DNA of 64,000 nucleotides from Vulcanimicrobiota bacterium (GTDB lineage: Bacteria; Vulcanimicrobiota; Vulcanimicrobiia; Vulcanimicrobiales; Vulcanimicrobiaceae): positions 1-64,000 of the forward strand of contig DAHUZB010000024.1 in assembly GCA_027306785.1 (NCBI GenBank), read 5' to 3'. The position numbers were made by a program, and so were the translations under genes. The notes under the pieces are model-generated. The model searched no databases. It saw only the letters and a program-made list of their open reading frames with translations, and had not been told where the DNA came from. Of this stretch, positions 1-64,000 are shown one piece after another; position 1 is the first letter of the stretch, and each line of letters begins with the position of its first letter.

Positions 1-60
1 CCGATGCGGCGGAGGACGGCTCGGCGCCTGCAACGAATCGGGCGGGTCGCCGTGGAACGT

Positions 61-134
61 GCGGGTATGATGTAATGGTAGCCTGCGACCTTCCCAAGGT
101 TGACGCGTGGGTTCGATTCCCACTACCCGCTCCA
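61..134 (+). tRNA. tRNA-Gly (anticodon CCC)
   Basis: The acceptor arms GCGGGTA (61-67) and TACCCGC (124-130) pair perfectly. The T arm contains GTTCGATTC and the anticodon loop TTCCCAA carries anticodon CCC, read as glycine (GGG codons). The 3' CCA (132-134) is encoded in the DNA. A second tRNA follows 94 bp downstream. Confidence 0.95.
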
Positions 135-228
135 CCACGGATCCCCGCAACCGGCGGGAACAATTCGGTTTTACAACCAAACGTGTCGCGCGACGGATCG
201 CACACGCGAACCGACCGCCCGATGAGAC

Positions 229-303
229 GGCGACGTAGCCAAGTGGTAAGGCAGGGCTCTGCAAAAGCCCCATTCGGCAGTTCGAATCTGCCCGTCGCCT
301 CCA
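229..303 (+). tRNA. tRNA-Cys (anticodon GCA)
   Basis: The acceptor arms GGCGACG (229-235) and CGTCGCC (293-299) pair perfectly. The anticodon stem GGGCT/AGCCC encloses loop CTGCAAA with anticodon GCA (cysteine). The T arm shows GTTCGAATC and CCA (301-303) is encoded. The next gene starts only 16 nt after the CCA end. I see no gene in the short spacer between the two tRNAs (135-228). Confidence 0.95.
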
Positions 304-319
304 ATTTTTCTGGACGAAC

Positions 320-1270
320 ATGCGGATAGCGGTAGTCGGTGCCGGTGCGATCGGCGGATTTATCGCCGCCGCGCTGGCGCACGGCGGCCTCGACGTCGCG
401 GTCGTGGCCCGCGGCGCGCACCTCGATGCGATACGGCGCGACGGCATCACGCTCGCGGCAAGCGATCTCGGTCCGTTCACCGCGCGCGTCGCCGCAAGCG
501 ACGACCTGCGCGAGTTGGGCGGCTTCGACGCGATTCTCCTCACCTTCAAGTCGCACCAGTGGCCCGCGCTCATCGAGCAGCTCGCCCCGTTCGCACGCAC
601 CTCCACGCGGATCGTCACCATGCAAAACGGCGTGCCGTTTTGGTTCGTGCGCACGCCGCCGCTGCGCAGCGTCGACCCCGACGGCCGTATCGGCGCGCTC
701 TTCGGCGACGAACAGGTGATCGGCGGCGTGGTGCACGTGTCGGGACACATCGCCGCACCCGGCCGGATCCACCAGAGCGGCGGAACGCGCTACGTCCTCG
801 GTGCGGCCGACGGGCGCGAGGATGCGGGCGTCGACGCGCTCGTCGCGGCGATGCGATCGGCGGGCCTGCAGGCCGAGCGTGGTGCGAATCTGCGCGAGAC
901 GCTCTGGCTGAAGCTCGTGAACAACGTCGGGCTCAATACGGTGAGCACGCTGCACGACCTGACGATCCACGCGATGCTCGCGAATCCGCACACACGGACC
1001 GAGGTGCGCGAGCTGATGCTCGAAGCACTCGCGGTCGGCCGCGCGCTCGGGGTGGTCGGCGAGGCCGACGTCGAGGCGCGCCTGGTGTACGCCGAACGAC
1101 TGGGCGACGTGCGCACCTCGATGCTGCAGGATGCGCTGGCCGGACGTCCGCTGGAGCTCGATCCCATCGTCGGCGCCGTGGTGGAACTCGGCGAACGGAT
1201 CGGGGTGCCGGTGCCGTGGCTCGAACGCATCTACGCGTCATTGCGCGAACGCTTCGCGAGCGGCGCATGA
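320..1270 (+). CDS. panE: 2-dehydropantoate 2-reductase family (PanE/ApbA)
   Basis: A protein of 316 aa with an N-terminal Rossmann fold: GAGAIG at residues 7-12 binds the nucleotide. The family reduces ketopantoate to pantoate with NADPH in pantothenate/CoA synthesis. Asn103 in the MQNGV motif and Lys198 followed by Asn201-202 (LKLVNNVG) match the catalytic region of ketopantoate reductases, and the C-terminal helical domain is complete. The ATG at 320 has no clear Shine-Dalgarno and lies 16 nt after tRNA-Cys. The stop overlaps the recG start (ATGA). coaD lies farther downstream, so two CoA genes share the neighbourhood. Paralogues with other substrates exist, so the exact substrate is inferred. 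Confidence 0.85.
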   Translation: MRIAVVGAGAIGGFIAAALAHGGLDVAVVARGAHLDAIRRDGITLAASDLGPFTARVAASDDLRELGGFDAILLTFKSHQWPALIEQLAPFARTSTRIVTMQNGVPFWFVRTPPLRSVDPDGRIGALFGDEQVIGGVVHVSGHIAAPGRIHQSGGTRYVLGAADGREDAGVDALVAAMRSAGLQAERGANLRETLWLKLVNNVGLNTVSTLHDLTIHAMLANPHTRTEVRELMLEALAVGRALGVVGEADVEARLVYAERLGDVRTSMLQDALAGRPLELDPIVGAVVELGERIGVPVPWLERIYASLRERFASGA

Positions 1271-3315
1271 GCGCGATCGGCGAGCTCGCGGGCGTCGGGC
1301 CGAAGAGCGCACCGCTCTTTCGCGAGCTCGGCATTCTCAGCGCGCGCGACCTGCTCGACTACCTGCCGTTCCGCTACGACGATCTGCGCTTTCCGACGCC
1401 CTCGTCGCGTCTCGGAAGCACCGGAGCGCCGGAAGAGAATGCGGTCGGCATCGTCGAGCACGTCAAGGAGCGGCGCGCGCGCGGACTCGAGATCGTCGAG
1501 GTGCGCTTGCGCGACGACGACGGCGTCTTCATCGCGAAATGGATCGGCCGCAATCGCTACGTGATCGGCCGCTTTCGTGCCGGCATGCGCCTCTTCGTGC
1601 GCGGCCGCGTCGAGCGCACGCTCGCCGGCCCTGCGGTCAACGTCGCGCAATACGCGGTGCTCGGCGAGGACGAAGCCTACCACGGCGAGCTGGTGCCGAT
1701 CTATCGCGCGAGCAAAGAATTGACCACGCGCAAGATCGCCGCCGTCGTGGAGAAGAATCTGCCCGCCCTGCTCGATCTCGCCGGCGACGATCCGCTGCCG
1801 CCTTCGGTGCGCGAGCGCAAAGGCTACCCGACGCTGCGCGAAGCGTACCGCGCGGTTCACGCCCCGGGTACGCCGCAGGAAGCCGAGCGCGCGCGCGAAC
1901 GCTTCATCTTCACGGAATTTCTCGCACTCGCCGCCGCGGCGCAGTTGCGCCGCGCGGAGCGCGAGCGCGCGCACGATGCGAGCGCGCTCGCGATCCCGGC
2001 GGGATTGCTCGATGAGTTTGCGGGCGCGTTGCCCTATCCGCTCACCGGGGCGCAGCGGCGCGTGATCGGCGAGATCTGGGACGATATGACGCGCGACGTG
2101 CCGATGAATCGTCTGCTGCAGGGCGATGTCGGCAGCGGTAAGACGCTGGTCGCGGCCGCGGCGATCCTGCTCTGCGCGCGCAACGGTCTTCAGTCGGCGC
2201 TGATGGCCCCGACCGAGATTCTCGCGGCGCAGCACGCGAGCAAACTCGCGCCGCTGCTCATGCCGTTCGGGATCGCGGTCGAGGCGGTCTTCGGCAGCCA
2301 GAGTGCGCGCTCGCGTGCCGCCGCCCTGGATCGGCTCGCAAGCGGCGAAGCCGCGGTCGCGGTCGGCACCCACGCGCTGATCACCGACGGCGTCGCGTTC
2401 GCGCGGCTCGGCCTCGCGATCATCGACGAACAGCATCGCTTCGGCGTCGAGCAGCGCGCGCGGCTGCGCGCCAAGGGCGCCTCTCCGCACACGCTGCACA
2501 TGACCGCGACGCCGATCCCGCGCACGCTCGCGCAGTCGGTCTATGCCGATCTCGATCAATCGAAGATCGACGAACTGCCGCCCGGACGCACCCCGATCGA
2601 AACCTTCGCGGTCCGCTCGAGTCGGCTGCCGCGCGTCTACGAGTTCGTGCGCGCCAACGTGGCGCGCGGACACCAAGCTTACGTGGTCGCGCCCGCGATC
2701 GACGAGGAGAGCGATCTCACGAGCGTCGTCGCCGAAGCGGAGCGTTTGAAGAACGAGGTGCTGCCCGAGCTGCGCATCGGCCTGCTGCACGGCCGCCTGA
2801 ACGCGCGCGAAAAGGACGAGGTGATGGGGCGCTTCGCGCGCGGCGAGATCGACGTGCTGCTCGCCACGACCGTCGTCGAAGTCGGCGTCGACGTGCCCAA
2901 CGCGAGCGTCATGGTCGTGTTGGACGCACACCGATACGGGCTCGCACAGCTGCATCAACTGCGGGGCCGCGTCGGGCGCGGCGCGGCGAAGTCGTTCTGC
3001 GTGCTCGTCTACCCCGATGATACGCGCGAGACCGAGCGTCTTGCGATCCTCACCGAATCGACCGACGGTTTCCGTATCGCGGAAGAAGATCTGCGCATCC
3101 GCGGTGCGGGCGAGTTTGCCGGCACGGTCCAGGCGGGTGCCGCCGACCTGTGGATCGCGGATCTCGTGCGCGACATCGACGTCTACCGCGAGGCGCAGCG
3201 GGAAGCGGCGCAGATCGTCGCCGACGACCCGGAGCTGCGGCTTCCCGAGCACGGCGGCCTGCACGCGATGCTCGCGCGCCGCCCCTCCACGCGAGCGCTG
3301 GTGCTCTCGTCCTAG
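1267..3315 (+). CDS. recG: ATP-dependent DNA helicase RecG
   Basis: A cytosolic superfamily 2 helicase of 682 aa that remodels stalled replication forks and Holliday junctions. The N-terminus (GVGPKSA, then LLDYLPFRYDD) is the usual RecG wedge-domain start. Walker A GDVGSGKT is at residues 286-293, the DEQH box at 387-390, and MTATPIPRT follows. The C-terminal RecA-like domain carries QLRGRVGRG. Length agrees with the family (about 690 aa). I chose the ATG at 1267 because it forms an ATGA overlap with the preceding stop and gives the expected N-terminus, although the frame stays open much farther upstream. Confidence 0.95.
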   Translation: MSAIGELAGVGPKSAPLFRELGILSARDLLDYLPFRYDDLRFPTPSSRLGSTGAPEENAVGIVEHVKERRARGLEIVEVRLRDDDGVFIAKWIGRNRYVIGRFRAGMRLFVRGRVERTLAGPAVNVAQYAVLGEDEAYHGELVPIYRASKELTTRKIAAVVEKNLPALLDLAGDDPLPPSVRERKGYPTLREAYRAVHAPGTPQEAERARERFIFTEFLALAAAAQLRRAERERAHDASALAIPAGLLDEFAGALPYPLTGAQRRVIGEIWDDMTRDVPMNRLLQGDVGSGKTLVAAAAILLCARNGLQSALMAPTEILAAQHASKLAPLLMPFGIAVEAVFGSQSARSRAAALDRLASGEAAVAVGTHALITDGVAFARLGLAIIDEQHRFGVEQRARLRAKGASPHTLHMTATPIPRTLAQSVYADLDQSKIDELPPGRTPIETFAVRSSRLPRVYEFVRANVARGHQAYVVAPAIDEESDLTSVVAEAERLKNEVLPELRIGLLHGRLNAREKDEVMGRFARGEIDVLLATTVVEVGVDVPNASVMVVLDAHRYGLAQLHQLRGRVGRGAAKSFCVLVYPDDTRETERLAILTESTDGFRIAEEDLRIRGAGEFAGTVQAGAADLWIADLVRDIDVYREAQREAAQIVADDPELRLPEHGGLHAMLARRPSTRALVLSS

Positions 3316-3391
3316 AGGGCTCCCGCTCGGCGTCTCAAAACTCCCTCGGGTTCGGCGCCGCGCGGTGGCGCTGCTTTTGAAGGAGGTTTTT

Positions 3392-6058
3392 GTGCGTTTC
3401 ATCCGCCTTGCGGGTCCGGCGTTAGCGCTGTGCGCCGCCCTACTCTTTGCCGGAGCTCCGGCGCATGCGCAGAGCGGGGTGACTGTCACCCGCGCGACGC
3501 TCGGAAACGGCATGCGGATCGTCGTCGTGCGCGACACCCTCGCGCCGGTGGTGACGACGATGCTCAACTACGACGTCGGCTCCGACGAAGAATCGATCGA
3601 CGGCGAGGCGCACGCGCTCGAGCACATGATGTTCCGCGGCAGCAACACGCTCTCGTCGTCGCAGCTGATGGATGCGATTAGCATCACCGGCGGCGCCTTC
3701 GACGCCGACACGCAAGACGCGGTAACCCAGTATTACTTCACCGTCCCCTCGCAGTATCTCGATATCGCGCTGCACGCCGAGCGCTCGCGCGCGACCGGGC
3801 TCTCCCTTGCGACGGCGCAATGGGATCAGGAGCGCGGCGCGATCACGCAAGAGGTGACGCAAGACAACAGTAACGCGCTCTATCGTCTCTTCACGAAGAT
3901 GCTCGGCCGCACGCTGGGCGGCACCCCGTACGCCAAGAACGGCCTCGGCACCGTGTACGGTTTCGCGCATCAGGTGACGATGCCGCGTCTGCGCGCGTTT
4001 TATCGGGCGTGGTACCACCCGAACAACGCCGTGTACGTGATCGTCGGCGACGTGAACGCGAAGCAGACGATCGCCAAGGTGAAGAGCCTCTTCGGCAACA
4101 TTCCCGCGGCGAAGCTCCCCGCGCGTCCGGCGGTGAAGCTTTCACCGCTGAAGTCCGTCGTCTATCGGGACACTTCGGATCAGCCCTATACCGCGGTGAT
4201 GCTCGGCTATCGCATGCCCGGCTACTCGAGCCCGGACTACGCGGCCTCGCAGATTCTGGGCGACGTGCTCAATAGCCCGCGCAGCAATCTCTACAACCTG
4301 GTTGCGACCGGAAAAGCGCTCGGGGTCGGTATGCAGGCGCAGACCTTCCAGCGGGCGGGGCTCGGCCTCGTGCTCGGCTTCGTTCCGGTGACCACGAAGC
4401 CGGAGACGATCGACCGGGCGATGCGCGCCGTCATCGACGGCTACCGCAAGACCGGCGTTCCCGCCGATCTCGTCGCCGCGGCCAAACGCCGCGAGATCGC
4501 CCAGCTCGCCTTTAACGCAAACTCGATCGAAGGGCTTGCGTTCGAATGGAGCCAGGCGATCGCGGTGCAGGGGCTCTCCTCGCCCGATGCAATGAAGGCC
4601 GCGTTCGAGCACGTCACCACGGCCGACGTCGATCGCGTGCTGCGGACCTACCTGGACAACGCGCACGTCGTCGCCGCCTACGCGGTGCCGAAGAATGCGG
4701 GTGCGGTGAGTGCCGGATCGGGTTCGATGGCGAAAGAGAACAATCTCATTCCGCCGAGCAAGCACCAGCCGCTGCCGAGCTGGGCGAGCTCGGTCCTCGC
4801 GCATCTCCACGTTCCGAACAAGACGCTCGCTCCGGTGTCGATGACGCTGCCCAACGGCGTGCGTCTGATCGTCCAGCGCGAGACGGTCTCGCCGACGGTG
4901 GTCGTCTCGGGAGAGATCGCGAACAACCCCTTCGTTCAGGAACCGGCCGCGGAGCGCGGCATCAACGACCTCACGACCGCGCTCTTCCCGTTCGGCACCA
5001 CCACCTACGATCGTCTCGCGTATCAGGCGCAGCTCGACAAGATCGCGGCGACGGTGAACGCGGGGACGAGCTTCGGCTTACAGGTGCTCGCGAAGGACTT
5101 CGATCGCGGCGTGCAACTGCTCGCCGACGACGAATTGCATCCGGCGTTCAGCCCGCAGAGCTTCGCGGTCGTGAAGATGCAGCAAGTCGGCGCGATGAAG
5201 GGCGAGATGACCTCACCCGATTATCTCGCGCAGGTCGCCCTGAACGACGCGCTCTACCCGCTCGGCGATCCGATGCGGAACTTCTCGACGCTCAAGACCG
5301 TCAGCTCGCTTACCCTCGCCGACGTGAAGCAGTGGTACGCGACGGCGTATCGCCCCGATCTCACCTCGATCGTCGTGATCGGTGACGTCACGCCCGAGCA
5401 AGCGCGTGCGGCCTTCATGAAGTACTTCGGCGGCTGGCACGCCGAGGGACCGAAGCCCGACGTCTTCCCGCCCGCGGTGGCGCTCAACGCTCCCTCGCAG
5501 GTCGTGGTGCCGGCGCAGGGCCGCGTGCAGTCTTCGGTACAGCTCGTCGAACTCGCCGACGTCCATCGCAAGGACGCGGCCTGGGCGCCGCTGCAGCTCG
5601 CCAACACCGCGCTGACCGGCGGCTTCTACTCCTCGATCCTGTATCACGATCTGCGCGAAGTGCACGGCTACGCCTATGCGGTCGGTAGCCGTCTGAGCGC
5701 GGGGAAGGTGCGTTCCACCTTTACCGTCCAGTACGCGTGCGATCCGCAGAACATCGTACCGGCCGAGAATCTGGTCGTCGCCGATCTGCGCGAACTCCAG
5801 GCGCATCCGCTCTCGAATGAGGCGCTGCTGCGCGCCAAGGCCCTGCTGCTCGGCGACGTGCCGATCCGGCAGGCGAGCTATGACGGCGTCACCTCGCTGC
5901 TGCTCGGCTATGCGGCCGACGGGCTGCCGCTCGATCAGTACGAGACCGACGCGCAGGCGTTCCTGAACGCGACGCCCGCGAGCGTCCAGGCCGCCTTCGC
6001 GAAGTACGTGCGTCCGCAGAGCTTCGTCCGCGTGGTCACGGGACCGGGACCGAAGTAG
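3392..6058 (+). CDS. Secreted M16-family zinc metallopeptidase (two-module)
   Basis: A protein of 888 aa starting with GTG at 3392, six bases after a strong AAGGAGG. An N-terminal signal peptide ends near AHAQ (residue about 27), so it is exported to the periplasm or envelope. The inverzincin motif HALEH (His74, Glu77, His78) begins the first M16 module, and an acidic third-ligand region (ITQEVTQDN) follows about 75 residues later. A second M16-like module begins around residue 475 (MTLPNGVRLIVQRE) without an HxxEH motif, the active/inactive pairing seen in fused M16 proteins such as PqqL-like peptidases. The natural substrate is unknown. The frame is open upstream to 3017, but that part overlaps recG and is not coding. 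Confidence 0.9.
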   Translation: MRFIRLAGPALALCAALLFAGAPAHAQSGVTVTRATLGNGMRIVVVRDTLAPVVTTMLNYDVGSDEESIDGEAHALEHMMFRGSNTLSSSQLMDAISITGGAFDADTQDAVTQYYFTVPSQYLDIALHAERSRATGLSLATAQWDQERGAITQEVTQDNSNALYRLFTKMLGRTLGGTPYAKNGLGTVYGFAHQVTMPRLRAFYRAWYHPNNAVYVIVGDVNAKQTIAKVKSLFGNIPAAKLPARPAVKLSPLKSVVYRDTSDQPYTAVMLGYRMPGYSSPDYAASQILGDVLNSPRSNLYNLVATGKALGVGMQAQTFQRAGLGLVLGFVPVTTKPETIDRAMRAVIDGYRKTGVPADLVAAAKRREIAQLAFNANSIEGLAFEWSQAIAVQGLSSPDAMKAAFEHVTTADVDRVLRTYLDNAHVVAAYAVPKNAGAVSAGSGSMAKENNLIPPSKHQPLPSWASSVLAHLHVPNKTLAPVSMTLPNGVRLIVQRETVSPTVVVSGEIANNPFVQEPAAERGINDLTTALFPFGTTTYDRLAYQAQLDKIAATVNAGTSFGLQVLAKDFDRGVQLLADDELHPAFSPQSFAVVKMQQVGAMKGEMTSPDYLAQVALNDALYPLGDPMRNFSTLKTVSSLTLADVKQWYATAYRPDLTSIVVIGDVTPEQARAAFMKYFGGWHAEGPKPDVFPPAVALNAPSQVVVPAQGRVQSSVQLVELADVHRKDAAWAPLQLANTALTGGFYSSILYHDLREVHGYAYAVGSRLSAGKVRSTFTVQYACDPQNIVPAENLVVADLRELQAHPLSNEALLRAKALLLGDVPIRQASYDGVTSLLLGYAADGLPLDQYETDAQAFLNATPASVQAAFAKYVRPQSFVRVVTGPGPK

Positions 6059-6060
6059 CG

Positions 6061-6750
6061 GTGGATGTCGCGGTCGGGTTCGATATCGATCACACGTTGG
6101 CAATCGACAACAAACTCGAGCGCGTCGCACTGCTGCATCTGCTCGATCGCATCGTCGCCGAGGGCGGTCACGCCCTCGGCACGCTGCAGCAGGAGACGGA
6201 TGCGATCGACGAGCTGCTCGCGCATCAACGTGCGGGCGGCTCCTCGATCGACGAAGCCGTCCACCGCTTTGCGAAGGAGCGAGGCGGCCGGTCACCCGAG
6301 GCGTATGCCGAGGGGTTCCGGCGCCTCTGTCTGCACATGGCGGAGACCTTTATCATCGCCGATCCGGAGGCCAAGCGCACGATCGATCGCCTGCACGCGC
6401 TGGGCGTTCCGGTCGGGGTGCTGAGCAACGGGTGGAACCCGCTCCAGACGGCGAAAGCGCGGCGCGCGGGCTTCATGGGTACCGTCCTCGCAAGCGCCGA
6501 TATCGGCGCGCGCAAGCCGGAGCCGGAGGCCTTCGCGGCGCTCTGCCGCGCGCTCGGGGTGGCGCCCGCGGCCTGTTACTACGTCGGCGACGATCCGGCG
6601 GCCGATATCATGGGCGCGATGCGCGCGGGTCTGCAGGCCGTCTGGCTCGACAACGAAGGGCGGCGCTACCCGCCCGATCTGCCGCCGCCGCATCACACGA
6701 TCCGCTCGCTGCGCGACGTGCTCGACCTGCTACCGGCGGCGATCTCGTGA
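6061..6750 (+). CDS. HAD superfamily hydrolase, subfamily IA-like
   Basis: A cytosolic phosphatase-like protein of 229 aa starting with GTG two bases after the peptidase stop. Motif I FDIDHTLA gives nucleophile Asp8 and general acid Asp10. Motif II is the Ser of LSNG, the motif III lysine is in ARKPEPE, and motif IV is YYVGDDPAADI. A helical cap lies between motifs I and II. This arrangement is typical of subfamily IA phosphatases (phosphoglycolate phosphatase-like). The substrate cannot be told. The stop overlaps the rsmD GTG start (GTGA). Confidence 0.85.
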   Translation: MDVAVGFDIDHTLAIDNKLERVALLHLLDRIVAEGGHALGTLQQETDAIDELLAHQRAGGSSIDEAVHRFAKERGGRSPEAYAEGFRRLCLHMAETFIIADPEAKRTIDRLHALGVPVGVLSNGWNPLQTAKARRAGFMGTVLASADIGARKPEPEAFAALCRALGVAPAACYYVGDDPAADIMGAMRAGLQAVWLDNEGRRYPPDLPPPHHTIRSLRDVLDLLPAAIS

Positions 6751-7298
6751 GCCCAAGGATTACCGGCGGAAGTCTCGGGAGTCGAAAGTTGAAATCACCC
6801 AAAGGTACGAACGTCCGGCCGACGCCGGGACGCGTCAAAGAGTCGCTTTTTTCGATCCTCATGCAGCGGATCGAGGGCGCCGCCGTGCTCGATCTCTTCG
6901 CCGGAACCGGGGCGATCGGATTCGAAGCGGCATCGCGCGGCGCGGCGCGCGTGGTGAGCGTCGAAGCGCATCGCGAGACGGCGCAGGCGATCGAAGCGGC
7001 GGCGGCCGATCTCGGACTCACCGACCGCGTCACCGTGATGGCGGCGCCCGCCGAGCGCGCGCTCTATCGCGTGGAGGGACCGTTCGATCTCGTCTACATG
7101 GACCCGCCGTACGCAAACGAGGTCCCGCTGCAACTCTTCCGCCTGCTCGCGGAGCGTAAGCTGCTCGCGCCGGACGCGCTCGTGATCTACGAGCACGCGG
7201 CGAAACGGATTCTGCCCGACGTACCGGGGTATCGTTCGACGCGCGAAGAAGTCTACGGCGATGTGGCGTTGGCGTTCTTCACGCCCGAAGGCTCGTGA
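6747..7298 (+). CDS. rsmD: 16S rRNA (guanine966-N2)-methyltransferase RsmD
   Basis: A methyltransferase of 183 aa that modifies G966 of 16S rRNA during 30S assembly. The N-terminus (PRITGGSLGSRKLKSP, then RPTPGRVKESLF) is the family signature. The SAM-binding motif DLFAGTGAIG is at residues 49-58 and the catalytic DPPY at 118-121. The GTG start overlaps the upstream stop by 4 bp, and its own stop overlaps the coaD GTG by 4 bp. The rsmD-coaD pairing is very common in bacteria and supports both calls. Confidence 0.95.
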   Translation: MSPRITGGSLGSRKLKSPKGTNVRPTPGRVKESLFSILMQRIEGAAVLDLFAGTGAIGFEAASRGAARVVSVEAHRETAQAIEAAAADLGLTDRVTVMAAPAERALYRVEGPFDLVYMDPPYANEVPLQLFRLLAERKLLAPDALVIYEHAAKRILPDVPGYRSTREEVYGDVALAFFTPEGS

Positions 7299-7810
7299 GC
7301 AGCGATTCGGTTCCGCACGGTAGCCGTGCCATCTACCCCGGATCGTTCGACCCGCTCACGAACGGTCATCTCGACGTCATCGAACGCGCCGCGGGCGTGT
7401 TCGGTGAACTCATCGTCGCCATCGTCGTGAATCCGCAGAAGCGTAATCCGATGTTCACGCTCGACGATCGGGAGAAGATGCTGGCGCGTTGCGTCGCGCA
7501 TCTGCCCAACGTTCGGGTCTCGCACTTTCGCGGGCTGCTCGCCGACTATCTGAAGGCGCAACAGGCCGACGTGATCGTGAAGGGGCTGCGCGTGGTCTCG
7601 GATTTCGAGAGCGAGATGTCGACCGCGTTGATGAACCGCTCGCTCTCGAACGTCGATACGCTCTTTCTGATGTCGGATGCCAAGTACTCATTCGTCAGCT
7701 CGAGCCTGGTGAAAGAAGTCTTCTTTCTCGGCGGAGACGTCGCGCCGTTCGTTCCGGCGCCGGTGCTCGAGACGATGACGCTGAAACGCACTGCGCTCAA
7801 AGGCAAGTAA
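7295..7810 (+). CDS. coaD: Phosphopantetheine adenylyltransferase
   Basis: CoaD (171 aa) transfers AMP from ATP to 4'-phosphopantetheine, the penultimate step of CoA synthesis. The nucleotidyltransferase motif GSFDPLTNGH lies at residues 16-25 (TxGH variant), followed by NPQKRNPMFT. KGLRVVSDFE and YSFVSSSLVKEV are the other family blocks. The start is GTG in a GTGA overlap with rsmD. The N-terminus carries about ten extra residues compared with typical CoaD, so a slightly later start cannot be excluded. Confidence 0.95.
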   Translation: MSSDSVPHGSRAIYPGSFDPLTNGHLDVIERAAGVFGELIVAIVVNPQKRNPMFTLDDREKMLARCVAHLPNVRVSHFRGLLADYLKAQQADVIVKGLRVVSDFESEMSTALMNRSLSNVDTLFLMSDAKYSFVSSSLVKEVFFLGGDVAPFVPAPVLETMTLKRTALKGK

Positions 7811-7822
7811 CGGAGGTCGTTC

Positions 7823-8389
7823 ATGTCGGTCTATCGCGTGTTGGACAAGCTCGAAGCGTACGTTCACGAGGGAACGTGGCTGCCCGCGGGCTACCGCATC
7901 CTTTCCGAGGAACGGTTGCTGGAATTGGTCGAGAAGATCCGCGCGACGCTGCCCGAGGAGGTCGGCCGCGCCAAGATCATCACGAAGGACCAAGACCGCG
8001 TGCTGCGTGCCGCGCAAGAGAAGGCGCAGGCGATCGTGGAGCAGGCCGCGACCGTGCACGAGGAGCTCGTCGACCAGCACGAGATTGTGCAGCGAGCCCG
8101 CACCACCGCCGAGCGCGTGCTGCACGAAGCCGAGGAGCGCGCGCGCAAGATTCGCGCCGGTGCCGACGAGTACGCCGCGGGCGTGCTCGCCGAGATGGAG
8201 GCACGTTTGGCTGCGGCGCTCGGCTCGGTGCAGAAGGGGCGCGCCGCGCTCGCCAACATGCCCCGTCCGACCGCCGCGCCCGCGGGCGCCTCGCTCGCCG
8301 ATGCGGCGGCGAAGAGCAAGCGTGCCGCGTTCGACATTCAGGCACCCGAAGAGACCGCGGCGCTCGAATCGGTGACGGTCGAGAGCTAA
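7823..8389 (+). CDS. Coiled-coil protein, ATP synthase b-subunit/DivIVA-like
   Basis: A protein of 188 aa preceded by GGAGG (7811-7815) at a good distance from the ATG. The centre (residues about 60-130) is a long charged helix rich in Glu, Ala and Arg with heptad character and no signal or membrane segment. The N-terminus has a LDKLEAYV block, the C-terminus is low-complexity Ala-rich. Similar coiled-coil proteins of unknown role are found next to coaD in other bacteria, and some are annotated as ATP synthase b-like or DivIVA-like. The function is unknown; a scaffold or cell-division helper is only a guess. Confidence 0.6.
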   Translation: MSVYRVLDKLEAYVHEGTWLPAGYRILSEERLLELVEKIRATLPEEVGRAKIITKDQDRVLRAAQEKAQAIVEQAATVHEELVDQHEIVQRARTTAERVLHEAEERARKIRAGADEYAAGVLAEMEARLAAALGSVQKGRAALANMPRPTAAPAGASLADAAAKSKRAAFDIQAPEETAALESVTVES

Positions 8390-8395
8390 CGGCGC

Positions 8396-8414
8396 GCGAG
8401 CGGCGGCCGCTCGC
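8396..8414. terminator. GC-rich hairpin between convergent genes
   Basis: GCGAGCGGC (8396-8404) and GCCGCTCGC (8406-8414) are a perfect inverted repeat around one base. It lies between the coiled-coil gene (+) and the toxin gene (-), where a bidirectional terminator is expected. No T-run follows on either strand, so rho-independent activity is uncertain. Confidence 0.4.
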
Positions 8415-8420
8415 GGCCGG

Positions 8421-8891
8421 TTAGCGATAGTCGGCTAACATCGTGACCCTGATCCGATCTTTTGCAGGCGCGAGCTTTTCTCTCCAGGCATGATCGTTCG
8501 TGACGAGGTGACCAACCTGAGCAACGATACCGGTCGCTATCACAAGTGCATCCGGTGTCTTAAATCCGTGCGTTGCACGTAACGACGCCGCTTCTTGAGC
8601 GACGTGCAGGTCGACCGGAACGAACGTGAGGTTGGGGAACGTCGCCATGAAATCATGGACGGTCGCGGCTGCGCTCGCCTTACGTCTTAGTGGCAGAACG
8701 AGCAGCTCCATCGCGACGACCGGAGAGATGACGGCCGGATTCGTGCCGTTGCGTACAAGGTCGTCGATCAGCGCGACTGCAACCTCGTGCGTCGCGTCGG
8801 ATGCCTCGAAGTACGCGATCAGCACCGAGGTGTCGAGCAGCAGGCGATGCCCGTCAAGTCGCTTGCGCAGGGCGGAAGCATTCACTCCCAC
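8421..8891 (-). CDS. PIN-domain toxin ribonuclease (VapC family)
   Basis: A PIN-domain protein of 156 aa. The acidic metal-binding residues are all present: Asp20 (LLDTSVLIAYFE), Glu62 (AMELL), Asp114 (KTPDALVIATG) and Asp133 (VTNDHAW). VapC toxins cleave RNA, often tRNA, when released from their antitoxin. The gene begins inside the 3' end of the antitoxin gene (10 bp overlap), the usual antitoxin-first operon order. It is somewhat longer than the typical 130-140 aa because of an N-terminal extension. The RNA target is unknown. Confidence 0.88.
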   Translation of the reverse strand: MGVNASALRKRLDGHRLLLDTSVLIAYFEASDATHEVAVALIDDLVRNGTNPAVISPVVAMELLVLPLRRKASAAATVHDFMATFPNLTFVPVDLHVAQEAASLRATHGFKTPDALVIATGIVAQVGHLVTNDHAWREKLAPAKDRIRVTMLADYR

Positions 8892-9124
8892 GCGTCGCGC
8901 TCGGCGGAGACGTAATCGACCGCATCGACGTTCGAGAAGATGCCGGTGAGGGCGCCCGCATAACTCTCGCGCACCACGCGAAGCGTGATGACGCCCGGGT
9001 GCGCCTCATCGGTAGTTGCGATGACCTCGCTCCCCTCGCCGATGTGCAGTGCGTCGGCAATAGACCTCGGAATCGTGAGACGGTTCCGTTCTCGGACGCG
9101 AAGTCGCTCTTCAAACATCGGCAC
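8882..9124 (-). CDS. AbrB/MazE-type antitoxin of the PIN toxin pair
   Basis: A protein of 80 aa with an N-terminal swapped-hairpin DNA-binding domain (RERNRLTIPRSIADALHIGEGSEV), typical of AbrB/SpoVT antitoxins. The acidic C-terminal tail would wrap the toxin. I chose the GTG at 9124 because AAGGGAG (9131-9137) sits six bases upstream; the ATG two codons later (9118) is the alternative. Antitoxins of this type repress their own promoter, and an inverted repeat spans the promoter upstream (9144-9171). Confidence 0.82.
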   Translation of the reverse strand: MPMFEERLRVRERNRLTIPRSIADALHIGEGSEVIATTDEAHPGVITLRVVRESYAGALTGIFSNVDAVDYVSAERDAWE

Positions 9125-9143
9125 AGTGGGCTCCCTTGGTAAA

Positions 9144-9184
9144 ATTCCCAAATTTATCGTAAAATGGGAATCGCGCCAAGTCAA
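9144..9184 (-). promoter_or_regulatory. Toxin-antitoxin promoter with overlapping operator
   Basis: On the minus strand a -35 TTGACT (9179-9184) and a -10 TACGAT (9156-9161) are separated by exactly 17 bp. A perfect inverted repeat ATTCCCA (9144-9150) / TGGGAAT (9165-9171), 14 bp apart, covers the -10 and the expected start point. Binding of the antitoxin here would block RNA polymerase. The segment is AT-rich against a GC-rich background. Confidence 0.7.
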
Positions 9185-9286
9185 TCCCGCAACAGCTGGC
9201 TCCTGCCCCTCGGGCGCGACGCTAGCTTGCTGCGGCGGCCGCTCGCCTCGTTTAGCGGACCATCGCGGACGGGTACGCAGGCGAGC

Positions 9287-9697
9287 ATGAAACGAATGCT
9301 CGGACTTCTTGCCTGCGCCGCCCTGACGGCGCTTCCCGCTTTCGCCGCGAACGGCGGTATCACGGGACGCGTCTTCGACGCGGCGGGTAAACCCGTCGCG
9401 GGCGTACCCGTCGCCATCTTCCGCATGCCGCTGCACGATCGGGCGATCGCGGTCTCCACCCTGACGACCGATCGCAACGGCTACTTCGCGAACATCGCGC
9501 TGCAGCCGGGGCGCTATCTCGTGCGTGCCGATATCGGCGGAACCGCGGTGGCCTGCACCATCGACGACGTCTTCGACGGCTGGAACGCGCGGATGATGGT
9601 GCGCGCGAACCCGAACGGAGCCACCTGCAGCGGCCCCCGCGTGCACTCCGCCTCGATCAATTCCGGCATCACCGCCGACACCTACATCATGCACTGA
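9287..9697 (+). CDS. Small secreted protein with carboxypeptidase-regulatory-like fold
   Basis: A protein of 136 aa with a signal peptide (MKRMLGLLACAALTALPAFA, then ANGG). The mature part matches the beta-sandwich carboxypeptidase regulatory-like pattern: ITGRVFDAAGKPVAGVPVAIF, then TTDRNGYFANIALQPGRYLVRADI. Such domains occur in extracellular and outer-membrane proteins as binding or structural modules. The frame is open upstream to 9164, but the signal peptide fixes the start at 9287. The exact role is unknown. A strong terminator follows at 9716. Confidence 0.7.
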   Translation: MKRMLGLLACAALTALPAFAANGGITGRVFDAAGKPVAGVPVAIFRMPLHDRAIAVSTLTTDRNGYFANIALQPGRYLVRADIGGTAVACTIDDVFDGWNARMMVRANPNGATCSGPRVHSASINSGITADTYIMH

Positions 9698-9715
9698 CGC
9701 CCGTCGGGGACGCAT

Positions 9716-9762
9716 AAAAAACGAGGGGCGGAGCCGACGAATCGGCACCGCCCCTCGTTTTT
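9716..9762. terminator. Bidirectional rho-independent terminator
   Basis: AAAAACGAGGGGCGG (from 9717) pairs perfectly with CCGCCCCTCGTTTTT (9748-9762). The stem is GC-rich with A-run and T-run flanks, so it can terminate both the + strand gene upstream and the converging - strand collar gene. Confidence 0.9.
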
Positions 9763-9776
9763 CCATCTACGCAAGG

Positions 9777-10298
9777 TTAGTTGCGCACGGGGAAGAGGCC
9801 CTCGATTGCGATGATGTAGTTCAGCACCAGATACGGCTGCTGTAGAGGAATCGGCAGACTGCCGCCGCTCACGCCGATCGACGACATGGCGAGGTTCGCG
9901 TTGGGGGCCGCCGCCGCGTACATCTTGTCGCTCGGTGAGAGGCCGAGGACGTGATTCGGACCCGGCGCCTCGGCGCCGTTCGTGGCATTGTTGCCCATCA
10001 GCGCATGGGTATGCTGGGGCATTTGCGACGCGAGGAGCGTCGTGAATTCGCTACCGGCGGCTTCTCCCAATACATACGTGGAGAGACCGGGTCCTTGCCC
10101 CTGACTGAGCGGCGCTCGTCCGCGGAGGTCGGGCAATGCGAATGTGGACGTGCCGTTCCCGCCATAGAGCGTGCCGAGGATCGCGTAGAGCGCCTCATTG
10201 GTCGATATCGGGAGCAATTGGCCCTGACAGAAGGCCCAGCCGCGCGGTGCGAAATTCCCCGCGAAGAGGACGATCGACCCGATGTATGGCGAGTCCAT
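9777..10298 (-). CDS. Phage tail-collar-domain protein (microcystin-dependent protein family), copy 2
   Basis: A protein of 173 aa. The N-terminus (IGSIVLFAGNFAPRGWAFCQGQLLPIS) and the block FALPDLRGRAPLSQGQGPG are the classic tail-collar signature, followed by MPQHTHAL and a C-terminal hydrophobic block (QQPYLVLNYIIAIEGLFPVRN). Free-standing copies like this are widespread in bacterial chromosomes and named after a microcystin-responsive Microcystis protein; their role is unclear. The ATG lies one base after the stop of its tandem copy, and no good Shine-Dalgarno is visible, so translation is probably coupled. No signal peptide is present. No other phage structural gene is nearby. Confidence 0.88.
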   Translation of the reverse strand: MDSPYIGSIVLFAGNFAPRGWAFCQGQLLPISTNEALYAILGTLYGGNGTSTFALPDLRGRAPLSQGQGPGLSTYVLGEAAGSEFTTLLASQMPQHTHALMGNNATNGAEAPGPNHVLGLSPSDKMYAAAAPNANLAMSSIGVSGGSLPIPLQQPYLVLNYIIAIEGLFPVRN

Positions 10299-10299
10299 G

Positions 10300-10821
10300 C
10301 TAGTTGCGCGTGGGGAAGATGCCGTAGAGCGCGATGATGTAGTTCAGCGCGAGATACGGCTGCATGAGCGGAAACGGTTGACTGCCGCCCGCCATCCCGA
10401 TCGACGACGTCGAGAGGCTCGTGTTCGGCGCGGCCGCGGCGTACATCTTATCCATCGGCGAGAGGCCGAGCACGTGGTTGGGTCCGGGCGCCTCGGCGCC
10501 GTTCGTCGCATTGGTGCCGTTGAGCAGATGATTATGCTGCGGCATGTTGGTTTGGAGCAGCGTGTAGGCCTCGCTTCCGCCTTGCTCCCCGAGCGTGTAG
10601 GCCGAAAGTCCCGGTGCCTGACCAGAGCTCACCGGTACGCGCCCGCGCAGATCCGGAAGTGCGAACGTCTGCACGCCGTTACCGCCGTAGGTGGTGCCGA
10701 GAATCGAGAAGAGCGCCGTGTTGCTCTGAATCGAGAGTATCTGCCCGTTGCAGAAGGCCCAGTTTTTGGGTGCGAAGTTGCCCGCGAAGAGCACGATCGA
10801 CCCGATGAACGGATTATCCAA
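10300..10821 (-). CDS. Phage tail-collar-domain protein, copy 1
   Basis: A protein of 173 aa, the same length as its neighbour and alignable end to end (IGSIVLFAGNFAPKNWAFCNGQILSIQ; FALPDLRGRVPVSSGQAPG; MPQHNHLLNGTNATNGAEAPGPNHVLGLSP). I placed the start at TTG 10821 because GGAGG lies seven bases upstream and the protein then begins exactly like the paralogue (LDNPFIG versus MDSPYIG). The in-frame ATG at 10836 would place the start upstream of that GGAGG. Arose by tandem duplication. Confidence 0.85.
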   Translation of the reverse strand: MDNPFIGSIVLFAGNFAPKNWAFCNGQILSIQSNTALFSILGTTYGGNGVQTFALPDLRGRVPVSSGQAPGLSAYTLGEQGGSEAYTLLQTNMPQHNHLLNGTNATNGAEAPGPNHVLGLSPMDKMYAAAAPNTSLSTSSIGMAGGSQPFPLMQPYLALNYIIALYGIFPTRN

Positions 10822-10875
10822 AGAAGCGTCCTCCATAAGCGACGATGGAGCGCTCCCATACGAACACACGAAGAG

Positions 10876-10899
10876 AGACGCCACACCTTGTCGGCGTCT
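10876..10899 (-). terminator. Weak hairpin between sulfotransferase and collar genes
   Basis: AGACGCC (10876-10882) and GGCGTCT (10893-10899) form a 7-bp stem with a 10-nt loop in the 100-nt gap downstream of the sulfotransferase. On the minus strand it is followed by a CTCTCTT stretch rather than a T-run. It may be an attenuator or partial terminator; its function is uncertain. Confidence 0.3.
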
Positions 10900-10922
10900 T
10901 TCACAGCGCTGCGGGGATTCCC

Positions 10923-11909
10923 CTACGCCGAGGCGCGCAGACGATCGAGCGCGCCGTGAATCGGCATGAGATGCTCGTCCACGTATGCGCGTAGATCGGG
11001 TGCCGCCGCGTCGCGCTTGGCGGCACGGTCGTCGGTAAACGGCACTCCCGGCTGCTTTGCGTGGTATCCGCGAACCGCGTGCATGAGGTCGCGATCGTCG
11101 GGCGCGATCGTGACACCGAAGAGCGATGCCGCGCGCTCCGGAATCGCCTGCGCGATCTCATCGTACGCCACCAGCTGCTGCGGCCGCGGTGCACGCGCGA
11201 GCACGGCATCGCCGATGCGTTTGAGCACCTCCGCGCAACGCACCGCATTGGGGATACGCATCGCCTCGGTGACGTGCAGGTCGAGCGTCGCGTGCGCGTT
11301 CGCCGCCGACATCATGTAGCTCGGCGTCGCCAAATGCGAGACCATCACCTCGAGCGGATCGCGGTAGACGTAGATCCAGCCCGCCTCGGGAAAGGCGCGT
11401 TCGAAGAGCGCAATGCTGCGTGCGTGCCAGGCATCGAGCTTGACTACGTAGCGCTCGTGGCGTTCGCGCGCATGCGCACCCAGCGCTCGCGCCGCCGCGC
11501 GCAGCAGCGCGACCCGCGTGTCGTCATCGACGGCGCTTGCGGGCAGGGTTACGACGTCGTTGAACGGGCCCGGCTCGCTCAACACGAAGACGTGCGGCAG
11601 CGCGGCGAACATCTGCGCGGCAAGCGTCGAGCCGCAACGCGAGAGATGAAAGATCAGGCCGTTCGGATCGCGTCCGAGCTCGGCGGCACGCAACAGGGCC
11701 GCAACGCCGCTGCGGCGCCGAAAGACGAGGTTGAACGGGTGGCGTGCGCAGCGCGCGACGGTGTCGGCGAAGAAGCGGTCGTCACCGAGCCGGTCCTCGC
11801 CGAGCAAGAACCAGTCCACCGCGATCTCGCCGCGTTCGTCGAGCGAGATGCGGAACGGGAACCAGCCCTCGAAATCGTGTGCGTTCACGGCGCCCAGATC
11901 GCGAGCCAT
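10923..11909 (-). CDS. Sulfotransferase-like protein
   Basis: A protein of 328 aa. FHLSRCGSTLAAQMFAAL matches the 5'-phosphosulfate loop of PAPS-dependent sulfotransferases, and YVYRDPLEVMVSHLATP matches the 3'-phosphate-binding motif (RDPxxxxxS). It would transfer sulfate from PAPS to a hydroxyl or amine. The start is the ATG at 11909, preceded by GAAGG, overlapping the Nif11-like gene by 25 bp; a longer frame to 12026 would overlap that gene much more. It is last in a chain of seven overlapping genes. The substrate is unknown. Confidence 0.8.
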   Translation of the reverse strand: MARDLGAVNAHDFEGWFPFRISLDERGEIAVDWFLLGEDRLGDDRFFADTVARCARHPFNLVFRRRSGVAALLRAAELGRDPNGLIFHLSRCGSTLAAQMFAALPHVFVLSEPGPFNDVVTLPASAVDDDTRVALLRAAARALGAHARERHERYVVKLDAWHARSIALFERAFPEAGWIYVYRDPLEVMVSHLATPSYMMSAANAHATLDLHVTEAMRIPNAVRCAEVLKRIGDAVLARAPRPQQLVAYDEIAQAIPERAASLFGVTIAPDDRDLMHAVRGYHAKQPGVPFTDDRAAKRDAAAPDLRAYVDEHLMPIHGALDRLRASA

Positions 11910-12091
11910 GCGGCCTTCCCCTCGTGATATGCGTTCCAGAGCTCTTCTTGGGTGACGCGCAGCCCGCGGTCGTGCGCGAGGTCGACGACCCGCGCGATGA
12001 AGGCCGTTGCATCGGTCATCTGCCACAGCTCCAGCGCGAGCGCGCGATCCTCGAGCACGAGGTCGCGTAAGCGGTCGAGTTCACCCGTCAT
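11885..12091 (-). CDS. Nif11-like small protein (possible leader or adaptor peptide)
   Basis: A 68-aa protein resembling the Nif11 family: a helical start (LRDLVLEDRALALELWQMTD), then FIARVVDLAHDRGLRVTQEEL, which follows the family pattern of a hydrophobic helix, a glycine and an acidic helix. In Nif11-type RiPP precursors such a domain is the leader for modifying enzymes. Here only about 18 residues follow (ending AAWLAIWAP), with no Gly-Gly motif and no cysteines, so a classical core peptide is not obvious. It starts in an ATGA overlap with the hydroxylase gene and runs into the sulfotransferase gene. The family assignment is from pattern only. Confidence 0.6.
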   Translation of the reverse strand: MTGELDRLRDLVLEDRALALELWQMTDATAFIARVVDLAHDRGLRVTQEELWNAYHEGKAAWLAIWAP

Positions 12092-12660
12092 ACCGCCGTA
12101 TCTTCGCTCGCCGAGGTGAGGATCTCATGCAACCACGGGTTGACTCGTACGTCGATGACCAGGTGGACGCGCTCGGTCTCGCCGTCGTTGCGCACGGCGT
12201 GCGGCCGATCGACGTCGAGATACCAGCACTCGCCCGCGCGCATCGGCACGCGCGCGCCGTCGAGCAGAAACGTCACGTGCTCGTTCGTCCGCAGCACGAT
12301 GTGCAGACGCGCTTCGCCGCCCGCGTACTCGAGTCCGTAATCGCGGTGCTCGCGAATCTCGGCGCCGGGTGCGAGGCGCAGCAGGCGCACCACGCCGATC
12401 TCGCATTCGAAGCGCGCGAGCGCTGCGCGGATCGCGGGCGCGCGATCGAGCAGTCGCGTATCGGTAACCGGTGCGTCGCTGAAGAGATCGGGAAAGAGCG
12501 CTTCGCGCCCGCCGCTCGCACGCAGAGCGACGCCGCTCCACTCGCCGCGGTAGGTGCTCACGTTGAAATGCGCCTGCCATTCCTCGTGCGTGAACGCCGT
12601 CGCCTCGCGCGCGAGCGCATCGGCGTCGAAGTGCAGCGGGAGTCGAATCGCGGCCTTCAT
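12088..12660 (-). CDS. Aspartyl/asparaginyl beta-hydroxylase-like dioxygenase
   Basis: A protein of 190 aa of the Asp/Asn/Arg hydroxylase cupin family (2-oxoglutarate and Fe(II) dependent). The metal-binding block IREHRDYGLEY and the second block DVDRPHAVRNDG followed by RVHLVIDVRVN are both clear, and HIVLRTNEHVTFLLDG lies between them as in family members. It could hydroxylate a peptide side chain or a free amino acid. Both ends overlap neighbours by ATGA, so it is made together with the methyltransferase and the Nif11-like protein. Confidence 0.82.
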   Translation of the reverse strand: MKAAIRLPLHFDADALAREATAFTHEEWQAHFNVSTYRGEWSGVALRASGGREALFPDLFSDAPVTDTRLLDRAPAIRAALARFECEIGVVRLLRLAPGAEIREHRDYGLEYAGGEARLHIVLRTNEHVTFLLDGARVPMRAGECWYLDVDRPHAVRNDGETERVHLVIDVRVNPWLHEILTSASEDTAV

Positions 12661-13373
12661 CCCGGTTCGAACGCGCGCTGCAGCAGTGGGAGCTCATCGA
12701 GCAAGACGGGATCGTGCAGGGGCGTGTGCGACGCGACGAAGATGGCGCGAAACTTCCACGTCTGCGTACCGCGCTCGCGCCAATCGAGTCGAAACCGTTC
12801 GAATGCGGGCTGCGTCGCGGGTACGTACGCGTACGGAAAGAGGTCGCGCAGCCGCGCGAAGATCCACGGGCGCGTCGGTACGCCGAAGCGCCCTTCGATC
12901 GACGCGCGGAGATCGTTGATGTCGGATTCGACATGGACGATCTCGCTATCGGCCGCCAGCGGATCACCGTTGACCGCCGCCTCGAGCAGCAGCACCTCGT
13001 TGCAATGCGCCGCGAGCTGCTCGATCGCGCGCTCGAGATCGCCCAGTTCGCCGAAGGTTCCGTAGCAGAAGACGACCTGATGCGCGCCGACCGCTCGGCG
13101 ATCGATCTCCGAGAGCGGCGCCTCGACGACGCGTACGCGAGGCTCGGCGGCGTAGCGCTCGCGAAGGAACGCCGCGTTCTCCGGTCGCGGCTCGAGGCAC
13201 GTTACCGTGCAGTCGCGTTCGAGGAAGAAGGGCGTAAGATCGCCGATCCCGGCGCCGACTTCGAGGACCGATCGTCGCTCGATGGGCAATGGCAGGCTTG
13301 CGAGATGTTCGAGCCGCCGTTCGTTGCTCTCGATATAGGCGGCGTCGCGAAAGAATACGGTCGGATCGGTCAT
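12657..13373 (-). CDS. Class I SAM-dependent methyltransferase
   Basis: A protein of 238 aa. SAM-binding motif I is VLEVGAGIGDLTPFF, motif II contains the acidic CLEPRP, and a following VVFCYGTFGEL resembles motif IV. The substrate is unknown; the fold fits small-molecule or peptide methylation. The frame continues upstream to 13988, but the ATG at 13373 forms an ATGA overlap with the preceding gene and starts a plausible N-terminus (MTDPTVFF). It lies centrally in the overlapping operon. Confidence 0.8.
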   Translation of the reverse strand: MTDPTVFFRDAAYIESNERRLEHLASLPLPIERRSVLEVGAGIGDLTPFFLERDCTVTCLEPRPENAAFLRERYAAEPRVRVVEAPLSEIDRRAVGAHQVVFCYGTFGELGDLERAIEQLAAHCNEVLLLEAAVNGDPLAADSEIVHVESDINDLRASIEGRFGVPTRPWIFARLRDLFPYAYVPATQPAFERFRLDWRERGTQTWKFRAIFVASHTPLHDPVLLDELPLLQRAFEPG

Positions 13374-14170
13374 TCGCGCGCACTCCTCGCGCGATCGTCG
13401 GCACCGAGCCGCGCGCAGAGCGCGCGTGCGCTCGCGGTTCCGGCCTGCCGGTTGAGGTGGATCGAGTCGAAGTCGTACTCGGCGAGACGCCATCCCTCGG
13501 GCGCGAGCACGTCGCCCATCGAAAAAAGTTGCACGGCTCCCGACGCCGCAAAGTCGGCGAAGAGCTCGTTGAAGGTGGTGACGAGCCGCGCGTGCAGCGT
13601 CGGGGAGAGCCAGGTCGAGAGGCGGCGTCCTCGCGGCGGCGCGACCAGCGCGTGAAGAACGATATCCTCGAAGCCGCATGCGCGCAGCGCGCGGATCGCG
13701 TCGAAGAGCGGTGTCATCGCCGCTTCGGCGCGCGTCCGAGCGAGTTTCGCGTCGTACGCCGCGTCGTCTTCGAGATCGGCGAACGGTGCCCGGCCGCCGA
13801 TCTCCCCGAGCTCGGACATGCCGCAGCAGAAGAGGAGGGTGGCGTCGCGCGGGTTTCGCGGCGCGAACCAGGTCGACTCCCCCGGTCGTTCCGGCATCGC
13901 CAGGCGCGGGAACGGCCAGCGTTGCTCGGTGCTCCGACGCACGAGGCGCATCTCCATGAGGATGCGGGTCAGGTACTCGGAGAAGCATCCGTCCGCGTAG
14001 AGGTCACCGACGTATAACGCGGGCTGCCAACGAGCTTTGAATCCGAACGTGGCCGCGGCCGATTCGACGACGATCCCGTCGAGGTGACGGGCGCTGGAGT
14101 CGCCGATGGCGAGGATCGTCCGGTCCGCAACGATCGCGCGTAGCCGGTCCGCCCCCGAAGAGGTGGTCAT
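13370..14170 (-). CDS. SGNH/GDSL-like hydrolase or related protein
   Basis: A protein of 266 aa. ILAIGDSSARHLDG near the N-terminus matches block I (GDS) of SGNH hydrolases, and DFDSIHLNRQAG near the C-terminus matches block V, with His of IHLN as the likely catalytic base. No signal peptide is seen. Members act as esterases, acyltransferases or deacetylases. The blocks between are weak, so the enzymatic call is tentative. The ATG at 14170 is chosen for its ATGA overlap with hutD; nine more codons upstream stay open. Confidence 0.6.
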   Translation of the reverse strand: MTTSSGADRLRAIVADRTILAIGDSSARHLDGIVVESAAATFGFKARWQPALYVGDLYADGCFSEYLTRILMEMRLVRRSTEQRWPFPRLAMPERPGESTWFAPRNPRDATLLFCCGMSELGEIGGRAPFADLEDDAAYDAKLARTRAEAAMTPLFDAIRALRACGFEDIVLHALVAPPRGRRLSTWLSPTLHARLVTTFNELFADFAASGAVQLFSMGDVLAPEGWRLAEYDFDSIHLNRQAGTASARALCARLGADDRARSARE

Positions 14171-14712
14171 CGCGGCGTGATGCGGACGATGCACGCGCGC
14201 GCCCCTTCATCGGCGTCGATCTCGACGCGATCGACCGCATCGAGGCGCACCGTGTCGCCGCGGGCGCAGCGCAGGCCGTCGACGCGGCAGTCGCCGAGGA
14301 GCGAATAGACGAAGACGATCTCGTCGTCGTCGACGAGCAGCACCGTGCGTCCGCTCGCAATCTCCACGTCGTGCGCGAAGGCGTCGCGCCGTGTCATCAC
14401 GTTGAAGTCGCGAGCGGGTCCCTCGCGTACCGTTGCGCTCGCACGGGATTCGCCGCGAAACGAGAACGGCTCGCATGCCCCGAGCGGGTGCGGCGCACCG
14501 TCCACCTCGAGATCGACGCGTCCGTCGAGCGTCAGGATCGTGCGATCGTAGCCGGAGAAGTCAGAGAACGGACCGTCCCGCTCGATGGTCGCGACCGAGA
14601 GACGCCACAGCGGAGGCGTGCTCGCCTCCGCTGCGATTTCGTGGGTGATTCCGCCGCCGTTCTTCCACGGCATGGCGCGATACCGGGTCGCTGCGAGATG
14701 CTCGAGCGTCAC
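14167..14712 (-). CDS. HutD/Ves family protein
   Basis: A cupin-like protein of 181 aa with the family hallmark MPWKNGGGITHEIA near the N-terminus, followed by WRLSVATIERDGPFSDFSGYDRTILTLDG and the C-terminal FNVMTRRDAF. HutD is often encoded with histidine-degradation genes, but none is nearby, and its biochemical role is not established. The GTG start overlaps the regulator stop by GTGA. Confidence 0.82.
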   Translation of the reverse strand: MTLEHLAATRYRAMPWKNGGGITHEIAAEASTPPLWRLSVATIERDGPFSDFSGYDRTILTLDGRVDLEVDGAPHPLGACEPFSFRGESRASATVREGPARDFNVMTRRDAFAHDVEIASGRTVLLVDDDEIVFVYSLLGDCRVDGLRCARGDTVRLDAVDRVEIDADEGARACIVRITPR

Positions 14713-15656
14713 ACCGGCGGGGCTTGGACGTTGTGCGCGAAGGCTTCCAAACGCTGGCGATCGATCGCCTTCACGCGTCCGCGATCGAGCTCCACCGCGC
14801 CCGCGTTCTTCAAGCGCAGCAGCGCGCGCGCCGCCATGTCGCGCACGGTACCGGCCGCCGCCGCGATCTGCGCCTGCGAGAGATTTTCGACGCCGGGCAG
14901 TCCGCGCGTCATGCCGACCGATGCGCGTGCGTAGCCGAGCAAGAATTTCGCCACGCGCTGCAGCACGTGCGCGAACGCGAGATCGGCGATGGTGTCGATC
15001 GAGCGGCGGCGCGCCTGCGAGCTTGCGATCAGGAAGCCGAGCGCAAGCTCCGCGTCGTTACGGATCGCGTGCATCACCGCTTCGCTCGGAAGCGTGACGA
15101 TCGTGGCGTCGGTCAGCGCCTCGGCGCGCGTCGTCGCGCCGCCGCCGTCGAAGCTGCCGCTTTCGTTGAGCGTGTCATGGGTGAGGCGCTCGCCGATCGT
15201 GTGCGTCTTCCCGTCGGGCGAGAGCAGCGTGTAGATCACCTTGCCGGTCTTCACGATGCCGAGGTACGGCCACATCTCGCCTTCGTCGAAGATCGTGTCG
15301 CCGGATTTGTACGAGCGCTCGCTCATCTGCCCGGCGAGCTCTTTGATCGTCGTCGCCTTGGCTTGCGTGAACTGCGGCACGTGCGCGAGGAAGGTCTCGC
15401 CGTCCGCGTTCTCGTCGATGCGCTCGAGGCGAATCGTCCAGCGATTGCCGCCGAGGTTGCGCGCATCCCAGCTGAAACGGCCGGGACGCAGCTGCGTCAT
15501 CTCGTTGCGAAGCGCGCGCGGATCGCTCTCTTCGTTGATCTCGAGCGCTCCGCCGAGTTGGAGCTTGTCGAACTGCTCGAGGATGTGCTCCGTCTTGGTC
15601 GCAGGCGACAAGGACCGGGCATCGAGCGTGATGGCGGCAGGGCGATTAATTGGCAT
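14709..15656 (-). CDS. Crp/Fnr-type regulator with N-terminal DUF2249 domain
   Basis: A protein of 315 aa in three parts. Residues about 10-80 (LDARSLSPATKTEHILEQFDKL to WTIRLERID) match DUF2249. Residues about 100-215 form a cyclic-nucleotide-binding-like barrel (SYKSGDTIFDEGE, IVKTGKVIYTLL). The C-terminus is a winged helix (LSQAQIAAAAGTVRDMAARALLRLKNAGAVELDRGRVKAID), as in Crp/Fnr. No Fnr-type cysteine cluster is present, so it is not a classical oxygen sensor. It is first in the overlapping operon and probably its regulator. A thiolase gene diverges from it across 79 bp. Confidence 0.8.
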   Translation of the reverse strand: MPINRPAAITLDARSLSPATKTEHILEQFDKLQLGGALEINEESDPRALRNEMTQLRPGRFSWDARNLGGNRWTIRLERIDENADGETFLAHVPQFTQAKATTIKELAGQMSERSYKSGDTIFDEGEMWPYLGIVKTGKVIYTLLSPDGKTHTIGERLTHDTLNESGSFDGGGATTRAEALTDATIVTLPSEAVMHAIRNDAELALGFLIASSQARRRSIDTIADLAFAHVLQRVAKFLLGYARASVGMTRGLPGVENLSQAQIAAAAGTVRDMAARALLRLKNAGAVELDRGRVKAIDRQRLEAFAHNVQAPPV

Positions 15657-15735
15657 GACCCGCGTTGCTTATGGATGGCGGCGATTTTTCCTCGGTGCCG
15701 GAGCCGACGGCCCCGATGCGGAATAGCAGGCGCCC

Positions 15736-16950
15736 ATGAGCACGCCCATCCACGACAACGATATCGTCATCATCGCCGGCGCCCGCACGCCCTTCGGCAA
15801 CTTCGGCGGCGCCCTGGCCGATCTCACCGCCACCGACCTCGGGGTCGCGGCCTCCGAGGCCGCCATCGCCCGGAGCGGCGTCCCCAAGGAGCGCTTCGAC
15901 GAAGTGGTCTTCGGCAACGTGATCCAGTCGAGCGCCGATGCCATCTACCTCGCGCGCCACATCGGCTTGCGCGCCGGACTCCCGGTCGGCGTTCCGGCCC
16001 TCACCGTCAACCGGCTCTGCGGCTCGGGTCTGCAGGCGATCTTGAGCGCGGCGCAGTCGCTCGCGCTCGGCACGGCAACCTACGCGCTCGCCGGCGGCGC
16101 CGAGAACATGAGTCAATCGCCGCACGTCGTGCGCGGTGCGCGCAAGGGCTTCCACCTGGGCGCGAACGTGCAGTTCGAAGACTCGCTCTGGTCGGCACTC
16201 ACCGATTCGTACAGCAAGACCGCGATGGCCGTCACCGCCGAGAATCTCGCGAAGAAGTACGGCGTCTCGCGCGAGGAGTGCGACGAGTTCGCGCTGCAGA
16301 GCCAGGAGCGCGCGCTCGAGTCGCAGCGCAGCGGCTACTTCGCCGACGAGATCGTACCGGTGAAGGTGCCGGGGCCGAAGGGAACCGAGACGGTCGTCGA
16401 TACCGATGAGGGCCCGCGCGCCGGACTCTCGCTCGAGAAACTCGGCAAGCTGCCCGCGCGCTTCGTGAAAGACGGCGTGGTGACGCCCGGCAACGCGAGC
16501 GGTATCACCGACGGCGCGGCCGCGGTCGTGCTCACCACGGTGAAACAGGCGAGGGCCGACGGCCTTACCTGGATCGGCCGCCTGCTCGGCGCGAGCGCGG
16601 TCGGTGTCGATCCGGAGATCATGGGCATCGGCCCCGCGGTCGCCATTCCCAAGGCGCTCGAGCGCGCGGGCGTGCGCGCGAAAGATCTCGCGGTCATGGA
16701 GATCAACGAGGCGTTCGCGCCCCAGGTGCTCGCCTGCATCAAGGACATGCAGCAGGCCCATGCGGCCGACGGCGTGCGTCTGAATCCGCACGGCGGCGCG
16801 ATCTCGCTCGGTCACCCGCTCGGAGCCTCGGGCGCGCGCATCGCGCTCACGACGCTCAACGATCTGCGTCACCTGGGCGGCGGCATCGGCGTCGCCTCGG
16901 CGTGCATCGGCGGCGGCCAAGGCATCGCGGCCGTCTTCGCGGCGGAGTAG
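15736..16950 (+). CDS. Acetyl-CoA acetyltransferase (thiolase)
   Basis: A thiolase of 404 aa that condenses or cleaves acyl-CoA. The nucleophile Cys95 is in NRLCGSGLQA; GHPLGASGAR carries the catalytic His and CIGGGQG the second Cys. Together with the downstream 3-hydroxyacyl-CoA dehydrogenase and enoyl-CoA hydratase genes it could serve beta-oxidation, butanoate metabolism or polyhydroxyalkanoate precursor supply. The ATG at 15736 gives the standard N-terminus (VIIAGARTPFG). The next gene starts two bases after the stop. Confidence 0.93.
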   Translation: MSTPIHDNDIVIIAGARTPFGNFGGALADLTATDLGVAASEAAIARSGVPKERFDEVVFGNVIQSSADAIYLARHIGLRAGLPVGVPALTVNRLCGSGLQAILSAAQSLALGTATYALAGGAENMSQSPHVVRGARKGFHLGANVQFEDSLWSALTDSYSKTAMAVTAENLAKKYGVSREECDEFALQSQERALESQRSGYFADEIVPVKVPGPKGTETVVDTDEGPRAGLSLEKLGKLPARFVKDGVVTPGNASGITDGAAAVVLTTVKQARADGLTWIGRLLGASAVGVDPEIMGIGPAVAIPKALERAGVRAKDLAVMEINEAFAPQVLACIKDMQQAHAADGVRLNPHGGAISLGHPLGASGARIALTTLNDLRHLGGGIGVASACIGGGQGIAAVFAAE

Positions 16951-16951
16951 G

Positions 16952-17491
16952 GTGGAGCAACCCGTCCGGCGGCCGTGGCTGAGCCTCGGCCGCCTCCTCG
17001 ACCTCGCGGCGATCGCGGTGATCGCGTTCGTCGTCTGGAAGATTTTCATCGCGCCGCGCACGTTCAAGGCGCCCAACGCCTATCCGGCGCCGCGCATCGC
17101 GTACGAAAAACTCGACGGCGGCGTCTTTCACGTCGCCGACGCGCGCGGCAAGGTGCTCTTTCTCGATTTCTTCGCCTCGTGGTGCGAGCCGTGCCGCCTC
17201 GAGCTGCCGATGGTCGAACACTATGCGCGCACGCACTCGAACGTCGCGGTGGTGCCGATCGACGTCGGCGAACCGCGCACCGTCGCGGCCGCGTTCGCGC
17301 GGCACATGCATCTGCGCAACGTCGCGCTCGATCCGACGAGCAGCGCGCAGGGATTCTTTCAAATTCAAGGGTTTCCGACGATCGTGGTGATCGATCCGCG
17401 CGGCGACATTCGCGCGACGTGGTCGGGCTTCAATCCCGCGATCGATCTTGCGATGACGCACGCCGCGCGCGCGCTCGGCGGCGCGCACTGA
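16952..17491 (+). CDS. Membrane-anchored TlpA/ResA-like thioredoxin
   Basis: A protein of 179 aa beginning with GTG. One N-terminal membrane anchor (LLDLAAIAVIAFVVWKIFI, residues about 15-33) places a thioredoxin fold on the periplasmic side. The redox motif is WCEPC (Cys78, Cys81), and the cis-Pro is in GFPTIVVID. Family members reduce disulfides during cytochrome c maturation or act as general thiol reductants. A c-type cytochrome is encoded 19 kb away; there is no closer clue to the partner. Confidence 0.85.
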   Translation: MEQPVRRPWLSLGRLLDLAAIAVIAFVVWKIFIAPRTFKAPNAYPAPRIAYEKLDGGVFHVADARGKVLFLDFFASWCEPCRLELPMVEHYARTHSNVAVVPIDVGEPRTVAAAFARHMHLRNVALDPTSSAQGFFQIQGFPTIVVIDPRGDIRATWSGFNPAIDLAMTHAARALGGAH

Positions 17492-17495
17492 TCCG

Positions 17496-18758
17496 CTAAC
17501 TCTTTCCCCAAAACACGAAGATGCTCGCCGCGGCGAGCCCCATCACCGCGACCGTCGCCCATCCCCAGATGCGCGCGAGCGGCGAGCTGCGCCGGTTCCC
17601 CATCACGCGTTCGCTGCTCGCAATGCCGACGATCACGGCGAGCAGCGGCACCGCCACGATGCCGTTGATCACGGCGGACCAAAAGAGCGCGCGGATGGGA
17701 TCGACGTGCAAAAACTCCATCGTCATGCCGAGCGCGATGCCGAGCACCAGCACCGCGTAGAATCCGGGCGCACGATCGGGCCGTAGGTCGAGCCCGCGTC
17801 TCCAGTGCAGGCACTCCGCCGCGACGTAGGCGGAGGAGCCGACGAGCGCGGGAATCGCGAGCAGCCCGGTCGCCACCATGCCGAGCGTGAAGAGCAGATA
17901 GGCGAAGTGACCCGCGAGCGGTTCGAGCGCGCGCGCGGCGTCCTGCGCGCTTTGAATGTTCGTTCGCCCGTGCGCGTGCAGCGTCGCGGCGGTGGTCACC
18001 ACGATGAAGAGCGCGACGAGGTTCGAGAAGATCATGCCGAGGTTGGCGTCGAGGTGCGCGTCGGCGAGCTCATCCGCGGTCGCGCCGCGACGCGCTTCGC
18101 GGGTCACGCGCCCCATCGCGCGCTCTTCCTCCACTTCGAGCGCGGCCTGCCAGAAGAACAGGTACGGCGTGATCGTCGTTCCGAGGAGCGCCATCAGCGT
18201 GGTGAGCCAGGCCGCGTTCGGATGGATCTCGGGGACGACGAGGTGTCGCAGCACGTCGAGCCAGTTCACGTGCACGACGAAGGCGGTGATCACGTAGGCG
18301 AAGAGCGCGAGCGCGAGCCACTTCACGATCCGCGCGATCGTGCGGTACGACGACGCCATCTGCACGACCGCGAGGCCGATGCCGAAGAGCACGACCCACG
18401 TCCCCTCGGGCACGTGAAAGACCATCTGCGCCGACGCGCCCATGCCCTCGAGGTCGGCGCCCGCGTTGATCGTGTTCGCCGCGATCACGGCTGCCGCGAG
18501 CGGGTAGAGCAGCATGCCCGGCAGCACGCCGCGCATGGTGCGCGCGAGGCCGTCGCCCGTCACCATGCCGATGCGGGCGCACATGCCCTGAATCACCGCC
18601 ATCATCGGCGTCGTGAGCAGCAGCATCCAGAGCATCGAGAAGCCCGCGGATGCACCCGCGACGGAGTAGGTGGAGATGCCCGATGGGTCGTCGTCCGAGG
18701 CCCCGGCGATCAGCCCCGGACCGAGCACCCCGAACCAGCGCTTGAGGCTAAGCTTCAT
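17496..18758 (-). CDS. Nramp-related divalent metal transporter
   Basis: An integral membrane protein of 420 aa with about 11 hydrophobic segments. The TM1 region reads LGPGLIAGASDDDPSGISTYS, so the canonical metal-binding DPGN is DPSG. The TM6 region reads LGTTITPYLFFWQA, where true Nramps have a Met-containing MPHN motif. This belongs to a common but little-studied Nramp-related group, and its substrate need not be Mn or Fe. It lies 23 bp after a secreted protein gene in a minus-strand run. Confidence 0.8.
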   Translation of the reverse strand: MKLSLKRWFGVLGPGLIAGASDDDPSGISTYSVAGASAGFSMLWMLLLTTPMMAVIQGMCARIGMVTGDGLARTMRGVLPGMLLYPLAAAVIAANTINAGADLEGMGASAQMVFHVPEGTWVVLFGIGLAVVQMASSYRTIARIVKWLALALFAYVITAFVVHVNWLDVLRHLVVPEIHPNAAWLTTLMALLGTTITPYLFFWQAALEVEEERAMGRVTREARRGATADELADAHLDANLGMIFSNLVALFIVVTTAATLHAHGRTNIQSAQDAARALEPLAGHFAYLLFTLGMVATGLLAIPALVGSSAYVAAECLHWRRGLDLRPDRAPGFYAVLVLGIALGMTMEFLHVDPIRALFWSAVINGIVAVPLLAVIVGIASSERVMGNRRSSPLARIWGWATVAVMGLAAASIFVFWGKS

Positions 18759-18781
18759 ATTCGGGAACGTACCCGTTCTCG

Positions 18782-19705
18782 TTACTCTCCCTCGATCTCG
18801 CCGAAGAGTTCCGAGCCGGGCAAGAGCGTGAACGCCGGAAGCTCGAAGTGCAGGATGTTGTCGCGCAGCGTGCCGTCGATCGGCCCGATCGGCCGATCCG
18901 CGTGCGCGATCGTGAGACTATACGTGAGCGTCGAATCGAGTACGAACGGAAACCAGACGTCGATCCTCGTCCCTGCTCGTATGCGTATCGGGGACGCGCT
19001 CTCGACGCTACCGTAGAAAAAGAAGTAAGAGTTCCCATCCGGCGCGAGCCAACTCTCCGCTTCGGTCGGCGCACGCCCGGAGATGCGCGCTAGACGAGCC
19101 GTTTGCGGGGCATCATTTGCTGCAAACGCGATCCGAAGCGCGTATGCGCCGGTCTCGCTCGGTACGTGAGATGCGCGGTCGAATGGGATTGCGCTCACGA
19201 CGTAGCCGTCGCCGTGCCCCGTCACGTAGAAGGCCGACGTCGAGCGAGCCGCTCGTGCGTCCGCCGAACGCACGACGGAGATATGCACCGCGGCCGCCTG
19301 CGCGAGCGGCGCGGATACATGCACGGTGCGTTCGAGAAAACCGACCGTCGGGCCGAACGGATCGATCGGGCTCATCATGCCGCCGCAGCAGATTGCGGAG
19401 CCGTCTTTCTCGATAAAGACGTTCGCGACGAGCCACCACCGGTGTAGCCGGCGCTGCAGGCGATATATCCCCGCACCGCTTGCGTCGCTCCAGCTCGCGA
19501 GTGCGTCGTCGCCGTCTACGACGACGTCCTCGATCTTTACCGGCGTCGCGGGATCGGCGAGCATCGGGCGCTTCGTGAGGGTCGCGAGGTCGTGACGGAT
19601 CGCGCCGACCTCCTTGCCCGGCCCGGCGTCGTCCGCATACGTCACGATGGGAAAGAGCGCCAGCAACGCCAGAAGCCGGGCAGCAGCGGTTCGTGAGATG
19701 CCCAT
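18782..19705 (-). CDS. Secreted protein of unknown function
   Basis: A protein of 307 aa with an N-terminal signal-like segment (MGISRTAAARLLALLALFPIVTYAD). The mature part contains a CCGG cysteine pair and many beta-strand stretches, and ends in two segments of about 40 residues rich in Leu/Ile/Thr. I do not recognise a family. It sits between a desaturase gene (24 bp upstream) and the transporter gene, and may be co-transcribed with both. Confidence 0.55.
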   Translation of the reverse strand: MGISRTAAARLLALLALFPIVTYADDAGPGKEVGAIRHDLATLTKRPMLADPATPVKIEDVVVDGDDALASWSDASGAGIYRLQRRLHRWWLVANVFIEKDGSAICCGGMMSPIDPFGPTVGFLERTVHVSAPLAQAAAVHISVVRSADARAARSTSAFYVTGHGDGYVVSAIPFDRASHVPSETGAYALRIAFAANDAPQTARLARISGRAPTEAESWLAPDGNSYFFFYGSVESASPIRIRAGTRIDVWFPFVLDSTLTYSLTIAHADRPIGPIDGTLRDNILHFELPAFTLLPGSELFGEIEGE

Positions 19706-19729
19706 GCTCGAGCTAGCGCTCGCGGGCGT

Positions 19730-20524
19730 TCACGCGTGACGGCGCGCGCCGAGCGAGGCGTAGAACGCGCGATAGAATTGCGCGTAGCTCGCGCTCTCCA
19801 CCGCGCCTGCGGGCAGCGATGCATAGGCCTCGCGGAGCCGCGCGATCGGCAGCCGCGGCTGCCAGTGATGGATCGCGTGGTAGTTGTTGGCGTTGACGAA
19901 CCAGGTGACGACCGGATGGGCGGGCAGAACGCGCGAATTGCGCAGCGGGTCCGCGCTGCCGATGCCGGGCAGTCCGAAGTGTTCGGGCAACTCGATGTGG
20001 GTGTGGATCAACGCCGCGATCGGAAGCGGCGCCAACCAGAGCAGGAGCGGCAGCCACGAGTGCAGCGCGAGGGCGAGCGCGCATACGGCGAGCAGCGCCG
20101 CGCTCGCCGCGCGATAGCGCCGGTCGAAACGGGCGATGTGCAACGCGGCGTCGGCGAAGTGGCGCAGCATCAGTGCGTGCACGACATATTGGCGCCTGGT
20201 CGTAAGGCGTGCGTAGTCGTAGCGAAAGCCTTCGATACGCACGTCGCGATGATGCTGCATGTGCTCGCGTCGCCACCGCGTGAAGCTGACGAACATCGGG
20301 ATCGCAAGCAGGGCGCCCGCGAGCGCGTTCGCGCGCGGGCGCGGCAACGCGGTCGCGTGCAGGCACTCGTGCACGAACTCGAGATTGCGCGCGTAGACGA
20401 TGCCGAGAAGCAGAACGCCGGCGATTGCCGCCGGCGTTCCGGTCACGATGAGCGCGCATCCGGCGGACCAAAGCGCGCCTTGTTCGGCCATCCGGCGCGC
20501 GAAGCGCGCTACTTGGCCTTCCAT
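19730..20524 (-). CDS. Fatty acid desaturase family membrane protein
   Basis: A membrane protein of 264 aa with three histidine boxes for a di-iron site: HECLH, HMQHH and HAIHH (within NNYHAIHH). Hydrophobic segments surround the boxes in the usual order. It would desaturate or hydroxylate an acyl chain or a carotenoid-like lipid. The ATG at 20524 overlaps the end of the enoyl-CoA hydratase gene by 16 bp; the longer frame upstream only mirrors that gene. Substrate and position of action are unknown. Confidence 0.82.
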   Translation of the reverse strand: MEGQVARFARRMAEQGALWSAGCALIVTGTPAAIAGVLLLGIVYARNLEFVHECLHATALPRPRANALAGALLAIPMFVSFTRWRREHMQHHRDVRIEGFRYDYARLTTRRQYVVHALMLRHFADAALHIARFDRRYRAASAALLAVCALALALHSWLPLLLWLAPLPIAALIHTHIELPEHFGLPGIGSADPLRNSRVLPAHPVVTWFVNANNYHAIHHWQPRLPIARLREAYASLPAGAVESASYAQFYRAFYASLGARRHA

Positions 20525-21303
20525 GCGGGTTTGCGCTTTTCGAGAAACGCACCCGTGCCTTCGCGAAAGTCCTCGGTGTCGACCAGCGTGCCGAACTCGA
20601 GTGCCTCGAGTTCGAGCGCGTCGTCGATCGAGAGGTGCGCGCCGCCGTTGACCGCACGCTTGCAGGCCGCGATCGCGAGCGGTGCTTTCTGCGCGATCAG
20701 GGTTGCGACGCGCTTGGCCTCGGTCATGAGTTCGGGGAGCGGCACGACCTTCTCCACGAGCCCGATCCGCAGCGCTTCGTTCGCGCCGATCATCTCGCCG
20801 GTCAGGCAGAGATACATCGCCATCCCTTTGCCGACCAGACGCGTGGTGCGCTGCGAGCCGCCGTAGCCCGGAATCAGGCCGAGGTTCACCTCGGGCTGCC
20901 CGAACTTCGCGTTCTCGCTCGCGATGCGAATATCGCCCGCCATCGCGAGTTCGCAGCCGCCGCCGAGGGCGAAGCCGTTGACCGCCATGATGACCGGCGT
21001 GCGCATGCGCTCGATTTGACGCGTGATCGCCTGGCCGCGGCGAGCTTGATCGGCGCCCGCGACCGCGTTTTCGAGCGCATTGAGCTCGCCGATGTCGGCG
21101 CCCGCGGCGAACGCTTTCTCGCCCGCTCCGGTCACGATCACCGCGCGCACCTCGGCATCGCGTTCGAAGCCGCCGAGCGCGCACGAGACCTCCGCGAGCA
21201 GCGCGCTATTGAGGGCGTTGAGCACGTTCGGACGGTTGAGCGTGATGATGCCGATCGCGCCGTCGCGTTCGACCGTGATGTGCTGCATCGTCGACTCATG
21301 CAT
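20509..21303 (-). CDS. Enoyl-CoA hydratase/isomerase (crotonase family)
   Basis: A crotonase-fold protein of 264 aa. AFAAGADIGEL and NGFALGGGCELAMAGDIRIAS form the oxyanion hole, and QPEVNLGLIPGYGGSQRTTR carries the region of the catalytic glutamates (both glutamates of true hydratases appear present). It hydrates trans-2-enoyl-CoA to 3-hydroxyacyl-CoA. It overlaps the dehydrogenase gene upstream by 8 bp. An internal ATG at 21288 is an alternative start. Confidence 0.9.
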   Translation of the reverse strand: MHESTMQHITVERDGAIGIITLNRPNVLNALNSALLAEVSCALGGFERDAEVRAVIVTGAGEKAFAAGADIGELNALENAVAGADQARRGQAITRQIERMRTPVIMAVNGFALGGGCELAMAGDIRIASENAKFGQPEVNLGLIPGYGGSQRTTRLVGKGMAMYLCLTGEMIGANEALRIGLVEKVVPLPELMTEAKRVATLIAQKAPLAIAACKRAVNGGAHLSIDDALELEALEFGTLVDTEDFREGTGAFLEKRKPAWKAK

Positions 21304-22150
21304 AGTCGTAGAAACCCTTGCCGCTCTTGCGGCCGTAGCGCCCCGCGAGCACCATGCGCTTGAGGAGCGGCGGTGCGGCCATGATCGGATCCTTGAACTC
21401 GTCGAACATGATTTCGGCGATGTAATACGTCGTGTCGAGGCCGACGAAATCGAGCAGCTCGAACGGGCCCATCGGATAGCCGCAGCCGAGCTTCATGCCT
21501 TTGTCGATATCTTCTTTGCTCGCGAGGCCGCCCTCGAGGCAGCGAATCGCATAGAGCAGGTAGGGGATCAGCAGTCGGTTGACCACGAAGCCCGGCGTGT
21601 CTTGCGCGAGGATCGGCTCCTTGCCGAGCTTGGTCGCAAACGCGAAGAGCGCGTCGATCACGTCCTGCGTGGTCGCGATCGTCTTGACGACTTCGACCAG
21701 CTTCATGATCGGCACGGGATTGAAGAAGTGCAGGCCCGCGACGCGATTGGGACGCTTGGTCTTCGCGGCGAGCTCGATCACGCAGAGGCTCGAGGTGTTC
21801 GTGCAGATGATCGCGTGCGGTGCGAGCAGCTCGTCGAGCTGTTGGAAGAGCTTGGTCTTGATCTCGACGTTCTCGACGATCGCCTCGATGATGAGGTCGC
21901 ACGCTTTCATCTCTGCGACGTTCGTCGTGGTGGTGATGCGCGCGAGCGTCGCGTCACGCTCGGCTTGGGGCAATTTGCCCTTCTCGACGAACTTGTCGAG
22001 CGATTTTGTGATGGTCGCGAGCCCCCGCTTCAGGGGTTCCTCGGCAACCTCCATCAGGACCACGTTGAAGCCCGCGGCGGCGCAGGTCTGCGCGATGCCG
22101 TTGCCCATCAAGCCGGCGCCGCAGACGCCTACCGTTCGGATCTCGGACAC
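21296..22150 (-). CDS. 3-hydroxybutyryl-CoA dehydrogenase
   Basis: A dehydrogenase of 284 aa, the usual size for this family. The NAD-binding Rossmann motif is GVCGAGLMGNGIA at the N-terminus. Catalytic residues lie in GLHFFNPVPIMKLVEVV and the C-terminal helical domain is complete (GYPMGPFELLDFVGLD, ending GRKSGKGFYDY). It interconverts 3-hydroxyacyl-CoA and 3-oxoacyl-CoA. The start is GTG at 22150 with a GGGAG upstream. It heads a minus-strand run with hydratase, desaturase, secreted protein and transporter genes. Confidence 0.92.
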   Translation of the reverse strand: MSEIRTVGVCGAGLMGNGIAQTCAAAGFNVVLMEVAEEPLKRGLATITKSLDKFVEKGKLPQAERDATLARITTTTNVAEMKACDLIIEAIVENVEIKTKLFQQLDELLAPHAIICTNTSSLCVIELAAKTKRPNRVAGLHFFNPVPIMKLVEVVKTIATTQDVIDALFAFATKLGKEPILAQDTPGFVVNRLLIPYLLYAIRCLEGGLASKEDIDKGMKLGCGYPMGPFELLDFVGLDTTYYIAEIMFDEFKDPIMAAPPLLKRMVLAGRYGRKSGKGFYDYA

Positions 22151-22205
22151 GAAATTCTCCCTGTTTCCTTATGGTTTGATAAAGAGCGCAGGTGCTTTCT
22201 CTGCA

Positions 22206-22234
22206 TTGCGGTAGACTCACCTTTGCCCTATACT
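22206..22234 (+). promoter_or_regulatory. Sigma-70-type promoter of phoU
   Basis: The -35 TTGCGG (22206-22211) and -10 TATACT (22229-22234) are exactly 17 bp apart. The predicted start (near 22241) gives a leader of about 37 nt with AGGAGG just upstream of the phoU GTG. The opposite-strand dehydrogenase gene starts 56 bp away, so the region is a divergent control region. Confidence 0.65.
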
Positions 22235-22277
22235 TAGCAGGTTTTATCGCAGGTTCGACCAGGAGGAGTTCGGCAAG

Positions 22278-22913
22278 GTGCGCACCGCCTACCATGAGGC
22301 GCTCGAAGCCACACGATTGGACGTCGTTCGTCTCGGCGCCCTCTGCGGCGACGCGATTCGCGTGGCCGTCGAGTCGCTCGACCGCCGTGACGCCACCGCC
22401 GCCGCGCGCGTGGTCGCCGGGGACGACGTGATCGACGATCTCCGCCGCCGGATCGAATCGCACTGCATCGAGCTGATCTGGCGTCAGCAGCCGGTCGCGG
22501 GCGAGCTGCGCGAGATCGCGGCGATGCTCGAGATCGCGACCGACCTCGAACGCATCGGCGACTACGCGGTCGACATCGCGAAGAACGCGATCAAACTCGC
22601 CGATCAGGCGCTGCGCCCGCAGAAGGTGGAGATCGATCGCATCGCGAGCGTGGCCCACGGCATGCTGCTCGACGCGATGCGCGCCTACACCGAACGCGAC
22701 GAAAAGCTCGCGACCGACGTGATCGAGCGCGACGACGAGGTCGACAAGCTCTACAAGCGCAGCATCAAGCTGCTGCAGGAGGAGATGCAGGCCGATCCCG
22801 AGCTGGTGCGCTCCGGCACGCGCTACCTCTTCGTGCTCGCCTCCCTCGAACGCGTCGGCGACCGCGCGAACAACATCGCCTGGCACACCAAGGAGATGAT
22901 CGGCGCCGAGTGA
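22278..22913 (+). CDS. phoU: PhoU-family phosphate signalling protein
   Basis: An all-helical protein of 211 aa with the two PhoU repeats, each with a metal-binding E/DxxxD-like motif: DLERIGDYAVDIAKN (residues about 92-106) and SLERVGDRANNIAWH (about 190-204). PhoU links the Pst phosphate transporter to the PhoR sensor kinase. No pst or phoR genes are in the window. The start is GTG with AGGAGG upstream and its own promoter. Confidence 0.92.
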   Translation: MRTAYHEALEATRLDVVRLGALCGDAIRVAVESLDRRDATAAARVVAGDDVIDDLRRRIESHCIELIWRQQPVAGELREIAAMLEIATDLERIGDYAVDIAKNAIKLADQALRPQKVEIDRIASVAHGMLLDAMRAYTERDEKLATDVIERDDEVDKLYKRSIKLLQEEMQADPELVRSGTRYLFVLASLERVGDRANNIAWHTKEMIGAE

Positions 22914-24079
22914 CGGCGGAGATCTCCGGCGATACGCCGCTCCCGCGCGCGGAGTTCGCGGTTACCGAACGCTATACGTATCTCAACCACGCCGCCGTCG
23001 GCGTGTTGCCGCGCAGCACGCAGCACGCGCTCGATGCATTCATCGCCGCGCACGCGACCGGCGGCGTGATGGGCGTCTTTCCCTACGAGGCGAAGATGCC
23101 GGAGTACCGCGAGCGCATCGGGCGTTTTCTCGGCGCGAGCGGCGCGGAGATCGCGGTGCTGCGCAACACGAGCGACGGCGCGAACGCGATCGCCCTCGGC
23201 CTGGACTGGCAGCCCGGCGACGAGGTGATCCTCGCCGACAACGAGTTTCCCGCCAACGCGATTCCGTGGCTCGCCCTGCGCGCCCGCGGCGTGCACGTGC
23301 GGCTCGTGCGCAGCGATCGCGAACGCTTGACGCCCGCGGTGCTGCGCGCGCAGATGACGCCGCGCACGCGCGTCGTCGCCGTCTCGTGGGTGAGTTTCGC
23401 CGACGGCTACCGCCACGATCTCGCCGCGCTCGCGGAGATCGCGCACGCGGGCGACGCGCTCTTCTGCGTCGATGCGATCCAAGGGCTCGGCGCCTTTCCG
23501 CTCGACGTGCGCGCGCTCGGGATCGACGCGCTCTACGGCGGCGGGGCGAAGTGGATGCTCGCGCTCCAAGGCGTCGGCTTTCTCTACGTCCGCGAAGCGC
23601 TGATCGAACGTTTGGGCGTCGGCGCGCCCGGCTGGCGCTCCATGCACGACGTGTGGGCCTTTCTCGACTACGAGCAGCCCTATGCGAGCGATGCCACCCG
23701 CTTCGAGGGCGGGACGGCAAATTTCATCGGCGCGCTCTCGCTCGCGAGTTCGATCGAGCTGCTGGAGCGCGCGGGAACGGCGCGCATCGCCGAGCACGTG
23801 CTGATGCTGACCGATCGCCTGGTCGATGGGCTGCTCCGCGCGGGCGCGGAGCTCCACACCCTGCGGGGCCCGGGCATCTCGTCGGGCATCGTCACCTTCT
23901 CGATGCCGGGCTGTGAGAGCATCGCGCTCGGGAAGGCGCTCCAGCAGGCCGATGGGATCGTCACCACCTGGCGAGCGAGCGGGATTCGGGTCGCGCCTCA
24001 CGGATACACCACGACCGAGGAGATCGACCATCTGGTCGACGCGTTGCCGCGCCATGCGCGCGCGCTGCGCGCCTCCTAG
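22910..24079 (+). CDS. Class V aminotransferase / cysteine desulfurase-like PLP enzyme
   Basis: A PLP-dependent protein of 389 aa. YLNHAAVGVLP is the N-terminal substrate block, FCVDAIQGLGAFPLDVRALGIDALYGGGAKWML contains the cofactor-binding Asp and the Schiff-base Lys of GGAKW, and the C-terminal small domain ends RVAPHGYTTTEEIDHLVDAL. Family members include cysteine desulfurases, kynureninases and isopenicillin N epimerase-like enzymes. No convincing catalytic cysteine loop is seen, so a true desulfurase is doubtful. The GTG start overlaps the phoU stop by GTGA. Confidence 0.82.
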   Translation: MTAEISGDTPLPRAEFAVTERYTYLNHAAVGVLPRSTQHALDAFIAAHATGGVMGVFPYEAKMPEYRERIGRFLGASGAEIAVLRNTSDGANAIALGLDWQPGDEVILADNEFPANAIPWLALRARGVHVRLVRSDRERLTPAVLRAQMTPRTRVVAVSWVSFADGYRHDLAALAEIAHAGDALFCVDAIQGLGAFPLDVRALGIDALYGGGAKWMLALQGVGFLYVREALIERLGVGAPGWRSMHDVWAFLDYEQPYASDATRFEGGTANFIGALSLASSIELLERAGTARIAEHVLMLTDRLVDGLLRAGAELHTLRGPGISSGIVTFSMPGCESIALGKALQQADGIVTTWRASGIRVAPHGYTTTEEIDHLVDALPRHARALRAS

Positions 24080-24108
24080 CCTTCGCGACGAAAGGGAGAG
24101 ACCCGTAC

Positions 24109-24774
24109 ATGCTGACCGCACTCGTGCTCGCCGGAGCACTGGCCGCCGCGCCGCCTCCGGCGCTCGCGCCGGGCACCTACACCTACACGGCGAGTTTCGG
24201 CGGCCAGCGCCTGGGCACGTCGACGATCACGGTCAAGGCGGACGGCGGCGGCACCGAGATCGACGAGCACGTGAGCGGATCGTATCAGGGCAGCCCGGCC
24301 ACCGGCTCCGCGATGCTGCTGCTCGCACCCGATCTCTCGCCCTCCAGCTACCGCGCGAGCGGCGACATGGGCGGCGTGCCGGTCCAGGCGTCCGCCACGA
24401 TCGCGAACGGCACGGCGACGATCGTGAACTCGGCGGGCAAGACGAACGTTCCGCTCAGCGCGAACGCCGCGCACTTCGTGGTGGTCGATCTCGACTCGTT
24501 CGTCGGTTTCATGCCGCTCGCCGCGCAGATGCAGGCGTGGAGCGATCGTCCGGTGACGGTGGTGGTACCGTCGTTCGGGAAGTCGCTCGCCGCCGCGCCG
24601 CAGACCGCGACGCCGTCGCAGCGTCCGGCGGGCGTTCCCGCTCGCGACGCCGCGATCTCGTTCGACGGCGAGGCGCCGTTCACGATCTGGTACGATCCCG
24701 CCACGTTCATCCCGGACGAGATCGACACCGCGCAGGGCATCACGATCGTGCGCAGCGCCGCCGCGAGGTCGTAG
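24109..24774 (+). CDS. Secreted protein of unknown function
   Basis: A protein of 221 aa with an N-terminal hydrophobic signal (MLTALVLAGALAAAPPPALA), preceded by a GGGAG. The mature part begins GTYTYTASFGGQRLGTSTITV and is beta-rich, ending with FTIWYDPATFIPDEIDT. The pattern resembles secreted domains of unknown function that report on lipid-like or sugar-like binding, but I cannot assign a family. It lies downstream of the class V aminotransferase and converges with the ATP-grasp-like gene. Confidence 0.6.
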   Translation: MLTALVLAGALAAAPPPALAPGTYTYTASFGGQRLGTSTITVKADGGGTEIDEHVSGSYQGSPATGSAMLLLAPDLSPSSYRASGDMGGVPVQASATIANGTATIVNSAGKTNVPLSANAAHFVVVDLDSFVGFMPLAAQMQAWSDRPVTVVVPSFGKSLAAAPQTATPSQRPAGVPARDAAISFDGEAPFTIWYDPATFIPDEIDTAQGITIVRSAAARS

Positions 24775-24783
24775 CCCGACGAG

Positions 24784-26220
24784 TTAGTAGCCGTTCTCCT
24801 TGACGAACGACGAGGTCATCACCGCGTCGCTCATCCCGTGGATCAGGCGCTTGTCGGCGGGCGCAATCGTCGCGAGCACGCCGCCGAGTTCAACGCTCGT
24901 CTCGCCGGTCACGAAGTAGTACGGGCAGAGACGCACGCGTCCGTCGAACATACGGATCTCGCCCTCGGTGCGGTCGAGGTAGGGCATGCGGATGCGTTTG
25001 CCTTTGTGGAAGCGCTGTAGGATGTGCGGCGTGCGTTCGTACGACGCGAGCGCGTCGTCGATCGCGGCGCTCCAGTCTTCCTTGGTGAGATCGTTCGCGA
25101 TCTTCACGCCGCGCGAACCCCACGCGAGCGCGGAGAAGCCCGACGGTTTCACGACGTAGTCGCGCTCGCTCTTGCCGAGATCGACGAGCGCGCGCCAATC
25201 CTGCACCGGCGCGCCGTTGACGGTCAGCCCGTGAATGAACGCCTGCGGCGGCAACGGTCGCGGATCGAGCACCCAGGTCTGCGGAAAGATCGCGTGCAGT
25301 CGCGCGAACGCGTCCTTGCCGAGCTCCGCGCGCCACAGCTGCGCGAGCGCCGGATGGTGAAAGAGCGCGAAGGAGAGCTTCTCTTCGAGCGTCGCCTTCG
25401 GCGGCGGCGTCATCTTCACGCGATTGTGCCGCGCGGCGTAGAGCATCAGCTCCTGCTTGGGCACGTTAAGCAGATCGAAGAGCTCGAAGTTGCGGTAGAG
25501 CGCGTCGAGCTTCTCTTCGCGGCCGTCGTCCCTGCGCACGAAGAGCGCCTCTTCGGTGAAAATCACCGCTTCGGGACGGCAGACGTACGCGGTCACCTCG
25601 CCCGTCTCGTTCACCGCATCGGCGAGCCAGGTCAGTTCGTTGCGATAGTCTTCGGATTCGTCGGAGACGACGATCGCGACGGTCGGATGCTCCGCGCCGA
25701 CCGCTTGCGCGATCATGCGGGCGAAGCCGCGCGCGATGCCGTGGACGCCGCCGATCGACTCGATCCCGGCCTTGCAGTACGCCTGCGCGAGCGCGCCGAC
25801 GAAGCCCATGCCGCCCGGCACGCTGTCGAGCTCGGATGCGACGAAACCGTCGTCGGTGAGCAGTAAATCGGGGCGAATGACGCCCGGAATCTCTTGTTTG
25901 AAGCGGTTCTGCCGCGCGAGCTTCACGATATGCTCGGGCTTTCCGCGGTCGAGATATTCCGCGATGAACGCGGGTGCCGTGCCACGCGCACTGCGGTTGT
26001 ACAGACTGTTGAGCGCGCGGTAGAAGGCGAGGAGATCGGTGCCGATCCGCTCCAGCTCGGCGACGGTCTTCGGCGACAATGCGAACGGCTCGGGACTTAC
26101 GCGCCACGGAATCCGGTCGGCGCCGTCTTCGATCTTGAAGAGGCCGTCCGGAAGCGAATCGTGGATGAACTGCGCTTGGTCTCGAGCCGTGAGATTCGGC
26201 ACACTGGCCGTACAGGACAT
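24784..26220 (-). CDS. ATP-grasp-like protein (glutathionylspermidine synthase-like)
   Basis: A protein of 478 aa. The C-terminal half has ATP-grasp-like features: RDYVVKPSGFSALAWGSRGVKI resembles the lysine and glycine-rich loop, and HILQRFHKGKRIRMPYLD then RMFDGRVRLCPYYFVTGE resemble the nucleotide and metal-binding part. The upstream half has FVASELDSVPGGMGFVGALAQAY and an acidic patch (SDESEDYR). Such proteins join an acid to an amine with ATP. The start is ATG at 26220 with TAGGAG about ten bases upstream; a longer frame reaches 26334. A 19-codon mini-gene lies just upstream. The specific reaction is unknown. Confidence 0.6.
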   Translation of the reverse strand: MSCTASVPNLTARDQAQFIHDSLPDGLFKIEDGADRIPWRVSPEPFALSPKTVAELERIGTDLLAFYRALNSLYNRSARGTAPAFIAEYLDRGKPEHIVKLARQNRFKQEIPGVIRPDLLLTDDGFVASELDSVPGGMGFVGALAQAYCKAGIESIGGVHGIARGFARMIAQAVGAEHPTVAIVVSDESEDYRNELTWLADAVNETGEVTAYVCRPEAVIFTEEALFVRRDDGREEKLDALYRNFELFDLLNVPKQELMLYAARHNRVKMTPPPKATLEEKLSFALFHHPALAQLWRAELGKDAFARLHAIFPQTWVLDPRPLPPQAFIHGLTVNGAPVQDWRALVDLGKSERDYVVKPSGFSALAWGSRGVKIANDLTKEDWSAAIDDALASYERTPHILQRFHKGKRIRMPYLDRTEGEIRMFDGRVRLCPYYFVTGETSVELGGVLATIAPADKRLIHGMSDAVMTSSFVKENGY

Positions 26221-26233
26221 AGTGAATCTACTC

Positions 26234-26293
26234 CTACCGACAACAACCGTCGGGGATTTTGGCACTGCTGAACGCGATGTAGCGGCGTCGCAT
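26234..26293 (-). CDS. Possible 19-aa peptide upstream of the ATP-grasp-like gene
   Basis: The frame encodes MRRRYIAFSSAKIPDGCCR followed by TAG. AGGAGAG lies five bases upstream of its ATG and 13 nt separate its stop from the ATP-grasp-like start. A TTGCAA, 18 bp, TATCTA promoter-like element lies directly upstream. It is too short for statistical support. It could be a leader peptide, a precursor for the ligase, or chance. Confidence 0.35.
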   Translation of the reverse strand: MRRRYIAFSSAKIPDGCCR

Positions 26294-26360
26294 AATCTCT
26301 CTCCTAGATACCCCGAACGCGCGCGCGGTTGCAACCGGCTGGGCGCTTCCTCGGGCGAGC

Positions 26361-26744
26361 TTACTTGACGATGATCGCGCCCGGGGTGAGCAGCGCGCTC
26401 TCGACCCGGATCGTACCGCCCGCGTAGACGAGCGTCAGGTGCAGCGTCCCGGTGAGGCCCAGGTCGGCCAGGTCCACGCTCTCGAGCACGCGCGAGGGGC
26501 CCTCGCCGGAAACGAACGTCATCGTCGAGGTGCGTTGGATCGTATGTCCGCCGCTTGCATAGGTCGCGGCGACGCGCAGCGCGGTCTCGCCCGCCGGACT
26601 CGCCGTGCTGCCGACGATGCAGTAGCCGACCGCCACCGGCGTCCCCCGCACGCTCAGGGTCTCGCGCGTGCAGGGTGCCTGCGCGCTCGCGCTCGTCGGC
26701 AGCGCGGCAAGCAGGGTGAGGAGGACGAAGGCGAGCTGTTTCAT
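26361..26744 (-). CDS. Small secreted protein of unknown function
   Basis: A protein of 127 aa with a clear signal peptide (MKQLAFVLLTLLAALPTSASAQ). The mature part has two cysteines (PCTRETL and GYCIVG) that may form a disulfide, and beta-strand-like repeats ending in GTIRVESALLTPGAIIVK. No family recognised. It lies about 70 bp upstream of the mini-gene region, on the same strand as the ATP-grasp-like gene. Confidence 0.6.
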   Translation of the reverse strand: MKQLAFVLLTLLAALPTSASAQAPCTRETLSVRGTPVAVGYCIVGSTASPAGETALRVAATYASGGHTIQRTSTMTFVSGEGPSRVLESVDLADLGLTGTLHLTLVYAGGTIRVESALLTPGAIIVK

Positions 26745-26825
26745 GATCGGTTGAGGAAACGCTTCGGCCCGCGGAAAGGTCGCACCCCCGACCCGTGCAT
26801 TTGACCCGGGGCGCTATGCTAGACG

Positions 26826-27644
26826 ATGGTGTCCACTATCGATCTCATCGCCCTCGACCTCGACGGCACGCTCCTCGATCCGCACGACGCGATCTCTCCG
26901 GCTAACCGCTCGGCTATCCGCGCGGCGCTCGAGCGCGGCGTACGGGTTGCGCTCGTGACCGGACGCGGTGCCGATACGCCGGGTGAGATCGCGCGCGACC
27001 TGGGGCTCAACCTGCCGACCGTCTGCTGCCACGGCGCGCTTACCAAAGACTTCCTCGCGAATCGGGTACTCGGCCACATCCCGGTGCCGCTCGTGCACGC
27101 GAAGCCGATGATCGAGTTCGCCGAGGCCGCGCGCCTGAGCGCCGCGGTCTACGTCGACGAACGCTTTCATCGCCTGGCGGGAACCGCGCGCTACATGGAA
27201 GACATGCGCGGTCCACATTGGAACGAGGTCGCTTCGTTCGGAGACATCGCGATCGGCGCGCCGACCTTCCTGCGCTTCTTCGGACGCGATGCGGTGCGCG
27301 CGATTCGCGAGAACTTCGGCGATCTGCCGCTGCATTTCAAGTACGAGACGTGGGGCGAATTCGAGGAACTCGCGGTCACGAGCATCGAGGCGACCAAGAA
27401 GAACGCGCTCGAGCGCCTCTGCGCCGATCTCGGCGTCGCCCCCGAGCGCGTGCTCGCGGTGGGCGATTCGCGCAACGACGTGCCGATGTTGCGCTGGGCG
27501 GGCATCGGTGTCGCGATGGGGAACGCGCTGCCCGAAGTGCGCAACGCCGTCGACCATCTCACCGCGCGCAACGACGAGGACGGCGTGGCGCGCGCGATCG
27601 AACGCTTCGTCCTCCGCCCGCACGACGAGCAGAAGAGCGCCTAA
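26826..27644 (+). CDS. Cof-type HAD phosphatase
   Basis: A cytosolic HAD phosphatase of 272 aa, subfamily IIB (Cof-like). Motif I is LDLDGTLLD, motif II VTGR, then a cap domain, then the motif III lysine before motif IV GDSRNDVPMLRWAGIGVAMGNA. The signature VGDSRND near the C-terminus is diagnostic. Substrates in this family are sugar phosphates or cofactor precursors. It is the first gene of the molybdenum-cofactor run; a TATGCT element lies directly upstream of the ATG, with no Shine-Dalgarno. Confidence 0.88.
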   Translation: MVSTIDLIALDLDGTLLDPHDAISPANRSAIRAALERGVRVALVTGRGADTPGEIARDLGLNLPTVCCHGALTKDFLANRVLGHIPVPLVHAKPMIEFAEAARLSAAVYVDERFHRLAGTARYMEDMRGPHWNEVASFGDIAIGAPTFLRFFGRDAVRAIRENFGDLPLHFKYETWGEFEELAVTSIEATKKNALERLCADLGVAPERVLAVGDSRNDVPMLRWAGIGVAMGNALPEVRNAVDHLTARNDEDGVARAIERFVLRPHDEQKSA

Positions 27645-27647
27645 ACC

Positions 27648-27905
27648 ATGAACAACGCCGTTCCGAGCCCCGACTACGAAGCGCGTCTGCGCGCGATTCT
27701 GCTCGCGGGCGACTGGGAGGCACTGCGCGAATTCGCGCGTGCCGAGAATCAAGTTCCCGACGAGATCTATGCCAAGGATCGTCATTTTTGGGACGTGATG
27801 CTGCACAAGCTGATCTGCAATCGCATCGACATGCTCGCGCAGCACGAAGCCTCGCGCGCGTGGCTCGCCGAGAACGGCTACTCGACGGATATCGGTGGAT
27901 ACTGA
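27648..27905 (+). CDS. Small conserved-looking protein of unknown function
   Basis: A protein of 85 aa, starting 4 bases after the Cof-like stop. It is helical and acidic with a tryptophan-containing start (LLAGDWEALREFARAENQVPDEIYAKDRHFWDVMLHKLICN) and no signal or membrane segment. Its end overlaps the moaD start by 11 bp. It is placed between a phosphatase and moaD, so a link to the same operon is likely, but its role is unknown. Confidence 0.55.
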   Translation: MNNAVPSPDYEARLRAILLAGDWEALREFARAENQVPDEIYAKDRHFWDVMLHKLICNRIDMLAQHEASRAWLAENGYSTDIGGY

Positions 27906-28158
27906 GACGATCGGCGTGCGCGTGCGCGCCTTCGCGCGGCTGCGCGAACTGCTCGACTCGGGCGATTTCGAGCTTCGTCTGCCGCGCGGCGCGACGCTCG
28001 CGGATCTCTGGGAGGCGCTGCGCGCGCGCAATCGCGCGATCGACGCGCTCGCCGCGAGCACGCGCATGGCGCGTAACGGGCGCGTCGCGCCGCTGCCGAG
28101 CGCGGTACTCGCCGACGGCGACGAGGTCGCGCTGCTGCCGCCCGTCGGAGGCGGGTAG
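27895..28158 (+). CDS. moaD: Molybdopterin synthase sulfur carrier subunit
   Basis: MoaD (87 aa), beta-grasp fold, ends in the Gly-Gly tail (VGGG) that is thiocarboxylated by MoeB. The body matches the family: VRVRAFARLRELL at the N-terminus and LADGDEVALLPPVGGG at the C-terminus. The GTG start overlaps the previous gene. It works with MoaE, encoded two bases downstream, to make molybdopterin from cyclic pyranopterin. Confidence 0.88.
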   Translation: MDTETIGVRVRAFARLRELLDSGDFELRLPRGATLADLWEALRARNRAIDALAASTRMARNGRVAPLPSAVLADGDEVALLPPVGGG

Positions 28159-28160
28159 CG

Positions 28161-28577
28161 ATGCGTGCGATCGTCCGCCACGAGATCGACCCGCGCGCGC
28201 TCGAAGCCGCGCTGCGCCGTGACGGCGACGGCGGTATCGTGACCTTTCTCGGCGTCGTGCGCGAGGTGGCGAACGACGGCCGCGCGGTCACCGGCCTCTC
28301 GTACGAGGCGCACGAGGAACTCGCGCTCGCCGAGTTCGCCGCGATCGAGCGCGAGGCGCGCGAGCGCTTCGGCGACGTGCGGCTCGGCATCGTGCATCGC
28401 GTCGGCGATCTGCGCATCGGCGAGATCGCGGTTGCCGTCTGCGCCGCGAGCCGTCATCGCGCGCACGCCTTCGACGCCTGCGAATACGCGATCGACGAAG
28501 TAAAGCATCGCGCGGCGATTTGGAAGAAGGAGCACTACACCGACGGTTCGGGCGACTGGATTGCCAATGAGTGTTGA
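28161..28577 (+). CDS. moaE: Molybdopterin synthase catalytic subunit
   Basis: MoaE (138 aa) combines with MoaD to insert two sulfurs into the pterin. The block DACEYAIDEVKHRAAIWKKEHYTDG is the MoaE signature, with catalytic lysines in VKHR and IWKKE. VTFLGVVREVA and SYEAHEELA are the N-terminal family blocks. It follows moaD directly and its last codons overlap the next gene. Confidence 0.93.
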   Translation: MRAIVRHEIDPRALEAALRRDGDGGIVTFLGVVREVANDGRAVTGLSYEAHEELALAEFAAIEREARERFGDVRLGIVHRVGDLRIGEIAVAVCAASRHRAHAFDACEYAIDEVKHRAAIWKKEHYTDGSGDWIANEC

Positions 28578-29286
28578 GCTGCTGCGCGTCCGTGCCGAAC
28601 GCAACGACGTCGCGGTCCTGCATTACCGTCCGCGCCGTTCGCGCGGCGTCTCGATCGTTGCCGGTCACGGCTACTCCTCGAGCAAGCACAACCTCGACTT
28701 CCTGTGCGCCTTTCTCGCAAGCCACGGCTTCGGCGTCTACAGTCTGGATTTTCCGGGACACAAACTCGGAGCGAGCGGCGGTACGCTCCGCGGCATCGAC
28801 GACTGTATCGACGCGATGCGCGCCGTCGTCGGCTTCGCCCGCGAGCACGGCGGCGTGCCGCTCTATACGCTCGGACACAGCATGGGCGCGATGACGGCCG
28901 TCTTCACCGCCGCGGCCGATCCGACGATCCTCGGTGTCGTCGCGCTCGCGACCGGCTACGGGCGGCCGAGCGCGCTTGCGACGCTGCGCGCCGCGGGAGC
29001 GACCGATTTTCGCGCATCCTACGTTGACGGCGTGGATCTGCCGACGCTGGTGGACGGCGTCGATGCGTACTACGAACGTCTGCTGCCGCGGCTCGCCGGG
29101 CGCCCGGCGCTCTACGTCGCCGCCTCACGCGACGGCATGGTCTCGCCCGCGAGCGTGCGCGAGCTCTTCGAGCGCGCGCCCGAGCCGAAGTCCTTCGTCA
29201 CGATCGAAAGCGATCACACCTACGCCGCCGAACATGCGCGCGGTGAGGTGTTGCAATGGCTGAACGCACTGCATCCGCGCGCATGA
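28567..29286 (+). CDS. Alpha/beta hydrolase
   Basis: A hydrolase of 239 aa. The nucleophile elbow is GHSMG, the oxyanion region is VAGHGYSSSKHN, the catalytic Asp is probably in SRDGMVSP, and the His in ESDHTYA. It resembles serine esterases or lysophospholipase-like enzymes. No signal peptide is seen. The ATG at 28567 is chosen over the TTG at 28561. It sits inside the molybdenum-cofactor run, and its role there is unclear. Confidence 0.8.
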   Translation: MSVELLRVRAERNDVAVLHYRPRRSRGVSIVAGHGYSSSKHNLDFLCAFLASHGFGVYSLDFPGHKLGASGGTLRGIDDCIDAMRAVVGFAREHGGVPLYTLGHSMGAMTAVFTAAADPTILGVVALATGYGRPSALATLRAAGATDFRASYVDGVDLPTLVDGVDAYYERLLPRLAGRPALYVAASRDGMVSPASVRELFERAPEPKSFVTIESDHTYAAEHARGEVLQWLNALHPRA

Positions 29287-30389
29287 GTCTCGCGGGATCG
29301 CTCGCGCTGCGCCGGTATAGCCGTCATCTGCTCATCCCCGAGGTCGGCCTCGCCGGGCAGGAGCGGCTCGCGGCGGCCCGCGTCCTCGTCGTCGGTTCGG
29401 GCGGATTGGGGTCGCCGGTGCTGCAGTACCTTGCGGCGGCGGGCGTCGGTCGCATCGGCGTGATGGACGACGATCGCGTCGACGAGACGAATCTGCAGCG
29501 TCAGACGATCTTTGTAAGCGACGATATCGGGCATTCGAAGGCGCAGGCGGCGGCGGCGCATCTGCGCGCGCTCAACCCCTACATCGCGATCGATCCGATT
29601 CCGGTGCGCTTCGCTCCCGAGAACGCGCGCGATCTCGTGCGGCTCTACGATCTCGTCGTCGATTGCACCGATCGCTTTCCCACGCGCTACCTGATCAACG
29701 ATGCCTGCGTGCTCGAAGGCAAGCCCGACGTGTACGCGTCGATCTTTCGCTTCGACGGACAGGTGAGCGTCTTCGGCGCCGCGGGCGGGCCGTGTTATCG
29801 CTGCCTCTATCCCGATGCGCCTCCCGCGGGCAGCGTTCCGACCTGCGCCGAGGGCGGCGTGCTCGGCGTGCTCGGCGGCATAGTCGGTGCGTTTCAGGCG
29901 AACGAAGCGCTCAAACTGCTGCTCGGCATCGGCGATCCGCTGGTCGGGCGCTTGTTGCTGATCGATGCGCTCGGCGGCACGACGCGCGAGATCGGCTTCG
30001 ATCGCGATCCGAGCTGCGCGATCTGCGGCGAACAGCCGAGCATCCGCGCCGCGGAGTTGTTCGATGACGACGAAGCACCCGTCGAGGGTGAGATCGATCC
30101 GAGCGAGCTCGACGCGGCGCTCGATCACGCGGTGCTGCTCGACGTGCGCGAGCCCCACGAGATCGTGCTCGGCGTCGTGGAGGGCGCACTGCACGTTCCG
30201 GCCTCGCAACTCGAAGCGCGACTGCACGAACTCGATAGCGCACGGCAGTACGTCGTCGCGTGTCGCGTCGGCGCGAAATCGCGGTGGGCGGTGCAGCGGC
30301 TACGCGACGCGGGCTTCGGCCGCGTGCGTCATCTGCGCGGCGGGCTGCTGGCCTACGCCGCAAGCCGCCCGGAATTCGAGTTTTTCTAG
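29283..30389 (+). CDS. moeB: Molybdopterin-synthase adenylyltransferase with rhodanese domain
   Basis: A MoeB/ThiF-type E1 enzyme of 368 aa that adenylates the C-terminal glycine of MoaD. The nucleotide-binding GSGGLGSP lies at residues 38-45, DNRTY-type loop replaced by DRVDETNLQRQ, and zinc cysteines occur in PCYRCLYP and CAICGEQP. A C-terminal rhodanese domain (VLLDVREPHE; active-site Cys in VACRVGAKS) would supply sulfur, as in eukaryotic MOCS3-like fusions. The ATG at 29283 forms an ATGA overlap; an ATG at 29256 overlaps more. Confidence 0.9.
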   Translation: MSLAGSLALRRYSRHLLIPEVGLAGQERLAAARVLVVGSGGLGSPVLQYLAAAGVGRIGVMDDDRVDETNLQRQTIFVSDDIGHSKAQAAAAHLRALNPYIAIDPIPVRFAPENARDLVRLYDLVVDCTDRFPTRYLINDACVLEGKPDVYASIFRFDGQVSVFGAAGGPCYRCLYPDAPPAGSVPTCAEGGVLGVLGGIVGAFQANEALKLLLGIGDPLVGRLLLIDALGGTTREIGFDRDPSCAICGEQPSIRAAELFDDDEAPVEGEIDPSELDAALDHAVLLDVREPHEIVLGVVEGALHVPASQLEARLHELDSARQYVVACRVGAKSRWAVQRLRDAGFGRVRHLRGGLLAYAASRPEFEFF

Positions 30390-31241
30390 ATGCGCGTGAA
30401 GCCGTTCGGCGCGACCGGCCCGGCGCTGCCCACGATCGGACAGGGCACCTGGGACATGCCCGAAGCGGGCGCCCGCAGGCGCGAAGCGCAGCAGGCGATT
30501 CGGCGCGGCATCGAGCTCGGCATGACGCATCTCGACACCGCCGAGATGTACGGCGCGGGCGGCGTCGAGGAGATGCTCGGAGAGGCGATCGCGGTAATCC
30601 CGCGCGAGCGCATCTTCATCACGAGCAAGGTGCTGCCGAGCAACGCGAGCTACGCGGGCACGATCGCCGCGTGCGAGCGCACGCTGCGCCGTCTGCGTCT
30701 GAGCGAGCTCGATTGCTACCTGCTCCATTGGCCGAGCGAGGAGCCGCTGGAAGAGACGATGCGCGCGCTCCGGGCGCTCGTCGACGCGGGCAAAACGCGT
30801 TTCGTCGGCGTGAGCAACTTCGACGCGCAGGAGATGCTCGAAGCGCAGCGTCTGCTCGGCGACGTTCCGCTCGCATGCAATCAAGTGCTCTACCACCTGC
30901 GCGAGCGCGGTATCGAGCACCGCCTGCTGCCCGCCGCGCGCGCCGCCGGCATCGCGATCGTCGCCTACACACCGTTCGGGCGCGGACGCTTTCCGCGCGA
31001 TGCGGCTCGCCCGGACGGTGTACTCGGGCGCATCGCACGCAAGCACGCCGCGACGCCGCGCCAGGTGATGCTGGCCTTTCTCACGCGCGACGACGCGCTC
31101 TTCGCCATCCCCAAGGCCTCGAGCGAGGCGCATGTGGCGGAGAATGCCGCGGCGGGCGACCTCGTGCTCGACGCCGAGGATCTCGCGGCGATCGATGCGG
31201 CGTTTCCGATCGGCGATGACGGACCGCTTGCAACCTTGTGA
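30390..31241 (+). CDS. Aldo/keto reductase
   Basis: A reductase of 283 aa, TIM-barrel NADPH enzyme. The catalytic tetrad is visible: Asp in LDTAEMYG, Tyr in EMYG, Lys in ITSKV, and His in LLHWPSE. The C-terminal NADP-binding block IPKASSEAHVAENA is also present. The substrate is unknown. It begins directly after the moeB stop and its 3' end overlaps queG by 26 bp. Confidence 0.87.
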   Translation: MRVKPFGATGPALPTIGQGTWDMPEAGARRREAQQAIRRGIELGMTHLDTAEMYGAGGVEEMLGEAIAVIPRERIFITSKVLPSNASYAGTIAACERTLRRLRLSELDCYLLHWPSEEPLEETMRALRALVDAGKTRFVGVSNFDAQEMLEAQRLLGDVPLACNQVLYHLRERGIEHRLLPAARAAGIAIVAYTPFGRGRFPRDAARPDGVLGRIARKHAATPRQVMLAFLTRDDALFAIPKASSEAHVAENAAAGDLVLDAEDLAAIDAAFPIGDDGPLATL

Positions 31242-32376
31242 TCTCGCGGCGCTGAAGGCGCGCGTGATAGCCGCGGCGCGTGAGCGCGGCGCGGCCGACG
31301 TTCGCGTGGCGCCCGCGCTGCCCGATGCCGGCGCGCGCGAGCGCATGCGCGCCGCCTTCGCGCGCGGCGACTTTGCGACGTGGGGCTACGGCGATGCTTA
31401 CGCGGAGAGCGCGAGCGATCCGCGCGCGGTGCTCGCGGGGGCGCGCACCGTCGTCTGCATCGCGATGCCGTACGCGACGCCCGCGCCCGCGCGGCGCGCG
31501 CCGCTGCGCGGACGCGCGAGCAACTACGCGTGGTCCGAGGATTACCATCGGCGTATGCGCGCGCTCTTGCACGAGCTCGCAACGCTGATCGACGACGTCG
31601 TCGGCGAGTCGGCGACCGCGATCGCCTGCGACACGAAGCCGATCGCCGAGCGCGCGTTCGCGGCACGCGCCGGGCTCGGGTGGATCGGCAAGCACACGAA
31701 CCTGATCGCGCCCGGGGCGGGCTCGTTCGTCTTTCTCGGCGAGATCGTCACCGTGCTCGATCTGCCCGTCGATGCGGCGCTGCGCAAGAGCTGCGGTACG
31801 TGCAGCCGCTGCGTCGACGCCTGTCCGACCGGTGCGCTGCGCGGCGACTACACCATCGACGCCGGGCGCTGCATCGCCGATCTCACGCAGCGAACAGATC
31901 CGATTCCGCGCGAACTGCGCCCCTATCTCGGTGAGTGGGTGTGGGGTTGCGATCTCTGCCAACTCGTCTGCCCGCCCACGCGCAACGCGGGCGCGCGCGC
32001 TCAGGCCGCGTTCGCGCCGCTCGACGAGCGCACCGCGTCGCCGCCGCTCACGGAGCTGCTCGCGCTGCGCAGCGGCGAGTTCAAGCGGCGGTACGCGCGC
32101 ACCGCGATGGGGTGGCGCGGCGCCGCCGTGCTGCGCCGCAACGCGGCGATCGCGCTCGGTAACGCGCTCGATCGCAGCGCGGTGGGCGCGCTCGCGCGCG
32201 CGCTGTGCGAGGATCCGCACGCGATGGTGCGCGGGGCGGCCGCCTGGGCGCTCGGCCGTATCGGCTCGCCCGCCGCGCTCGCGGCACTGCGCGCACGCCG
32301 CAACGACGAGGGCGATGCGAGTGTTCTGGGGGAGATCGACGCGGAGTTGGAACGCGTCGCTCCCGCCCCGCGTTAG
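31216..32376 (+). CDS. queG: Epoxyqueuosine reductase
   Basis: QueG (386 aa) reduces epoxyqueuosine to queuosine in tRNA, the last step of queuosine synthesis, using cobalamin and two iron-sulfur clusters. The cluster cysteines are in CGTCSRCVDACPTGAL and CDLCQLVCP with a Cys in GRCIADLTQ. YAWSEDYH is the N-terminal catalytic block and the C-terminus has HEAT-like repeats (WALGRIGSPAALAAL). The ATG at 31216 lies within the aldo/keto reductase end. The upstream que genes are not in the window. Confidence 0.93.
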   Translation: MTDRLQPCDLAALKARVIAAARERGAADVRVAPALPDAGARERMRAAFARGDFATWGYGDAYAESASDPRAVLAGARTVVCIAMPYATPAPARRAPLRGRASNYAWSEDYHRRMRALLHELATLIDDVVGESATAIACDTKPIAERAFAARAGLGWIGKHTNLIAPGAGSFVFLGEIVTVLDLPVDAALRKSCGTCSRCVDACPTGALRGDYTIDAGRCIADLTQRTDPIPRELRPYLGEWVWGCDLCQLVCPPTRNAGARAQAAFAPLDERTASPPLTELLALRSGEFKRRYARTAMGWRGAAVLRRNAAIALGNALDRSAVGALARALCEDPHAMVRGAAAWALGRIGSPAALAALRARRNDEGDASVLGEIDAELERVAPAPR

Positions 32377-32383
32377 CCCCGAC

Positions 32384-33016
32384 ATGATGAGACGATCGAT
32401 CGCCCTGCTCGCCGCCCTGCTGCTCCCGTTCGCGCGCCCGCTGCCCACGCAGGCGAGCGACGATCTGCTCGCGCGCATGGCTGCGGTCGGCGGCGATCTG
32501 CACACGTACACCGCAACGTTGCGCGCCCACGTCGCCCTGCGCACCTTTCCGTTCCTCGCGACCGACGTGGCGGGGACGTACTATTTCAAAGCGCCCGACC
32601 GCAGCAAGCTCGTGATCACGAGCGGCTTGCCGATGGTCGCCAAAGCCTTCGGCACGCTCTACCCGCACATCGAACCGCCCGCTCTGTGGCCGACGTACTT
32701 TACCGTGACCCGCACGCAAGATGACGGAACGACCGCGAATTTTCGCCTCGTGCCTCGCAAGCACGGCAACGTCGATCACATCGACGTGCGCGTCGACGTC
32801 GCGAGCGCGACCGTCACCGCGATGCGCTGGAGTTACGTCAACGGCGGCTCGGCGACGATGCACGACACCTACGCGGACGTGCAAGGACATACGGTCGTGG
32901 TCGCGCAGACGGGCAGCGTGGACGAACCCGGCTACAAAGGCGATATCACCTCGACGCTCACGAACTACGCGTTCAATGCGCCGATCGACGACGCGGTCTT
33001 CGCCCCGAGCCGATGA
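32384..33016 (+). CDS. Secreted LolA-like/lipoprotein-sorting-like protein
   Basis: A protein of 210 aa with a signal peptide (MMRRSIALLAALLLPFARPLPTQA). The mature part starts with MAAVGGDLHTYTATLRAHVALRTFP and continues GTYYFKAPDRSKLVIT, a pattern like LolA/LolB-type lipid-binding half-barrels. The position between queG and moaA (4 bp overlap with moaA) is odd for an envelope protein. An outer-membrane lipid carrier is an inference from pattern only. Confidence 0.6.
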   Translation: MMRRSIALLAALLLPFARPLPTQASDDLLARMAAVGGDLHTYTATLRAHVALRTFPFLATDVAGTYYFKAPDRSKLVITSGLPMVAKAFGTLYPHIEPPALWPTYFTVTRTQDDGTTANFRLVPRKHGNVDHIDVRVDVASATVTAMRWSYVNGGSATMHDTYADVQGHTVVVAQTGSVDEPGYKGDITSTLTNYAFNAPIDDAVFAPSR

Positions 33017-34026
33017 CGCAGACGGTCGACCTCACGCGCGCGCTCCTGGCCGACGCCTTCGATCGGCCGATCACCTATCTGCGCGTCTCGGTGACCGATA
33101 AATGCAACCTGCGCTGCGTCTACTGCATGCCCGAATCCGGACTGCCGTGGCTGCAGCGCGACGAGTTGCTCCGCTACGAAGAGATCGTCGAGATCGTGCG
33201 GGCCGCCGCGCGCGTCGGCGTGCGGACGATTCGCGTGACGGGGGGCGAGCCGCTCGTGCGGCGCGATCTGCATCGCCTGATCGCCGGTATCGCCGCCGTA
33301 CCGGGCATCGAGGATATCGCCCTCTCCACCAACGCCGTGCTGCTGGAGGAGCAGTTGCCCGACCTGCTGCGCGCGGGGCTGCGACGCGTGAACGTCTCGC
33401 TCGATACGTTGCGCGAGGATCGCTTTTTCGCAATCGCGCGCCGGCCGGGGCTCGATCGCGTGCTGCGCGGCATCGACGCGGCGATCGCCGCCGGGCTCGC
33501 GCCGGTGAAGCTCAATTGCGTCGTGATGCGCGGGGCGAACGACGACGAGATCGGCGCGTTCGCCGAGCTGACGCGCACGCGGCCGATCTTCGTGCGCTTC
33601 ATCGAGGTGATGCCGGTTCACGAGAATCTCGGCCTCCAGCGCGATACCTACGTCTCGTCCGACGAGATCCTCGAGCGCGTCGCGGCCCACGGCGAGCTGC
33701 GCCCGGTTCCCGGACCGCCCGGCAACGGCCCGGCGCGCTATTTCAGCTACGACGGCGCACCGGGGGCGGTCGGGGTGATCAGCCCCCTCTCGCACGACTA
33801 CTGCGAGCGCTGTAACCGGGTCCGGCTCACCGCCGACGGCCGCCTGCGACTCTGCCTCTTCGGCGACCAGCACCTCGACCTGCGCACGCCGCTGCGGAGC
33901 GGCGCCGATGCGGCGGCACTGGCCGAGCTGTTCCGTGCCGCGATGACGATCAAACCGGAACGCCACCACCTACGCCTGGGCGAAGCGTCGTCGCGCATGC
34001 GCGCCTTCTCCGAGATCGGCGGGTAG
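33013..34026 (+). CDS. moaA: GTP 3',8-cyclase
   Basis: MoaA (337 aa) is the radical SAM enzyme of the first step of molybdenum cofactor synthesis, GTP to 3',8-cH2GTP. The radical SAM CNLRCVYC has Cys31, Cys35 and Cys38. TGGEPLVRRDL follows, and a second cluster is bound by YCERCNRVRLTADGRLRLCLF near the C-terminus. The C-terminus ends with Gly-Gly (SEIGG), important for activity in this family. moaC is not in the window, so that step is encoded elsewhere. Confidence 0.95.
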   Translation: MTQTVDLTRALLADAFDRPITYLRVSVTDKCNLRCVYCMPESGLPWLQRDELLRYEEIVEIVRAAARVGVRTIRVTGGEPLVRRDLHRLIAGIAAVPGIEDIALSTNAVLLEEQLPDLLRAGLRRVNVSLDTLREDRFFAIARRPGLDRVLRGIDAAIAAGLAPVKLNCVVMRGANDDEIGAFAELTRTRPIFVRFIEVMPVHENLGLQRDTYVSSDEILERVAAHGELRPVPGPPGNGPARYFSYDGAPGAVGVISPLSHDYCERCNRVRLTADGRLRLCLFGDQHLDLRTPLRSGADAAALAELFRAAMTIKPERHHLRLGEASSRMRAFSEIGG

Positions 34027-34085
34027 TCGGTCACAGCCGCCGAAGCTCGAACGTTACCAGACGGCAAGAAGAGGAGGGACCACGG

Positions 34086-34604
34086 ATGGAGGAGGTCTAC
34101 CTCACGGCCGGTTCGTCCGAGTCGGGAGCGCAAGTCCGGGTCGAGTCGCTCGCCCGCGAGTATCAGACGAAACTCGCGCGCTATCTGCGCCGCATGGTCG
34201 GCGATAGCGAGACGGCGCTCGATCTCACGCAGGACGTCTTTCTCGCCGCGTTTCGCACGCTGCAGAACGATCCGGCGCGCCCGCTGACGGCGGGCTGGCT
34301 GTACAAGACCGCGACCAACAGCGCGATCTCGTTCTTGCGCCGCAAGAAGATCGTGCGCATGCTGCCGCTCGATCGCGATCACGACGTGCGGTCGTGGCGC
34401 ATCGACGAGCAAAGTACGATCTCGCTCGATCTGCAGGCGGCGCTCGATCGACTGCCCGCGGATCAGTCGTCGGCGGTATTGCTGACGAGCTATGCGGGGT
34501 ACTCTTCGCAAGAGGCCGCGGCGATGCTCGGCACCTCGGCCGACGCGGTGCGTCAGCGAGTCTGCCGCGCGATGAAGACACTGCGAACGGTGATGACGGA
34601 GTAA
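34086..34604 (+). CDS. ECF-type RNA polymerase sigma factor
   Basis: A sigma-70 family protein of 172 aa with region 2 (YLRRMVGDSETALDLTQDVFLAAFRTLQ) and region 4 (LPADQSSAVLLTSYAGYSSQEAAAMLGTSADAVRQRVCRAMKTL), lacking regions 1 and 3, as in ECF sigma factors. The ATG at 34086 has GGAGGGA upstream. An anti-sigma gene begins two bases after its stop, the usual pairing. The signal it answers is unknown. Confidence 0.9.
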   Translation: MEEVYLTAGSSESGAQVRVESLAREYQTKLARYLRRMVGDSETALDLTQDVFLAAFRTLQNDPARPLTAGWLYKTATNSAISFLRRKKIVRMLPLDRDHDVRSWRIDEQSTISLDLQAALDRLPADQSSAVLLTSYAGYSSQEAAAMLGTSADAVRQRVCRAMKTLRTVMTE

Positions 34605-34606
34605 AC

Positions 34607-35620
34607 GTGAAACCTGCCTGCGCGCGCGCAGAGATCGTAGCCGGGGCGATCGCCCTCGGCGAAGCGACCGAGACGGAACGCGACGAGTATCGCCGCCACA
34701 TTGCGGCCTGCGCGTCGTGTCTCGCCGCGCTCGGCGGCGAGCGCGAAATCGAACGCATCATGCGCGCCGTGGCCGATGCGCGCGATGCCGAGACGTGGGA
34801 GCCCGTGGTGCCGTCGCCGAGCGCGCGCCGTTCGCGCACGCTGCGCCGAGCGTGGCGTTTCGGCGTCTCCTCCGCGGCGCTCGCGATCGTCGTGTCGTTT
34901 GCGATCCACCTCGCGATCGTCGCGTTCCTACGCCCCGTCTCCGCCCCGCCCGCGAGCGCGCTCGCGCAACTGCCGCAAAGCACGATGCGCGTGACGCTCG
35001 AACGGCCTCCCGCGCCGGTTCACGCGAAGGCGGTGCGGCACGCGAGCGAGCCGAGCATCGTCGTCGTGCACAACGTGATCACGCTCAAATCTCCACCGCG
35101 CGCAACCGTCGATCGCGATGCGCAAACACCGGTTCGCGCAACCGAGACGCGCGTCTCGACGGCGACGACGGTCGTCGCGGCCGCGACGGCGGCGCCGTCC
35201 GACGTGCCGATCTGGCGTCGCGACGCCGCGCTGCCGATCGCGCGCGCACCGCAGCCGCCGGTGCTGCAAGGACGCGCCGAGTCGATCGCCGTCGCGCCGA
35301 GTTACGTGATCCGGGATGCCACGCCGCTCGGCGGCGACACCGCGATCGATCCTCGCCCGCCGCTCATCGCGTACTCGCAAGGCGCCGAGGGAACGACGGC
35401 CTTCGAAGTGAGCGTCGATGAACGGGGCAATCCGCAGCGCTGCACGATCACCAAGTCGTCCGGCTATCTCTCGCTCGACGACGCGGTCTGTGCCGCCGCG
35501 ATGCATGCGCGATACGCGCCGCGTACGGTGAACGGACGAGCGACGCCGGGTGTCTATCGCGACGCGTTTACCTTCCGCGCGCAGACGCGCGATGAGTCGC
35601 CGCAGGTGCCGGAGTTTTAG
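34607..35620 (+). CDS. Anti-sigma factor fused to a TonB C-terminal domain
   Basis: A protein of 337 aa in three parts. Residues about 1-45 form a zinc-binding anti-sigma domain with His31, Cys35 and Cys38 (HIAACASC). One transmembrane helix spans about 86-108. A Pro/Ala-rich periplasmic linker follows and the C-terminus (GTTAFEVSVDERGNPQRCTITKSSGYLSLDDAVCAAAMHARYAP) is a TonB-type domain. It would hold the neighbouring sigma factor and transduce an envelope signal. The start is GTG. Confidence 0.85.
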   Translation: MKPACARAEIVAGAIALGEATETERDEYRRHIAACASCLAALGGEREIERIMRAVADARDAETWEPVVPSPSARRSRTLRRAWRFGVSSAALAIVVSFAIHLAIVAFLRPVSAPPASALAQLPQSTMRVTLERPPAPVHAKAVRHASEPSIVVVHNVITLKSPPRATVDRDAQTPVRATETRVSTATTVVAAATAAPSDVPIWRRDAALPIARAPQPPVLQGRAESIAVAPSYVIRDATPLGGDTAIDPRPPLIAYSQGAEGTTAFEVSVDERGNPQRCTITKSSGYLSLDDAVCAAAMHARYAPRTVNGRATPGVYRDAFTFRAQTRDESPQVPEF

Positions 35621-36108
35621 TCGACCGACTTGCGGAAGAACGCGAGCATCTTATCGCGTTCGGGCATGATCCGGAACTCTTCGAAGCCCCAGCTCTTCAC
35701 CTGCGCGATGCCGCGATTGTTGTGCATCGAGACGAGGAAGGTCAGCGTTCGCACGTTGCGCTTCATCGCGAGACGTTGTACCTCGCTCACGAGTTCGGAG
35801 CCGACCTCGGCGGGTGCGCCGGGGCGCACGCGTAGACTCTCGATCATCGCCACATCCATGCCGTTGGCGGCTTCGGGATCGTCGTAGCCGACCGGGAGTT
35901 TGAAGACGAGCTGTACCATCCCGAGCAGGCCGCTCTGCTCCTCGGCCACGAGGATCACGCGCCGTCCGGCTTTCTGTTCGGCCAGGCACTTGACCATTCG
36001 CTGATTCCAGGTCTCATTCGCGCTCGGCGCACCGGAGAGCACGCCCTCGCGCGAGAGGCGGTCGATGTCGCTCGCCTGGGCGTAGCGAATGAAAATCTTG
36101 TGGGCCAC
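35617..36108 (-). CDS. GNAT-family N-acetyltransferase
   Basis: A protein of 163 aa with a GNAT-like fold: IFIRYAQASDIDRL at the N-terminus, RVILVAEEQSGLLGMVQLVFKLP for the central sheet, VAMIESLRVRPGAPAEVGSELV (acetyl-CoA loop) and MHNNRGIAQVKSWGFEEF near the C-terminus. The substrate is unknown. GTG start with GGAAG upstream. It converges with the anti-sigma gene, with stops sharing TTAG. Confidence 0.75.
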   Translation of the reverse strand: MAHKIFIRYAQASDIDRLSREGVLSGAPSANETWNQRMVKCLAEQKAGRRVILVAEEQSGLLGMVQLVFKLPVGYDDPEAANGMDVAMIESLRVRPGAPAEVGSELVSEVQRLAMKRNVRTLTFLVSMHNNRGIAQVKSWGFEEFRIMPERDKMLAFFRKSVD

Positions 36109-36167
36109 GACCGCTTTCTTCCGTACGTGGGGAGAAGAGCACCTTCAGCAAGAATCGTGGGACCTCG

Positions 36168-36524
36168 ATGGATCGCCGCGTAGCCGCGTTCGGAATACTG
36201 GTTTTGCTTGCCGCCGTGACCGGGTGTGCTCATCATCGGCACGTCGTCGGCGTCGCCGCCTACGACGACGCGGTACCGATGCCGTCGAGCGCGAGCGCGG
36301 GGCGCGGCGCGACGCTCTTCGCGCAGCAGTGCGCCGCCTGTCACGGCGCGCGCGGCAGCGGCGGACCGGTGGGGCCGTCGCTCGCGGGCGAACGGACGCG
36401 CAAGGATCTCGCCGCCGTCACGGCCATCATCAAGAATCCCTATCCGCCGATGCCGAAGCTCTTTCCGGGGCAGCTCTCCGCGCAAGACGTCTCGGACATC
36501 GCCGCATACGTCGAGGAGCTGTAG
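36168..36524 (+). CDS. Small lipoprotein c-type cytochrome
   Basis: A protein of 118 aa. A lipobox AVTGC puts a lipidated Cys at residue 20, so the protein is membrane-anchored and periplasmic. The heme-binding CAACH gives Cys55, Cys58 and His59, and Met95 in PPMPKL is a plausible second iron ligand. A class I-type mono-heme electron carrier. It starts next to a photolyase gene 10 bp downstream; a functional link is not evident. Confidence 0.85.
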   Translation: MDRRVAAFGILVLLAAVTGCAHHRHVVGVAAYDDAVPMPSSASAGRGATLFAQQCAACHGARGSGGPVGPSLAGERTRKDLAAVTAIIKNPYPPMPKLFPGQLSAQDVSDIAAYVEEL

Positions 36525-36533
36525 CGCGCGGAT

Positions 36534-37958
36534 ATGAGCGCGCGGCCGTTCATCTACCGCTTCACGCGCGACCTGCGCCTGGACGACCATGCCGGGCTCG
36601 CGCAGGCGGCCTCGCACGGCGACGTGCTGCCGGTCTTCGTGATCGATCGCGGCGTCGAGCGTCGCATGGCGAGCTCGCCGCGGCGTGCCGCCTACCTATG
36701 CGCGGCGGTGGCGGAGCTCGATCGCGCGCTGCGCGAACGCGGGGCGCGCCTGATCGTGCGCCGCGGTTCGGCGCCTTCGGTGCTCAAACACGTGGCACGC
36801 GGAAGCGGCGCCGCCGGCGTCGCGTGGAGCGCGAGCTACGACGCGGCGGGCGCGCAGGCCGACGCGCGGCTGCAATCGGAGCTCGAAGAGGCCGGACTGC
36901 GCGCGATCGCCGTTCACGACGCCGCCGCGATCGCGCCCGAAGAAATCGCGGCGGCGCGCGCGAGCGGCGGCGACGGCTACCGCGCCTTCGCGCCGTATTT
37001 CGAGGTGTGGCGCTCGCTCGCCGTCGCCACCTACGACGTGCCCCTACTGGTGCGCTTCGCCGCGAGCGAGTTGCAGAGCGAACCGCTGCCGCAGCCGAGC
37101 GAGTTCGGCGCGCAGCCGCATGCCATCGAGGCGGGCGCGGAGGCGGCGCGCGCGGCGCTCGCGCGCTTTCTGCAGGGTCCCGCCGTGCAGTACGCGGCGG
37201 GGATGAACGTGCCGAGCGAGGACGGCACCTCGCGCCTCTCCGCGCACCTTTCGTTCGGCGCGATCTCGGCGCGCGGCGTCGTGCGCACGGTGCGCGCGCG
37301 CATCGACGATCCGTTTCTCCTGAGCGAGGAGCGCGCGAGCCTGCGGCTCTTTCTGCGCTCGCTTGCGATGCGCGATTTCTTTCTGCAGCTCGGGTACGCG
37401 CATCCGCGTTCGATCGATGAACCGTTACAGGAGAAGATGCGCGCGTTTCCGTTTGCGCGCACGCATCCGCGGCTGGACGCCTGGCGCGCGGGCGCCACGG
37501 GCTTTCCGCTCGTGGATGCGGGGATACGGCAGTTGCACGAGACGGGATGGATGCATCCGCACGTGCGTGCGGTCGCGGCGTCGTTTCTCTGCTTCGATCT
37601 CGGCGTGGATTGGCGCATCGGGCGCGACGAATGGGATCGCTATCTGATCGAAGACGACCCCGTGCTCGCGAGCGGCAACTGGCAGTGGATCGCGGGCGTC
37701 GGCGCGGATCTCGTGCAGTATCCGCGCATTTACAACCCCGAGAAGCAGCGGCGCCGCTTCGATCCGAGCGGCGAGTACGTGAAGCGGTACGTGCGAGAAC
37801 TCTCCCACGTACCGATCGCGTCACTCGGAGTCTCGCGCGCCGACGATGCGCAACTCGCGCTCGCCCTGTTTGCAAGCGATGCCTATCCGCAGCCGATCGT
37901 CGATCACGACGAGCAGGCGCGCGCGTTTCTCGCGCGCTACCGCGCCTTCGCGGATTAG
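36534..37958 (+). CDS. phrB: DNA photolyase (class I-like)
   Basis: A photolyase/cryptochrome of 474 aa. The N-terminus (FIYRFTRDLRLDDHAGLAQA) binds the antenna cofactor domain, and the C-terminal FAD domain has GFPLVDAGIRQLHETGWMHPHVRAVAASFL, GNWQWIAGVGADLVQYPRIYNP and YVKRYVREL. These are hallmarks of blue-light CPD photolyases. It repairs cyclobutane pyrimidine dimers. Gene name assigned by similarity of blocks. Confidence 0.9.
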   Translation: MSARPFIYRFTRDLRLDDHAGLAQAASHGDVLPVFVIDRGVERRMASSPRRAAYLCAAVAELDRALRERGARLIVRRGSAPSVLKHVARGSGAAGVAWSASYDAAGAQADARLQSELEEAGLRAIAVHDAAAIAPEEIAAARASGGDGYRAFAPYFEVWRSLAVATYDVPLLVRFAASELQSEPLPQPSEFGAQPHAIEAGAEAARAALARFLQGPAVQYAAGMNVPSEDGTSRLSAHLSFGAISARGVVRTVRARIDDPFLLSEERASLRLFLRSLAMRDFFLQLGYAHPRSIDEPLQEKMRAFPFARTHPRLDAWRAGATGFPLVDAGIRQLHETGWMHPHVRAVAASFLCFDLGVDWRIGRDEWDRYLIEDDPVLASGNWQWIAGVGADLVQYPRIYNPEKQRRRFDPSGEYVKRYVRELSHVPIASLGVSRADDAQLALALFASDAYPQPIVDHDEQARAFLARYRAFAD

Positions 37959-38536
37959 GCGGCGGGCAGGCGCTCGTCGATCCAGTCGCCGATGATCGGC
38001 ACCCGCACCTCGTCGCCGTGCCACACCTTGATGCCGAAGAAGACGCTCGCGACGATGAAGATCGGGATCAAGAAGGGCATGATGACGCCCGCCGACCAGC
38101 CCATCACCGGCACGCTGCTCGCGAGCTCCAGCAGGCCCCAGAAGGCGGCGAAGCCGACGTTGAAGCCGAGGGCCTGCAACGCTTGCTTTTTCAAATAGCG
38201 CGACTGCTTGCGGTCGAAGAGGCCGAGCAGTGCGAGCGGCCAGAGCGGGTAGCCGAGCGCGACCAGCGCGCGCGATTCGATCGGGTCGCTCGGCTCCGCG
38301 ACCGTTACCGTGGCGCGGGGCTGCGCTTGGGGCGGCTGCGGCGGCGGCGGTGCCTGCGGGCGCGGCGGAACCCGGCCCCCGAGCTGCGTGCGGGTGCCGG
38401 TCGCGGCGTCGATCTTCTCCGCGAGGCGGCAGCTCGGGCAGGTGCCGCGCTCGTCGCGGCACGTGGCGCAGATGGCCTTCGCGCAGTCCATGCAGGGCGC
38501 GATCGACGGGACGTTCGGATGGAAGTAGCAATCCAT
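37955..38536 (-). CDS. B-box-type zinc finger membrane protein (DUF4870-like)
   Basis: A protein of 193 aa. The N-terminus CYFHPNVPSIAPCMDCAKAICATCRDERGTCPSC is a B-box-like zinc finger. After a Pro/Gln-rich linker there are hydrophobic segments (WPLALLGLFDRKQ, ALGFNVGFAAFWGLLELA, MPFLIPIFIVASVFFGIKVW) typical of DUF4870-like proteins. It sits in the cytoplasmic membrane with the finger inside. The role is unknown. It converges with the photolyase gene and diverges from the ABC exporter. Confidence 0.7.
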   Translation of the reverse strand: MDCYFHPNVPSIAPCMDCAKAICATCRDERGTCPSCRLAEKIDAATGTRTQLGGRVPPRPQAPPPPQPPQAQPRATVTVAEPSDPIESRALVALGYPLWPLALLGLFDRKQSRYLKKQALQALGFNVGFAAFWGLLELASSVPVMGWSAGVIMPFLIPIFIVASVFFGIKVWHGDEVRVPIIGDWIDERLPAA

Positions 38537-38630
38537 GGTGGCTCGTGTTAACTCCGTTGGCGTACATCATCACGTACCGCGCACGACCGGGCAGGTTTCA
38601 CCGGGGCGCGGGTAGCACGAGGCTCCTCCG

Positions 38631-40391
38631 ATGACAGAGCGACAGATCGTCGCGCGGCTCGCGCGCGAGGCGCGACCCTATTATCCCCGTCTGGGCATGG
38701 CCGTACTGCTCGGCGCCGTGAACAGCGTGCTGCTCCTCGTCGGGCCGTGGGCGCTCGGCGTCATCTTCAACAAGGTGATCCAGCCCGCGACCGATCGGGC
38801 CGCGCACGTGCAACCGGACCTCAACGCGCTCTACCTGGCGCTCGCGGCCACCTACTTCTCAGTCGTCCTCTCGAACTTCGCCACCTACGGCACGAGCTAC
38901 ATCACGACGTGGTGCGGACAGCGCTTCCTTGCTTCGCTGCGCCAGTCGCTCTACGAGCGGCTGCTGCGTCTGCCGCTCCAGGTCTTCGATCGCTGGCGGC
39001 CGGGTGAGCTGATCGCGCGCTTCAACAGCGATCTGCAGGTGATGAGCGACGCGGTCTCGGTCTCGCTTCCGCAATCGATCGGCGCGGTGCTCACGTTCGT
39101 CGGCTCGTTCGTGACGATGATCGTGATCGATTGGCTGCTCACGCTCGTGCTCGTCGTGATCGCGCCGCTGATGTCGCTCGCGGTGTCGCGCTTCCAGAAG
39201 CTGATCTCGAGCAGCATGTCGCGCTCGCAATCGCGCATCGCGCATCTCTCGGCGACGCTGACCGAGGTACTGCAGGGACAGCGCGTGGTAAAGGCCTTCG
39301 GGCGCGAGGAGTTCGAGGCCGAGCGGTTCCGCAATCGGAACGAAGACTACTTCGGCGCCTTTATGAAGATGAATCAATTCGTCTTCATGCAGCCCGCGGT
39401 GATCTCGGCGATCCTGACGCTCGGCGTCGTCGCGATCATCTGGCTCTCGGCGCACGAAGTGCTCGTCGGCCGTCTCAACGGCGGTTCGATCATGACCTAC
39501 TGGCTGCTCGTCGTGAACCTGGTCAACCCGATGAATCGCATGGCGGCCTTCGTCGGCGATCTGAGCAAAGCGATCGTCTCCACCGGACGCGCCTACGAAC
39601 TGCTCGATCTCCCGGTCGAAGAAGACGACGGCGCGCAGGCGCGGCCGCTGCCGCGCATTCGGGGCGCGGTCGAGTTCGATGACGTGAGCTTCGCGTACGA
39701 CGAACGCTCGGGCCTCGCGCTGCGCGGCGTGAACGCGCGCATCGAGGCGGGCGAGATCGTCGCGCTGGTCGGTCCCTCGGGCGCGGGTAAGACGACGATC
39801 GTCAATTTGATCCCGCGCTTCTATCGTCCGCAGCAGGGGCGCGTGCTGGTCGACGGCATCGACCTCGCGCACGTGCGGCTCGCCGATCTGCGCGCGCAGG
39901 TGGCGATCGTGCCGCAGGACCCGCAGCTCTTCCGCGCCTCGATCGCGGAGAACATTCGCTACGGCCGGCTCGACGCGAGCGACGACGACGTACGCGCGGC
40001 GGCGGTCGAGGCGAACGCCGCGGAGTTTATCGCGCAGCTCGCCGAGGGCTACGCGACCGAGGTCGGCGAGCGCGGCGTGCGCCTCTCGGGCGGACAGCGG
40101 CAGCGCATCGCGATCGCTCGCGCGATCGTCCGCGATCCGCGGATCCTGATCCTCGACGAGGCGACGAGCGCGCTCGATTCACACTCGGAAGCGCTGATCG
40201 AGCAGGCTCTCGATCGGCTACTGCCCGGCCGGACGACCTTCATCATCGCGCACCGGCTCTCGACGATCCGCCGCGCGACCAAGATCCTCTATATCGAGAA
40301 CGGGTGCGTGCTCGAAGTGGGCACCCACGACGAGCTCCTGGCTCGCGGCGGTCACTACGCGCGGCTCCACGCGGCGCAGTTCGCGCTCTAA
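38631..40391 (+). CDS. ABC exporter, fused permease and ATPase (MsbA-like)
   Basis: A protein of 586 aa with a six-helix exporter domain followed by an ATPase domain. Walker A is GPSGAGKTT, the Q-loop VPQDPQLFRASIAENIRYG, the signature LSGGQRQRIAIARAI, Walker B ILILDEATSALD and the H-loop IAHRLST. This is the MsbA/LmrA type, which moves lipids or drugs. It would work as a homodimer. Its stop TAA is also part of the flgB promoter -35 sequence, so it is not likely to be in the flagellar operon. Confidence 0.9.
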   Translation: MTERQIVARLAREARPYYPRLGMAVLLGAVNSVLLLVGPWALGVIFNKVIQPATDRAAHVQPDLNALYLALAATYFSVVLSNFATYGTSYITTWCGQRFLASLRQSLYERLLRLPLQVFDRWRPGELIARFNSDLQVMSDAVSVSLPQSIGAVLTFVGSFVTMIVIDWLLTLVLVVIAPLMSLAVSRFQKLISSSMSRSQSRIAHLSATLTEVLQGQRVVKAFGREEFEAERFRNRNEDYFGAFMKMNQFVFMQPAVISAILTLGVVAIIWLSAHEVLVGRLNGGSIMTYWLLVVNLVNPMNRMAAFVGDLSKAIVSTGRAYELLDLPVEEDDGAQARPLPRIRGAVEFDDVSFAYDERSGLALRGVNARIEAGEIVALVGPSGAGKTTIVNLIPRFYRPQQGRVLVDGIDLAHVRLADLRAQVAIVPQDPQLFRASIAENIRYGRLDASDDDVRAAAVEANAAEFIAQLAEGYATEVGERGVRLSGGQRQRIAIARAIVRDPRILILDEATSALDSHSEALIEQALDRLLPGRTTFIIAHRLSTIRRATKILYIENGCVLEVGTHDELLARGGHYARLHAAQFAL

Positions 40392-40416
40392 CATGAACCG
40401 GCGCCCGCGCCGATAG
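40389..40416 (+). promoter_or_regulatory. Sigma-28-like promoter of flgB
   Basis: TAAC (40389-40392), 16 bp, then GCCGATAG (40409-40416), close to the consensus for flagellar sigma-28 (TAAA, 15 bp, GCCGATAA). The -35 uses the ABC exporter stop codon. The predicted start lies within about 3 nt of the flgB ATG. Confidence 0.6.
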
Positions 40417-40425
40417 GAAAAAACG

Positions 40426-40860
40426 ATGGCGAATATTAGCGGCATCTCTTTCGGGCAGACCACCGATCTGCTCGGCAACGCGATCAAAGGCGCGGACCTC
40501 GAGCAGGACCAGATCGCCAATAACATCGCGAACGTCAATACGCCGAACTATCGTCGCTCCACGACGGACTTCAAGGCGGCGCTCCAGGCCTCGCTCGGCA
40601 CCCCGCCGCCGACCGATGCGCTCGGGCTCGAAACCGACAACGCGCGTCAGTTCAAGATCAACGACGGCGCACCGCCCGCTCCGTTCGATCCGCAGCCGAT
40701 GGTCGATCAGACCGATCAAATGCGCGTCGACAAGAGCAACGTGGATATCGACCAAGAGTCCGCGCGGCTGGGCGAGAACGCCGATTACGAAGAGACGATG
40801 AGCCAGCTCTTGCAGCAGCAGTACAAGTTCTACCGCGAAGCGATCACGGAGCAGCCGTAA
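40426..40860 (+). CDS. flgB: Flagellar basal-body rod protein FlgB
   Basis: FlgB (144 aa), proximal rod protein. The N-terminal rod helix is ADLEQDQIANNIANVNTPNYRRSTTDF, the family hallmark (ANNIANVNTPxYR), and the C-terminus DYEETMSQLLQQQYKFYREAI is the matching helix. The ATG at 40426 is preceded by AGGAAAA. Its stop overlaps the flgC ATG by one base (TAATG). Confidence 0.95.
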   Translation: MANISGISFGQTTDLLGNAIKGADLEQDQIANNIANVNTPNYRRSTTDFKAALQASLGTPPPTDALGLETDNARQFKINDGAPPAPFDPQPMVDQTDQMRVDKSNVDIDQESARLGENADYEETMSQLLQQQYKFYREAITEQP

Positions 40861-41306
40861 TGGGTTTCTACACCGCAACCGAGATCAGTGCATCGGGCCT
40901 TTCGGCCGAGCGTCTGGCTATGGACGTCATCGCGAACAACATCGCGAACGCCAACACCACGCGCACGCCGCAGGGCGGCGCCTTCAAACGCCAGTTGGTG
41001 ATCTTCGCTCAGAAGCCGGGCGCGGCGCCGAGCGGCGATCCCTTCGATCCGAACAAGCCCGAGAAGGCGCAGGTCGACGGCGTGGAGGTGCTCGGCATCA
41101 CCCAGGACCAGAGCCCCGACCGGCTCGTTTTCGATCCGGGGAATCCCGACGCCGACGCGCGCGGGTACGTGCACTATCCGAACGTGCAGATCGTCAAAGA
41201 GATGGTCGACATGATGGCCGCCTCGCGCGCGTATCAGGCGAACGTCGCCGCGATGACCGCCTCGCGCAACATGGAGTACTCCGACCTGCAGGTGCTCAAG
41301 AGCTGA
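40860..41306 (+). CDS. flgC: Flagellar basal-body rod protein FlgC
   Basis: FlgC (148 aa). ISASGLSAERLAMDVIANNIANANTTRTPQGGAFKRQ at the N-terminus and KEMVDMMAASRAYQANVAAMTASRNM at the C-terminus are the paired rod helices. DGVEVLGITQDQSP is the typical central segment. It is directly joined to flgB and fliE by single-base start/stop overlaps. Confidence 0.95.
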   Translation: MGFYTATEISASGLSAERLAMDVIANNIANANTTRTPQGGAFKRQLVIFAQKPGAAPSGDPFDPNKPEKAQVDGVEVLGITQDQSPDRLVFDPGNPDADARGYVHYPNVQIVKEMVDMMAASRAYQANVAAMTASRNMEYSDLQVLKS

Positions 41307-41656
41307 TGGATATCAACCCGTACGGCGACGCGATCGCCAAGGTCACGCCCGGCACGTTCGTGCCCGACATCGCCCCCGGCGGTCCGAAATCCGCACCGCT
41401 CGGCGAGGACGGCCTCGGCGTCGCGGGCGCCTCGGGCGTCTCGTTCAAGGACACGGTCAAGCAGATGTTGACCGACGTGAACGACCAAATGGCGACGGCC
41501 CAGCAGAAGTCTCAAGACTTGGCCATCGGCAAGTCGCACGATGTCGAAGGCACGGTCAAAGCGGTTGAGGAGGCGGGGCTCGCGATGCAGTTCACCCTCG
41601 CGGTCCGCAACAAGATCTTGGATGCCTACCAAGAGATCCAGCGGATGCAGTTTTAA
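41306..41656 (+). CDS. fliE: Flagellar hook-basal body protein FliE
   Basis: FliE (116 aa), the adapter between MS ring and rod. The C-terminal helix VKAVEEAGLAMQFTLAVRNKILDAYQEIQRMQF is the family signature. The N-terminus (about 40 residues) is Gly/Pro-rich and probably disordered. The gene ends the flgBC-fliE unit; a strong hairpin follows 7 nt later. Confidence 0.92.
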   Translation: MDINPYGDAIAKVTPGTFVPDIAPGGPKSAPLGEDGLGVAGASGVSFKDTVKQMLTDVNDQMATAQQKSQDLAIGKSHDVEGTVKAVEEAGLAMQFTLAVRNKILDAYQEIQRMQF

Positions 41657-41662
41657 CCGACG

Positions 41663-41696
41663 ACGAGGGCCCCGGACTAAACTCCGGGGCCCTCGT
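41663..41696 (+). terminator. Strong hairpin after fliE
   Basis: ACGAGGGCCCCGGA (41663-41676) and TCCGGGGCCCTCGT (41683-41696) form a perfect 14-bp stem around the loop CTAAAC. No T-run follows, so it may act as a processing or attenuation structure rather than a complete terminator. Confidence 0.6.
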
Positions 41697-41704
41697 GCCG
41701 ATTG
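41678..41704 (+). promoter_or_regulatory. Sigma-28-like promoter before flgF
   Basis: TAAA (41678-41681), 15 bp, then GCCGATTG (41697-41704), with the canonical sigma-28 spacing. The TAAA is the loop of the fliE hairpin and the -10 starts right after its stem. It would produce a leader of about 145 nt for flgF. Confidence 0.6.
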
Positions 41705-41710
41705 AAGAAG

Positions 41711-41797
41711 ATGAGCCTGTCCGGAGAATGCGGACGGGATCGCGGCCTGGACACCTGTGCACGAAGGGTGGGGGCCGCGCGGAACCCGATCGATTGA
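41711..41797 (+). CDS. Possible 28-codon leader frame before flgF
   Basis: An ATG frame lies six bases after the sigma-28-like -10, starts MSLSGECGRDRG and ends ARNPID. Its TGA (41795-41797) is in the loop of a hairpin with arms GCGGAACC (41779-41786) and GGTTCCGC (41799-41806). Codon use is not distinctive and there is no Shine-Dalgarno. It may be a regulatory leader or chance. Confidence 0.25.
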   Translation: MSLSGECGRDRGLDTCARRVGAARNPID

Positions 41798-41855
41798 CGG
41801 TTCCGCACGCCGAGGGGCTCCCGCGGCACACCCGTTCGTGCGGAGGTTTTTTCTT

Positions 41856-42653
41856 TTGGTACGTGGCCTGTACACGGCGGCGAGCGGGGCGCTCGTAGCG
41901 CAAAGTATGGTCGACAACGTGGCGAACAACCTCGCCAACGTCAATACGACCGGCTTCAAGCAGACGCTGCTGCAGATCGAGTCGGCACCGACGCTCGACA
42001 TCTACCGCATTCAGACCGATCCCGGCAAGGTTGCGGGCAAGGCACTTCCGGGCGTGCCCACGGCGCAGTACGTCGGGCGGCTCGGCACCGGTTCGTGGAT
42101 CTACGATACGCCGACGAGCTACCGTCAAGGCGCGCTCCAGTCGACCGGGAACCCGCTCGACCTCGCGATCTCCGGCACGCAGAACGCGTTTTTCGCGGTC
42201 GCGACGCCGAACGGCGTGCGCTACACGCGCAACGGCGAATTCGTGAAGGATGCGCAGGGCGTGCTGCGGACGCAGGACGGCAATGCGGTGCTCTCCACGC
42301 AAGGGCAGCCGATCACCCTGCAAGATCAGGGCGACGTGCAGATCGCGACCGACGGGACCGTCTCGCAGAACGGGCAGCGCGTCGCGCAGTTGGAGATCAC
42401 GGCGTTCGGCAGTCTCGCCAACCTCCGCCCCGAGGGTGCGAACAATTACGCCGTAACCGGCAACGCCGCGCCCGGCCCCGCGCTCGGCGCGAGCGTGCAA
42501 CAAGGTTATCTCGAGAAGAGCAACGCCAACGTCATTCGCTCGATGGTCGATCTGATCACCGCGGAACGCTGGTTCGACGCGAACGAGAAATCGGTCAAAA
42601 CCCAAGACGACGCAACGCAACAGGCGATCATGCAAGTCGCCAAATCGCAATAG
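41856..42653 (+). CDS. flgF: Flagellar hook-basal body protein FlgF-like (proximal distal-rod type)
   Basis: A FlgF/FlgG-type rod protein of 265 aa. The start is TTG at 41856, nine bases after GGAGG, giving the usual beginning (MVRGLYTAASGALVAQ). The rod helix is NVANNLANVNTTGFK; TGNPLDLAISGTQNAFFAV and NVIRSMVDLITAERWFDANEKSVKTQDD close the protein. The next gene encodes the longer-related FlgG. The frame is open upstream, but it is not coding there. Confidence 0.88.
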   Translation: MVRGLYTAASGALVAQSMVDNVANNLANVNTTGFKQTLLQIESAPTLDIYRIQTDPGKVAGKALPGVPTAQYVGRLGTGSWIYDTPTSYRQGALQSTGNPLDLAISGTQNAFFAVATPNGVRYTRNGEFVKDAQGVLRTQDGNAVLSTQGQPITLQDQGDVQIATDGTVSQNGQRVAQLEITAFGSLANLRPEGANNYAVTGNAAPGPALGASVQQGYLEKSNANVIRSMVDLITAERWFDANEKSVKTQDDATQQAIMQVAKSQ

Positions 42654-42668
42654 GAGCGGTAGCCCACG

Positions 42669-43463
42669 ATGATGCGAGCACTCTACACTGCGGCAAGCGG
42701 CATGATCGCCCAGCAGTACAACATGGACACGATCTCCAACAACCTCGCGAACGTCAACACGACGGGGTTCAAGGGCAATCAAGCCCGCTTCCAGGATCTG
42801 GTGTACCAGCAGATTCAAGCGCCGGGCACGCCGGTCGGGGCCTCGCTCGTGCCGGTCGGCCAGCAGGTCGGTCTCGGCGTCAAGGTGGCCTCCTCGGAGA
42901 AGATCTTCACGCAAGGCTCGCTGATTCAGACGAGCAACCCGCTCGATGTCGCGATCGAAGGCGACGGGTTTTTCCAGATCACGATGCCCGACGGCACCAC
43001 CGGCTACACGCGCGACGGCGGATTCAAAGAGGATGCGAACGGCTCGCTCGTGACCGCGAACGGCTACTTTCTGCAACCGCAGATCACGATTCCGCAGAAC
43101 GCGATCGCGGTTTCGATCGGTCAGGACGGCACGGTCTCCGCACAGGTACCGGGCAGTTCGCAGCCGCAGACGCTCGGACAGATCCAACTCGCGCGCTTCG
43201 TGAACCCCGCCGGACTCTCGCCGATCGGCGGCAACAATATCTACACGCAGACCGCCGCGAGCGGCCCGCCCATCGTTACCACGCCGGGACTCAACGGCGC
43301 CGGGAATCTTCAGGGCGGATTCCTCGAGAACTCCAACGTGCAGGTCGTCAACGAGATCGTGAACATGATCGTCGCGCAGCGCGCGTACGAAGCGAACTCG
43401 AAGTCGATCGGCGCCGCGGATCAGATGATCGCGACCGCCGTGAACCTCTCGCCGTTCCAATAA
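42669..43463 (+). CDS. flgG: Flagellar distal rod protein FlgG
   Basis: FlgG (264 aa) forms the distal rod. It begins MMRALYTAASGMIAQQYNMDTISNNLANVNTTGFKGNQARFQDLVYQ, the FlgG-specific version of the rod helix, and ends VQVVNEIVNMIVAQRAYEANSKSIGAADQMI. AGGAGCGG lies upstream of the ATG. Length matches FlgG (about 260 aa). Confidence 0.96.
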   Translation: MMRALYTAASGMIAQQYNMDTISNNLANVNTTGFKGNQARFQDLVYQQIQAPGTPVGASLVPVGQQVGLGVKVASSEKIFTQGSLIQTSNPLDVAIEGDGFFQITMPDGTTGYTRDGGFKEDANGSLVTANGYFLQPQITIPQNAIAVSIGQDGTVSAQVPGSSQPQTLGQIQLARFVNPAGLSPIGGNNIYTQTAASGPPIVTTPGLNGAGNLQGGFLENSNVQVVNEIVNMIVAQRAYEANSKSIGAADQMIATAVNLSPFQ

Positions 43464-43470
43464 GGCAACG

Positions 43471-44199
43471 ATGAACGTGATGCGCAACGCCGCTCTCGCC
43501 GCCGCCCTCGTGCTCGCCGTGCTCGCTTCCGGCGGGCCGACGGTCGCGCGCGCGCAGACGGCGACGCAGCGCATCGCGGGTCCACGGTTGGAAGCGCTCG
43601 CGAAGCCGGCGCTCGCGCGCGTGCATCTCGGCGGCGACGCCGAGCTGCAGCGCGCGTTCGCCGTGCCGGATCAAATCGTCCCCGCGGGCACGCTCTCGCT
43701 CGAGGTCGGTTCGGCGATTCCGACGCCCGCCTACGTGAACGTGCCGATCACGATCGACGTGAACGGACGTTTCATCCGTCAGATATTCGTCGGTTACCGC
43801 GTGCAGCGCTTCGTGCGCACCGCGGTCGCCGCGCACGACCTCGTGCCGGGGAGCGTGTTGACCGCGAGCGACGTCAAGATGGCGCGCGTTCCGTGGACGG
43901 GGCAGCGCACGAACGGCACGAACGTGCTGGTCGGCCGCAAGATTCTCGCGGCGGTGCGTGCGGGTTCACCGATCGCGATCGAGGCGACCCAGGTCAACCA
44001 GATCGTCAAACCCGGTGCGACGGTCGTGATGATCGTTCGCGACGGCGGCGTGGCCGTGGTTGCCGATGTGGTCGCCCGCACGGGAGGCGGCCTCGGCGAC
44101 AACGTCTCGGTTTACAATCCGCAAACGAATAAATCGCTCTCGGGCACGGTGATCGGGCCCGACCGCGTCGAACTCAACCTCTCGGGAGACGCACCGTGA
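43471..44199 (+). CDS. flgA: Flagellar P-ring assembly chaperone FlgA
   Basis: FlgA (242 aa), periplasmic. A signal peptide (MNVMRNAALAAALVLAVLASGGPTVARA) is present and the C-terminal half is an SAF-like domain: RTAVAAHDLVPGSVLTASDVKM, GRKILAAVRAGSPI, VKPGATVVMIVRDGGVAVVADVVAR and NKSLSGTVIGPDRVEL. It assists assembly of the FlgI ring. Its end overlaps flgH by 4 bp. Confidence 0.92.
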   Translation: MNVMRNAALAAALVLAVLASGGPTVARAQTATQRIAGPRLEALAKPALARVHLGGDAELQRAFAVPDQIVPAGTLSLEVGSAIPTPAYVNVPITIDVNGRFIRQIFVGYRVQRFVRTAVAAHDLVPGSVLTASDVKMARVPWTGQRTNGTNVLVGRKILAAVRAGSPIAIEATQVNQIVKPGATVVMIVRDGGVAVVADVVARTGGGLGDNVSVYNPQTNKSLSGTVIGPDRVELNLSGDAP

Positions 44200-44789
44200 G
44201 AACGATTCTAACCATCGCCGCCTGCGCGGCTCTGCTCGTACCGATCGCCGCAAGCGCGGATACGCTCTACGTCGCCGCGCCGCCGCCCGCCGGTCCGGGG
44301 CATCCGCTGCGCCTCGGCCCGGATCACCGCGCCGAGCAGATCGGTGATCTCGTCTACGTGCAGTTCGATTTCGCCGCGGCGAATTCACACTCGAACAACT
44401 ATCAGTCGAACAAGCAGGGCAACCTCAACGGCGGCAATGGCGTCGGTATCTTCGGCCTGCCGCTCGTTCGTCTCTCGAACAGCGTCGCGGGCCAGTCGAC
44501 GACCACGACCGCGCAGAGCGCGAGCGGCGCCGATTCCTTCACCTCGACGATGATGGCGACCGTCACCGGCGTGCTGCCGAGCGGCGCGCTCGAGATCGCG
44601 GGCGATCAGGGCGTGACGATCAACGGTCGGGCGCAGACGCTGCATATCACGGGGACGATCCGCCCCGAGGATATCGACAATACCGACACGATCCTCTCCT
44701 CGCGCGTGGCGAACGTGCACGCGGACTTCAAGGGGAACAATCAGAAGAACAAGGGTCTGCTCTCGCGGATTCTGAGCTGGCTCTTCTAG
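44196..44789 (+). CDS. flgH: Flagellar L-ring protein FlgH
   Basis: FlgH (197 aa), outer-membrane ring of the flagellum. VGDLVYVQFDF-like start of the mature region, then SNKQGNLNGGNG, FTSTMMATVTGVLPSGALEIAGDQGVTINGRAQTLHITGTIRPEDIDNTDTILSSRVANVHADFKG is the conserved half. The signal peptide ends ASA, and no lipobox cysteine is found at a normal distance, unlike classical FlgH. Start GTG in an overlap with flgA. Confidence 0.92.
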   Translation: MRTILTIAACAALLVPIAASADTLYVAAPPPAGPGHPLRLGPDHRAEQIGDLVYVQFDFAAANSHSNNYQSNKQGNLNGGNGVGIFGLPLVRLSNSVAGQSTTTTAQSASGADSFTSTMMATVTGVLPSGALEIAGDQGVTINGRAQTLHITGTIRPEDIDNTDTILSSRVANVHADFKGNNQKNKGLLSRILSWLF

Positions 44790-44799
44790 GAAACGAACG

Positions 44800-45933
44800 A
44801 TGACGCGTACGACGACGATGTTCAAGGCAATGGCGGCTCTGCTGCTCGCGATGCTCTTCGCGGGCGCGCCGTCGTTTGCGCAGGGCACCGGCAACACCGT
44901 CTACGTGAAAGACATCGCGCACGTGCAGGGCGTGACCGGCAACCAGTTGGTCGGGTATGGCGTCGTGGTCGGCCTTCAGGGTACCGGTGACAGCACCTCG
45001 GTGATCTTCACCAGCCAGACGATCCAGAATATTCTGCAGTCGTTCGGATTGGCCGTCTCGCAGCAGGCGGTGCGCACGCGCGATGTCGCCGCGGTCATCG
45101 TCACGGCGACGCTGCCGCCGTTTGCGCACTCGGGCGATAACGTCGATGTAGATGTCTCCGCCATGGGCGATGCGACGAGCCTGCAGGGCGGCACGCTCGT
45201 GCTCACGGAGCTGCGCGCGGCCAACAACCTCGTCTATGCGACGGCGCAGGGGCCGGTCTCGGTGGGCGGATTCGTCGCCGGGTTCTCCGGTTCGTCGATC
45301 AACAAGAACTACACCGGTGCCGGACGCATTCCGAACGGCGCCGTGATCGCCCGGAACATGATTACGCCGCTCACCAACGGACAGAACGCGTTCAACTACG
45401 TGCTGACCACGCCCGATTACAAGACGGCGGCGAACCTCGCCGAGGTGCTCAACGCGCGGTTCGGCGCGCGCACCGCGCAGGCGCGCGATGCCGAGACCGT
45501 GCACGTGACGCTGCCGCCCGCGTACGACGGCAACCCGGTGCAGTTCCTCGCCGACGCGGACGATCTGCCGGTTCGTCAGAACGAGATCGCGAAGGTGGTG
45601 ATGAACGAGCGCACCGGTACGATCGTCTTCGGCGGTGACATCAAGCTCGCTCCCTGCGCGATCGCGCACGGCGACCTCACGATCACGATCGCGACGCAGA
45701 ATCAAGTCTCGCAGCCCAACCCGCTCGCAAGCGGTCAAACGGCGCTGCAGCAGAATTCCACGATCAAGGCGAGCGAACGGGGACATCAGCTCACGTTCAT
45801 CGCGGGAGCGACCACGCTCTCGTCGGTAGTACGCGCGCTCAACGTTCTCGGCGTCTCGCCGCGCGATCTGATCGCGATCGTGCAGGCGCTGCGCTCCGCG
45901 GGCTCGCTGCAAGCCGACCTGGAGATGATCTGA
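44800..45933 (+). CDS. flgI: Flagellar P-ring protein FlgI
   Basis: FlgI (377 aa), periplasmic ring around the rod. A signal peptide ends near FAQG, followed by VKDIAHVQGVTGNQLVGYGVVVGLQGTGDS, the FlgI hallmark. NVDVDVSAMGDATSLQGGTLVLTELRAAN and the C-terminal VVRALNVLGVSPRDLIAIVQALRSAGSLQADLEMI are further signature blocks. Its presence with flgH shows a diderm envelope. Confidence 0.97.
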   Translation: MTRTTTMFKAMAALLLAMLFAGAPSFAQGTGNTVYVKDIAHVQGVTGNQLVGYGVVVGLQGTGDSTSVIFTSQTIQNILQSFGLAVSQQAVRTRDVAAVIVTATLPPFAHSGDNVDVDVSAMGDATSLQGGTLVLTELRAANNLVYATAQGPVSVGGFVAGFSGSSINKNYTGAGRIPNGAVIARNMITPLTNGQNAFNYVLTTPDYKTAANLAEVLNARFGARTAQARDAETVHVTLPPAYDGNPVQFLADADDLPVRQNEIAKVVMNERTGTIVFGGDIKLAPCAIAHGDLTITIATQNQVSQPNPLASGQTALQQNSTIKASERGHQLTFIAGATTLSSVVRALNVLGVSPRDLIAIVQALRSAGSLQADLEMI

Positions 45934-45935
45934 AG

Positions 45936-46283
45936 ATGGCGGATTCGTTGAACGTCGGGAAGGCGCAGCAGCCGCAGCTGACCCCGGATCAGCAGCAGGC
46001 GCTCGCACGTCTCCATCAGGCGGCGACGGCGCTCGAAGGCGTCTTCATGCAGATGGTGCTGAGCGCGATGCAGGACACGGTGCCGAAGGATTCGATCTTC
46101 GGCAAGGAGTCCGCGTCGGAGCAGACGTGGCAGAGCATGCTCACCGATCAGCGCGCGCAAGCGATGTCCAAAAGCGGCGGCTTCGGTATCGCCAAGGCTC
46201 TCGAGGAGCAGTTGCGCAGCCAAGTGCTCGCCGACGCGAAGCACGAGGCGCACGTCGACGTCGAACGGAGGGTCGAGCCGTGA
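45936..46283 (+). CDS. flgJ: Rod-binding protein FlgJ (N-terminal domain only)
   Basis: A protein of 115 aa matching the FlgJ N-terminal rod-capping domain: LHQAATALEGVFMQMVLSAMQDTVPKDSIFGKESASEQTWQSMLTDQRAQAMSKSGGFGIAKALEEQL. The peptidoglycan hydrolase domain of enterobacterial FlgJ is absent, as in many phyla, so another hydrolase must open the wall. The 3' end overlaps flgN by 4 bp (GTGA). Confidence 0.9.
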   Translation: MADSLNVGKAQQPQLTPDQQQALARLHQAATALEGVFMQMVLSAMQDTVPKDSIFGKESASEQTWQSMLTDQRAQAMSKSGGFGIAKALEEQLRSQVLADAKHEAHVDVERRVEP

Positions 46284-46759
46284 ACGATTCTTGGGAGACT
46301 TTCGCAGCGGTGCTGCAGGACGAATCGGCGCATCTCGCGCGTCTGCACGCGGCGGCTCAGCGCCTCACCAAGGCGCTCGTCACGAACGAGCTCGACGAGA
46401 TATCCGCGTCCGAACGCGCGCTCGACGAGGCGCGCAGTGCGTATCAGGCCGCCTCGGGCAAGCGCCGCGGCATGCAAGTCCGCGGATTCGGAAACCTGAC
46501 GCTGCGCCAAGTCTGCGCGTATGCGCCCCGCAACCTGTGGCCGACGTTCAACCAGCGCATCGCCGAACTGACCACGACCTCGATCGCGCTCGGCATCACG
46601 AACAATAACAACAAGTCGCTGATCATGAGCGGGATGCAGCGCCTGATGAAGGTGACTGCGGCGCTCCAAGCCGCGGCGAGTGACGGGCCGCGCACCTACC
46701 GGCGTCGCGGCATCGTGCCGCCGCCCTCCAATAGCGTTTTGGTGAGCAGTAAGGCATGA
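46280..46759 (+). CDS. flgN: FlgN-like chaperone of hook-associated proteins
   Basis: A helical protein of 159 aa, from the GTG at 46280. LQDESAHLARLHAAAQRLTKALVTNELDEISASERALDEARSAYQ is a FlgN-type N-terminus. It precedes flgK and flgL, the export clients of FlgN, and follows flgJ, which is the standard gene order. Sequence conservation in this family is low, so the call leans on position as well as on pattern. It overlaps flgK by 4 bp. Confidence 0.75.
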   Translation: MNDSWETFAAVLQDESAHLARLHAAAQRLTKALVTNELDEISASERALDEARSAYQAASGKRRGMQVRGFGNLTLRQVCAYAPRNLWPTFNQRIAELTTTSIALGITNNNNKSLIMSGMQRLMKVTAALQAAASDGPRTYRRRGIVPPPSNSVLVSSKA

Positions 46760-48915
46760 GCAGTTTCTTTCCGCAAGGTACGTTCTTCGGGCTCGACATG
46801 ATGTCGACGTCGCTGCAGGCGTTCTCGGTCGCCGAGAACGTGACGAGCGACAATATCTCTAACGTCAATACGCCCGGAGCGTCGCGCCAGCAGGTCGTCT
46901 TCACGGAGGCGCCGCCGATCGCGGGCTCCCCGTTCATGGCGACGCATATCGCGGGTACGGCGGGCGAAGGCGCGACGGTCGCGCAGATCCAGCGGATCCA
47001 CTCGGATGCCTACGACTCGCTCTTTCGCGGCGCATCGTCGTCGCAAAATTTCTATTCGACGCAGCAGAGCGCGCTGCAGGCGCTCCAGGCGCAACTCGGC
47101 GATCCCAACGCCGGGATCGCCACGCAGTTCTCGGCCTTCCAGACCGCGATCTCGCAATTGGTCTCGCAGGCGGGAAGCGGCAATCCGAGCGCCGCGCGCG
47201 CGAACGTGCTGACCCAGGCCCAAGCGCTTGCGACCGCGCTCGGTAACGGTGCGAGCGCGATCACGACGGCGAAGGCGCAGGCGCTCCAGCAGGGCTCGGC
47301 ACTCGTGACGAAAGTCAACGGGATCCTCGATCAGATCGGTGCGCTCAACGGGCAGATTCGCGCCTCGACGGCGGTCGGCGACAACCCGAACACCTTCTCG
47401 GATCAGCGCGACTACCTGATCGATCAGCTCTCGCAGTACGTCTCGACGCAAACCTCGATTCAGAGCGACGGCTCGACGCTCGTCACGGTCAACGGTCAGG
47501 CATTGGTCACCGATCAGGTGGTCTATCACCTCGCCGATCCGGTCGTGGGGCAAGCCGCCAACGGCACGCCGACCTTCAAGGTTGATTTCGCGACCACGCC
47601 GCCCGCCGCGACGAATGCGCCGGGTGTTCCGCTCGGCAGCGGTCAGTTGGCCGCGTTACAGGATCTCTACAACAATAAACTCTCGGTCTACGGCACGCAG
47701 CTCGATCAGTTCGCCTCCTCGCTCTCGAACGAAGTGAATCGCATCACGCAGAGCTCGTACGATCAGAACGGTCAGCCCGGTACGGCGCTCTTTCAGCCGG
47801 TGGTCGCGTCGCTGCCGATCACGGCGGGCAACATCAAGGTCGGCATCACCGATCCTTCGCAGCTCCCGGTCGCGCTCGCATCCACGAGCGCCGGTTCGCT
47901 CGTCGCTCCGCTCAACTCGGCGAACAATAGCGTGGATACCTCGCAGCAGCTCACCGGCAACACGTCGCTCGCCAATCCGCCGGCGGCCGCCCTGGCCGGG
48001 ACACTGACGATCAGCGTCGACGGCATCACGCAGAATTTTACGTACAACACCGGCGCGGGCGGCAACGCCGACACGATCGATCACTTCGTCTCGAGCTTCA
48101 ACGCCGGTCATTACGGCGTGACCGCTTCATTCGATGCGACTTCGCAGCGCATCGTCTTCACGCGCGACCCGTCGAACGAAGATCTGGTCCTGCGCGGAGC
48201 GCAGCAGGCCAATCCGTCGACCCCGAGTTTCACGATCTCGGACTCGAATTTCACCGCGGGCGCTCCGGCATCGTCGCTGATCGGCGTGCTCGGCGGCACG
48301 AACCTCAACGGCGTGCAGCAAAACGCCTCGAACGCGTTTGCCGCAAGCGATAACGGCGGCGCCAACGCGATCGTCAACATGTTTCAAAACAACGTGGGCG
48401 TGCCCGCGCTCGAAACGCAGGGCACCGCCGCCGTCGCGGCGGGCTCTACGGTGACGGTTGCGCTGCCCTCGGGCGTGAATAACGTGCAGGTCGGACAGGT
48501 GCTCACCCTCGATGCGCAGCCGAACGGCGCCGCGCCGCAGGAGAACGTGGTGGTCTCGGCCATCAGTCTCAACCCGACGACGGGCATCGAGTCGATTACC
48601 TTCACCACCGCGAATGCGCACGCGGCGAATTACTCGATCGCGAGCGCGCAGGTGCAGACCCTGCAGCAGTTCTACGGACAGACGATCACGCAGGTCGGCC
48701 TCGACACGCAGTCGGCGATCACGGGCACGAGCACGCAGACGTCGCTCGCGCAGAACATCAACAACGTGCGGCAGAGCATCTCGGGAATCAATATCGACGA
48801 AGAGACGCAGAATCTGGTGAAGTACCAGAACGCCTACCAGGCGGCGGCAAAAACGATCGCGACGCTGAATCAACTCTTGGGCGTCGTGATCAATAACCTG
48901 GGTGTCGGACAGTAA
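46756..48915 (+). CDS. flgK: Hook-associated protein 1 FlgK
   Basis: FlgK (719 aa), the first hook-filament junction protein. The N-terminal rod-like helix (LDMMSTSLQAFSVAENVTSDNISNVNTPGASRQQVVF) and C-terminal GINIDEETQNLVKYQNAYQAAAKTIATLNQLLGVVINNL are the paired signature helices. The central part holds a large domain of about 400 residues, so the protein is longer than the 550 aa of E. coli FlgK. The ATG lies in a 4-bp overlap with flgN. Confidence 0.95.
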   Translation: MSSFFPQGTFFGLDMMSTSLQAFSVAENVTSDNISNVNTPGASRQQVVFTEAPPIAGSPFMATHIAGTAGEGATVAQIQRIHSDAYDSLFRGASSSQNFYSTQQSALQALQAQLGDPNAGIATQFSAFQTAISQLVSQAGSGNPSAARANVLTQAQALATALGNGASAITTAKAQALQQGSALVTKVNGILDQIGALNGQIRASTAVGDNPNTFSDQRDYLIDQLSQYVSTQTSIQSDGSTLVTVNGQALVTDQVVYHLADPVVGQAANGTPTFKVDFATTPPAATNAPGVPLGSGQLAALQDLYNNKLSVYGTQLDQFASSLSNEVNRITQSSYDQNGQPGTALFQPVVASLPITAGNIKVGITDPSQLPVALASTSAGSLVAPLNSANNSVDTSQQLTGNTSLANPPAAALAGTLTISVDGITQNFTYNTGAGGNADTIDHFVSSFNAGHYGVTASFDATSQRIVFTRDPSNEDLVLRGAQQANPSTPSFTISDSNFTAGAPASSLIGVLGGTNLNGVQQNASNAFAASDNGGANAIVNMFQNNVGVPALETQGTAAVAAGSTVTVALPSGVNNVQVGQVLTLDAQPNGAAPQENVVVSAISLNPTTGIESITFTTANAHAANYSIASAQVQTLQQFYGQTITQVGLDTQSAITGTSTQTSLAQNINNVRQSISGINIDEETQNLVKYQNAYQAAAKTIATLNQLLGVVINNLGVGQ

Positions 48916-48927
48916 GGAGACGAACCG

Positions 48928-50247
48928 ATGCGCATCGCAACTTCGACCGTGTATGATAATCAGTCGACCTCGATCGATAATCTGTACGCGACGTATCAGC
49001 AGGAAGGCCAGCAGCTCTCGACCGGCAAGTCGTTGAACGTGCCGTCGGATAATCCGACCGTCATCGCGCAAGATATCGCGGTACGTAACGACAACAGCGT
49101 GACGACGCAGGTCGAGAAGAACCTGACCGATCTGAACAATCAGCTCACCGCGGTCGACGGCTCGCTCTCCAGCCTCACGAACATTCTGCAGAGCGCGCGC
49201 AGCCTGGCGATCGAAGGGGCGAGCGATACGATCAACCCGAGTCAGCGCACGGCGATCGCGGCCCAGGTCGATCAGCTGCTGCAAGAGACGGTCGGTCTCG
49301 CCAACACGCAGTATGCGGGCAAGTACGTCTTCGCCGGAACGGCGGTTCCGACGTCGCAGCAGCTCGTGCAGGGCGTCGGTAGCCCGATCACGAGCGTGAC
49401 GTCGCAAGGCAACATCGTGCAGCAGACGCAGCAGTTGCCGAACGGGCAGACCGTCGCGACCGGGGTCACGCTTCAGCAGGCATTCAATTACGGCGCCGCC
49501 GACGGTTCCCCCGATGTATTCCAAACGCTGATCAATCTGCGCGACACGCTCTCGAAGGGATCGGTCGTCGATCAGAGCCAGCAGGCGCTCAATCTCGCGG
49601 GACAGGCGATCTCCGGGACGACGACGATCGCGGCGCTCTCGAGCGGTGCCGTGCCGCAGTTGATCGCGACGCCGCTCGTCCCCGACTCGAGCGGCAACAT
49701 CACGATCAACGTCGCGAACGGCGTCAACGCGAACGGCGTGAACGTAACCTTGCTACCGACCGACACGATCACGAGCGCGCTCGCAAAGATCAATACGGCG
49801 GTCAATCCGCTGGGCATCTCGGCGAGTTTCAACGCGAAGACGCAGAAGTTCGCATTCACCAGCACGGCGAACCCGCCCGCGACCTTCGAGATCCAGAATG
49901 TGCCGAGCGCGGGCGCGACCACTAGCGGCAACTTCGTCGCCGCCTTCGACCTGACGCAGCAGGCGACGGTCACGAGCGACCTCTCGACGCAGATCGGTGA
50001 CATCGACCACGTGCTGCAAGTGGCGCTCAACGCCCGTGCGGTCGTCGGCTCCACCCTGCAGGGCGTCCAGAGTCTGAGCAGCCAAGCCAATTCTCAGGTC
50101 CTTAACGACACGACGGTACAGTCGGGCCTGGAAGATACCGATATTGCTAAGGTGACGTCGCAGTTCTCGCAGACCCAGACGGTCCTGCAGGCGGCGTATG
50201 CGACGACCGCGCGTCTTGAAGGCAAGACGCTGTTCGATTACCTGTAA
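48928..50247 (+). CDS. flgL: Hook-associated protein 3 FlgL
   Basis: FlgL (439 aa), second junction protein. MRIATSTVYDNQSTSIDNLYATYQQEGQQLSTGKSLNVPSDNPTVIAQDIAV is the classic N-terminus and VTSQFSQTQTVLQAAYATTARLEGKTLFDYL the classic C-terminus. AAGGAGACGAACC lies just upstream. Its length exceeds that of E. coli FlgL (317 aa), through an enlarged central region. A fliW gene begins 19 bp later. Confidence 0.94.
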   Translation: MRIATSTVYDNQSTSIDNLYATYQQEGQQLSTGKSLNVPSDNPTVIAQDIAVRNDNSVTTQVEKNLTDLNNQLTAVDGSLSSLTNILQSARSLAIEGASDTINPSQRTAIAAQVDQLLQETVGLANTQYAGKYVFAGTAVPTSQQLVQGVGSPITSVTSQGNIVQQTQQLPNGQTVATGVTLQQAFNYGAADGSPDVFQTLINLRDTLSKGSVVDQSQQALNLAGQAISGTTTIAALSSGAVPQLIATPLVPDSSGNITINVANGVNANGVNVTLLPTDTITSALAKINTAVNPLGISASFNAKTQKFAFTSTANPPATFEIQNVPSAGATTSGNFVAAFDLTQQATVTSDLSTQIGDIDHVLQVALNARAVVGSTLQGVQSLSSQANSQVLNDTTVQSGLEDTDIAKVTSQFSQTQTVLQAAYATTARLEGKTLFDYL

Positions 50248-50266
50248 ACTTGCACCGAAGGGTGAG

Positions 50267-50761
50267 ATGAGCGCACCGATGGAGACCGAGATGGACGCAA
50301 CGCAGACGGGGACGATGGAGTTTCCGCGGTTCGGCGAGTGTACGTATGCCGAGGCCGACGTCATCGAGTTCCCGTGGGGACTGCCCGGGTTTCCGAACCT
50401 GCGGCGTTGGCTTGCCCTGACCGTCGAGACCCAGAACAGCTTCGTCTGGCTACAGAGCTTGGACGACGTGAACGTCGCGCTGCCGACGGCCGATCCGTAC
50501 CTGATCTTCGAGGATTACGACCCGAAGCTGCCGCCCTACGCGGTCGCGGCGCTCGGGATCGAAGGGCCGGCCGACTTCACCCTGCTCTGCGTGGTGGTGG
50601 TTACCGAAGCCGCCCACGAGATGACGATGAACCTCTTCGCGCCCATCGTCGTAAACCTGCGCACCCGCAAGGCACGCCAGATCGTGCTCGAAAACTCCGG
50701 GTTCTCGGTCAAGCAACCGATCCCGCGCAAGGCCGAGGCCGCCGAACCCGCGGCCGGGTAG
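50267..50761 (+). CDS. fliW: Flagellar assembly factor FliW
   Basis: FliW (164 aa) binds flagellin and, when free, binds CsrA to relieve repression of flagellin translation. FGECTYAEADVIEFPWGLPGFPNLRRWLAL, SFVWLQSLDDVNVALPTADPYLIFEDYDPKLP and MNLFAPIVVNLRTRKARQIVLENSGF are all family blocks. I take the ATG at 50267, with AAGGGTGAG upstream; later in-frame ATGs at 50279 and 50291 would trim the N-terminus. csrA follows 83 bp later. Confidence 0.95.
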   Translation: MSAPMETEMDATQTGTMEFPRFGECTYAEADVIEFPWGLPGFPNLRRWLALTVETQNSFVWLQSLDDVNVALPTADPYLIFEDYDPKLPPYAVAALGIEGPADFTLLCVVVVTEAAHEMTMNLFAPIVVNLRTRKARQIVLENSGFSVKQPIPRKAEAAEPAAG

Positions 50762-50844
50762 GCTCCGGGAGAAGAGGAAGGGCCGAGCGTACGGCCTAAG
50801 CTCTTCGGCGACGGCACGATGCCGTCTGCCACGGAGGGCCGCCA

Positions 50845-51099
50845 ATGCTTGTTCTCAGCCGCAAAGTCAACCAGTCGATCATGATCGGCGACAACATTCG
50901 TATCGTTGTCGTCGCGGTCGACCGCGATCAGGTCAAGCTCGGGATCGAGGCACCCCGCGAGGTCTCCGTCCACCGATCCGAGATCTACGACGAGATCCAG
51001 CGCGCCAACCAGGCCGCCGCGCAGACGGCTACGACTGCGCCGGTCCCCGCCGCGCGAGCGCGGCTCCAGCCCCGCAAAAAATCTCCCGACGGCCACTAA
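50845..51099 (+). CDS. csrA: Carbon storage regulator CsrA
   Basis: CsrA (84 aa) binds GGA-containing mRNA leaders and blocks translation. [52 protein letters not shown] is the complete CsrA core. A tail of about 28 residues (Ala/Thr/Pro then Arg/Lys-rich, ending KSPDGH) exceeds the usual length (about 60-70 aa). Its stop TAA is part of the flagellin promoter. FliW upstream and flagellin downstream form the known checkpoint module. Confidence 0.96.
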
Positions 51100-51124
51100 A
51101 GTGGCGCCCGGAGCCCTCCGATAC
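51097..51124 (+). promoter_or_regulatory. Sigma-28-like promoter of flagellin
   Basis: TAAA (51097-51100), 16 bp, then TCCGATAC (51117-51124). The -35 includes the csrA stop codon. A start near 51131 gives a leader of about 83 nt for fliC with hairpins and GGA motifs. Confidence 0.6.
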
Positions 51125-51134
51125 CATAGTCAGT

Positions 51135-51152
51135 GGGGAAAGGACGATCCCC
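51135..51152 (+). promoter_or_regulatory. Candidate upstream CsrA-binding hairpin in flagellin leader
   Basis: GGGGA (51135-51139) pairs with TCCCC (51148-51152) around the loop AAGGACGA, which presents AGGA, the usual form of a strong CsrA site. It would lie within a few nt of the mRNA 5' end. Confidence 0.55.
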
Positions 51153-51177
51153 GCTAGACTAGTCTTGTATCATACGC

Positions 51178-51208
51178 GCGCGTGATCGATCATCGCGCAT
51201 CATGGAGG
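51178..51208 (+). promoter_or_regulatory. Flagellin leader hairpin and SD-overlapping CsrA site
   Basis: GCGCGTGA (51178-51185) and TCATCGCGC (51190-51198) form a stem with one bulged T. Directly after it ATGGAGG (51202-51208) combines the Shine-Dalgarno GGAGG with a second GGA motif. CsrA bound here would block ribosome access. Confidence 0.5.
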
Positions 51209-51213
51209 AAAAA

Positions 51214-52485
51214 ATGGGTCAAGGTCTGAGCATTGCCAACAACCTGTTGGCGAACAACGTATCCCTCAACCTGAATAAGAATCAGGAAGCCCTCAAGAAC
51301 ACGGTCACTCAGCTCTCGTCGGGTCTGCGCATCAACACCGCCGCAGATGACCCGTCGGGTCTTGCTATTGCGACCAACCTGCAGACGCAGGTCGACGGCT
51401 TCAACCAGGCCGTGCAGAACGTCCAGAACGCCAACAATGCCGCGCAGGTCGCGGAAGGCGCTCTTCAGACGACGACCGACATCCTGCAGCGCATCCGTTC
51501 GCTCGCGGTCGAAGCGGCGTCGGACGTGAACTCGAACAGCGACCGTCAGAACCTTCAAGTCGAAGTTTCGCAGCTGCTGCTCGAAGTCAACCGTATCTCG
51601 CAGAACACGAACTTCAACGGCCAGGCGCTCCTCGACGGCTCGCATGCGGGCTTCCAGGCGCAGCAGGCCGCGTCGATCACGATCACCGCGAATACGGCCC
51701 TCTCGACCAACGGCAACATCGCGTCGACCAACGGCATCAACTACGGCTTCCTCGCCGCGACGGTTGCCGCTTCGAGCGCGAACTTCCAGACGACGGTCGG
51801 CGGAACGGCCGGCTTCGGCGGAACCGGCACCACCGACGGCTCGATCGAACTGCAGGTCATCAACACCGGCGTCTCGATCGCGGTTCAGGAAACATTCGTC
51901 GACAGCGCGACCGGTAAGGTCTGCGTCTCCTCGACGCTCTACGGTGCGCAAGGCGCCGCGAATGCGTTCGACAACGTTAGCGTCACGCTCGGCACGTTCA
52001 CGACGGCCGATGTCGGCACGACCTCGTACATCAAGGTCAGCCAGAACGTCGCGGCGCTCACGAACCCGTCGAACCCGGCCTTCAACTTCCAATCGGCGGC
52101 CGACGAAGGCGACGTCATCCAGGTCGGTATCGAAGCGACGAACACCTCGACGCTCCGTATCTCGAACATCAACCTCGCGCTCTCGGCGTCGAACAACCCG
52201 TCGATCGGTGCGGAAGATGCCATCGGCCAGATCGACAACGCGCTCGATCGTCTCCTCAACCAGCGCGCCCAGCTCGGCTCGGTCATCGTTCGCCTGAACG
52301 AAGACGCGTCGAACGACAACGTCGCTGCGGTCAACCTGCAGGCCTCGGAATCTTCGATCCGCGACCTCAACGTCGGCCAGGCGACCACCGAGTTCACGAA
52401 GCTCCAGATCCTGGTCCAAGTCGGCACCTCGGTCCTGGCGCAGTCGAACGCGAACGCGCAGAGCGTTCTCGGCCTCTTCCGCTAG
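51214..52485 (+). CDS. fliC: Flagellin
   Basis: Flagellin of 423 aa, the filament subunit. D0/D1 helices are clear at the N-terminus (GLSIANNLLANNVSLNLNKNQEALKNTVTQLSSGLRINTAADDPSGLAIATNLQTQVDGFNQAVQNVQNANNAAQVAEGALQ-like pattern) and the C-terminus (RLNEDASNDNVAAVNLQASESSIRDLNVGQATTEFTKLQI to SVLGLFR). Start ATG at 51214 with GGAGG five bases upstream; an in-frame ATG at 51202 overlaps this site. The middle (about 150-330) is Ser/Thr-rich, a likely glycosylation surface. Codon use is uniform, as in highly expressed genes. Confidence 0.96.
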   Translation: MGQGLSIANNLLANNVSLNLNKNQEALKNTVTQLSSGLRINTAADDPSGLAIATNLQTQVDGFNQAVQNVQNANNAAQVAEGALQTTTDILQRIRSLAVEAASDVNSNSDRQNLQVEVSQLLLEVNRISQNTNFNGQALLDGSHAGFQAQQAASITITANTALSTNGNIASTNGINYGFLAATVAASSANFQTTVGGTAGFGGTGTTDGSIELQVINTGVSIAVQETFVDSATGKVCVSSTLYGAQGAANAFDNVSVTLGTFTTADVGTTSYIKVSQNVAALTNPSNPAFNFQSAADEGDVIQVGIEATNTSTLRISNINLALSASNNPSIGAEDAIGQIDNALDRLLNQRAQLGSVIVRLNEDASNDNVAAVNLQASESSIRDLNVGQATTEFTKLQILVQVGTSVLAQSNANAQSVLGLFR

Positions 52486-52533
52486 TAGGAAGAGCGTCCG
52501 GCAACGGACGAAATCGCGAGAGATCGCAAACGA

Positions 52534-52559
52534 CGAGGGCCCGCTACGGCGGGCCCTCG
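52534..52559 (+). terminator. Terminator after flagellin
   Basis: CGAGGGCCCGC (52534-52544) and GCGGGCCCTCG (52549-52559) form a perfect 11-bp stem with a TACG tetraloop, followed by CTTCGTTTCT. Confidence 0.8.
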
Positions 52560-52568
52560 CTTCGTTTC

Positions 52569-52596
52569 TAACGCGCCTTCGACCGCATGCCGAATA
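52569..52596 (+). promoter_or_regulatory. Sigma-28-like promoter of glycosyltransferase genes
   Basis: TAAC (52569-52572), 16 bp, then GCCGAATA (52589-52596), similar to the promoters of flgB and fliC in the -35 form and the 16-bp spacing. A start near 52603 falls at the ATG at 52605. Confidence 0.5.
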
Positions 52597-52604
52597 CTGT
52601 AACG

Positions 52605-54683
52605 ATGCCAATTCGGGTCTATCCGAAACGCCGTGCGACCGCCGCGCCGTCACCCTCGCTGCCCGCACCCGAGGGAGCGCTTGCGTTTCCGCCGATTCCG
52701 CCGGGAACGCCGCAGAAGCCGCCGGGCGTGAGCCTCTGCATGATCGTCAAGAACGAGGAGCGCTTCCTCGCCGATTGCTTGCGCAGCGTGCAGGGGGCCG
52801 TCGACGAGATCTGCATCGTCGATACCGGATCGACCGACCGCACGATCGAGATCGCGCGCTCGTTCGGTGCCGTCGTGATCGAGCGCCCGTGGCGCAACGA
52901 TTTCGCTTGGGCGCGTAACGAGTCGCTCGCACTTGCGACCAAGCGATGGATCATCATGCTCGACGCGGACGAGGTGCTCCGCGAAACCTCGAAGCCGACG
53001 CTGCGGGCGCTCGCCGACACGCCCGCGCATTTCACCGGCGTGTGGATACGCTGTTTCAATCAGTCGGACGACTACCGCGGCACCGGCGCCATGTCGCACG
53101 CGCTCGTCCGCGTGTTTCCGAATACGGAGCGCATCCGCTTTCGCGGCATGATTCACGAGTTCGTCTGCATCGACGGCCAAAACGAAGGTATTCCGGCGAT
53201 CAACGCGCCCGTCGAGATCGATCACTACGGCTATCTCGCCGATGTCGTGAAAGATCGCGACAAGGGACAACGGAACCTCGAGATCGTCAAGGCGGCGGTC
53301 GATGCCGATCCGCTCGATCCGTTTGCCTGGTTCAACCTCGGCTCGACGTCGTTTTTGATGGGCGATTACGAAACTGCGCGCACGGCGTTCGAGAAGATGC
53401 GCGAAATCAACGGCAAAGCGCCGCGCGGTTTTATCGCGAACGGTCATGCCATCCTCGCGGAGACCTACTGCGACAAGCTCGGCGATCCGCGCAAAGGTGA
53501 AGAGATTGCGCGCGCGGCGCTCGAGTTCTCACCGCACTACGCAAACGCGCACTTTCAATTGGGCAAGGCGCTCGTCGCGCAGCAGCGCTTCGATGAGGCG
53601 CGCGAGGCGTTCCGAGCGGCGATCGACGACGGCAAGTACGCGCATCAGCAATTCGTCGTGGACGATCAGGTCTCGATTTGGAAGGCACATTCGGAGATCG
53701 GCTCGAGTTACGTCGCGCAAGGCGACGATGCGCGAGCGATCGAGTGGTTCCGCGCCGGTTTGAAGAATGCGCCGAAGGTCCAGCCGCTGCGCCTGAATCT
53801 GGCTCGCGCGCTCGAACGTACGGGGGATATCACGGCGGCGCGCACGCTCTTCGAGGGCGTCTTCGAGGAGTTCGGCGACGATCAGAGCACGATCGACTGG
53901 ATGAATTTTCTCCTGCGCCGGGGCGAGGCCGAAGCGGCCCTGGCGGTCGTCGACGCAAAACAGGCGAGCATGAGCGAGCAGCACGCCGTCCCCGTTCTCA
54001 CCGCGGCAGCGCAGGTTGCGTTCAAGCTGGGCCGCGATCCGTTACGGTACCTCGAATGCGCCGCGCAGCGTGCACCCGGCGATGCCGAGATCCTCAATTG
54101 GCTCGAAGGCATCTACACGGAGCGCGGTGATGAGGAGCGACTTCTGCGGCTGCGCGAACAAGAGGCAAAGAGCGAACCGCGTACGCCGAGCGATTTTCTG
54201 CGTCGATCGTATCAGGCAAACGTCGCGCACGATTTCGAACGGGCCCTGCTCCTCGCGCGGCGCGGCATCGAGATCGCGCCCGACCACCAACACCTGCGCT
54301 ACAATGCCGCCGTCTCCGCCTCGTCGCTCGGGCGACTCGACGAAGCCCTCGAACATCTCGCCGCGGTGACCGACGCGACTGCGGCCGTGGCGCTGCCGGC
54401 GGATCTGTTACGCGCGAACATCTACCGTAGCGCGGGTCGGCACGACGATGCGGTCGCGAGCATCGAACGGGTGCTTGCCGCCGACCCCGATCATCTCGAC
54501 GCACTCGCCACGCGGGCGTCCTTGCTCGAGGCGCGCGGCGACTTCGGCCCCGCCGAGACGACCCTGCGACGCCTGCTCGCACGGGATCCGCGCCGCGGCG
54601 CGGTGGAGCTGGCGGCATTTCTGCTGCGCCGCGGCCGATACGACGAAGCCGCGCGCGTTGCCGACGTCGGGCTGACCGCATAG
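52605..54683 (+). CDS. Glycosyltransferase family 2 fused to TPR repeats
   Basis: A protein of 692 aa from the ATG at 52605; the ATG at 52587 overlaps the promoter -10 and is rejected. After a Pro-rich N-terminus, a GT2 domain begins at about residue 45 with SLCMIVKNEERFLADCLRSV, IVDTGSTDRT, RNDFAWARNESLALAT and LDADEVL (DxD). From about 200 on there are about a dozen TPR-like helical repeats (FAWFNLGSTSFLMGDYETARTAFEK; AHFQLGKALVAQQRFDEAREAFRAA). Between fliC and flaG it is probably a flagellin glycosyltransferase. Sugar and acceptor are unproven. Confidence 0.85.
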   Translation: MPIRVYPKRRATAAPSPSLPAPEGALAFPPIPPGTPQKPPGVSLCMIVKNEERFLADCLRSVQGAVDEICIVDTGSTDRTIEIARSFGAVVIERPWRNDFAWARNESLALATKRWIIMLDADEVLRETSKPTLRALADTPAHFTGVWIRCFNQSDDYRGTGAMSHALVRVFPNTERIRFRGMIHEFVCIDGQNEGIPAINAPVEIDHYGYLADVVKDRDKGQRNLEIVKAAVDADPLDPFAWFNLGSTSFLMGDYETARTAFEKMREINGKAPRGFIANGHAILAETYCDKLGDPRKGEEIARAALEFSPHYANAHFQLGKALVAQQRFDEAREAFRAAIDDGKYAHQQFVVDDQVSIWKAHSEIGSSYVAQGDDARAIEWFRAGLKNAPKVQPLRLNLARALERTGDITAARTLFEGVFEEFGDDQSTIDWMNFLLRRGEAEAALAVVDAKQASMSEQHAVPVLTAAAQVAFKLGRDPLRYLECAAQRAPGDAEILNWLEGIYTERGDEERLLRLREQEAKSEPRTPSDFLRRSYQANVAHDFERALLLARRGIEIAPDHQHLRYNAAVSASSLGRLDEALEHLAAVTDATAAVALPADLLRANIYRSAGRHDDAVASIERVLAADPDHLDALATRASLLEARGDFGPAETTLRRLLARDPRRGAVELAAFLLRRGRYDEAARVADVGLTA

Positions 54684-57313
54684 TGCGTTACTCCATCATC
54701 ATTCCGGTTTTCAATAAGGCCGATCTCACCAAGCAGTGCCTCGATGCCCTTCCCGCGACGATTGCCGATGCGGGCGAGGGCGAGGTGATCGTCGTTGACA
54801 ACGCCTCGAGCGATCACACGCAACGCGTCCTCGCTGCATACCCGTGGATACGCGTGATCACGAACGAGCGGAATCTCGGGTTCGCCGCCGCCAACAACCA
54901 GGCGGCTCGCATTGCGCGCGGCGAGTTTTTGGTGCTGCTCAACAACGATACGGAGCCCTGGCCGGGTTGGCTCGCAAGCATGCTGCGGCACGCGGCGCAG
55001 CCGGATGTCGGGGCCGTCGGAGCTCTTCTGCTCTACCCGAATAAGACCGTGCAGCACGGCGGAGTCGCCGTTGCGGGAAATCCGTTCGGTCGCCAACAGT
55101 TTCAGCCGTTCCATCACAATTATCTCGTGCCGTTCGAGGATCCCGACGTGCGCCGCACGCAGGAGTTCCAGATCGTGACCGGCGCCTGTCTCCTTACGCC
55201 ACGCGCGCTCTACGAGCGACTCGGCGGTCTCGACGAGGGCTATTGGAACGGCTACGAAGACGTCGACTACTGCCTGAAGGTCGGACGCGCCGGAATGCGC
55301 GTCGTGTACGATGGCGAAGCCGTACTGTATCACTTCGAGTCACAGTCCGGCATTCAGCGTTTTCGCAAAACGATTTGGAATACCGAGCTGCTCGATCGTC
55401 GCTGGCGGGGATCGGTGCGTTTCGACGCGGCCGAAAAGATGCTCGCCCGCGGCTACGTGCGCCATCCGCTGCGCGGCTCGCGCCTCGGCGGGATCAACGC
55501 CCACGTCCTCCATCTGCGCCCGATCAACGTCGTCGTTCACGGGGAAGAGCCGCCCGAAGGACGCGCGGCGTTCGAGCGTCGTTTACGTTGTACGAGGGCA
55601 CCGGTCGGCGCAATCGTATGGGCTTTGGGCGACGATGCACTTGCTACGGCGCGCGAAGCGATGCGGATACGCGGTGCGCGGTTCACCGCCTTCGTGCGTG
55701 GCGCGGCCGAGCCGAGTGAAGGTTGGCTCGACGAGCTCGTCCGTCAGTTGAGCGCGACGCCGACGACCTTTGCCGCCGCCTATGCACCGGAAATCGCGAG
55801 CGACGTCGATAACGTCGTCGCGCTCGCGGCCGATGGGCGCTGCCTTCTCGTACACCTCATGCGAGTACCCGCCCACATGCGACTCGAGGCGTTTGATTCG
55901 CTCGATGCCTCCCTCGCCGATCTCGGGCTGCGTATGCTCCCGCTCGGCTTCGGCACGCGCATCGCGCAGGGTGTTTTCGCGGTGCCGCCCGTGCGTGAGG
56001 ATGCCTCCTTCGAAAGCCGTCATGGCAGGCCGCTCGCCGCGGTCTTGAGGGGCGAGCCGGAGGCCGTCGAAGCGGAGTTGCGAGCTCGGCCTCGGCGCGC
56101 GCGCGGTTTGGTTTCGATCGTCACGTTGAGTTGGAACGCGCCGCAATACACGAAAATCGCACTCGAATCCATCAGGACCCATACGAGCGAACCGTACGAA
56201 GTGATCGTCGTCGACAACGGCTCCGGCCCGGAGACCGTTTCGATGCTGCGTGAGATCGACGATCCGCACGTGCGGGTGATCTATAACGAGCGCAACCGCG
56301 GCTTCGGCGGCGGCAATAACGACGGCATCGCGGTCGCCCGAGGTGAGTTCGTCGTGGTCCTCAATAACGACGTCGTGGTGACCGACGGCTGGCTGGATTC
56401 ATTGCTCGATCCGTTCGATCGCATTCCCTCGGTCGGGGTGACGGCTCCTCGAACCAACAAAATCGTCGGCGATCAGCAAGTCGTCGATGCGTCGTACGCC
56501 GATATCGAGGGCATGCACGCGTATGCGGCACGTCGTCGGCGCAGCTATGCGCGACGCGGGTATCTGACCGATCGTGCGATCGGCTTCTGTCTGTGTATCG
56601 ATCGGCGTGTCATCGAGGAGATCGGCGGATTCGACGAACGTTTCGAAATGGGGAATTTCGAAGACGACGACTTCTCGGTCCGCGTTCGCGCGGCCGGATA
56701 TGAGATCTACGTCTGCGAGGACAGTTTCATCCATCACTTCGGCAGCCGTTCGTTCGTGGCGAACGACGTCGACTACGCGTCGACGATGCGCGAGAATTGG
56801 AGCCGTTTCGCCGAGAAGTGGGGGTACCCGGACGAGTTCCCTACGAACGGGTACGATCCGCGTAAGGCGATCTACGGCGGCTTCGATCGTGCGCGCCACT
56901 TTGCACCCTTACCGACGAGACGCGTCGCCGGGGCCGTCCTCGAGCCGGGAACGGTGGTTCCGCGCGAATACGACGTGGTTTTCGCGGCCTTCGTACGCGA
57001 TGAGGCGGACTGGGGTAACGTCGCGGAGTTCACCAAGCGGTATTTCATCGCGTTCGACGCGGAGGCTCCGGTTACGCTCGCGATCGCCGGGAGCGGCGAT
57101 CCGAATGCTTTGACGATCGCACGACGCGTCGAGCGGACGCTTCAGAAATTGGATCAGACGCCCGAACGGTGCGCGGACGTCGAAATTCGGGATGAAGAAG
57201 ATCTCGCCGCTTGGCGCTCATCCCTTCCGGAGCGCGTCACGATCGATATCGAGCGTATCGTCGACCGCAGTCCGAGCGCGCTTCGACGTCTCCTGCGAGG
57301 GGTTTCGGCGTGA
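54683..57313 (+). CDS. Double glycosyltransferase family 2 protein
   Basis: A protein of 876 aa with two GT2 domains. The first (residues about 1-260) has SIIIPVFNKADLTKQCLDAL, VVDNASSDHT, NERNLGFAAANNQA and VLLNNDTEPWPGW. The second (about 475-730) has VSIVTLSWNAPQYTKIAL, VVDNGSGPET, NERNRGFGGGNNDGI and VVLNNDVVVTDGW. Both keep the DxD-like Asn-Asp. The link between them is mixed alpha/beta of unknown type and about 130 residues follow the second. GTG start in a one-base overlap. A polymer- or flagellin-glycosylating role is inferred. Confidence 0.87.
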   Translation: MRYSIIIPVFNKADLTKQCLDALPATIADAGEGEVIVVDNASSDHTQRVLAAYPWIRVITNERNLGFAAANNQAARIARGEFLVLLNNDTEPWPGWLASMLRHAAQPDVGAVGALLLYPNKTVQHGGVAVAGNPFGRQQFQPFHHNYLVPFEDPDVRRTQEFQIVTGACLLTPRALYERLGGLDEGYWNGYEDVDYCLKVGRAGMRVVYDGEAVLYHFESQSGIQRFRKTIWNTELLDRRWRGSVRFDAAEKMLARGYVRHPLRGSRLGGINAHVLHLRPINVVVHGEEPPEGRAAFERRLRCTRAPVGAIVWALGDDALATAREAMRIRGARFTAFVRGAAEPSEGWLDELVRQLSATPTTFAAAYAPEIASDVDNVVALAADGRCLLVHLMRVPAHMRLEAFDSLDASLADLGLRMLPLGFGTRIAQGVFAVPPVREDASFESRHGRPLAAVLRGEPEAVEAELRARPRRARGLVSIVTLSWNAPQYTKIALESIRTHTSEPYEVIVVDNGSGPETVSMLREIDDPHVRVIYNERNRGFGGGNNDGIAVARGEFVVVLNNDVVVTDGWLDSLLDPFDRIPSVGVTAPRTNKIVGDQQVVDASYADIEGMHAYAARRRRSYARRGYLTDRAIGFCLCIDRRVIEEIGGFDERFEMGNFEDDDFSVRVRAAGYEIYVCEDSFIHHFGSRSFVANDVDYASTMRENWSRFAEKWGYPDEFPTNGYDPRKAIYGGFDRARHFAPLPTRRVAGAVLEPGTVVPREYDVVFAAFVRDEADWGNVAEFTKRYFIAFDAEAPVTLAIAGSGDPNALTIARRVERTLQKLDQTPERCADVEIRDEEDLAAWRSSLPERVTIDIERIVDRSPSALRRLLRGVSA

Positions 57314-59265
57314 GGCTTTTCGAGCACTATGCGAACCTGCGGCCGCGGTACCACGAAGCCTATGCTCGGGATCGTCTCCGGGCGAGCAACTTGGTCGCCG
57401 CCAGGTTGGAGATGGTGTACACGCATCGCTTCGAGGGCTATTTGGATCTCGCGTTCGAACGCGATGGATCATGGCTCATCGTTCCGCTCGTGCGCATCGA
57501 CGGCGGCTGTCTGATGGTGCAGGAAGCCTCACCGTTGATTTGGCCCGCCGAATACGCATATGCGAGCGATGCAGTAGATGAGATCGAGGAACTCGTCATA
57601 CCCTGGTTGCGGAGCGTCGTGATCGCCCGGCTCGTCAATGATGAATTCATCCGCGTGTTTCGCGATGAGCCGACCTGCGCCGACGTATTCCGGCGTGCTC
57701 GCCGGAGCGCGCTGCTCGGAAGCGCTCCCTACGCGGATGTGTTTCGCACGCTCGGCGCCGCGGTGTACGGGGCTCGCTTCGCGCGCGAACGCAACGTGGT
57801 GTTACGCGGCTCCGATGCGGCGAACGGCGCGGCGATGCTCTCGTCCTTTGCGCGTCGGATCGCGTGGACGTGCGAAGACGACGACGTTGCTCGCACGTGG
57901 TTCTCCGGGCTTTCGACGACATCGATCGAGGGCGACGGATACGATCTCTACGTCGGTCCGCGCGATGGGGCGATAGATGCGCATACGTGCGTTTTCGACG
58001 ACGCGGCTCGCGAGGGCGAACGCCGTGTCGTGCAGCCCGAGCCGATGCCTGCCGACGTACTCGTGTCGTTCGATCCCGAGGACGGTCTCGTGATGCGGGA
58101 GTTCGCGGTGACGGAGTCGGCCGTGCCGCTGCGCGGGTCTCGGCTGTTCGAGCCGAGTCGGGCCGGCGCGTCGGCCGGGCGCATTGCGATCGTGGTTCGC
58201 GACGATGCCGAACGTGCGCCGGACGCCGACTCCGATGCCGCGCACGAGCTCGCGCGCTCGCTGCAAGCGGAAGGTTTCGATGCCCGCGTCGATATCGCTT
58301 CGCACATCGACGCGGCATCGGTCGACGTCATCCACGTGTTTGATCTGCGCCACGGCGTCTCCGTCATCGAGCTCGCGCGTGACGCGGAGGCCGCCGGAAC
58401 GCCGATCGTCGTGACCTCGTACGCCGACGATCGGGCAGGCGAGGTAGGGAGGGGGATATCGGGCGCGCTCGCGATTCCGCGGATGGCGCTGGATCGGTTG
58501 GTGTTCGATGAAACCATGCACGCATTTGAGGCCCGTCGCATCTCGAATCTCGACAACGATCCCTGGTATGGTGCGAGCGCGGACCTGCTGATGCAGCGTG
58601 CCGCAGCCGTCGTCGTCGCCTCGAACGCGGAGGCGCTCTTTCTGCAGGAGCGTTTCGGCTATCGGGGCGTGACCGTTCCGGTGGCGGCGACGGTTCCCTT
58701 GACGCGCCCTACCGACCGCATCGGGTCGCTCGTCGGAAACGAAGAGTTCGTACTGATTCACGCGCCGCTCGAGCCGCGGGCCAATCAGCTTGCGGCTACC
58801 GTTGCGGCCGAACGTCGCGGGATTCGGCTCGTGCTGGTCGGCCCGGTCGCCGATGTCGAGTACCAGCGCTACGTCAATCAGGCGGCCGGGCGATACACCA
58901 TCCAGCTGCGCGATAGTGACCTCACCCCCGAGGAACTGGCTGGCCTCTACGCGCGTGCCCGCGTCGTGGCCGATGTCGGTTGGTCGTCGCGGGGGCTGCA
59001 CCGCCTCGCGCGCGGCGCCGCGCACGGCGCGGCAGTCGTCGCTTCGGTCACGGGGTACGCCCACGACCTGTGGGCGGAGTTGGCCTTTCTGGTCGATCCG
59101 GCGAACGTGGGAGCCATCGGAGAGGCACTTCATCGCGCGTGGGAGGCACAGCCGCAGCTCGCGAACGCGATCGCGGCGCGAACGGCGGAGCGTTGCGACC
59201 CCTTTGCCGGACTCGTGGCGGTCGTGTCGGCATACGGGCAAGCAAGCGTTCCGAACCCAACCTAA
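57310..59265 (+). CDS. Large protein with C-terminal GT-B glycosyltransferase domain
   Basis: A protein of 651 aa. The first part (about 300 residues) matches no domain I know. From about 310 (GRIAIVVRDDAERAPDADSDAAHELARSLQAEGFDARVDI) a GT4-like GT-B fold is visible, with EEFVLIHAPLEPRANQLAATVAAERRGIRLVLVGPV and the acceptor end LTPEELAGLYARARVVADVGWSSRGLHRLARGAAHGAAVVAS. Typical for transferase of a sugar to glycoproteins. The GTG start overlaps the previous stop (GTGA). The frame is open upstream, but not coding there. Confidence 0.75.
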   Translation: MRLFEHYANLRPRYHEAYARDRLRASNLVAARLEMVYTHRFEGYLDLAFERDGSWLIVPLVRIDGGCLMVQEASPLIWPAEYAYASDAVDEIEELVIPWLRSVVIARLVNDEFIRVFRDEPTCADVFRRARRSALLGSAPYADVFRTLGAAVYGARFARERNVVLRGSDAANGAAMLSSFARRIAWTCEDDDVARTWFSGLSTTSIEGDGYDLYVGPRDGAIDAHTCVFDDAAREGERRVVQPEPMPADVLVSFDPEDGLVMREFAVTESAVPLRGSRLFEPSRAGASAGRIAIVVRDDAERAPDADSDAAHELARSLQAEGFDARVDIASHIDAASVDVIHVFDLRHGVSVIELARDAEAAGTPIVVTSYADDRAGEVGRGISGALAIPRMALDRLVFDETMHAFEARRISNLDNDPWYGASADLLMQRAAAVVVASNAEALFLQERFGYRGVTVPVAATVPLTRPTDRIGSLVGNEEFVLIHAPLEPRANQLAATVAAERRGIRLVLVGPVADVEYQRYVNQAAGRYTIQLRDSDLTPEELAGLYARARVVADVGWSSRGLHRLARGAAHGAAVVASVTGYAHDLWAELAFLVDPANVGAIGEALHRAWEAQPQLANAIAARTAERCDPFAGLVAVVSAYGQASVPNPT

Positions 59266-59297
59266 GGGTCGCGGCCGTCGTCTTTACGAAAGGCGCC

Positions 59298-59325
59298 TAA
59301 ACTGCCCGTCTCAGGATGCCGATTT
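59298..59325 (+). promoter_or_regulatory. Sigma-28-like promoter of flaG-fliD-fliS-fliT
   Basis: TAAA (59298-59301), 16 bp, then GCCGATTT (59318-59325). The start would lie near 59332, giving a leader of about 29 nt for flaG. Confidence 0.6.
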
Positions 59326-59360
59326 GAAGATAAGACGGAATCCGTAGGAGCCTTGGTGAC

Positions 59361-59729
59361 ATGGACGTTCAACCCCCTCCCGTTCCGGGAGCAAACGTGG
59401 TCGTCGGGACCGCAGCGGCCCCGAATATCTTTGCCGGTCAGGCCGCCGATCCGGCGTCCTCTTCGCCCGTGCCGAGCGGCGCGACCGGTTCGGCGCAGCA
59501 CGAGAGCGGCATCGCACCCGCAATCGCCAAAATTTTCGGCTCGTCGGGGCTGCCGCAACCGGTCAATCTCAACGTGTCGTATCGCGTGCTCAAGAACGAT
59601 GAGATCGTGACGGTGTTTACCGATCCGCAAACGGGAAAAGAAGTGGCACAGTTTCCCCCCGAGATCCTGATCGGTCTCGCGCAATTCTTCGATCAGCAGC
59701 AGGGCGTTACGTTCGACCGTAATGCGTAA
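59361..59729 (+). CDS. flaG: FlaG family protein
   Basis: FlaG (122 aa). The C-terminal 60 residues NLNVSYRVLKNDEIVTVFTDPQTGKEVAQFPPEILIGLAQFFDQQQGVTFDRNA carry the family block (VxxxDxxTGEVxRQxPPE). The N-terminus is low-complexity. FlaG controls filament length in other genera. Gene order before fliD is the usual one. Confidence 0.9.
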   Translation: MDVQPPPVPGANVVVGTAAAPNIFAGQAADPASSSPVPSGATGSAQHESGIAPAIAKIFGSSGLPQPVNLNVSYRVLKNDEIVTVFTDPQTGKEVAQFPPEILIGLAQFFDQQQGVTFDRNA

Positions 59730-59743
59730 CCAGGAGGACATGG

Positions 59744-61750
59744 ATGTCTAGCAGCTCGGTTCCCGGGACGAACGTTCCCCCGGTCTCGTTCCCCGGCATC
59801 GCGTCGGGGATCGATTATAACTCGATCATCACCAAGCTCACGTCGATGACGTTGCAGCAGAACGTCTCGCTCAACGCGCAGATTGCGACGCTCAATGCGG
59901 CGAACGCCGAGCTGATCAAGATCAATAATTTGATCGCGTCGGTACAGAGCACGCTCGGCGCGCTCTCCGATCCGGCGCTCTTCAGCTCGTATTCCGCGAC
60001 CTCGAGCAACACGACCGAGGGAACCGCGAGTGCGATCTCCGGCGGTACGCCGCTGACCGGCACCTATACGATCCTCGGCTCGACGCAAGCGACCGCCACC
60101 ACGATCACCAACAACCCCGCCGCGGGTCACAGCATCTACGACGGCGGGTCGAACAACAACCCGCTCACGAGCGCATATCTGGCGGTCACGCCGACGGCGG
60201 GCACGAGCGGTCAGGGCACGATCACGGTCAACGGCGTCCAGATTCAATACAACATCAACATCGACTCGGTGCAGAGCATCCTCTCGAAGATTCAGAGCCA
60301 GGTGCAGACGGCGACCGGCGATACCAGCTTCACCGCGACGCTCAACGCGAGCGGCGAAGTGGTGATCTCGTCGACGAATCATCCGGTCACGCTCGGATCC
60401 CCTACCGATACCGGCAATCTGCTACAAGTCCTCAAGCTCTCGACCGCGCAGGTCAACAATACGGCGACGAGCGGCTCGGTCACGAGCACCTCGAATATCG
60501 GCGGCATCAATCAGGCCGCCGCATTCAACAGCTCGACGAACGCGGGCTACGTAACCGCGGTCACCTCGGGAACCTTCACGATCAACGGCGTGCAGTTCAC
60601 GCTCGACGCCGCAAACGACAACACCGCCTCGATCATCGCGCGCATCAATGCGAGCAGCGCAGGCGTGATCGCGAGCTACGATGCGACGACCAATAAGATC
60701 GTGCTCGCCTCGAAGGCGACCGGCCCGCAGACGATCGTGCTCGGAGCAACCGGCGACACGAGCAATTTCCTCACCGCCGCCGGGTTGACGAGCGCCGCCG
60801 GCGCGACGACGCAGGTCGGCACGCAGGCATCGGTGACGGTGCAGGATCCGACCGGCGCGACCGCCACGTACTACAGCAATTCCAATCAGATCACGAACGC
60901 GATCAACGGCATCCAGCTCGACGTGAATAGCTTCAGCTCGCCGTACACGATCACGGTTTCGCAAGACAACTCGAAGTTGGTCTCGGCGATCAACAACTTC
61001 GCCTCGGCGTACAACGCCGCGATCACGGAGATCAACAACGCGACCGAACCGCCCGCGGTTATCACGCCGCAAGCCGGATCGTCGCAAACCGCGACCTCGG
61101 CCTCGGTCGGCGGAGGCGTGCTCTGGCAAAACTCCGATATCGGCCTGGTGAAGGATCAGTTGACGAGCTTGGTTTCGGGCTTCTTGGGCACCGCGCTCAA
61201 AGCGAGCTCGGCCAGTTACACCGATCCGTTGCAGCAGTACACGTCGCTTGCGTCGATCGGACTGCAGTTGAGCAGCTCGTTCTCGGTGATCCAAACCGCG
61301 AGCAACGGCGGGAATGTCTCGGCGAGTAATCCGGTGACGACGCAAAACCTGGGCGGCACCGACGGCACCTTCCAGCCGCTCGACGTAAACGCGCTGACCG
61401 CGGCGCTCACCGCGAACCCGAACGCCGTGCAGGCGATCTTCCAAGGCGCGAACAGCCTGACCACGCAGCTCGGGCAGTATCTCGGGCAGGTGACGGGGCT
61501 CCCGACCTTGCTGAACTCGGGCCTCGTCGGCACGCTGCCGGTCGGTAGCACCTCGATCATCCAGGGATTCGAGAACACGAATACCGACGCGATCACGTCG
61601 GTCCAAGATCGCATCACGCAGGTGACCGATTCGGCGAACCAGCAGGCGAATATGCTGCGCGCCGAGTTCGTCTCGACCGAAGGGCAGCTCGCGGTCTACC
61701 AATCGCTGCAATCGCAATTAGCCGGATTCTTCAAGGGAGCGGGTGGGTAG
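59744..61750 (+). CDS. fliD: Filament cap protein FliD
   Basis: FliD (668 aa), flagellar cap and polymerisation factor. The N-terminal domain (VSFPGIASGIDYNSIITKLTSMTLQQNVSLNAQIATLNAANAELIKINNLIASVQ) and the C-terminal coiled region (GFENTNTDAITSVQDRITQVTDSANQQANMLRAEFVSTEGQLAVYQSLQSQLAGFF) are the family marks. The central part is much enlarged, with repeated Ser/Thr/Asn-rich beta segments, well beyond the 468 aa of E. coli. Preceded by AGGAGGA. Confidence 0.94.
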   Translation: MSSSSVPGTNVPPVSFPGIASGIDYNSIITKLTSMTLQQNVSLNAQIATLNAANAELIKINNLIASVQSTLGALSDPALFSSYSATSSNTTEGTASAISGGTPLTGTYTILGSTQATATTITNNPAAGHSIYDGGSNNNPLTSAYLAVTPTAGTSGQGTITVNGVQIQYNINIDSVQSILSKIQSQVQTATGDTSFTATLNASGEVVISSTNHPVTLGSPTDTGNLLQVLKLSTAQVNNTATSGSVTSTSNIGGINQAAAFNSSTNAGYVTAVTSGTFTINGVQFTLDAANDNTASIIARINASSAGVIASYDATTNKIVLASKATGPQTIVLGATGDTSNFLTAAGLTSAAGATTQVGTQASVTVQDPTGATATYYSNSNQITNAINGIQLDVNSFSSPYTITVSQDNSKLVSAINNFASAYNAAITEINNATEPPAVITPQAGSSQTATSASVGGGVLWQNSDIGLVKDQLTSLVSGFLGTALKASSASYTDPLQQYTSLASIGLQLSSSFSVIQTASNGGNVSASNPVTTQNLGGTDGTFQPLDVNALTAALTANPNAVQAIFQGANSLTTQLGQYLGQVTGLPTLLNSGLVGTLPVGSTSIIQGFENTNTDAITSVQDRITQVTDSANQQANMLRAEFVSTEGQLAVYQSLQSQLAGFFKGAGG

Positions 61751-61754
61751 CCGG

Positions 61755-62204
61755 ATGATGAAGGGCTCCGCCGATCAGAAGTATCTCGAGACCTCGATCG
61801 CGACGGCCTCGAAGGAAGATTTGATCGTCAAGATCTTCGATGCGCTCATCATCGCGGCGCAACAGGCGCACGAGAAGCTGATGAACGAGCGCGACGACAT
61901 CCAGGGCATCCATCGCGCGCTGCTGCGCTCGCAGCGGGCCGTGAGCTTGCTGATGGGGTCGCTCGATATGGAGATCGGCGGCGAACTCGCGAAGAATCTC
62001 TTTCGCGTCTACGAGTTCTGGCATCACGAGCTCGTGATGGCGAATATGCAGAAGGACCCGGTACGCGTCGAACGCTTGCTGCCGTACTTCACCGAGTACC
62101 GCAAGACGTGGGCGCAGGCCGTCTCGCAATTCAAGGCGATGAAGAGCGCGCCGCAGCCCGCGCAGCCGGGCGCGAGCGGATCGTCGTTCGCCGCCGTTGG
62201 CTGA
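61755..62204 (+). CDS. fliS: Flagellin export chaperone FliS
   Basis: FliS (149 aa) is a helical chaperone of unpolymerised flagellin. KYLETSIATASKEDLIVKIFDALIIAAQQAHEKLMNE is the family N-terminus and FRVYEFWHHELVMANMQKDPVRVERLLPYFTEYRKTWAQAV the C-terminus. The start could be the ATG at 61755 or the GTG at 61743, which has GGGAG three bases upstream; ATG at 61755 gives the typical length. The 3' end overlaps fliT. Confidence 0.93.
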   Translation: MMKGSADQKYLETSIATASKEDLIVKIFDALIIAAQQAHEKLMNERDDIQGIHRALLRSQRAVSLLMGSLDMEIGGELAKNLFRVYEFWHHELVMANMQKDPVRVERLLPYFTEYRKTWAQAVSQFKAMKSAPQPAQPGASGSSFAAVG

Positions 62205-62595
62205 TTCGGCCCGCGCGGCGCTCGAGGCGGTCGCGCGCGAGATCAACGGCTTGGAATCGCTCTGCATCGAGATCGACGCGGCGGTGACGGCGCGTGATTG
62301 GGGACGCTTGGAACGGGCGCTCGCCGATTCGGCCGCGACGATGCAGGCGCTCGAGGGCGCGATGGCCGCCGCCGTGCCCTATCGTGACGAGCAGTTCGAC
62401 CGCGCGGCGTACGCGCGGCTGCAGCAGATCTACACCTATCGGCAAGAGCGCCTCGACGCGCTGCAGCAGTACCACGACGAGGTCGGCGAACGACTGCGCG
62501 CGCTCTCCCGTTGGAAGAGCTATGCGCGCTCCCTCGGCACGCCGCGTGATTTCGTGTCACGCCAGCAGCCGGGCGCGATCGACGGCCTGCGTTAG
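62197..62595 (+). CDS. FliT-like flagellar chaperone
   Basis: A helical protein of 132 aa, TTG start in an 8-bp overlap with fliS. ALEAVAREINGLESLCIEIDAAVTARDWGRLERALADSAATMQALEGAM and YARLQQIYTYRQERLDALQQYHDEVGERLRAL suggest an antiparallel helical bundle as in FliT, which acts on FliD. The fliD-fliS-fliT order supports this, but sequence identity is weak, so no symbol is given. Its stop shares TTAG with the converging gene. Confidence 0.65.
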   Translation: MADSARAALEAVAREINGLESLCIEIDAAVTARDWGRLERALADSAATMQALEGAMAAAVPYRDEQFDRAAYARLQQIYTYRQERLDALQQYHDEVGERLRALSRWKSYARSLGTPRDFVSRQQPGAIDGLR

Positions 62596-63359
62596 CGCTC
62601 GGGTCGAACGTAGGTGATCGAGGCGCGCTGATGCGTCTCGACCGCGGCGGGAAGCGGCGCATACGGGATCAGCGCGGGTCGTCCCTCGCGGAGCACGGCG
62701 ATGCGCTCGCGATTCGTTTCATCGAGCGGTTCCCACTGCAGCGGGTGTATGATGCCGCTTGCACGATCGTAGTGTCCGCAGCGCACGCCCGCGTGCAGCA
62801 CGACGCTCCATCCCGCCGCGCGTACCCGGCCGCAGAAGCGATAATCCTCATTGCAAATGCGCACCCGCGCGGGCTCGCGTTCGATGTAGACATCGGCGGG
62901 AAAGTACGGTGCGTCGAGCGCGCGTAGCGCCGCGGTGCGCATCGCGACGCAGCCGAATCCGACACCGTCCACGTGCACCGGCTCGTTCGCGAAGGCCGGA
63001 ATGCTCGCGGTCGTCGTATTCTCGTCGTTCCAACGCGTGACGGCCATCGGCCGGAAGCCGTCGCGTGAATAGTAGAGCGCGCCCGCAACCGCGCAGCGTT
63101 CGTCCGCGGCGAGCAGCTCGAGTAGCGCGGAGAGGGCGTCCGGCGGCAGCACCATATCGTCGTCGCACATGACGAGCGCGTCCGCTCCGAGTTCGAGTGC
63201 ACGATCGGCGATAAGCTCGCGTTGCGCGGGAACGTAATTCCCGGTCACGAGGTAGCGATCGAACGCGGTCACGCGATCGGGAAGACGCAGGGTCGCCAGG
63301 CTCGTGAGAAACGGCTGCGCGGGCGCGCCGCCGGTGGGGATGCCGAGCAGCACGCGCAT
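62592..63359 (-). CDS. GT-A glycosyltransferase-like protein
   Basis: A protein of 255 aa. VLLGIPTGGAPAQPFLTSLATL is the start of a GT-A fold, ELGADALVMCDDDMVLPPDALSALLELL carries a DDD metal motif, and VDGVGFGCVAMRTAALRALDAPYF then ICNEDYRFCGRVRAAGWSVVLHAGVRCGHYDRAS is the acceptor half. Acts on a nucleotide sugar; substrate unknown. Being convergent to the flagellar operon it is a separate unit, perhaps also related to surface glycans. Confidence 0.75.
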   Translation of the reverse strand: MRVLLGIPTGGAPAQPFLTSLATLRLPDRVTAFDRYLVTGNYVPAQRELIADRALELGADALVMCDDDMVLPPDALSALLELLAADERCAVAGALYYSRDGFRPMAVTRWNDENTTTASIPAFANEPVHVDGVGFGCVAMRTAALRALDAPYFPADVYIEREPARVRICNEDYRFCGRVRAAGWSVVLHAGVRCGHYDRASGIIHPLQWEPLDETNRERIAVLREGRPALIPYAPLPAAVETHQRASITYVRPER

Positions 63360-63370
63360 CGTCGTGGTCG

Positions 63371-64000
63371 TTACGCGAAGGCCGCGCCGAGCGCCGCGAG
63401 CAGCGCTCGCGCCGCCGCGTCGAGCGACGGCTCGTTTTGAAAGAGCACGCCGGTCGTGCGATCGATGCGCAGGCGGACGAAGAGCTTCTGCAGCGTCGTC
63501 ATCGAGCTCTGCGCATAGACGCGCAGCGCGTTTTCGAGGGCGGCGCGTGCGGCATCGTTCGCCCGCGATGCAACCACCCGCTGCGCCTGGAGTGCGAGCG
63601 TGAGCTGGCGCGCTTTTACGAAATCCCAGCGCTCGCGCTCTTCGGCGATCTTCGCGAGCACCGCCCGCGTCGGCTCTTCGAGTTCGGTCGCGAGCAGCAG
63701 CGCATCCTCGATCGGGGCGGGTTCGAGGAACGGTGCGGGACCGATGCGGTCGAGTGCGGCGAGCAGCTCGCCCGCGTATTCGCCGATCGGCTCCTTTTTG
63801 CCGAGCCGCTCGTGAAGCTGCGCGCGGTGGAGAATTTGCGATTGGGCGGCCAGGTGTGCCTTGAGCGCGAGCGGATCGCCGCCGTCGGCCGGGGTCGCGC
63901 AGGCGAGTGCGCTTGCGAAGATGCAGTGGGAGAGTACCGTCGGCGCTTTGGAGCCGTTGAAGACGCGCTCGAAGAAGGCGAGCGTCGCCCGATCGAAACG
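63371..64000 (-). CDS. Unknown helical protein, 5' end outside the window
   Basis: An open frame of at least 209 codons runs from the window edge to TAA at 63371; the true start is beyond base 64000. It is helical, alanine-rich and without membrane segments: FDRATLAFFERVFNGSKAPTV near the edge, then YAGELLAALDRIGPAPFL and ELEEPTRAVLAKIAEERERWDFVKARQLTLAL, ending LDAAARALLAALGAAFA. I do not recognise a family. It ends 11 bp before the glycosyltransferase start, so both are probably one operon. The GTG at 63661 is only an internal codon. Confidence 0.6.
   Translation of the reverse strand, partial: RFDRATLAFFERVFNGSKAPTVLSHCIFASALACATPADGGDPLALKAHLAAQSQILHRAQLHERLGKKEPIGEYAGELLAALDRIGPAPFLEPAPIEDALLLATELEEPTRAVLAKIAEERERWDFVKARQLTLALQAQRVVASRANDAARAALENALRVYAQSSMTTLQKLFVRLRIDRTTGVLFQNEPSLDAAARALLAALGAAFA

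Follow-up and report, generated by a model that had tools for sequence, protein, structure and literature searches.

In graspetide pathways an ATP-grasp enzyme is encoded beside a short peptide gene, and the precursor core offers Asp or Glu donors and Ser, Thr or Lys acceptors. Some short upstream ORFs act on the expression of the gene behind them. In mycobacteria, leaderless polycysteine short ORFs (Canestrari et al. 2020) are described as controlling a downstream gene through Cys-dependent elongation (PMC9031893, PMC9094748). The ORF uORFC-8-2, located upstream of cysS in Rhodobacterales, usually carries its Cys codons at positions 14-15 and is expected to sense charged tRNA-Cys (PMC8632094). 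CruR (DUF2946) is presented as a copper-responsive upstream ORF with CXXC and RAPP motifs that works with Rho-dependent termination (PMC9426467). Finally, for serine sensing by sinR, it is reported that synonymous codon choice couples expression to amino-acid supply with no dedicated RNA or protein (PMC3862929).

The locus described here lies in the window, by which we mean the whole 64,000-nucleotide stretch of DNA that was analysed. Like the graspetide loci, it places a ligase that is ATP-grasp by predicted fold next to a short peptide gene. Searches of an open-licence library brought up no earlier report of this mini-gene. The relevant features are as follows.

26361-26744, minus strand: predicted secreted protein of 127 aa, just upstream of the mini-gene (tblastn)
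26305-26332, minus strand: promoter-like element G(C/A)AAC(C) ... G.. T(C/T)T (position count in relatives)
26234-26293, minus strand: mini-gene (leader ORF) MRRRYIAFSSAKIPDGCCR, 19 codons plus TAG (conserved frame, pN/pS)
26249-26290, minus strand: peptide core RRRYIAFxxxKIPD, codons 2-15 of the mini-gene (48-row alignment)
26240-26245, minus strand: TGT TGT (Cys-Cys), codons 17-18 of the mini-gene, the proposed sensor codons
26231-26235, minus strand: AGGAG before the enzyme gene, overlapping the mini-gene stop as TAGGAG (sequence)
24784-26220, minus strand: 478-aa ATP-grasp ligase with a glutathione synthetase / glutathionylspermidine synthetase fold (predicted model)
22910-24079, plus strand: class V aminotransferase, cysteine-desulfurase-like, convergent (PF00266, E 7.7e-51)

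Results

A conserved mini-gene in front of the ligase gene

A sequence-only reading of this DNA had proposed a mini-gene of 19 codons with AGGAGAG five bases upstream and an end 13 nt before a ligase gene. All of these details are correct, on the minus strand. The ORF runs from an ATG at 26293-26291 to a TAG stop at 26236-26234, with AGGAGAG at 26305-26299, and 13 nt separate its stop from the enzyme ATG at 26220.

When the enzyme was used as query in 60 genomes, the window's own included, it was found in 55, all of one class, and was absent from the five genomes of the same phylum that belong to other classes. A full mini-gene stands ahead of it in 48 of these 55 genomes, among them the window's, across three families of the class: 31/37 in family 1 (the window's family), 4/4 in family 2 and 13/14 in family 3. 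L052, a chance motif match, was left out of the 48. The typical peptide is MRRRYIAFxxxKIPDGC(C)R in family 1, MVRRRYI(F/Y)(L/F)SSSKIPDCC in family 2 and M(I/A/V)RHLFRYLxxPKIPPAC with a variable tail in family 3. In the 48-row alignment, K12 is invariant, and R2 and P14 are conserved to at least 90%.

The comparison of relatives that the earlier reading had called for came out in its favour: frame and start are kept and synonymous changes are many. The peptide cores of family 1 (n = 31) gave a pN of 0.184 and a pS of 0.721 (pN/pS 0.255), and those of family 3 (n = 13) a pN of 0.236 and a pS of 0.645. As synonymous differences are near saturation and amino-acid differences are few, this looks like a translated, selected peptide gene. 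On these alignments, a short ORF under coding selection lies directly upstream of the ligase gene, and the mini-gene is real, far beyond chance.

The mini-gene appears to be tied to this position. A degenerate DNA pattern recovered a single copy, adjoining the enzyme, in each of six genomes with the mini-gene, and had no match in six genomes without a full one. In a profile search of 16 genomes, the four expected copies were recovered with E-values of 1.5e-8 to 8.8e-11 and no extra copies were found, the remaining matches (E of at least 0.0128) being taken as chance. Outside the class, the best match of the peptide profile in 41 loci of other phyla had an E-value of 0.43, while three positive controls were recovered.

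The ligase and its surroundings

The AlphaFold2 model of the 478-aa enzyme has a pLDDT of 87.5 and a pTM of 0.90. Foldseek matched it to human glutathione synthetase with an E-value of 6e-16, and further to plant glutathione synthetases, E. coli glutathionylspermidine synthetase, YjfC and YgiC. Alignment with VIA-align gave Z-scores of about 25 to Cp1B, human and plant glutathione synthetases and YjfC, including 25.2 to 8fbz_A over 406 residues and to 9cjn over 403 residues; for the fungal amide ligase Cp1B the score was 25.2 over 403 residues. The product of Cp1B is a pseudodipeptide (PMC12568646). By the fold of its model, our protein belongs with the ATP-grasp ligases; a fold in common does not in itself establish function. 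It is named by neither Pfam nor NCBIfam models. Pfam matches are weak (CP_ATPgrasp_2 in 4/54, best E 0.055; unrelated families, E of at least 0.035), and a sequence profile search against the PDB gave no match. The ATP-grasp identity proposed earlier is hence upheld by model comparison but not by the family-HMM test.

Glutathione synthesis was considered as the pathway and is not supported by family models in 21 genomes. A true glutathione synthetase would act with a gamma-glutamylcysteine ligase; of the two ligase models searched, GCS2 was matched in 4/21 and Glu_cys_ligase in 0/21. The bacterial glutathione synthetase model was likewise matched in 0/21. The window's genome has no match to any of these three models. 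The enzyme itself carries a nearly invariant Cys3 in the class; Cys codons within its first 20 codons comprise 36 TGT and 16 TGC. By eye, a Cys is seen at position 4 in several enzymes of other phyla.

A scan of genome contigs confirmed at least 562 relatives of the enzyme, of which the best 80 were kept. These best 80 of at least 562 consist of 39 of the Eremiobacterota type, a few of which (e.g. L077, L093) bear other titles but match class genomes, and 41 others with 46-52% identity from Poribacteria, Latescibacterota, Nitrospirota, Gemmatimonadota, Bacillota, Chloroflexi and more. Within the same best 80 of at least 562, 23 of the 41 other-phyla loci have a lysine 2,3-aminomutase (KamA)-like gene within their flanks, and all four of the four such genes scanned passed the KamA family cut-off. 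The loci with this neighbour are L103, L104, L107, L108, L111-L113, L118, L119, L121, L125-L129, L132-L137, L139 and L140. This uncharacterised pair of an ATP-grasp and a KamA-like gene may serve beta-amino-acid amide synthesis. Inspection by eye of 17 loci in class genomes revealed no mini-gene ahead of a KamA gene.

Two further neighbours recur in the class. The 127-aa protein, whose gene lies across the promoter-like element from the mini-gene and which is predicted from its sequence to be secreted, has a tblastn match in 28/39 class loci, some truncated by contig ends, and has no Pfam or NCBIfam match. The convergent aminotransferase-like gene is likewise matched in 28/39 class loci. Its best NCBIfam model is SufS (E 5.1e-39), with 134 bits against a cut-off of 475. 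This conserved cysteine-desulfurase-like neighbour is a weak hint at sulfur metabolism. The window also carries a tRNA-Cys(GCA) gene at 229-303, and in 12/19 genomes with a clear match a tRNA-Cys gene lies on the ligase contig, approximately 12-70 kb away. This linkage is probably general synteny.

A fixed cysteine codon

The mini-genes have Cys codons toward the end of the ORF in 46/48 cases; L004 and L014 have none. Behind the K-I-P motif, TGT encodes the first Cys in 46/46 loci (29/29, 4/4 and 13/13 in families 1-3). Overall, TGT makes up 72/79 of the Cys codons of the mini-genes, compared with 40/182 in the bodies of the same enzymes (Fisher P 7e-27, for sequences that are not independent). 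The background in the window's genome, taken from 296 ORFs in a 460-kb sample, is 97/849 Cys codons (11%) in ORF bodies and 14/70 within the first 20 codons. Asp in the same mini-gene peptides is encoded by GAC in 34/37 cases, so that the TGT bias is no general drift to T.

The position of this codon is also constrained. Cys lies four or five codons beyond the K in 43/46 loci and 0-20 codons ahead of the stop. Being fixed relative to K and variable relative to the stop, it keeps its place with respect to the nascent chain rather than the enzyme, whose start lies 5-75 nt downstream of the point where the first TGT begins.

A second set came from the contig scan, whose 39 class loci divide into 16 already seen and 23 new ones. 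The latter comprise 18 full mini-genes, four six-codon ORFs and one locus with neither. Here too, the first Cys is TGT in 18/18 full mini-genes (17 by script; L068, which has KVP, by eye). L079, L081 and L083-L085 share one peptide, the same as in L025, and some of the other new loci are close kin of the first set. Because the sequences are related, these counts are counts of loci and not of events. The codon and amino-acid comparisons show selection on the peptide and on TGT as two separable layers.

Signals for transcription and translation

The sequence-only reading had also pointed to a TTGCAA-N18-TATCTA element, so close that the mRNA could begin at or near the mini-gene ATG. The letters are present on the minus strand (TTGCAA at 26334-26329, 18 nt, TATCTA at 26310-26305), but the promoter-like element conserved in 40/40 testable loci is G(C/A)AAC(C) followed by G..TTT instead. 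In these loci of families 1 and 2, G(C/A)AAC ends 29-35 nt ahead of the first codon, and it occurs in 0-2/40 in seven other 7-nt position windows. About 21 positions further on, the G of G..TTT is found in 29/40 and its three T in 34, 29 and 30/40. For this count, L021 was untestable owing to a contig end, the starts of L033 and of four family-2 loci were moved to an in-frame ATG just upstream, and the starts of the minimal ORFs were taken for L023 and L036. The AAC-type first part presumably resembles ECF sigma promoters. In family 3 the element was not recognised. In a regulon search across the window's genome, the pattern had four matches against four for its reversed control, with a second gap too short for the window's own site. 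A similar pattern before tRNA-Cys (three matches in the window, 0.58 expected) was dropped, since tRNA-Gly and tRNA-Cys are usually close together in family-1 relatives.

The narrow spacing of 29-35 nt argues for transcripts that start at the first codon, in support of the earlier proposal of an mRNA start at or near the mini-gene ATG. Where the mini-gene is absent (L018, L034, L035, L054), the element is found 29-35 nt ahead of the enzyme start instead. These distances suggest that the mini-gene is translated from a leaderless mRNA. The AGGAGAG that had been taken for a Shine-Dalgarno sequence is where it was said to be, but SD-like tetramers precede the mini-gene start in just 13/48 loci. 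Moreover, AGGAG shares the last base of TATCTA, so this 'Shine-Dalgarno' would fall outside an mRNA that begins with the ATG or right beside it. The enzyme start, by comparison, has an SD-like tetramer ahead of it in 37/48 loci. Between mini-gene stop and enzyme start, the spacing ranges from -19 to +11 nt across all 48 loci, 13 of which overlap.

We found no selected RNA structure in the 48 leaders when compared with synonymous-randomised versions. The mean folding z-scores for families 1-3 were +0.84, -0.18 and +0.26 for whole leaders and +0.22, +0.86 and +0.08 for leader ends. A hairpin seen by eye at the mini-gene end in family 1 was rejected, as it is no more stable than synonymous-randomised sequences. 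There is no terminator-like site in the window between 24600 and 27000. With neither a selected structure nor such a site, a classical hairpin attenuator is not indicated.

Reduced and lost forms

At L023, L076, L082, L086 and L087 we noted, by eye, a six-codon ORF of the form M-R-C(TGT)-x-x-x-stop that overlaps the enzyme start as TGATG. In L023 it reads M-R-C-R-R-G, with TGT for Cys, and L036 has a five-codon version, M-A-C(TGT)-R-S. No recognisable leader ORF exists at L018, L034, L035, L052, L054 and L072, all of which keep the enzyme. As the enzyme persists without the mini-gene, both within the class and in other phyla, the peptide is not an obligatory substrate.

The enzyme tree has 80 rows, consisting of 54/55 loci of the first set, 17/23 new ones and 9/41 from other phyla. 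L054 was left out of alignment and tree owing to an assembly gap. The tree was drawn from its midpoint and its outside branches are long. The class enzymes form one clade of 71 rows with support of 100/100. Full mini-genes are spread through this clade, and L018, L052 and L072, each surrounded by loci with full forms, represent single losses. All six minimal forms, including the five of M-R-C type, fall into one clade of eight together with L034 and L035, the two loci there without a leader ORF. Read from the tree, the simplest history is one gain followed by losses, with the Cys codon kept last.

Discussion

We propose that the mini-gene is a cis-acting leader ORF that controls the ligase gene through its cysteine codons, a reading to which we give even chances. 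Transcription would begin at or next to the mini-gene ATG, and ribosomes would enter by leaderless initiation. The ribosome would then make the short basic peptide RRRYIAFxxxKIPD, on which selection is seen, before reaching a Cys codon or a pair of them, where the rare TGT, read by wobble, is retained in first place. With the core peptide in the exit tunnel, TGT may be decoded slowly and in a way that responds to charged tRNA-Cys or to a nascent-chain ligand. A ribosome that passes would terminate no more than some 20 nt away from the ligase start, a distance given by the layout of the loci, and could re-initiate there. A ribosome that stalls would deliver none, and a nearby stall would also cover the ligase start. 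Ligase output would follow cysteine supply, although the sign could be reversed. The failure to detect RNA structure or a terminator fits this model, because a stall-and-deliver device needs neither. The fixed rare Cys codon suggests that the mini-gene is a built-in sensor that sets the amount of the enzyme rather than raw material for it.

Of the two roles envisaged in the sequence-only reading, the cysteine attenuation leader is the better one, with support at the codon level (TGT in 46/46) but no hairpins or terminator to go with it. A pure Cys sensor is countered by L004 and L014, which carry the peptide without Cys, and a Cys-codon attenuator alone needs no conserved RRRYIAFxxxKIPD, so a role of the nascent chain must be added. 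Direct occlusion of the enzyme start would be out of reach in some loci, where as many as 75 nt separate it from TGT. Further points against the leader reading are the six loci that have no recognisable leader ORF and family 3, which lacks the promoter-like element. A fuller version would be a class-wide UGU sensor without RNA structure, in which the nascent peptide sensitises the ribosome and gates leaderless entry and re-initiation onto the ligase, and which one lineage has stripped to M-R-C-x-x-x. We put this forward only tentatively.

The conservation could also be that of a protein working in trans. A stable microprotein, for example a small basic partner of the ligase or a Cys-based metal or redox site, would merely be co-expressed with the enzyme. 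The strong amino-acid conservation at near-saturated synonymous sites, the presence of Cys in 46/48 peptides and the adjoining position to one enzyme in 48/55 genomes would all agree with this. We nevertheless consider it unlikely, given that it leaves unexplained both the invariant choice of TGT over TGC at the first Cys and the six-codon remnants that keep just M-R-C, and that the genomes searched hold no displaced copy. Alternatively, the peptide may be a substrate of the ligase, as a RiPP-type precursor or as a carrier that receives an amine or amino acid. Such a role would suit an ATP-grasp ligase whose modelled fold is matched by YgiC and YjfC, to which a reference title quoted in PMC12568646 ascribes peptide-spermidine ligase activity. 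The conserved N-terminus and variable C-terminus also resemble leader and core, and Arg is the commonest C-terminal residue (18/48). The enzyme is kept without the peptide, however, within the class and in the 41 other-phyla loci that have no match to the peptide profile. In addition, there are 12 different C-terminal residues, Asp and Glu are lacking in 9/13 family-3 peptides (against 1/4 in family 2 and 0/31 in family 1), the six window proteins searched with Pfam include no RiPP maturase, protease or exporter, and the invariance of TGT finds no explanation. We regard this substrate role as improbable. The graspetide precursor of the earlier reading fares no better: the ligase does without the peptide, no carboxylate donor is available in those nine peptides, and codon choice would be irrelevant to a precursor.

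The remaining alternatives concern the nucleic acid more than the peptide. The mini-ORF might be a leaderless translation-entry device that hands ribosomes to the ligase without sensing anything, with the peptide and Cys codon tuning its speed. The leaderless spacing of the promoter-like element, the stop-to-start distance of -19 to +11 nt in 48/48 and the TGATG overlap of the minimal forms are what such a device would show; the conserved 14-residue core and the TGT codon are not accounted for, and we hold this to be quite unlikely. TGT could also be held for its nucleotides and not for its decoding, if its T and the peptide codons were kept for an RNA element such as a hairpin or a protein-binding site. 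Several family-1 loci would allow CCGAC/GTCGG pairing around the Cys codon, as seen by eye. As synonymous randomisation costs the leaders no folding stability, TGT is kept in unrelated contexts in family 3 and synonymous sites elsewhere are near saturation, we find an RNA element very hard to credit.

Whichever role applies, a gene of about 20 codons has been kept across a whole class of poorly studied bacteria. As a cysteine-codon leader, it would provide a test case for possible amino-acid sensing by nascent chain and codon choice jointly, with no RNA switch involved. The locus also points to an uncharacterised family of ATP-grasp ligases that occurs in many phyla and often has a lysine-2,3-aminomutase-like gene as its neighbour.

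The locus can be set beside the systems described at the outset. Unlike in graspetide pathways, the peptide is dispensable here and in family 3 is mostly without carboxylate side chains. The enzyme differs too, since its model matches glutathione synthetases by fold. Among the fold matches listed there is no known graspetide synthetase, an absence that does not tell against such a grouping. With the mycobacterial polycysteine ORFs, the mini-gene shares a short upstream ORF with Cys codons that is leaderless, here by prediction. Whereas the mycobacterial ORFs have a run of Cys, the mini-gene has one or two, rarely more, the first always being the rare TGT, and a conserved peptide of 14 residues precedes them; the phylum is a different one, and the target is an ATP-grasp ligase. 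The short upstream ORF with Cys codons is likewise shared with uORFC-8-2. That ORF is accompanied by a pair of stems and a U run, as expected of an intrinsic terminator, and uses UGC predominantly (PMC8632094), while the mini-gene has no terminator-like site, no selected structure and UGU. Like CruR, whose nascent chain with a C-terminal arrest motif controls downstream genes, the mini-gene encodes a conserved leader peptide with Cys, although one without the RAPP motif. Finally, the proposed use of a synonymous codon as an amino-acid sensor is akin to that of sinR; in sinR, the codons are Ser TCN codons inside the target gene, as opposed to Cys TGT in a separate leader ORF. As a leader ORF, the mini-gene is ordinary in kind. 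What is unusual is that a rare Cys codon, a conserved nascent chain and predicted leaderless entry occur together across a class.
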